This document shows positions 1 through 21,384 of a stretch of DNA of 21,384 bases, one piece after another (within the stretch, counting starts at the first letter, position 1; every line of letters begins with the position of its first letter). Under the pieces are notes generated by a model. That model saw only the letters and a list, made by a program, of their open reading frames with translations. It was not told the origin of the DNA and searched no databases. The DNA is taken from the IMG/VR virus record IMGVR_UViG_3300042309_002409, positions 1-21,384 of that record. One strand, written 5' to 3'. The translations under genes and the position numbers were made by a program. This stretch comes from a virus.

Positions 1-2560
1 TAGTTGTTGGAGCGCTTGTTGCAAAGACAGTGGCCGTGTCAAACACTGTGGTTGTAGAGAATACAGAGGTAGTTGCAAGTGAAGTATTGAAAGAGAGTGT
101 AGTATTTTTAGAAGTATCTCTTGCTGTTATTTGACCAGTGTCTCTAGCCGTATCAAATGTAGTAGTTGTGTCAAATGCAGTAGTTCTTTCAAACACAGTA
201 GTTGTGTTAAAGCTTGAGGTTGTTACTCTACTTGTTGCCGTTACTATGGAGGTTGCAAATATTGTTGTGGTACCAAATGCAGTAGTTGTAACTCTACTTG
301 TTGCCGTTACTGCAGATGTTGCGGTCAAGAAAGTTGTTAGAGTACTTCTGGATGTTGATCTGGATGCAGCTGCACTTGTTGATCTTACAGTGCTTGAGAA
401 GGTTGGTATTGTCCAAATAAATTGAACGCGACCATCTGCACCGTTACCACCAGCGCCATCATCGTCACCACCACCACCACCACCGCCACCTGGTGCTGTA
501 CCATTTGCTCCACCTGCTGCGTTCACACCACCAGCACCGCCAGCGCCACCGCTTGGAGCCGAACCACCAGTGCCACCAATGTTTAGACCAGGATAACCAC
601 CAGGATTGCCATCGGTGTTAGTATCACCACCTGAACCACCGCCAGCTAAGCCACCGTTACCACCAGTTATACCAGGTAAAAAGTTATCGTAATATGCACA
701 CTGACCGCCGCCGCCAGCACCCGCCTCAATATTAACCCCAGTACCAGTTACAGTAGACTGTCCGCCACCATCACCATATTGGAAGGCATCATCATCATTT
801 GGTGGAGGAGGATTTTGAAAACCTGTACCACCATTACCAACTGAGTAGTTAAATGATGTTGATCCACCAGTGACAGAAACAGTCTTAACCACATAAGCAC
901 CAGATCCACCACCACCGCCGCCAAGCGACACGGCACCTTCAGCGTGACCTGCACCACCGCCGCCACCAGCACCCCAAACTCTAATTTCTACAGAAGTAGC
1001 ACCAGATGGAGCAGTAACAGAGCCTGAGCCTGAATTATATGTGTCTGTTTGTGTTGTAGTTCCTGATTGTGTATCGTATGTGGTGTTAAATGAAGAGTCA
1101 TAAGCAGTAATAAATGTTGTTGTAGTATTTCTTGATGTAACTGTATCAAATGCGGTTGTGGTACCAAATTCAGTAGTTGTGCCTCTACTTGTGCCAGTAA
1201 CTAAGCTTGTATCAAAAATAGACGTAGTACCAAATACAGTAGTTGTAGCTACACTTGTGCCAGTGGCTCTACTTGTAGCAGTTTGTTTGCTTGTTGATGT
1301 TAATTTGCTAGTTAAGAATGTTGTAGTAAATGTTGTTGTGTAGGTTGTTGAAAATGTTGTACCAGCTATAGCTGTAGTAATATACACTGTTGTTGTTGCA
1401 AGAGATGTAGTTGTGGCTTTACTTGTGGCAGTATTTTTAGATGTGTCAAATATTGTTGTTGTACCAAAATTTGTAAGAAATGTAGTATTGAAAGTTGTTG
1501 TTGTATTGAAGGCAGTAGTTGTTGATTTGCTGGTATCATAACCAGTATCAAATGTTGTATTAAATGTTGTAGTTGTATTAAATACGGAGCTTGTTGTTTT
1601 AGATGTTGTTGTAGCCTTTGTAGTACCATATGCTGTATTGAACACTGTATCAAAGACAGTTGATGTTAGCTTGGTAGTGTTAAACACTGTAACATAAGCC
1701 GACACTGTGTTCTTAGCAGTATTGATTGTTGTATCAAATACTGTTGCAAATGTTGTAGATGTGTTTTTAGACGTTCCTACCAACGTATTAAATAATGTGT
1801 CAAACGTAGTTGTTGTGTTGAATACAGACGATGTTACAACAGATGTAGATGTACTCTTCAATACAGAAGTATCAGTAGATTTGCTTGTTCCAGTATTTTT
1901 AGATGTTGCAAATGTTGTAGCAAATAGAGTATTGAATAGCGTTGTTGTATTAAATGTTGTTACAATTGTTGTATCAAACGTTGTTGTTGTTGCTGGAGTG
2001 GAACTTTTGGTTGTTGCAACAAGTGTATTGTAATTGGTTACTCTAGATGTTTCTGTTGCTTTATTTGTATCAAATAGTGTTGATGTTGTCTTAGATGTTA
2101 CAGATACTGTTGTTTTATTTGTTGCAAATATTGTTGATGTATCAAATACTGATTCATAAGCTGTAACAAATTGCGTTGTTGTGTTTTTACTTGTTCCAAA
2201 CGTTGTATTGAATAATGTAAAATATGAAGTGGTTGTATTAAATACAGAACTTGTTTGGTAGGTAGTTACTCTATTTGTAGAAATTGCTGTATTGAACAGC
2301 GTTAACGTTGACTTGCTTGTTGCTGTAGCAAATGTGGATGTTTTTAGAGTTGATGTGGAATAAGATGTGAGTAGATCTGTTTGTCTAATTTGTTGAATAT
2401 TGAAACTTGTTTCAATTGCACCTCTTGCAACTTCCTTTCTAATAGAAACATAATCTGTTGCCAATGGTGCCGTAGCAAAAACAACATTGTTATTTGAAAT
2501 AGTATAATCGACACCTAGTGTCTGTAATATACCATTTTTTTTAACAGTTACTATACTCAT
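1..2560 (-). CDS. Giant Thr/Ser-repeat tail fibre with Gly-rich domain (partial, 3' end off window)
   Basis: The frame opens at an ATG that overlaps the previous gene's TGA (ATGA) and stays open to the left edge, giving at least 853 residues. Residues 1-45 resemble a phage fibre beta module (KKNGILQTLGVDYTI, then VVFATAPLATD). Residues of about 60-505 are low-complexity Thr/Ser repeats built from units such as FNTTTTFDT, TSKNT and TSRVT, with Thr recurring every 4 or 6 residues. Residues of about 508-713 form a Gly-rich domain introduced by VTAPSGATSVEIRVWGAG, like the glycine-rich domains of many phage fibres and adhesins. Thr repeats then resume to the edge. The position after gp6 and the gp7-like wedge gene suggests a baseplate-attached fibre or receptor-binding protein; that role is inferred. 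The repeats suggest a long fibrous shaft. No chaperone or C-terminal tip can be seen because the gene is cut by the window. Confidence 0.8.
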   Translation of the reverse strand, partial: MSIVTVKKNGILQTLGVDYTISNNNVVFATAPLATDYVSIRKEVARGAIETSFNIQQIRQTDLLTSYSTSTLKTSTFATATSKSTLTLFNTAISTNRVTTYQTSSVFNTTTSYFTLFNTTFGTSKNTTTQFVTAYESVFDTSTIFATNKTTVSVTSKTTSTLFDTNKATETSRVTNYNTLVATTKSSTPATTTTFDTTIVTTFNTTTLFNTLFATTFATSKNTGTSKSTDTSVLKSTSTSVVTSSVFNTTTTFDTLFNTLVGTSKNTSTTFATVFDTTINTAKNTVSAYVTVFNTTKLTSTVFDTVFNTAYGTTKATTTSKTTSSVFNTTTTFNTTFDTGYDTSKSTTTAFNTTTTFNTTFLTNFGTTTIFDTSKNTATSKATTTSLATTTVYITTAIAGTTFSTTYTTTFTTTFLTSKLTSTSKQTATSRATGTSVATTTVFGTTSIFDTSLVTGTSRGTTTEFGTTTAFDTVTSRNTTTTFITAYDSSFNTTYDTQSGTTTQTDTYNSGSGSVTAPSGATSVEIRVWGAGGGGGAGHAEGAVSLGGGGGGSGAYVVKTVSVTGGSTSFNYSVGNGGTGFQNPPPPNDDDAFQYGDGGGQSTVTGTGVNIEAGAGGGGQCAYYDNFLPGITGGNGGLAGGGSGGDTNTDGNPGGYPGLNIGGTGGSAPSGGAGGAGGVNAAGGANGTAPGGGGGGGGDDDGAGGNGADGRVQFIWTIPTFSSTVRSTSAAASRSTSRSTLTTFLTATSAVTATSRVTTTAFGTTTIFATSIVTATSRVTTSSFNTTTVFERTTAFDTTTTFDTARDTGQITARDTSKNTTLSFNTSLATTSVFSTTTVFDTATVFATSAPTT
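425..1033 (-). other. Glycine-rich domain within the fibre gene
   Basis: This stretch codes for runs of Gly with Ala, Asn, Asp and Ser (GGGGGG, GAGGNGADGR, GGTGGSAPSGGAGGAGG) between two Thr-repeat blocks. It opens with a short beta-type segment (SVTAPSGATSVEIRVWG) and closes with GRVQFIW, the usual edges of Gly-rich fibre domains. In T4-type adhesins, polyglycine loops carry receptor specificity, so this may be the host-contact part, although here it is internal rather than C-terminal in what can be seen. Confidence 0.7.
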
Positions 2561-4527
2561 GAACCACCAGGTATGGCAAACGTGCTTGTGTTCCCATCGC
2601 CAAGATATGTTGATGACACAACATCTGGCGTGGTTATTGATATCTCACTACTTACTAAGACACGTCCAAACTTTTCAACACCAGCTGGATGCCAAAGTTT
2701 CTTTAGTAGATCACTGTATTTATTGAACACAATAGAGGATCTAACCTCATACGAATAGTCTTGATAGAAATAACTATCTGTAATATATTTGTCTGAGCTC
2801 AAGAACCCTCTGGTTGAAAGAAACTTGCCTCTTCCTTGGCCTTGCTTAACGAGTAGCGCTGTACCTGATGATACAAGAGAAGAGTTTGCTAGCGACACTA
2901 AAGATACTTCCTCTCGCTGCTCATATCCAAACCCTGAATCAACAACCTTAACAGAACCTAAAGCATCTACTCCAAACCCAGCATCGCCTGTAATGATTGC
3001 ATTGTTGCCTAAAATGCCACTACCCCCTGCCCCTCTGCCAGCTGGTGATTCTGTGTCTAGTAGCTTCATTCCACTAATAACAGCATCGACGGCCTGCACT
3101 TGTAAGTTTGTTGTATAGTCCTGGCCAGGATTGATAGTGAAAATCTTATCTATTGTACCAACTTCATAATTTTGAAATCCTAATGCATCCCTCAAAATAG
3201 TATCAAACCCAGCAGACACATTAGATGAGAGACCATATCCATTTGCCGTTGGGTGCGATAGAGTGCCAATTATTGTGTTACCAACTGAGTTGGATGTACC
3301 AATAAATGTTGTAGTGTTGCCAATTGCATTAATTTTTACAGCTGATGACCAAAGATTACGGACATCTTTAATTGACCCTATTCTTAAGCTTGCCTCATCA
3401 CCACCGCCAGCAATAACAGTTGACAAAGAGGCGCTTGTCCCTGATGTTGTACCGCCAGTGGAGTTTGCAATGGTTATTACAGATGTTGTGCTAGTTGTTA
3501 AGAATCCATTACCACCATTTGTTATTACAACACTTACTATTGAACCTGTTGCATTGGTTACAAGATTGGCTGAACCGTTGGATGAGCCGTTTGAAAATAT
3601 TAAGTAGTCTGTGTTGGAGTATCCAGTACCACCAGATGCAATAACAACACTTGTAACAGGACCAAATATTGAAAATATTGTATTGTTAACAGTGTAGCCA
3701 GAGCCACCATCCAGAAGTGCAAATGATACTGTACCATCTAATTCCTTCAAAGATGTTACGACAACTTTACCACCTTTACCATTTCCCTGCACTTCTAGTT
3801 CATCACCAATTGAATATCCAAAAGGTGTACTTCTGTTGCTTACATCAACTTCCGAAAGTGAACCAATAATTTTTGGTGAGTTGATTGGCGTTATTACAGG
3901 AGATGTGCCAGCTGGTAGTTTAGACTCATCTATTAATATAGTCTCATCATGTCTAAACGTTCCTCTTACATCCGTGAGATAAAGTATGTGGATATTTTTG
4001 TTGTTGACATACTTTGTTCTAAAGTTCTCAACATATGCACTAGCACCAGAAATACGGCCCTTTATAAACTCACCAACAAATAAAGAATTGTATGGCTTAT
4101 ATGAAACTTCTATGTAGTTATCCTGATTCCACTGACCATCGGATGGTCTCAGTAGATCATCGCCTGGCTTATACACACTAATTGTATCGCCAAATAATAA
4201 TTGGAATAATAACTTTAGGCCTCTTTCTGTGCCCTTAGACCCATAGATTTCTTTAATGTGTTTTTGGAGTAATCTCTTATCACCAGATATATCTTCTGGG
4301 ATTGGAAACATATATTTTTTCTTAAAGTTATTAACAAACAAATCTAATGTTTTGTCAATATCTCTATATTCTAACAATCTTCTTGAATCGTATATAACCT
4401 GGTCTTGTGATTCAAGCCACTCAAAATATGCCTTAACAAACGCAATGAAAAGAGGACCCTCTTCCTTGAAGATAGAGGGAAACTGTTCGGCAATAAATGG
4501 TGATACAAACTTTTCTAGTTCTTTCAT
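2557..4527 (-). CDS. gp7-like baseplate wedge / fibre-adaptor structural protein
   Basis: The product has 656 residues and its ATG overlaps the gp6 stop (TAATG). The N-terminus (about residues 7-45, FVSPFIAEQFPSIFKEEGP then FVKAYFEWLE) is the 'enters the baseplate' type found at the start of many marine T4-like wedge and structural proteins. The middle holds repeated GGxGY-type beta units (GGSGY 274-278, GGTGY 299-303, GGNGF 338-342, SGFGY 531-535). Near the C-terminus SYFYQDYSYEVRS (585-597) and LWHPAGVEKFG (611-621) are hallmarks of cyanophage and pelagiphage structural proteins. The position directly after gp6 is where T4 has gp7, but it is shorter than T4 gp7 (over 1000 residues), so the equivalence is by position and N-terminal style only. 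The extreme C-terminus (LGDGNTSTFAIPGGS) looks like the first half of a fibre module that continues in the next gene. Confidence 0.65.
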   Translation of the reverse strand: MKELEKFVSPFIAEQFPSIFKEEGPLFIAFVKAYFEWLESQDQVIYDSRRLLEYRDIDKTLDLFVNNFKKKYMFPIPEDISGDKRLLQKHIKEIYGSKGTERGLKLLFQLLFGDTISVYKPGDDLLRPSDGQWNQDNYIEVSYKPYNSLFVGEFIKGRISGASAYVENFRTKYVNNKNIHILYLTDVRGTFRHDETILIDESKLPAGTSPVITPINSPKIIGSLSEVDVSNRSTPFGYSIGDELEVQGNGKGGKVVVTSLKELDGTVSFALLDGGSGYTVNNTIFSIFGPVTSVVIASGGTGYSNTDYLIFSNGSSNGSANLVTNATGSIVSVVITNGGNGFLTTSTTSVITIANSTGGTTSGTSASLSTVIAGGGDEASLRIGSIKDVRNLWSSAVKINAIGNTTTFIGTSNSVGNTIIGTLSHPTANGYGLSSNVSAGFDTILRDALGFQNYEVGTIDKIFTINPGQDYTTNLQVQAVDAVISGMKLLDTESPAGRGAGGSGILGNNAIITGDAGFGVDALGSVKVVDSGFGYEQREEVSLVSLANSSLVSSGTALLVKQGQGRGKFLSTRGFLSSDKYITDSYFYQDYSYEVRSSIVFNKYSDLLKKLWHPAGVEKFGRVLVSSEISITTPDVVSSTYLGDGNTSTFAIPGGS

Positions 4528-6320
4528 TACTCTCTAATACCACTTGCCGTAACAGCCAAGTATTCAGGATCTATTTGTAGAATTTTATTTGTCTTTGTTT
4601 CAAGGTCAAATTTCTTTGTTCTACCAAATATGTTAATATAATCTACGATCCCCTCGTACACCAACTCAGTGATTGATATCTCACCTGTAGTATAATTAAC
4701 TGTACCAACTCTATCCTTTAGCAGTTGCACAACGCCGCTAACATTAGATACAACCATCAAATTGCCCTGGCCATCATCTTTTATTTTTGCAATGTAATCA
4801 ACATCATTGAGATTGAATGTGAATAACGATGTTTCAATAGTTGATGGGACATCTTCGTATATTCTACGAGCTGTGGATAGATCTTGCTTCAATTGATTTT
4901 CAAATGAGAACGAGATTCTAAATGGGACGCCAACATCAACTTCTACTCGTTTAACAATTCTTAGTTCTGTGTTATTGCTAATGATAGCAGTTTCGGAATC
5001 ATCAATTGCCTTAATTAGTTTAGAATATCTTAGATCAGATCCAAACTTTTGAAGATTTGTACTACCAAATGAAATGATTGTATCTTCCACAAGAGCTTCA
5101 ACATCTCTTGCAGATCTAGATGTTAGGTTGATATTATAGAGAACATTGGTTACAATTTCTGCAAAGAAATATTCAGCATCCACCACAACTGGGTCAATGG
5201 ATATTGATGATCTTTCTTTGAGGAAATTGTAGATCTGAGTTTTAATAGGAGTTGCTAACTTTGTTCCGCCAATAGGCTTGGCTGCAACAATTACCTTACC
5301 ATATTGTCTTGGTTCGGCTTCTTCACCACCAAACGCAGTTACAACCTCAAGTGAAGCAAACGCTTGTTTTGTAAGCGCAATATAGTCTTCTACTGTTACT
5401 GCTCTATTTTGAGTTGGAAAGAACCTTGGCGCATTAAATTTTATTTCTTCGTCTGTCTCATGCTCGGCACCACCGGCTGCATTGGACACAACAGCAACAG
5501 CAATGTTTGTATAGCCATCAACAGGATTTGGCGCTGTAAATGTGTCAACACCATTTGCATCTAAACCATTTGTTTCACGGTAATTTATTGTAACTACATT
5601 ACCATCTACTAACGATTTACCAATATCTCCATTACCAAATACAACTTCAAACAAATGGTCCTCGGCACCTTGAATGAAGAAGATTTCATCTGCATTATCA
5701 AGACCAAATAAGAATGTTTCTTTATTGTACTTTGTTTCTGTAGTTGCTGTGTTTGATTCTTTAACGGTAACACTAATTGACGAGACATCAACATTGGCTG
5801 ATTGAAGAAGGTATCGTGCCGTGTTGTTAGCAATGAATACTTCCTTTACAATGTTCCCCTCATACACTGCAACGTTTGCTGCTTTATAGATTCCATTGTT
5901 TGCTCTAATAACAAGTGTTTCATCAGTTGTGAAAAAATATGTGGTGTTATCAAGTGATCTAGCATTGATTTCGTAGTATTTTGGAATTGTAATTGTATCA
6001 GGAGCATTGTTTGGTGTAATTGTTATATCAACATATGCAACTGGCGATGTTCTAGAGCGGGGTGTGTAGTTTAATTCCTTGGCATGTGATACAATTGACT
6101 CTCTCAACAAAGATGTATCAAGAAACATCTCACTACCAACCATGTTGAGATACACACCATTCATGTATGTGTTATATGCAAGGACATCAAGCAAAACAGA
6201 GATATTTGACCCCTCAAAATTGTAATCTTTAAAGACATCTTGCTGGGATAGGAACGTCCTTAGGCTTGACTTATATGAGTTGAAGTCCAGTTCTGATGTT
6301 GTTAGGAAGCCATTGGCCAT
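4527..6320 (-). CDS. 6: Baseplate wedge subunit gp6
   Basis: The product has 597 residues, close to T4 gp6 (660). In T4, gp6 dimers form the inner ring of the baseplate and link neighbouring wedges. The N-terminal half carries the gp6/J-like pattern: LDVLAYNTYMNGVYLNMVGSEMFLDTS, then LRESIVSHAKELNYTPRSRTSP, where initially flexible loops and a conserved NYTPRS segment are typical. A middle segment (RAVTVEDYIALTKQAF) matches the conserved 'vtveDY..l' segment of baseplate J proteins. The ATG lies one base after the gp25 stop and is preceded by AAAGGATTAGATAAT, a good ribosome-binding site. The downstream gene starts within its stop codon, so the wedge genes are translationally coupled. Confidence 0.9.
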   Translation of the reverse strand: MANGFLTTSELDFNSYKSSLRTFLSQQDVFKDYNFEGSNISVLLDVLAYNTYMNGVYLNMVGSEMFLDTSLLRESIVSHAKELNYTPRSRTSPVAYVDITITPNNAPDTITIPKYYEINARSLDNTTYFFTTDETLVIRANNGIYKAANVAVYEGNIVKEVFIANNTARYLLQSANVDVSSISVTVKESNTATTETKYNKETFLFGLDNADEIFFIQGAEDHLFEVVFGNGDIGKSLVDGNVVTINYRETNGLDANGVDTFTAPNPVDGYTNIAVAVVSNAAGGAEHETDEEIKFNAPRFFPTQNRAVTVEDYIALTKQAFASLEVVTAFGGEEAEPRQYGKVIVAAKPIGGTKLATPIKTQIYNFLKERSSISIDPVVVDAEYFFAEIVTNVLYNINLTSRSARDVEALVEDTIISFGSTNLQKFGSDLRYSKLIKAIDDSETAIISNNTELRIVKRVEVDVGVPFRISFSFENQLKQDLSTARRIYEDVPSTIETSLFTFNLNDVDYIAKIKDDGQGNLMVVSNVSGVVQLLKDRVGTVNYTTGEISITELVYEGIVDYINIFGRTKKFDLETKTNKILQIDPEYLAVTASGIRE

Positions 6321-6321
6321 A

Positions 6322-6744
6322 TTATCTAATCCTTTCTAATAAGAAGTCTAGCGTTTGGGTTTGTTCAGAAGTGTCCATTCTAAATCTAATTGTTACATTC
6401 AAGGCATTAAAATCATGATTACTTTGGACTATTACATCCTCTAGTATAGCTCTTGGTTCGTAGTTTTCAATAACTTCTGTTATATAGTCCTGCAAAATTG
6501 TTTCTGTAAATGCGGTCATTGGTTCAAATAGAAGCGCTCTTACATTACCGCCTATATCCGGATCCAATAGCCTTTCGTATTTGTTAGTTAGAACTAGTGT
6601 TCTAATCGATCTTTTTACACTATCAACATCTGTAATTCTAACAAGGTCTTGGTTGAATGGACTTATGCCAAGAGCAATACTAATATCTGAGTGCCGCGCA
6701 CTTTTTTTGATAAATGCAGCTGTAGTTTTAGTATAGTTTGACAT
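6322..6744 (-). CDS. 25: Baseplate wedge subunit gp25
   Basis: The product has 140 residues, close to T4 gp25 (132). This is the small wedge core protein shared by contractile injection systems (gpW/gp25 family), and it sits with gp6 and gp53 next to the sheath. Visible family marks are the SIALGISPF start of the fold, VKRSIRTLVLTNKYERL, GGNVRALLFEP (start-of-helix 'iG.girsllFEp' pattern) and NYEPRA with its conserved Glu-Pro-Arg. It starts 26 bases after the PAAR gene, the largest gap in this cluster. That gap contains a perfect TATAAATA late promoter and an AGAGAGG ribosome-binding site 6 bases before the ATG. Confidence 0.93.
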   Translation of the reverse strand: MSNYTKTTAAFIKKSARHSDISIALGISPFNQDLVRITDVDSVKRSIRTLVLTNKYERLLDPDIGGNVRALLFEPMTAFTETILQDYITEVIENYEPRAILEDVIVQSNHDFNALNVTIRFRMDTSEQTQTLDFLLERIR

Positions 6745-6762
6745 TAGAATCCTCTCTAAGGT

Positions 6763-6770
6763 TATTTATA
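6763..6770 (-). promoter_or_regulatory. T4-type late promoter for gp25/gp6
   Basis: A perfect TATAAATA octamer on the minus strand directly follows the PAAR stop codon. The expected start of transcription is about 6 bases downstream, near 6757, giving a leader of about 12 bases that still holds the AGAGAGG ribosome-binding site of gp25. Confidence 0.65.
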
Positions 6771-7097
6771 TTAACCATTAGCAAAGACATCAGATGAACC
6801 CTTTGTGATAACATTGGCCTCATCCGTCCCTGTTCCATACTCATCGCCAACTCTTCCTATCTGTTTGTTTCCAATGTAGACATCAGGGGAAACCTTATCT
6901 AGTAGAGACTCATCTGGTGTGCATCCTTTTTTATTATGGGCGGCAATTTTGTTACCCTTAACAGGAATCAGTTTGCTATTTGCAAACACCGAATGGGAAT
7001 TCACCGCATCAACTTTTGTTTTAACCGGACTCACACACCTATTTCCAATTCCTGTTGGCGATTGTACTTCATCATCCTTTCTTGCTACTGCTGTCAT
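6771..7097 (-). CDS. PAAR-like spike-tip protein
   Basis: The product has 108 residues and starts in an ATGA overlap with the gp5 stop. PAAR proteins form the sharpened cone on the central spike of contractile tails (gp5.4 in T4), usually holding a metal ion. Here an N-terminal block (GIGNRCVSPVKTKVDAVNSH) and a C-terminal block (DVYIGNKQIGRVGDEYGTGT, residues of about 72-91) match the two halves of the PAAR fold, with His, Cys and Asn residues able to bind metal. Being coupled to the gp5 spike gene is the standard arrangement and supports the call. No toxic extension is attached. Confidence 0.8.
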   Translation of the reverse strand: MTAVARKDDEVQSPTGIGNRCVSPVKTKVDAVNSHSVFANSKLIPVKGNKIAAHNKKGCTPDESLLDKVSPDVYIGNKQIGRVGDEYGTGTDEANVITKGSSDVFANG

Positions 7098-8809
7098 CCT
7101 AGTCGCTGTCCTGGCTTCAAGTCCACAAATTTGCCTCTGGTGTGAACCCTTGGAACACTCCAGGTGGCAATAGGGAGGCTATGTTTTACGCCTGGTTGGT
7201 AACCAATATGGACCCAACCTGGTCCACCGCCACTCAAATTGTACTCAAGAAAAAACTGCTTAGAAATTTTACCAACAATTGGATATATCTTTAATGCAGC
7301 TTCATAGGCTGACATGCCAATTACGTTGAAATCTACTGCTCGGCCATAATTGTGGTCTGATTTGTTATTTGTACCACCACCAGTTAGTTTAACACTTGGT
7401 GTTCTAAATCCTGATGTTATTGATACACGTATACCTGCAGCAACTATTGGCTCCATAATATTCTCAGCTAGTTTTACAATATTGCAAAGAATGTCAGCCA
7501 CAGAGGCCTCGTTGAAGGCTTGCAATTTTCTTGTACCATTTTGAGTAAAGTCGGCAAGAGTGAAATTTTTTGATACTCTGACTTTTTTGTAATCATCAAG
7601 AAGAATAATTGATCCACACTTGACTTCCTTATCGGTGCCGCCCGCAGGAGGTATTGCTGAATCACCAACTGGTGGCGTGCCAGGTTGCCCAGGTAGTGGT
7701 GTATCAGCAACAGGAGGTAATCCATTTGCAATAAGAACACTGTTGTAATTTTCAATTGGTTTTTCAAAGTCATCATCAAACGCAAGTATTTCAAATACTG
7801 TTGGTGCTCCAGACTCTTGTTTTACAATTGTTTCTGGGGAAAGAATGGAACCAAGTGGTTTAGCAGTTGGCTTATTGAAATGCACTTGACTGCCTTGCAA
7901 CTCAACATTACCACCTGAATAAATGATTGCAGTGTCGCCAGAGTCAATGTTTGTTGTGCCGGCAACTGCAACATCAAAGTTGCCTCCAATATCCATTCTC
8001 AAGTTACCACCAACTCTCCATGTAGCATCACCGCCAGTTGAAATGTTTGTGTTAGCACCAGCCACAATATTGACAGCACCAACAACGGACATATTCATAT
8101 TGCCACCCGCATATAAATTTTCGTTATTGAAAACTACATGATAGCGATCGTTAGCACCTCTATGAACTATTGAACCATTTGGGTGGAATTCTATAAATGA
8201 ACCTTTCCTATGGAAAATTTGAATTCGTTCTGCTTGTGGTGTATCATCAAGCTCAAAAACATGCCCTCCATCTGTTTCCATAACGTGGTTGAAAGGATAC
8301 CTTGCATCAAATTCAGAAATAGGTTCGGCAAACTTTGTACCATCCGCAACAGGAACACCAGAGGTAGCAGATGATCTTGAAAATGCGATGGCATTTCTAT
8401 CTACTGTTCCAACCTCACCTCTTGCATGTCTTGGGTTTGTTCCCTCACCAGGAAATCTTGGATGAATACCTGATGGGTCATAGAATCCCTCATTTGGATT
8501 TGCTTGCTCTTGAGGAATACCTACAAGCGAACCAATCACAACTGGCTGCTGTGCCATATTGCCATCTATGAAGAACCCAATAACCCAGTCGCCTTGATTG
8601 ACCATTGGAGCTGACATTTGGGCAGTAGAGGAGAGGAATGGAGCCCACGGCAAATTGCCTGTTGGTAATAGAGTTTTATCCTTTGGGTGGAACCCTATAC
8701 AGCGCACCCTCACTCTATTGATAAGCTGTGGGTCGTTCACATCCTCCACAACACCCATAAACCAAACCATTGAACTAAATTGCGATTCGCCATCTGATAC
8801 TTTTGACAT
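7094..8809 (-). CDS. 5: Baseplate hub spike gp5 with C-terminal M15 peptidase domain
   Basis: The product has 571 residues. Residues of about 14-98 form the OB-fold of gp5/VgrG spikes (MGVVEDVNDP, RVRVRCIGFHP, QGDWVIGFFIDG). About 170-310 is repetitive beta, with strings such as GGNMNMSVVGAVNIVAGANTN, the spike-helix pattern. A Pro/Gly linker follows (about 360-395). Residues of about 405-550 are a peptidase M15 domain: SDHNYGRAVDF gives H486 and D493 (HX6D), FLEYN offers the probable catalytic E522, and GWVHIGY gives H534. This would be a zinc D,D- or L,D-peptidase cutting peptidoglycan cross-links. T4 gp5 instead carries a glycosidase (lysozyme) between its OB-fold and spike, so both the chemistry and the position differ. 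The next gene encodes the PAAR tip that caps the spike. Confidence 0.88.
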   Translation of the reverse strand: MSKVSDGESQFSSMVWFMGVVEDVNDPQLINRVRVRCIGFHPKDKTLLPTGNLPWAPFLSSTAQMSAPMVNQGDWVIGFFIDGNMAQQPVVIGSLVGIPQEQANPNEGFYDPSGIHPRFPGEGTNPRHARGEVGTVDRNAIAFSRSSATSGVPVADGTKFAEPISEFDARYPFNHVMETDGGHVFELDDTPQAERIQIFHRKGSFIEFHPNGSIVHRGANDRYHVVFNNENLYAGGNMNMSVVGAVNIVAGANTNISTGGDATWRVGGNLRMDIGGNFDVAVAGTTNIDSGDTAIIYSGGNVELQGSQVHFNKPTAKPLGSILSPETIVKQESGAPTVFEILAFDDDFEKPIENYNSVLIANGLPPVADTPLPGQPGTPPVGDSAIPPAGGTDKEVKCGSIILLDDYKKVRVSKNFTLADFTQNGTRKLQAFNEASVADILCNIVKLAENIMEPIVAAGIRVSITSGFRTPSVKLTGGGTNNKSDHNYGRAVDFNVIGMSAYEAALKIYPIVGKISKQFFLEYNLSGGGPGWVHIGYQPGVKHSLPIATWSVPRVHTRGKFVDLKPGQRLG

Positions 8810-8810
8810 A

Positions 8811-10145
8811 TTATTCTCTTGGTTTCACAAAATGGGAGTTAATATCTTTTCTATAGTCAGTAATACTTCTTTCATAGCCATCCTTAAATAAATCACATAT
8901 TGTAATGTAATTCTCAAGATCAGTAACAGAGTTTACAACACTACCTACAACAAACCTACCACTTAATACAATGTCAACCTCTTTTGTGCTTTCTGCAGAA
9001 GGCTGGTTAACATCAAGTTCTATAGTATCACCAGGTTTCAGTTTTGGATTACCGTGAACTTTAATTGTAACAACAGTTTGATTCATTAAAATTTTCTGGG
9101 CTTGTGAAGGCCCTCTGGTTATTGCAAAGAAATCTTCTACTTGGTCATACGATTGGTTGTTGCATCTGACATAAAGGTTTGGGTCTTCGTCACCTTGCAC
9201 ATCATCACCAATTAAATTATTTAATTCTTCTTCATCAATTAATAAATTTGGGCCCATGACCAAAACATCTTTTGATTGTTGTCTGATATCAAATACTGTC
9301 TCATCAACCTTTCTTGAAATAAAGTTGAAAGAAATAGTTTTGTTTTTTAATGCACCCTTTTTTAAATTCTCTCGTTGATCATATGAAATGTGGTGCTGCA
9401 AGTCATTTATTCTGTAATAATCTTTATCGGGGCCTTCTTGGCTTTTGTTTTTATCAACAATTTTTGTATAAGGAAAATTTTTGCCTGATGTAACAATTGA
9501 TCCTAGTGGCTTGAAAAATAGACCATCTCTTGTTTCATAAAATGCAAATCCAGCCTCTTTTGGGTCTTCCTTTGATATTGATTGTTTACCAAGACACTCT
9601 ATGGCCTCAAATGGCGATACTGATGAAGCAATATAGTTTATACTACCATAACTTTCTACAAAGTTACCAGTATCAAAATCCTCTGGTGTTGCTTTAAGAT
9701 AGTTAACTGCTATATCTTGAACAATTGATGTTGCCGGGCCAAAGTAACCTTTTTTTACTTTATTTTTTTGAGCCTCAAACCCTGTCTTTGACACAGCTCT
9801 AAATGTATATCTTGCCGCCTTTTCACCATCGCTCCTATCCTCACCACCTAGCTGTTCAATATAAAAATCCTTAGATATTTTTTCGTCTGCTGCATCACTC
9901 GGGTCTTTAAAAAGATCAATTGATAATATATCACCAGCCTGTATACCCACTCGTTGAATTAGCCCACCGCCATCTACTATCAGCCCTTCTATATACATAA
10001 ATTTAGAAAATAGTGATTCGTATATTCTAAAGTGTCTTACATACGAGACAAATTCAAGCTCTGTGGATGATTTGTTTGTTTTTTTCTTCAGTATAATATT
10101 ATAGCCAAACTGATCTATTTCACCCTTTTTCTGCAAAACTGTCAT
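8811..10145 (-). CDS. gp27-like baseplate hub protein
   Basis: The product has 444 residues, with its ATG overlapping the gp53 stop (TAATG) and the gp5 gene one base downstream. In T4, a gp27 trimer forms the torus that links tail tube to spike. The N-terminal region fits the hub fold: FVSYVRHFRIYESLFSKFMYIE, then a hub-like GIQAGDILSIDLF. Further conserved-looking segments are SIVQDIAVNYLKATPEDF (a typical hub/D-protein helix) and SVSPFEAIECLGKQS, where hub proteins choose a 'screen page'-like domain. C-terminal KPGDTIELDVNQPSA and SGRFVVGSVVNSV also fit gpD/gp27 hubs. Size is close to T4 gp27 (391). The assignment rests on fold-type patterns and position beside gp5, as direct similarity to T4 gp27 is weak. 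Confidence 0.75.
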   Translation of the reverse strand: MTVLQKKGEIDQFGYNIILKKKTNKSSTELEFVSYVRHFRIYESLFSKFMYIEGLIVDGGGLIQRVGIQAGDILSIDLFKDPSDAADEKISKDFYIEQLGGEDRSDGEKAARYTFRAVSKTGFEAQKNKVKKGYFGPATSIVQDIAVNYLKATPEDFDTGNFVESYGSINYIASSVSPFEAIECLGKQSISKEDPKEAGFAFYETRDGLFFKPLGSIVTSGKNFPYTKIVDKNKSQEGPDKDYYRINDLQHHISYDQRENLKKGALKNKTISFNFISRKVDETVFDIRQQSKDVLVMGPNLLIDEEELNNLIGDDVQGDEDPNLYVRCNNQSYDQVEDFFAITRGPSQAQKILMNQTVVTIKVHGNPKLKPGDTIELDVNQPSAESTKEVDIVLSGRFVVGSVVNSVTDLENYITICDLFKDGYERSITDYRKDINSHFVKPRE

Positions 10146-10681
10146 TATACATTAACCTGCTTTAGTAATCTTTCTAGCTCAGTGCTGACATTCAATGCTC
10201 TTTCTCTACCTAGTAATCTAATTTTTCTTTTCTGCTCATTAATAATAAGCTCATAGTTATAATTATCTACTGGCTGCCATCCCGCCCTTTCACTTGCAGT
10301 TATGTTATTAAACGTTGTGCTCGTCATGTAGTAGGAATAATTGGGATTTGTATAGAATAATGAATTGTTAATATTCTGGGCTTGCTCTATACTGCCATAC
10401 TTTTTAATAATGTAATTATCAAATTGTGTTTGGTCAAGTGGCCAATCATAATATGGATCAACTATATCATTTGCAGCTATAATTAACCACACATAATCAA
10501 TTGAGCCATAATAATCAAAAGCAACTTCTGTAATTGATTGTCCTTCTCTTACAGTGAAGGGGTAATAGCTATCAGATATGTCAAGTAGGTTTTTTGCAAA
10601 CCTTGCCTTCAATATAATGTTTCTTACCTTTGTTTCGCCATACTGAACAATAGGAAAGTTCTTAAAGTATTTGTCAGCCAT
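10145..10681 (-). CDS. 53: Baseplate wedge subunit gp53
   Basis: The product has 178 residues, close to T4 gp53 (196). In T4, gp53 joins wedge to hub and clamps neighbouring wedges. The family pattern is clear: an N-terminal KNFPIVQYG segment, then a LysM-like stretch (YPFTVREGQSITEVAFDYYG, about residues 40-59), and SIDYVWLIIAANDIVDPYYDWPL with the conserved Trp and Tyr residues. The ATG overlaps the gp48 stop codon and the stop overlaps the next ATG, so it is coupled on both sides. Confidence 0.92.
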   Translation of the reverse strand: MADKYFKNFPIVQYGETKVRNIILKARFAKNLLDISDSYYPFTVREGQSITEVAFDYYGSIDYVWLIIAANDIVDPYYDWPLDQTQFDNYIIKKYGSIEQAQNINNSLFYTNPNYSYYMTSTTFNNITASERAGWQPVDNYNYELIINEQKRKIRLLGRERALNVSTELERLLKQVNV

Positions 10682-11649
10682 TAGGTGGATCCTTTATATT
10701 GGGCAACTGGATTTCTAACATTCCCTCTTGTTAATGGGTTGCCTTGTCGTTCATTTTGTGGGATTATATCAACTGTTGTAGAATCACCAGCAGCTATTAT
10801 ACCATCTTTAGGTTTGAATGCTTCTTTATCAAGTGCCTCAATTTCACTCAACTGCAGCTGTAGCTCAACCGCCTGGGGAGCACCAACTAATGGCCCATCA
10901 CCATTTTTGAAAAATGCTGGTGCATTAGATGGCGCATAGTTAACTGTAACACCCTCTATCACACACCGACCAAATCCATACAAAGCGTTTGTTCCAAAAT
11001 ATTCTACTTGCACCTGCTTTGGCATTGAAAGAAAATTACCTGAGTTACCTGGTAAAGAATTAAATTTGAACTCATTAACAATATTTTGAATAGCAAGAGA
11101 GTCCTCTGGCGTCTCAGGCACAAGTCTAAAATTTAAGTTGTGTTTTCTTAATTGAACTTGTTTAAATACAGCAGTCTGAAAAGGATTTGGAACATTACCA
11201 GCTGCTAAACTTAAAGCACCGCCAACACTCCCTGATATATTTGCAAGGGTTCTTGCTAAAAATGTTGCATCACCTGGAAGCCGTCCCCCTAATGCCTCCA
11301 TTGCCGCTCCTACCCCGCCTTCAGCCGCCGCTCCACTTACAGCCTCACCAGTCTTAATGCCAGCTGCAACAGCAGCAAGGTCCACTGTATCATATCCAAT
11401 ATTCAATGAATCCTGGATGTTTTCTGGTAGTGGTAGAGCAATGTGAGCATCTGTTAAATTTCTTGTTTGGACACTAAGACTTCCACTACCCCCACCACCA
11501 AAGTTTGTTTCAAATGCAACAAACTTAAACACCATCCCCATATTCAATTTGTCACCACTTGCCGGAAATGTAAGTTGAGCAAGCAGTCTTCTTGAGCTTC
11601 TTTGAGCGTCTCTTAATACAGTGCTTGGGGAATTGTCTCGTATTGCCAT
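10681..11649 (-). CDS. 48: Baseplate tail-tube cap gp48
   Basis: The product has 322 residues. In T4, gp48 and gp54 sit on the hub and start tail-tube growth. The first 60 residues fit cyanophage gp48 (RSSRRLLAQLTFPASGD, MGMVFKFVAFE). A Gly-rich and Ala-rich middle (about residues 50-165) follows. The C-terminal part (about 170-280) carries the tube-like beta domain: FKQVQLRKHNLNFRLVPETP, VNEFKFNSLPG, VEYFG, GFGRCVIEGVTVNYAPSN, VELQLQLSEIEAL. It is the first gene of the leftward structural cluster. Only a weak AGG lies before its ATG, and the ATG overlaps the late promoter of the opposite gp4 gene. Confidence 0.9.
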   Translation of the reverse strand: MAIRDNSPSTVLRDAQRSSRRLLAQLTFPASGDKLNMGMVFKFVAFETNFGGGGSGSLSVQTRNLTDAHIALPLPENIQDSLNIGYDTVDLAAVAAGIKTGEAVSGAAAEGGVGAAMEALGGRLPGDATFLARTLANISGSVGGALSLAAGNVPNPFQTAVFKQVQLRKHNLNFRLVPETPEDSLAIQNIVNEFKFNSLPGNSGNFLSMPKQVQVEYFGTNALYGFGRCVIEGVTVNYAPSNAPAFFKNGDGPLVGAPQAVELQLQLSEIEALDKEAFKPKDGIIAAGDSTTVDIIPQNERQGNPLTRGNVRNPVAQYKGST

Positions 11650-11656
11650 ATAAATA
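11649..11656 (+). promoter_or_regulatory. T4-type late promoter for gp4 cluster, overlapping gp48 start codon
   Basis: A perfect TATAAATA octamer lies on the plus strand, with its first base being the A of the gp48 ATG read on the other strand. It is the only evident promoter for the rightward structural cluster. T4 late transcripts usually begin about 6 bases past the octamer, which here is base 11662, the A of the gp4 ATG. Confidence 0.65.
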
Positions 11657-11661
11657 CCTAT

Positions 11662-12108
11662 ATGAAGAGTCTAAAAGGTCGCTATAGAGTCAAAAATCCA
11701 CAAAAATACAAAGGTGACTCCACCAATGTTATTTATCGTTCATCTCTAGAGCTCAAATTGATGAATTATTTAGATGCCCACCCAGATGTGATTGAGTGGT
11801 CAAGTGAGGAGTTTTTTGTTCCATATAGATCACCCCTTGACAACAAGATACACCGCTACTTTCCTGACTTTAGTGTGAAGAGGCGGGATAGGGATGGCAA
11901 TATAGACAAAATAGTGATTGAAATAAAACCATCAACCCAGACGCGGCCTCCTGAGAGAAAATCTAGAGTGACACCTAGGTATATAACAGAGGTTAAAAAC
12001 TGGGGAATAAATAATGCTAAGTGGGAAGCATGTAAAAGCTTTTGCGATAGTAGACAGTGGAAATTTCAAATACTAACTGAAAAAGAAATCAATGGTTACA
12101 AATATTAA
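11662..12108 (+). CDS. 4: Head completion protein gp4 (PD-(D/E)XK nuclease-like)
   Basis: The product has 148 residues, the same as T4 gp4 (about 150). gp4 is needed to complete DNA-filled heads before tails attach and belongs to the TnsA/VSR-like nuclease fold. Visible marks are LKGRYRVKNPQKYKGD at the N-terminus, YRSSLELKLMNYL with E30, YFPDF with D69, and IEIKP with E87 and K89, which together make the PD-(D/E)XK core. The conserved N-terminal block right after the ATG supports this start. There is no ribosome-binding site before it: only 12 bases separate it from the opposite gp48 ATG, and most of them are the late promoter. The next gene overlaps its end by 17 bases. Confidence 0.9.
   Translation: MKSLKGRYRVKNPQKYKGDSTNVIYRSSLELKLMNYLDAHPDVIEWSSEEFFVPYRSPLDNKIHRYFPDFSVKRRDRDGNIDKIVIEIKPSTQTRPPERKSRVTPRYITEVKNWGINNAKWEACKSFCDSRQWKFQILTEKEINGYKY
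11730..11737 (-). promoter_or_regulatory. Probable late promoter for gp48 cluster (inside gp4)
   Basis: GATAAATA on the minus strand fits the NATAAATA consensus of marine T4-like late promoters and lies 81 bases upstream of the gp48 ATG. No closer match exists for the leftward cluster. It faces the gp4 promoter, so both transcripts would share about 60 antisense bases. An A/T-rich genome gives some chance matches, hence the moderate confidence. Confidence 0.45.
12006..12013 (+). promoter_or_regulatory. Possible internal late promoter within gp4
   Basis: AATAAATA on the plus strand lies 79 bases upstream of the ATG at 12092. It fits the NATAAATA consensus but is inside coding sequence, so it may be a chance match. 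Confidence 0.25.
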
Positions 12109-12697
12109 TCCTGTATATCAAAAGATAGTTGATGAGGCTGCAAGTCAAAATATCATCCTCGACAACTCTCGAGAGTCACTTGAGTGGCTAAGGAAAAAGT
12201 ATACGTCACTAAAACCATCAACATTTACAGAAGCAAAATTCTTAAAAGACCAGGACCGCCGCAGAAGGAATCCACTTGTTGGGCGGTTGTATATGTTTTT
12301 ATATAACCCAAAGACAAAAGCCCAACTACCATATTACGATAGATTCCCACTTGTATTCCCATACAAGAAAGTTCCTGGTGGTTTTTATGGCCTCAATTTG
12401 CACTACCTGCCACCTAAATTTAGAGCTCTACTAATGGATAGCTTATTTGAAACATTATCCAACACAAGACTAGATGAGTCAACAAAGCTAAGGATTAGCT
12501 ACAAAATTTTAGATAGTTCTTCTAAATATAGATGGTTCAAACCATGTGTTAAGCATTATTTGACAAACCATCTCCAGTCAACATTTATATATGTTGAGCC
12601 ATCGGAGTGGAACTTGGCATTGTTTGTACCATCAGAACAGTTTAGAAAGGATAGTAAAGCAAACGTGTGGCAAGATTCAATTAAGGCTGTAAATTAA
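12092..12697 (+). CDS. Conserved T4-like phage structural protein, function not certain
   Basis: The product has 201 residues, starts inside the last codons of gp4 and ends in a TAATG overlap with gp54. The central block PLVGRLYMFLYNPKTKAQLP, YYDRFPLVFPYKK and GGFYGLNLHYLPPKFRALLMD is a pattern I recall as widely conserved in marine T4-like phages. Many Trp and Tyr residues follow, with the C-terminal half (ISYKILDSSSKYRWFKPCVKHYL) also looking conserved. In T4 the partner of gp4 is gp2, the DNA-end protector of the head, so this could be its counterpart, but I cannot show that from the sequence. No nuclease motif, membrane segment or signal is visible. Confidence 0.7.
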   Translation: MVTNINPVYQKIVDEAASQNIILDNSRESLEWLRKKYTSLKPSTFTEAKFLKDQDRRRRNPLVGRLYMFLYNPKTKAQLPYYDRFPLVFPYKKVPGGFYGLNLHYLPPKFRALLMDSLFETLSNTRLDESTKLRISYKILDSSSKYRWFKPCVKHYLTNHLQSTFIYVEPSEWNLALFVPSEQFRKDSKANVWQDSIKAVN

Positions 12698-13722
12698 TGG
12701 CATTCAGTATAGAAGAATTCAAGTCAGGCACCCAGCATGGGTTTTTAAAGCCATCAAATTTTTTGGTTTACATACAGCCACCTCAATGCATACTTAGAGT
12801 AAAAGACAATGAGGCAATAGATATTCCTAATCTTATATACCTTACAGCTGCAGCAAGCTTACCAGGAATACAGATACTTACAACAGAAAACAAGATATAT
12901 GGGCAAGGCCCAACAGTAAAGATGCCATATGATATTGGCGTTACAGATATGACTTTAAAGTTTTACGTTGATGCTGGTTCTAAATCAATGGTATATTTCT
13001 ATAACTGGATAAGAAATGTTGTTAATCTAAGCCATAAACAAGATGAGGCACGCCAAGGAGCTTTTAGTAATCAAGTATCTTACAGAAAAGATTATGAGAC
13101 AACAATTGATATCCTGCTGTATGGCAATAGAATGAGAGGTAATGATACAGATGAATTTGAGGGGTCAACAACAATGTTTACTTTATATGATGCTTACCCT
13201 GTTTCCATTACTGAACCACAGCTTGACTGGCAAGGTGGCAATGAAATTATGACATTCAGTGTTGTGTTTACATACCGCTCATTTGAACAAGCTGTGTTCC
13301 CTCTTCAAGACCCAGTTGTTGGTAGTAGAGAGGTTGTGGAGCCGGCACCTGTTGATTTGTCAGAATTCAAATACCGCAAGCTAGGCGTCGCCGGGCCAGA
13401 TGGTGCCCAACAAGACAACTCTGGTGAATCAACAACAGAAAATCCTTCATTGCTTGATAGAATCAATAAAAAAGCAACAAATATAAGAGACGCTTCTTTC
13501 AAGATTAGAACAGAAGCTGTGTCACAATTGCAGAAAGCTGAAGCGGCAATTGCAAAAAGCAGACTTCTAACAACGGCCGGCAATATTGTGGGAACAGTTA
13601 ATGATGTGAAGAAAACAATAGGTGTGTTGAAAAACTTAAACAACACTTTGAAGCAAGATCTTAAACAACAACTTAAAACCACACTGGGTGGTACAAGTTT
13701 GAAAAATCTAACTAAATTTTAA
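12697..13722 (+). CDS. 54: Baseplate tail-tube initiator gp54
   Basis: The product has 341 residues, close to T4 gp54 (320). It caps the baseplate hub next to gp48 and is the platform on which the tube protein polymerises. The first 200 residues have the tail-tube-type beta fold: GFLKPSNFLVYIQPP, YLTAAASLPGIQI, GPTVKMPYDIGVTDMTLKFY, FYNWIRNVVNL, and FTLYDAYPVSITEPQLDW, the last typical of tube and initiator proteins. The C-terminal 100 residues are charged and helical (RINKKATNIRDASFKIRTEA), suggesting a coiled segment. It starts in the stop codon of the previous gene. Confidence 0.87.
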   Translation: MAFSIEEFKSGTQHGFLKPSNFLVYIQPPQCILRVKDNEAIDIPNLIYLTAAASLPGIQILTTENKIYGQGPTVKMPYDIGVTDMTLKFYVDAGSKSMVYFYNWIRNVVNLSHKQDEARQGAFSNQVSYRKDYETTIDILLYGNRMRGNDTDEFEGSTTMFTLYDAYPVSITEPQLDWQGGNEIMTFSVVFTYRSFEQAVFPLQDPVVGSREVVEPAPVDLSEFKYRKLGVAGPDGAQQDNSGESTTENPSLLDRINKKATNIRDASFKIRTEAVSQLQKAEAAIAKSRLLTTAGNIVGTVNDVKKTIGVLKNLNNTLKQDLKQQLKTTLGGTSLKNLTKF

Positions 13723-13740
13723 TTACTGAGGTGAAATATT

Positions 13741-14430
13741 ATGCCATTACCAAAAATTAACCAACCAATTCATCAATTAACCTTACCATCAAATGGAAAG
13801 GTTGTTCACTTTAGACCATTCACCGTAAGAGAAGAAAAGCTTTTACTAATGGCACAAGAGTCAGGTGAACAAAAGGATATTATCAACACATATAAGCAAC
13901 TAATTACTAATTGCTGTATAGATCCAGTTGATGTAGATAAACTAGCATCGTTTGATATTGAATATTTCTTCATATCACTAAGAGCTAAATCTGTTTCTAA
14001 TATTGCCAAAGTATTAATTAGGGACGAAGATGACAAGGAACAATATGAGGTTGAAGTCAACCTTGATAAGGTGGAAGTAGTTAAGAAGCCAAACGTCAGC
14101 AACAATATTAGCTTGACCGGTACAATTGGCGTAATACTCCAATACCCAACATTTGAATCTATTATTGCACAGGGTAGCGATAAAGTTGACACGTTAACAA
14201 TTTTGAGAAACTGCATAACACAGATATATGATGGTGAAGAAGTGTTTGATGTTGCCAACTATACTACCAAAGAGCTGGACGAGTTTGTGTTATCACTTAA
14301 CACGCATCAAATGGAAAAGATCAGAGAATTTTTTGAGTCTATACCAAAAATTGTTGCCAAAGTTAAGTATATTACAAAGGCAGGCGTGGTGAAGGAAATG
14401 ACAATTGAGGGCATCAACAATTTTTTCTAG
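13741..14430 (+). CDS. 26: gp26-like baseplate hub / tail assembly chaperone protein
   Basis: The product has 229 residues (T4 gp26 has 208) and a strong GAGGTGA ribosome-binding site. The T4 base plate protein family is recognised from QPIHQLTLPSNGKVVHFRPFTVREEKLLLMA, FDIEYFFISLRAKSVS and MEKIREFFESIPKI. In T4, gp26 acts in hub assembly together with gp51, gp28 and gp29. Its place just before the tape measure is that of the tail assembly chaperones (gpG-GpGT in lambda). The last codons are AAT TTT TTC TAG, an in-frame T TTT TTC slippery site directly before the stop. A -1 shift there would continue through CTA GTA into the 62-codon frame, giving a fusion of about 293 residues. Confidence 0.85.
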   Translation: MPLPKINQPIHQLTLPSNGKVVHFRPFTVREEKLLLMAQESGEQKDIINTYKQLITNCCIDPVDVDKLASFDIEYFFISLRAKSVSNIAKVLIRDEDDKEQYEVEVNLDKVEVVKKPNVSNNISLTGTIGVILQYPTFESIIAQGSDKVDTLTILRNCITQIYDGEEVFDVANYTTKELDEFVLSLNTHQMEKIREFFESIPKIVAKVKYITKAGVVKEMTIEGINNFF

Positions 14431-14459
14431 TATTGGCTGGGTATAACAACTTAGCCAAT
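14407..14459 (+). promoter_or_regulatory. Candidate -1 programmed ribosomal frameshift cassette
   Basis: Four elements are seen directly. A GAGG Shine-Dalgarno-like element (14407-14410) lies 10 bases before the slippery site. The heptamer T TTT TTC (14421-14427) is in the zero frame. The stop TAG follows at once (14428-14430). A stem ATTGGCT/AGCCAAT (14432-14438 with 14453-14459), extended by two G-U pairs, starts 4 bases after the heptamer. The layout is like E. coli dnaX and the lambda-type G/GT chaperone shift. Confidence 0.7.
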
Positions 14460-14621
14460 TATTATCAAACAGTTTTTGCATTATGCCAACACCATAAATA
14501 TTCTATTAGTGACGTAGAAGAACTTTTGCCATTTGAGCGCGACATTTATGTTGCACTATTGATTGATTATCTTGAGAAAGAAAAAGAACGATTAAGAAAG
14601 CAAGGGATCAAGGATATCTAA
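14433..14621 (+). CDS. Short frame after gp26-like gene, probably read as a frameshift extension
   Basis: The frame holds 62 codons in the -1 frame relative to the gp26-like gene. It has no ATG near its start: the first possible start is TTG at 14433, which has no ribosome-binding site at proper distance and lies inside the predicted stem. The product (FALCQHHKYSISDVEELLPFERDIYVALLIDYLEKEKERL) has the 'S..dv..lpf.er.iy..ll..yle.E' pattern common in tail assembly chaperone T-domains and small proteins before tape measures. It is best seen as the T-part of a G/GT-like pair, playing the role that gp51 or gp28 may fill in T4. The tape measure ATG follows 3 bases later. Confidence 0.7.
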   Translation: MAGYNNLANYYQTVFALCQHHKYSISDVEELLPFERDIYVALLIDYLEKEKERLRKQGIKDI

Positions 14622-14624
14622 CTA

Positions 14625-16628
14625 ATGGCAAGACGGTCTTTACCAAACCCAAGCAGGGAACAAAACCAAGCGGTGGTTGCTGCTAAGGTTACAATTATAA
14701 ATCAGCCAATAGAGGTGAAACTCTTTGGAACTCAAGGCGATGCACTTGAGCGTCTTGTTGTTCTTTTCACAAATGTATCTGACAATCTATACAACATAGC
14801 TGGGATCATGGGAGCTCAGCTAACGTCACTAAAAGAGACAGAAGATGCGTTAAAGGATTCAATGGCGGCCGCCAAGGATGCTGAAAATCAACAACTAGAA
14901 GCAAGAAGAGAAGAAAAAAAGTCAACTGGGAAAGAAAAAGAATCAAAAAATCCTTTCCAAAAATTAATAGACTTTTTTGAAGGTTTAATTAATATATTAA
15001 TACCATTCATTGTTGGTTTCTTTATTGGCTTGAAAAAAGAGTTTGGATTGATAGCAGCTCTTGTCCTTGTATTCAGGAAACAGATTTTTTCTGTATTAAA
15101 GTTGATCCCTGGTATTGTAAAGGGCGCAGCCGAGGGGATAGGAAAACTATTCAACTCTACCAAAAATATATTTGCAAATGTTGTTACGAGGGTAGGATCA
15201 GTTAGTGGATCAATTGCAACTCAATTTAGTAAAGCAGTTGGCTCTATCAAAAACACCTTTAGAGCCCTCCTTGTAATAAATTCTAACTTGATTGGGAAGA
15301 TAGTTGATTTTTTCACTCGCATTAAAAATCTCTTCACATCAAACAAACTAATAGCTACCATAAGTGGTGCATTCAATAAAATGTTCTCAATTGCAAGCGA
15401 TGTTGGCAAAACAATTACCAATGTTGGCGTTAGGTTAAAGTCAGTAGCAAAGATGATTGCTACACCGTTTCAAATTTTATCTAATGCGGTGTCAAAGCTT
15501 GGGGACCTTTTCAAGGGCCCTGTTCTCAAAGCCATTGACTTAGTCTCAAAAGCATTTGATACAGTTAAGGGCCTTTTTAAACCTCTTGCAAGTGTATTCA
15601 AAGCGGGTGCAAGCTTTGGAAGAATCCTAGGACCAATAGGTGTAGCGATAGGTGCCGTGATGGCAGTATTCAAAGGCGTCAGGCAAGCCTTTGCTGGTTT
15701 TGAAAAAGAAGGGATCTTTGGAGCAATCAAGGGTTTTGCAGCCGGCATAGTTAGTAGTGTCGTTGGGTTCTTGGGCGATATAGGTTCGTTTATAATTGGT
15801 AAGTTACTATCACTTCTTGGTTTTGAAGAGCTTGGTGAAAGAATAGCGTCGCTTGACTTTACGGAAATGTTGAACCAGGCAATTATGGGATTATTTGATA
15901 ATGTTAAAAGTGCATTTACGGGTATGTTTGGTAAGCTGACGGGTGGGTTCAAAAAGATATTCTCTGGTGAGGATATTATAGGTGGCATTGTCGATGTATT
16001 TACTGCAATACCTGGTTTACTAATTGATTTGATAACATCACCATTTGAAGCTCTAGGTGAGGCTATTAAAGAAGTGTTTGATTTTGACTTTGCTGCCTTG
16101 GCTAAGAAGCTCCTAATTGCAATAGCGCCACCAGATTCAGTCGTGGGCAAGATGATTGGTACTGGCCAGATGCAAAAAGAGGTAGATATTTCAGACGCCC
16201 AAATGCAAGCTCAAAGAGCTGCTAAAGAAGAAGCAAAGAAGGATGAAGCAAAGCAAGAAGGAAGTGTTGCGGCAACATCTCCGACCCCAACTCCATCCCC
16301 AACTCCAACACAGACTCAAGCAACTCGTAGCCCAGTATCAGCAGCACCTGTAGCCAGAGCGGCACCAGGAGCAGCACCTGTAACACCAACTGCCATGGCA
16401 CCAGTAGCCACAGCGGCACCAGGAGCCGCTATCAATATGGCATCTCAGAATGTTGCGGGAGTGCCTCGAGGCGCCGGCGGATCATCCCAGAATGTTGTTG
16501 CTCCCGTAACTACAACAAATGTTAATAATAGCCAGTCACAGAATGTTAGCATTAGACCAAATGCAACGCCTACATTTGGTATGTCAAATAGTGGCACTGG
16601 CGCTATGGTTCCGGTATTTGGATTCTAA
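14625..16628 (+). CDS. 29: Tail tape measure protein (gp29-like)
   Basis: The product has 667 residues, somewhat longer than T4 gp29 (590). A tape measure protein fixes tail length and is packed in the tube. A start region with AKVTIINQPIEVKLFGTQGDALERL leads into helices (about residues 50-105), a hydrophobic hairpin (about 113-145, LIDFFEGLINILIPFIVGFFIG), and long helical repeats with many Phe, Lys and Ile (FKPLASVFKAGASFGRILGPIGVAIGAVMAVF, about 325-355) that include further membrane-like stretches. A charged helix ends near 545. The C-terminal part of about 110 residues is low-complexity Ala/Pro/Thr, then Gln/Asn/Ser. Position after the gp26-like chaperone and the hydrophobic helices support the call; there is no lysozyme domain. 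Confidence 0.85.
   Translation: MARRSLPNPSREQNQAVVAAKVTIINQPIEVKLFGTQGDALERLVVLFTNVSDNLYNIAGIMGAQLTSLKETEDALKDSMAAAKDAENQQLEARREEKKSTGKEKESKNPFQKLIDFFEGLINILIPFIVGFFIGLKKEFGLIAALVLVFRKQIFSVLKLIPGIVKGAAEGIGKLFNSTKNIFANVVTRVGSVSGSIATQFSKAVGSIKNTFRALLVINSNLIGKIVDFFTRIKNLFTSNKLIATISGAFNKMFSIASDVGKTITNVGVRLKSVAKMIATPFQILSNAVSKLGDLFKGPVLKAIDLVSKAFDTVKGLFKPLASVFKAGASFGRILGPIGVAIGAVMAVFKGVRQAFAGFEKEGIFGAIKGFAAGIVSSVVGFLGDIGSFIIGKLLSLLGFEELGERIASLDFTEMLNQAIMGLFDNVKSAFTGMFGKLTGGFKKIFSGEDIIGGIVDVFTAIPGLLIDLITSPFEALGEAIKEVFDFDFAALAKKLLIAIAPPDSVVGKMIGTGQMQKEVDISDAQMQAQRAAKEEAKKDEAKQEGSVAATSPTPTPSPTPTQTQATRSPVSAAPVARAAPGAAPVTPTAMAPVATAAPGAAINMASQNVAGVPRGAGGSSQNVVAPVTTTNVNNSQSQNVSIRPNATPTFGMSNSGTGAMVPVFGF
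16344..16426 (+). repeat. Pair of 29-bp direct repeats in the tape measure gene
   Basis: Bases 16344-16372 and 16398-16426 match at 27 of 29 positions, 54 bases (18 codons) apart. They code for APVARAAPGA and APVATAAPGA in the Ala/Pro-rich tail of the tape measure protein, so copy number could change in frame. Confidence 0.8.
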
Positions 16629-16635
16629 AAAGAAA

Positions 16636-16657
16636 GGGGGCCAGTTTCCTGGCCCCC
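16636..16657 (-). terminator. Intrinsic terminator after gp32 (convergent with tape measure)
   Basis: A 9-bp perfect G/C-rich stem (GGGGGCCAG with CTGGCCCCC) closes a 4-base loop. On the minus strand it is followed by TTTCTTTTT, so it is a good terminator for gp32. On the plus strand it lies 7 bases after the tape measure stop but is followed by AAAACATC, without a U-run, so rightward termination would be weaker or rely on the stem alone. Confidence 0.8.
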
Positions 16658-16699
16658 AAAACATCACTATGGAACGCACTCCGTGCTTATAAGTGACGT

Positions 16700-17614
16700 T
16701 TATTCATCAGATGCAAGCTTCTTGAAGAAGTTAGGGAGGTCTTCTTCAGCCTCACTAAATACATCATTGTTGCTATCCCAAGGAACTTCCTTTTCCTGTT
16801 TGCTAGGCGCTTGCTTTGGCTTATATGCTGGAGCCTCATCCTCATCTTCTTCTTCCACTGCTCTAGTGCTTGATGAGTTGCCAAGAACCTTATCAAGACG
16901 ATTTTTGAGATCATCGTAGCTCTTGAATTCCTTCTTATCAACAAGAGCAGAAAGCGAATGCTCTTGATTCCAGTACTGCTCTAGCTTACTCTCATCACTT
17001 GAGATTGGTGATGGGCTATCAAACTCAGACTTATCATAATTACGATAGCCTTCTACCTTACGAATCTTCAACTTGAAGTCAGCGCCTTCCCACATATCAA
17101 ATGGGTTGACTGCCTTCTCATCTTCAAACTCAGGATACATTGAATTGTTGAGTTTGTCGTAGATCTTCTTACCATACTTGAAGAGGAAAACCTTTCCCTC
17201 ATTAGATGGATTTGATGGATCACGAACAACAAGAATATTGGAAATGAAATTCAGCTTACGCTTCCGCTCACTTACAACCTTCTTATTGGAATCAATGCCA
17301 CTATTCCAAAGCTTGGAATTGTCTTCACAAGCAGGGCACTTTTCGTTATGGGTAGTTGGACAGTTGTCGATGAACCAACCGCCTGGGCCCTTGAAGCCAT
17401 GTGAGAAGAGACGAACAAAAGGATTGTCCTCCCCTCGAGGTGCCGGTAGGAAACGAATTACTGCAAACCCGTTACCAGCTTGGTCAACACCTGGTTGCCA
17501 AAACCTCTCGTCCTTGCCCCTGCCGCTTTTCTCGGAAAGACTTTCTACAGTCTTTGCAAGCTTCTCGTAGTCACTTTGACGGCTACGCTTGAGTTGATTG
17601 AAATCTGTTGCCAT
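16700..17614 (-). CDS. 32: Single-stranded DNA-binding protein gp32
   Basis: The product has 304 residues (T4 gp32: 301). It coats ssDNA in replication, recombination and repair and recruits gp59, whose gene is next door. N-terminal basic residues LKRSRQS (8-14) correspond to the cooperative-binding region. The core starts with GNGFAVIRFLPAPR, and the zinc knuckle is H72 (SHGF), C85, C93, C96, the same ligand set as T4 H64, C77, C87, C90. ILVVRDPSNPSNEGKVFLFK and KKIYDKL match T4 nearly residue for residue. The C-terminal tail is acidic (EEEDEDEAP and SEAEEDLPNFF), the protein-interaction tail. A late promoter and an A/T-rich leader of about 58 bases with GGAG precede the ATG. Confidence 0.97.
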   Translation of the reverse strand: MATDFNQLKRSRQSDYEKLAKTVESLSEKSGRGKDERFWQPGVDQAGNGFAVIRFLPAPRGEDNPFVRLFSHGFKGPGGWFIDNCPTTHNEKCPACEDNSKLWNSGIDSNKKVVSERKRKLNFISNILVVRDPSNPSNEGKVFLFKYGKKIYDKLNNSMYPEFEDEKAVNPFDMWEGADFKLKIRKVEGYRNYDKSEFDSPSPISSDESKLEQYWNQEHSLSALVDKKEFKSYDDLKNRLDKVLGNSSSTRAVEEEDEDEAPAYKPKQAPSKQEKEVPWDSNNDVFSEAEEDLPNFFKKLASDE

Positions 17615-17678
17615 TTTATATTCTCCGTATTGAATGTATGTTTGTATATAACTTATTCACAATTTTCATAATATTGTT

Positions 17679-17686
17679 TATTTATA
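17679..17686 (-). promoter_or_regulatory. T4-type late promoter for gp32
   Basis: A perfect TATAAATA octamer lies on the minus strand in the 78-base gap between gp59 and gp32. Transcription would begin near 17673, giving a leader of about 58 bases that is almost free of G and C until the GGAG ribosome-binding site. T4 gp32 represses its own translation by binding an unstructured A/U-rich leader, so similar control is possible here. Confidence 0.6.
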
Positions 17687-17692
17687 ATACCT

Positions 17693-18277
17693 CTATTGAT
17701 GAAAATAGTCAACAGTTATTTTTTTCGTCTTCACCTTATCAAATGCTACAAATGGTGCATACTTTTGTAGCCTACTACACAGTACTGGCCAAATAGCAGG
17801 GTCAGCTATCTCTTGCTGCCAATACTTAATAAAATTCATATGAACGTTGAGAATAATTATAGTCTCTGGTGATATAGTTTTGCCAATATAATGTTTGAGT
17901 AACTTTGGGTGCTGGCCATCAAAGACTTGCAATGAGCTATCAATGTCAGCTGGTAACTTTTTTAGCTCTTCACTATAGACATACGATATCGAGTTCTGTC
18001 TGCCCTTCCACTTAAGGTACACATCATCACTAATCTCAGCATTTACAATATCACCTATCCATGCATCCGGACAATCAATAAAGTTAGCAACAAGAAGGCC
18101 AAGAGGGTCGCTGTGCTTTTGAAGCTTAGAGAAGAAATATTTGTCTTTGCGAACTTCAAAAGAAGTATACTGGACTTTCACCTTACCATTATACTTAAAG
18201 TAATCGTAGCTAGTATGAAAGTGATTCTTGATTGCTATGTAAAGTTGATATGCTTCGTACGGACTTTGCAGTTGCAT
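17693..18277 (-). CDS. 59: Helicase loader gp59
   Basis: The product has 194 residues from the chosen ATG (T4 gp59: 217). It binds fork DNA and gp32 and loads the gp41 replicative helicase. It aligns by eye with T4 gp59 over much of its length: AYQLYIAIKNHF (T4 VYKLYLMIKQHM), RKDKYFFSKLQK (T4 RRDKYFFQKL), DAWIGDI (identical), and LLKHYIGKTISPETIIILN (T4 LLQSNIISFETFILLD). The frame is open 20 codons further upstream to a TTG, but the ATG at 18277 puts the family start in place and is preferred. It overlaps the previous gene by 68 bases in a different frame. Confidence 0.92.
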   Translation of the reverse strand: MQLQSPYEAYQLYIAIKNHFHTSYDYFKYNGKVKVQYTSFEVRKDKYFFSKLQKHSDPLGLLVANFIDCPDAWIGDIVNAEISDDVYLKWKGRQNSISYVYSEELKKLPADIDSSLQVFDGQHPKLLKHYIGKTISPETIIILNVHMNFIKYWQQEIADPAIWPVLCSRLQKYAPFVAFDKVKTKKITVDYFHQ

Positions 18278-18821
18278 ATGTGTACCAGTTGGGTGCTTTT
18301 CTATACTTCCAACGTGCAAACTTAGACTTACTACCAATGTAGAAGTTTCTATAAGCGATCACTGGATCCTTATCTTTATATTCTTCAGGCATTGCTTGAA
18401 CAAATGATTGTACTTTCAAACCAGGGCCTGGCATGTTACGTGGGTGACCAACGGTTGCCAAATAATCCACAATTGATTGGCATGCATGTGTCTTCTTATA
18501 CCTTAGTGTATATTCCTGACATAAGGTATGTGTGTGGTTCAACAACCAGTTATAGTTCCGAATGTCTTCCCTAATCCAAATGTTACATGGATGCTTAAAG
18601 TGAACAGCATGATAAAGAACAAGATCTCTACAATCATCTAACTTGTACCTAGGAACCATTCTCTTACCAGAGACGGATGGCTGTATTGACATTGTGCCAT
18701 CTAAAACCCTATGGCAAGTTGATAACATCTGAACACTCTCTGTTACCATCTTAACCACATGCTGGTCACATAGCATCTGAGCTGCTATAGCAGGATGTTT
18801 ATCTACAATGAATATATTCAT
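18210..18821 (-). CDS. Conserved phage protein of unknown function
   Basis: The product has 203 residues from the ATG at 18821, which lies 5 bases past the previous stop; a TTG 15 bases upstream is possible but would overlap that stop. The start MNIFIVDKHPAIAAQMLCDQ and HVVKMVTESVQMLSTCHRVLDG, the HFKHPCNIWIREDIRNYNWL block, and AYRNFYIGSKSKFARW with APNWY are patterns I recall from a widespread phage and bacterial family without assigned function. It is rich in His and Trp and has no membrane segment. The family usually ends around APNWY (residue 180), so the last 22 or so residues, which overlap gp59, may be a local extension. A role in DNA metabolism would only be inferred from neighbours gp59 and gp32. 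Confidence 0.75.
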   Translation of the reverse strand: MNIFIVDKHPAIAAQMLCDQHVVKMVTESVQMLSTCHRVLDGTMSIQPSVSGKRMVPRYKLDDCRDLVLYHAVHFKHPCNIWIREDIRNYNWLLNHTHTLCQEYTLRYKKTHACQSIVDYLATVGHPRNMPGPGLKVQSFVQAMPEEYKDKDPVIAYRNFYIGSKSKFARWKYRKAPNWYTYATAKSVRSISTLHSNQESLSY

Positions 18822-18826
18822 GTAGC

Positions 18827-19288
18827 TTAATCCCAAAGATTCTCATAATATTTTCCAAAAAGGCGGAATGCGTTCTTCTTCCTTCCGAAGTATTTATTCC
18901 TCTTCTCGTTGTCTAGTTTGCCGTTTTTTACTATGCCGTCTTTGTTCCACTTGGGCTTCTCAATCCAGAAATTGGGTTCTTTGTCTTTGACTTCTTCGCC
19001 AAATGCCCAAATCATTTCGTCGAGAACCCAGTCCCAACGCTTGAAGTGAAACTCATCTGTATCCCAATCATTTTTCTTTGGCTTGGCAGCAGTCGAACGA
19101 AGATGCTCGGGGACATCTTCATCATCAGTATATGGTGCTCCATGCTGTGTTTTCTTCAACTGCTTGAGCATTGGGTGAATGATCAACGCAAGAGTTGCGT
19201 CCATGTTCCATGTGTCCCATGGATCAATGCGAACAGAGACTTTCTGTTTACCGTCTTTCTTTGGGTATTTACCGATTAAAACTTTCAT
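18827..19288 (-). CDS. Conserved hypothetical phage protein (DTWNMD / WDWVLDEMIWAF type)
   Basis: The product has 153 residues and an ATGA overlap with the upstream membrane protein gene. Two blocks look like a known phage family of unknown function: VSVRIDPWDTWNMDATLALIIHPMLKQLKKTQHG (residues of about 18-51) and FKRWDWVLDEMIWAFGEE (about 82-99). It is rich in Trp, Asp and Lys, with a charged C-terminus (KRNKYFGRKKNAFRLFGKYY). The family is frequent in T4-like marine phages. No catalytic motif is recognised. Confidence 0.8.
   Translation of the reverse strand: MKVLIGKYPKKDGKQKVSVRIDPWDTWNMDATLALIIHPMLKQLKKTQHGAPYTDDEDVPEHLRSTAAKPKKNDWDTDEFHFKRWDWVLDEMIWAFGEEVKDKEPNFWIEKPKWNKDGIVKNGKLDNEKRNKYFGRKKNAFRLFGKYYENLWD
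18891..18898 (-). promoter_or_regulatory. Possible late-type promoter before the 203-residue unknown gene
   Basis: AATAAATA on the minus strand fits NATAAATA and lies 70 bases before the ATG at 18821, inside the upstream gene. The match may be by chance in A/T-rich DNA, as it codes for ordinary residues (NKYF). Confidence 0.3.
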
Positions 19289-19548
19289 GATAGATAGTAC
19301 CTCATAATTCCAGCAAAAAGGATGACACCTATTACACCATTGAGAATCATTATCGCTCTATCATTCCACTTGAACCCAACGTAGAACCAACCTGCAGCAC
19401 CAATCCAACTGCAGATTAAATCAATATGTTGATACTCGGTAAGGCCACTTGCCCTCACGCTAATACCAGCAAGAGTTATGAAACTTGCTGCCCATTTTAC
19501 ATACCAAGTAATATCATACTTGGGCGTAATAGAATCAATTTGTGTCAC
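19285..19548 (-). CDS. Small two- to three-helix membrane protein
   Basis: The product has 87 residues and starts at GTG (19548), which overlaps the TGA of the 29-residue basic peptide gene as GTGA. Hydrophobic segments are at about 15-31 (WYVKWAASFITLAGISV), 45-58 (ICSWIGAAGWFYVG) and 66-83 (IMILNGVIGVILFAGIMR), joined by short charged loops. The type is common in marine T4-like phages, always without known function. The coupling to the basic peptide and to the next gene (ATGA) suggests that all three are made together. Confidence 0.8.
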   Translation of the reverse strand: MTQIDSITPKYDITWYVKWAASFITLAGISVRASGLTEYQHIDLICSWIGAAGWFYVGFKWNDRAIMILNGVIGVILFAGIMRYYLS

Positions 19549-19634
19549 TGCTTCTTACGGCGGGCCTTCCGCTTCTTTGAGCCTAGCTTAGCTCGCCCCT
19601 TACCATATCGCTTGATACCTGTTTTAGCTGGCAT
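19545..19634 (-). CDS. 29-residue very basic peptide
   Basis: This is a short open frame in an otherwise unexplained 103-base gap between two genes. It has an ATG, a GGAG Shine-Dalgarno sequence 9 bases upstream, and a stop (TGA) overlapped by the next gene's GTG. The product (MPAKTGIKRYGKGRAKLGSK then KRKARRKKQ) has 14 Lys or Arg among 29 residues and no acidic residue. That is like DNA-, RNA- or membrane-binding peptides. The function is unknown; translation is supported by the SD and the overlapped stop. Confidence 0.7.
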   Translation of the reverse strand: MPAKTGIKRYGKGRAKLGSKKRKARRKKQ

Positions 19635-19651
19635 ATGTCACTTCTCCATTA

Positions 19652-19888
19652 CTAAAGATCTTTCTCTCGGCGCAGTTGTTCTTTCTCTGCGGCGACCATT
19701 ACTCTATCTTCTGAAAACGCAAGCTGAATAGTTGCTTCCTTAACTGCATTAAGTAAAACACCAACTTGTGCTTCTACCTTTATGTCTGCTTTGTTCTTGT
19801 TAATAGCCATCAAAGCTTCGGCACACACTTTTGAAAGTTCACTTGCCTCAAGCATTAGATACTGAATTGTTTGTTGGCGCGAATCCAT
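19652..19888 (-). CDS. Small hypothetical helical protein
   Basis: From the ATG at 19888 (1 base after the previous stop) the product has 78 residues. An ATG at 19900 would add 4 residues (overlap 11 bases) and one at 19939 would add 17 (overlap 50 bases, no ribosome-binding site), so 19888 or 19900 is preferred. The product is a mainly helical, soluble protein (SRQQTIQYLMLEASELSKVCAEALMAI, then VGVLLNAVKEATIQLAFSEDRVMVAAEKEQLRREK). No family is recognised. It is part of the tight row of small genes downstream of the ligase. Confidence 0.65.
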   Translation of the reverse strand: MDSRQQTIQYLMLEASELSKVCAEALMAINKNKADIKVEAQVGVLLNAVKEATIQLAFSEDRVMVAAEKEQLRREKDL

Positions 19889-19889
19889 A

Positions 19890-20186
19890 TTATAGCTCAT
19901 CCATTGGTGGTTGGTCATCATTGGTTGTTTCACCAACATCCCATTCTAATTTAATAGGTTGGAGTATGAAGAACCCACCTTGCGATTTAATTGTTAGTGC
20001 TCTTGCCTTTGCGTCAACAAAGTCTCTATAGAGACCCTCAACACTCCAGAAAGAAAATAACCACTTTTTGGTTCTATACTCAACACACCACACGCCATTT
20101 TGGCCCACACCTTTAGCAAATCGCACCCTAACCTTATCGACAGGCTTGAGTACTAACTCTGAACCAAAATGGTCAATAGTATTCAT
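19890..20186 (-). CDS. Hypothetical protein, 98 residues
   Basis: It starts 3 bases after the stop of the upstream gene (spacing GTA). The N-terminal two-thirds look like a small beta domain (VLKPVDKVRVRFAKGVGQNGVWCVEY, KKWLFSFWSVEGLYRDF) and the C-terminus is acidic and Pro-containing (VGETTNDDQPPMDEL). The Trp-rich centre and acidic tail are features seen in many phage DNA-metabolism proteins, but no function can be given. No membrane segment is present. Confidence 0.65.
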   Translation of the reverse strand: MNTIDHFGSELVLKPVDKVRVRFAKGVGQNGVWCVEYRTKKWLFSFWSVEGLYRDFVDAKARALTIKSQGGFFILQPIKLEWDVGETTNDDQPPMDEL

Positions 20187-20189
20187 TAC

Positions 20190-20399
20190 TTACTCAGTAG
20201 TATCTGTAATGTTTTGGCCAACAGCCATTGTTCCACGCTTATTAACATAATCGCGGTGGTGTGCATGTGCAGCTTGCCAAAGGCGCTTCAACTCACCACG
20301 TTCTTGGTTGTCCTTAATCATTCCATTTGCCCCCTCCATTGCAAGCATTCTCTTTAGCTGACGAGGAAAGTTTGATTGGAAATCGCTTCGGTTTGCCAT
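20190..20399 (-). CDS. Conserved small phage protein, 69 residues
   Basis: It starts one base after the stop of the upstream gene. The sequence (RSDFQSNFPRQLKRMLAMEG, GELKRLWQAAHAHHRDYVNKR) has a basic helix, a Gly-rich turn and a His-rich second helix, which fits a small conserved phage family of unknown function that I recall from T4-like marine phages. The C-terminal 12 residues are polar and probably flexible. Both ends are packed against its neighbours. Confidence 0.7.
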   Translation of the reverse strand: MANRSDFQSNFPRQLKRMLAMEGANGMIKDNQERGELKRLWQAAHAHHRDYVNKRGTMAVGQNITDTTE

Positions 20400-20400
20400 A

Positions 20401-20568
20401 TTAGTTCACAGCCTCTACTGACTGCTGCTTAAGCTGAGTTGATGCCTGGCCAGTTACCTTGTTAATCAACGTCATTGAAACCCTAGCAGGAAGTTCTGCC
20501 AAGGCCGAAATAACAAGATTCACTTCTTCAAGGCTCAAATTTAAAGTTACATTTTGTTCATTAGTCAT
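20401..20568 (-). CDS. Small phage protein, 55 residues (first gene of small-gene row)
   Basis: The ATG at 20568 has a strong AAGGAG ribosome-binding site 9 bases upstream, which decides the start over an upstream ATG at 20589 that would lie before it. The product (NVTLNLSLEEVNLVISALAELPARVSMTLINKVTGQASTQL) has the 'sl.EvnlvlsaLaelP...v..LinkI..q' pattern found in many short proteins of tailed marine phages. It is probably two helices with no known function. It is the first gene after the promoter region at 20590-20641. Confidence 0.75.
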   Translation of the reverse strand: MTNEQNVTLNLSLEEVNLVISALAELPARVSMTLINKVTGQASTQLKQQSVEAVN

Positions 20569-20589
20569 TTTATCTCTCCTTAGATACAA

Positions 20590-20619
20590 TATTTACTATA
20601 CCACTATTATTTACTATAC
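20590..20619 (-). repeat. Twin 12-bp direct repeats in the promoter region
   Basis: GTATAGTAAATA occurs twice on the minus strand (20619-20608 and 20601-20590), with a period of 18 bases. Both lie between the ligase gene and the small-gene row, the second 12-22 bases before the ribosome-binding site. Confidence 0.75.
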
Positions 20620-20641
20620 AATAAATATGAAAATTAATCAA
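20613..20641 (-). promoter_or_regulatory. Sigma70-like promoter for small-gene row
   Basis: On the minus strand TTGATT (20641-20636) and TATAGT (20618-20613) are separated by exactly 17 bases, a good host sigma70 arrangement, placed 45 bases before the first ATG. The -10 box lies in the first of the twin 12-bp repeats. An AATAAATA octamer on the plus strand (20620-20627) is also within it, but has no gene to serve. Confidence 0.6.
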
Positions 20642-20644
20642 CAC

Positions 20645-21384
20645 TTATTTAATGTTTTTGGAAGTATCAGCTGAGCTCTTATCAAGCCTTACTTCAATAA
20701 ACACAGGAAGAAAGAGACTCCAAACACCAGTCCGTTGATCGGCAATCCTACCATTATATTTAATGGCAATTACTTTACCAATGACATCCCTACCAATCGT
20801 ATCACGATGGTGGTCTGTAAATCCAGTGCCGACGTTTACCTTAATCTTACCGCAAGCTGACTCGAGAACTAGGGCACCTAAGCGACCGGCATTCTTACCA
20901 GTGCCCTCGACCCAATCGACGCACATCAGATCGCATTCGAGTTCACCCTTGAATTTAATCTGGTGTTTGGCTCTCTTATCTTCCCATTTAGAAGTTAAAT
21001 CCTTTAGGATGATGCCTTCCTGGCCTTCACCCAATAATTCCTCAAACATGGCCTGTGCCTCTTGAATGTTATTGACATTCTTGTTCCAAACCTTGTGCAC
21101 CTTACCAACTCTATACTCATCCTTCTCGAATGCAGCATTGTCCATTGTAGAGAACAATGAGTTGAGTCTCATACGGTAGGGCATTGAACATTCGCTTCTC
21201 AAGAAGTCCTCATACGGAATCCAATCCCAAACAGTTGCATGGATGAGAGCAGCATCCCCAAGAGTCAAAGTTCCTTTCTGAGCCTTGGATAGGATTCCAT
21301 TACCAATCTGACGAGGCATAAACTGCAATGTGTCATTATCCATCACATTGAGCTCGCCATCGAACACAACTTCATCGTTGCCAG
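20645..21384 (-). CDS. 30: ATP-dependent DNA ligase gp30 (partial, N-terminal part off window)
   Basis: The frame enters from the right edge and ends in TAA at 20647-20645, giving 246 visible codons of a protein of perhaps 480. It seals nicks in lagging-strand and recombined DNA. Visible ligase motifs are VVFDGEL (motif III), EGIILKD (motif IV, with its Glu-Gly and Lys) and KHQIKFK (motif V), with the OB domain behind (ELECDLMCVDWVEGTGKN, RLGALVLES, GTGFTDHHRDTI, GKVIAIKYNGR). The T4 gp30 pattern EGIILKN-SKNQIKFK is closely matched. Motif I with the catalytic Lys lies outside the window. Confidence 0.92.
   Translation of the reverse strand, partial: GNDEVVFDGELNVMDNDTLQFMPRQIGNGILSKAQKGTLTLGDAALIHATVWDWIPYEDFLRSECSMPYRMRLNSLFSTMDNAAFEKDEYRVGKVHKVWNKNVNNIQEAQAMFEELLGEGQEGIILKDLTSKWEDKRAKHQIKFKGELECDLMCVDWVEGTGKNAGRLGALVLESACGKIKVNVGTGFTDHHRDTIGRDVIGKVIAIKYNGRIADQRTGVWSLFLPVFIEVRLDKSSADTSKNIK

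Follow-up and report, generated by a model that had tools for sequence, protein, structure and literature searches.

The window analysed here is a viral record of 21,384 bases whose gene profile matches are those of a T4-like myophage. A profile search recognised T4-like genes for gp5, a gp48-like protein, a gp2-like protein, the tail tube, gp32 and gp59, and a T4-like marine myophage is the best explanation for the origin of the locus. A gp26-like gene at 13741..14430 (+) codes for a protein of 229 aa, the predicted short tail assembly chaperone (TAC-N). This protein matched PF12322 (gp26 / T4_baseplate; E 5.5e-54; 183.6 bits against a curated cut-off of 24.5; residues 10-229) and PHROG 150 (E 2.8e-58). 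It is followed by an open frame at 14427..14621 (+) which lies in the -1 frame and would be read only after a shift. Residues 3-57 of this frame aligned with positions 61-115 of the profile PHROG 634, 'baseplate hub assembly catalyst' (gp51), with an E value of 6.3e-23; judged by this match, the second frame is the gp51 (TAC-C) domain and no anonymous ORF. Directly upstream of the gp26-like gene lies a gene for a tail-tube-like protein (12697..13722, +; PF06841, E 1.2e-7; PHROG 45, E 2.8e-32), and downstream of the second frame lies the gene for the tape measure protein, the expected client (14625..16628, +; PHROG tape measure families, best E 2e-9). The order tube, chaperone pair, tape measure is that of other long-tailed phages.

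The 3' end of the gp26-like ORF reads AAC AAT TTT TTC TAG. Given the reading AAT TTT TTC TAG in this gene, the T TTT TTC at 14421..14427 (+) is in the phase X XXY YYZ of a -1 slippery heptamer, and the zero-frame stop TAG follows directly at 14428..14430 (+). Both the heptamer with its stop (14421-14430) and a GAGG 10 bases before it (14407-14410) had been noted in a preliminary description of this DNA and were recovered base by base. The GAGG is part of the SD-like element GAGGG (14407..14411, +), a likely stimulator in view of its sequence and its enrichment in relatives. Folding with ViennaRNA predicted an RNA hairpin of 11 pairs with a 6-base loop at 14432..14459 (+), in which 14432-14442 pairs with 14449-14459 through nine Watson-Crick and two G-U pairs (about -13.8 kcal/mol). 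It begins 4 bases after the heptamer, as described before; the stem had been given as seven perfect plus two G-U pairs, and these form the core of the longer one. The -1 frame is open up to a stop at 14619-14621. It lacks an ATG, and its single start-like codon, TTG 14433, is inside the stem. The fusion comprises 293 aa with the junction NNFF-LVLAGYNN, so that the account given earlier of the second frame and of its fusion product also holds. The window thus combines an in-phase X XXY YYZ heptamer with an open -1 frame, the two elements of a programmed -1 site.

Relatives of gp26 were located by tblastn in 590 phage records, in which the fusion query usually aligned as two pieces at one place. 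The alignment of homologous gp26 regions proposed earlier as a check was made with 110 loci (92 from IMG/VR, 17 from phage records, and the window), of which 105 are distinct at the junction. They stem from marine contigs and from cyano-, pelagi-, rhizobial, Stenotrophomonas, Aeromonas, Vibrio and Pseudomonas phages. T TTT TTN was present in the same phase shortly before the stop in 104 of the 105 distinct loci (TTTTTTC in 60, TTTTTTT in 41, TTTTTTA in two and TTTTTTG in one), at a distance of 0-8, mostly 0-3, codons from the stop. Likewise, the -1 frame extends 54-68 codons beyond the stop in 104 of 105 loci, and it is kept as protein among the relatives. Its sole exception, L006, has an apparent one-base deletion relative to L004. 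The first Phe codon is TTT in all 104 heptamer-bearing loci, compared with 67% of the other Phe codons in these genes, and the preceding codon (Asp, Asn, Ser, Thr or Arg) ends in T in all 104. Since the distinct loci fall into 55 clusters at 60% protein identity and still into 32 at 50%, this conservation does not derive from one recent ancestor. The combined chance of the fixed synonymous positions is about 10^-38 if the loci are taken as independent, and about 10^-11 if only the 32 clusters below 50% identity are counted. On these comparisons, the heptamer together with the open -1 frame is beyond chance. Poor conservation of T TTT TTC among homologues, which the preliminary description had named as speaking against a shift, was not seen. 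The only relative devoid of the heptamer is Vibrio phage K475 (L024:2700-2905), in which gp26 ends CTT TTT GCG TAA and an ATG overlaps the stop as TAATG (TAATGATG); this is perhaps a change to a separate start. A scan of the collection with T4 gp26 yielded only six loci, all from T4 relatives.

The flanking elements were examined in 103 loci. A five-base SD-like string occurred between -22 and -5 upstream of the heptamer in 41 of them, compared with 1.5% of control positions. Where a Glu-Gly pair is present at this site, GAG and GAA are used 40:14 as against 12:45 at other Glu-Gly pairs (P 2e-8; here and in the structure statistics the loci were treated as independent, which overstates significance and leaves the direction unaffected). 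RNA structure was scored as folding relative to codon-preserving shuffles. The signal peaked in a 45-base segment from +6 behind the heptamer (mean Z -1.96; P<=0.05 in 56% of loci), while mean Z was near 0 along most of the locus outside the peak. The nearest relative of the window, L031, keeps the stem, with one G-U pair replaced by G-C. A trade-off between SD-like element and hairpin was not observed, the mean downstream energies being -8.13 and -8.18 kcal/mol (P 0.74).

Frameshifting is reportedly kept in several T4-like groups, and T4 is said to use the separate genes 26 and 51. In our searches T4 gp26 and T4 gp51 both matched PF12322, and the C-terminal part of gp51 additionally matched PHROG 634. 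As T4 gp51 thus consists of a gp26-like domain plus a C-terminal part, the short and long forms of T4 correspond to two related genes, which are located on opposite strands. With T4 gp51, a profile built from 103 fusions aligned across the junction (hhalign probability 97.0; 238 columns, within columns 11-279); its alignment with T4 gp26 reached as far as the Phe-Phe pair (probability 98.9). The T4 gp28 control did not match the fusion profile (hhalign probability 0.2). Hence, of the separate T4 genes that the preliminary description had listed, 26 and 51 stand; gp28, which showed no similarity in the profile alignment, does not belong to the pair. In T4 gene 26 the Phe-Phe pair is encoded by the non-slippery TTC TTT, with gene 25 behind it, so that T4, in which the long form has its own gene, lacks the slippery codons.

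The predicted structure of the window gp26 (AlphaFold2, pLDDT 85.9) resembles models of viral gp26 proteins. The closest solved structure in VIA-align was YqbN (3klu) with a middling Z of 7.1, an rmsd of 4.0 and 85 residues; the next PDB structure had a Z of 4.1. YqbN is a B. subtilis protein which we take to belong to the XkdN chaperone family, Phage_TAC_5. This family (PF08890) forms rings in B. subtilis. A Foldseek search of the PDB with the gp26 model returned no significant match, the gp26 profile gave only chance matches among PDB sequences, and PF08890 did not match the window sequence. Because Foldseek alone was not significant, the likeness of the model to YqbN is taken as a hint of a chaperone fold.

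Several explanations other than ribosomal frameshifting were considered. Database records annotate gp51 as a separate gene, which could be translated by coupling or by reinitiation at TTG 14433 after termination of gp26; termination-reinitiation across a few bases is common in phages, and K475 with its overlapping ATG fits such a course. Some ATG is found near the beginning of the -1 frame in 85 of 103 loci, so independent starts are possible in some relatives. In the window, however, this frame has no ATG, its TTG lies hidden within the hairpin, and some 21 bases separate GAGGG from that codon. Homologues with an ATG and a ribosome-binding site for the second frame, named earlier as a finding that would speak against a shift, turned out to be rare: an ATG with an SD-like element at the usual spacing is present in only six of 103, which makes an independent start unlikely. 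Moreover, a separate gp51 gene leaves the fixed phase of T TTT TTN and the fixed synonymous codons unexplained, and we regard it as very improbable.

The same fusion could arise from an altered mRNA if RNA polymerase slipped on the T run, as such runs can cause transcript slippage and one added base gives the -1 frame. Yet in 63 of 104 loci the run stops at six T, the seventh base being C, A or G, and slippage of this kind needs no phase, whereas that of the heptamer is invariant. The site is also flanked by features that stimulate ribosomal shifting, an SD-like element 10 bases before it and a hairpin. With respect to run length, phase and stimulators, transcript slippage is unlikely, even more so than a separate start. 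Finally, the T run might merely reflect a conserved Phe-Phe pair and AT-rich codon use. The pair is indeed invariant or nearly so in gp26 and is kept in T4 without a shift, but there it is encoded as TTC TTT, while in the loci compared here the synonymous positions are fixed and the -1 frame is conserved as protein. The codon counts reject a by-product of Phe-Phe or of AT content, and the probability left to it is negligible.

Ribosomal frameshifting is therefore the reading we prefer. Conservation together with the homologies to T4 gp26 and gp51 suggests that the locus would encode a short/long pair of tail assembly chaperones, similar to lambda G/GT, by -1 frameshifting; we assign this a probability of roughly 0.93. 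The G/GT-type interpretation offered in the preliminary description is thus supported by conservation, homologies and gene order. Most ribosomes would end at TAG 14428 and release the short form of 229 aa (TAC-N, gp26). A minority would be paused by the hairpin and by pairing of the SD-like GAGGG with 16S rRNA, both tRNAs would slip back by one base on T TTT TTC, and reading onward in the -1 frame would yield the long form of 293 aa (TAC-NC, gp26-gp51). Both forms would act on the tape measure protein encoded by the next gene, binding and solubilising it, and the long form would recruit tail-tube subunits as in lambda G/GT. From the observed signal, phase, conservation and homologies we infer the slippage itself, its rate and the chaperone role of the products. 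Instead of the shift, the T4 branch has the two related genes 26 and 51. We lean towards the view that heptamer, SD-like element and hairpin act as a set to drive the shift in marine and other T4-like phages, and that the shift disappeared from the T4 branch upon the emergence of gene 51, a second and full-length copy of the short-plus-long frame. If so, this branch records a switch from translational recoding to gene duplication.

Parts of this arrangement have counterparts in known systems. The -1 frameshift of E. coli dnaX is stimulated by a downstream hairpin and by an SD-like element located some 10 bases ahead of the heptamer, as proposed here; it differs in its heptamer, A AAA AAG, and in that its shifted product is the short one. 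In lambda the slippery heptamer is G GGA AAG, as opposed to T TTT TTY, flanked by an SD-like element and a hairpin, at the present locus. The locus is likened to lambda gpG/gpGT (Xu, Hendrix, Duda 2004) by layout: in both, the short gene carries a -1 frameshift site close to its end for making a short and a long product, and the genes lie between those for tube and tape measure. The chaperones of Vandenendeviridae/Andersonviridae (phage Adele) have a GTTTTT motif (PMC12846349). They appear to share with the locus a T-rich slippery motif and a conserved open -1 frame, but belong to other phage families, and the motif is one T shorter.

The preliminary description had presented the extension of the scheme to T4-like phages as new. 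As far as their work is reported in PMC10885494 and PMC12846349, Vladimirov, Gautam and Davidson (Virology 2022) had already described the chaperones of T4-like phages, including the two-gene form of T4. According to the account in PMC10885494, frameshifting is replaced in some T4-like phages by two separate genes, one short and one a long fusion, and PMC12846349 cites Vladimirov et al. for T-rich slippery sites that T4-like phages have in their TAC-N genes. So far as these accounts go, the same protein families occur in short and short-plus-C-terminal long forms before the tape measure gene there and at the present locus. In T4 the long form has a gene to itself, 51, on the strand opposite to 26; at the present locus a single frameshift would produce it. 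In view of this precedence, as reported, our finding is an independent rediscovery and the locus a further member. Among the papers searched, none dealt with frameshifting in cyanophage gp26, and the breadth of the signal and its conserved flanking stimulators may therefore be new detail.

In the annotated isolate records examined (L014, L029 and others), gp26 and gp51 were never joined. The start codon of gp51 is often placed just after the gp26 stop, and Aeromonas phages 65 and vB_AdhaM_G2 carry a gp51 frame that is annotated hardly or not at all. Most likely, the 'gp51' of hundreds of records of cyanophages and relatives is the frameshifted tail of gp26 and not a gene of its own, so that annotations and proteomics searches need correction. 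The old T4 designations 'baseplate hub subunit' and 'hub assembly catalyst' would refer to chaperones of the tape measure, as the 2022 proposal has it.

In several phages, gp51 and the tape measure gene are separated by an additional ORF of about 110-150 aa (L013:3374-3820, L015:3403-3735, L016:3411-3740, L017:3394-3813, L025:2865-3230), which the window lacks. Elsewhere in the window, a protein with a TnsA-like endonuclease domain (PF08722) is encoded at 11662-12108 (+), where the annotation of relatives has the head completion protein (gp4). The C-terminal part of the gp5-like hub protein (7094-8809, -) contains a peptidase M15-type domain (PF08291); the protein gave no match to a lysozyme domain. 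The protein at 2-2560 (-), which runs off the contig, consists of a glycine-rich domain (PF21722) flanked by long repeats rich in T and F (FNTTTTFDT-like) and is probably a tail fibre or adhesin. At 17693-18836 (-), the ORF list gives two genes that share about 128 bases, one for a gp59-like helicase loader and the other pyrimidine dimer glycosylase-like (PF03013).
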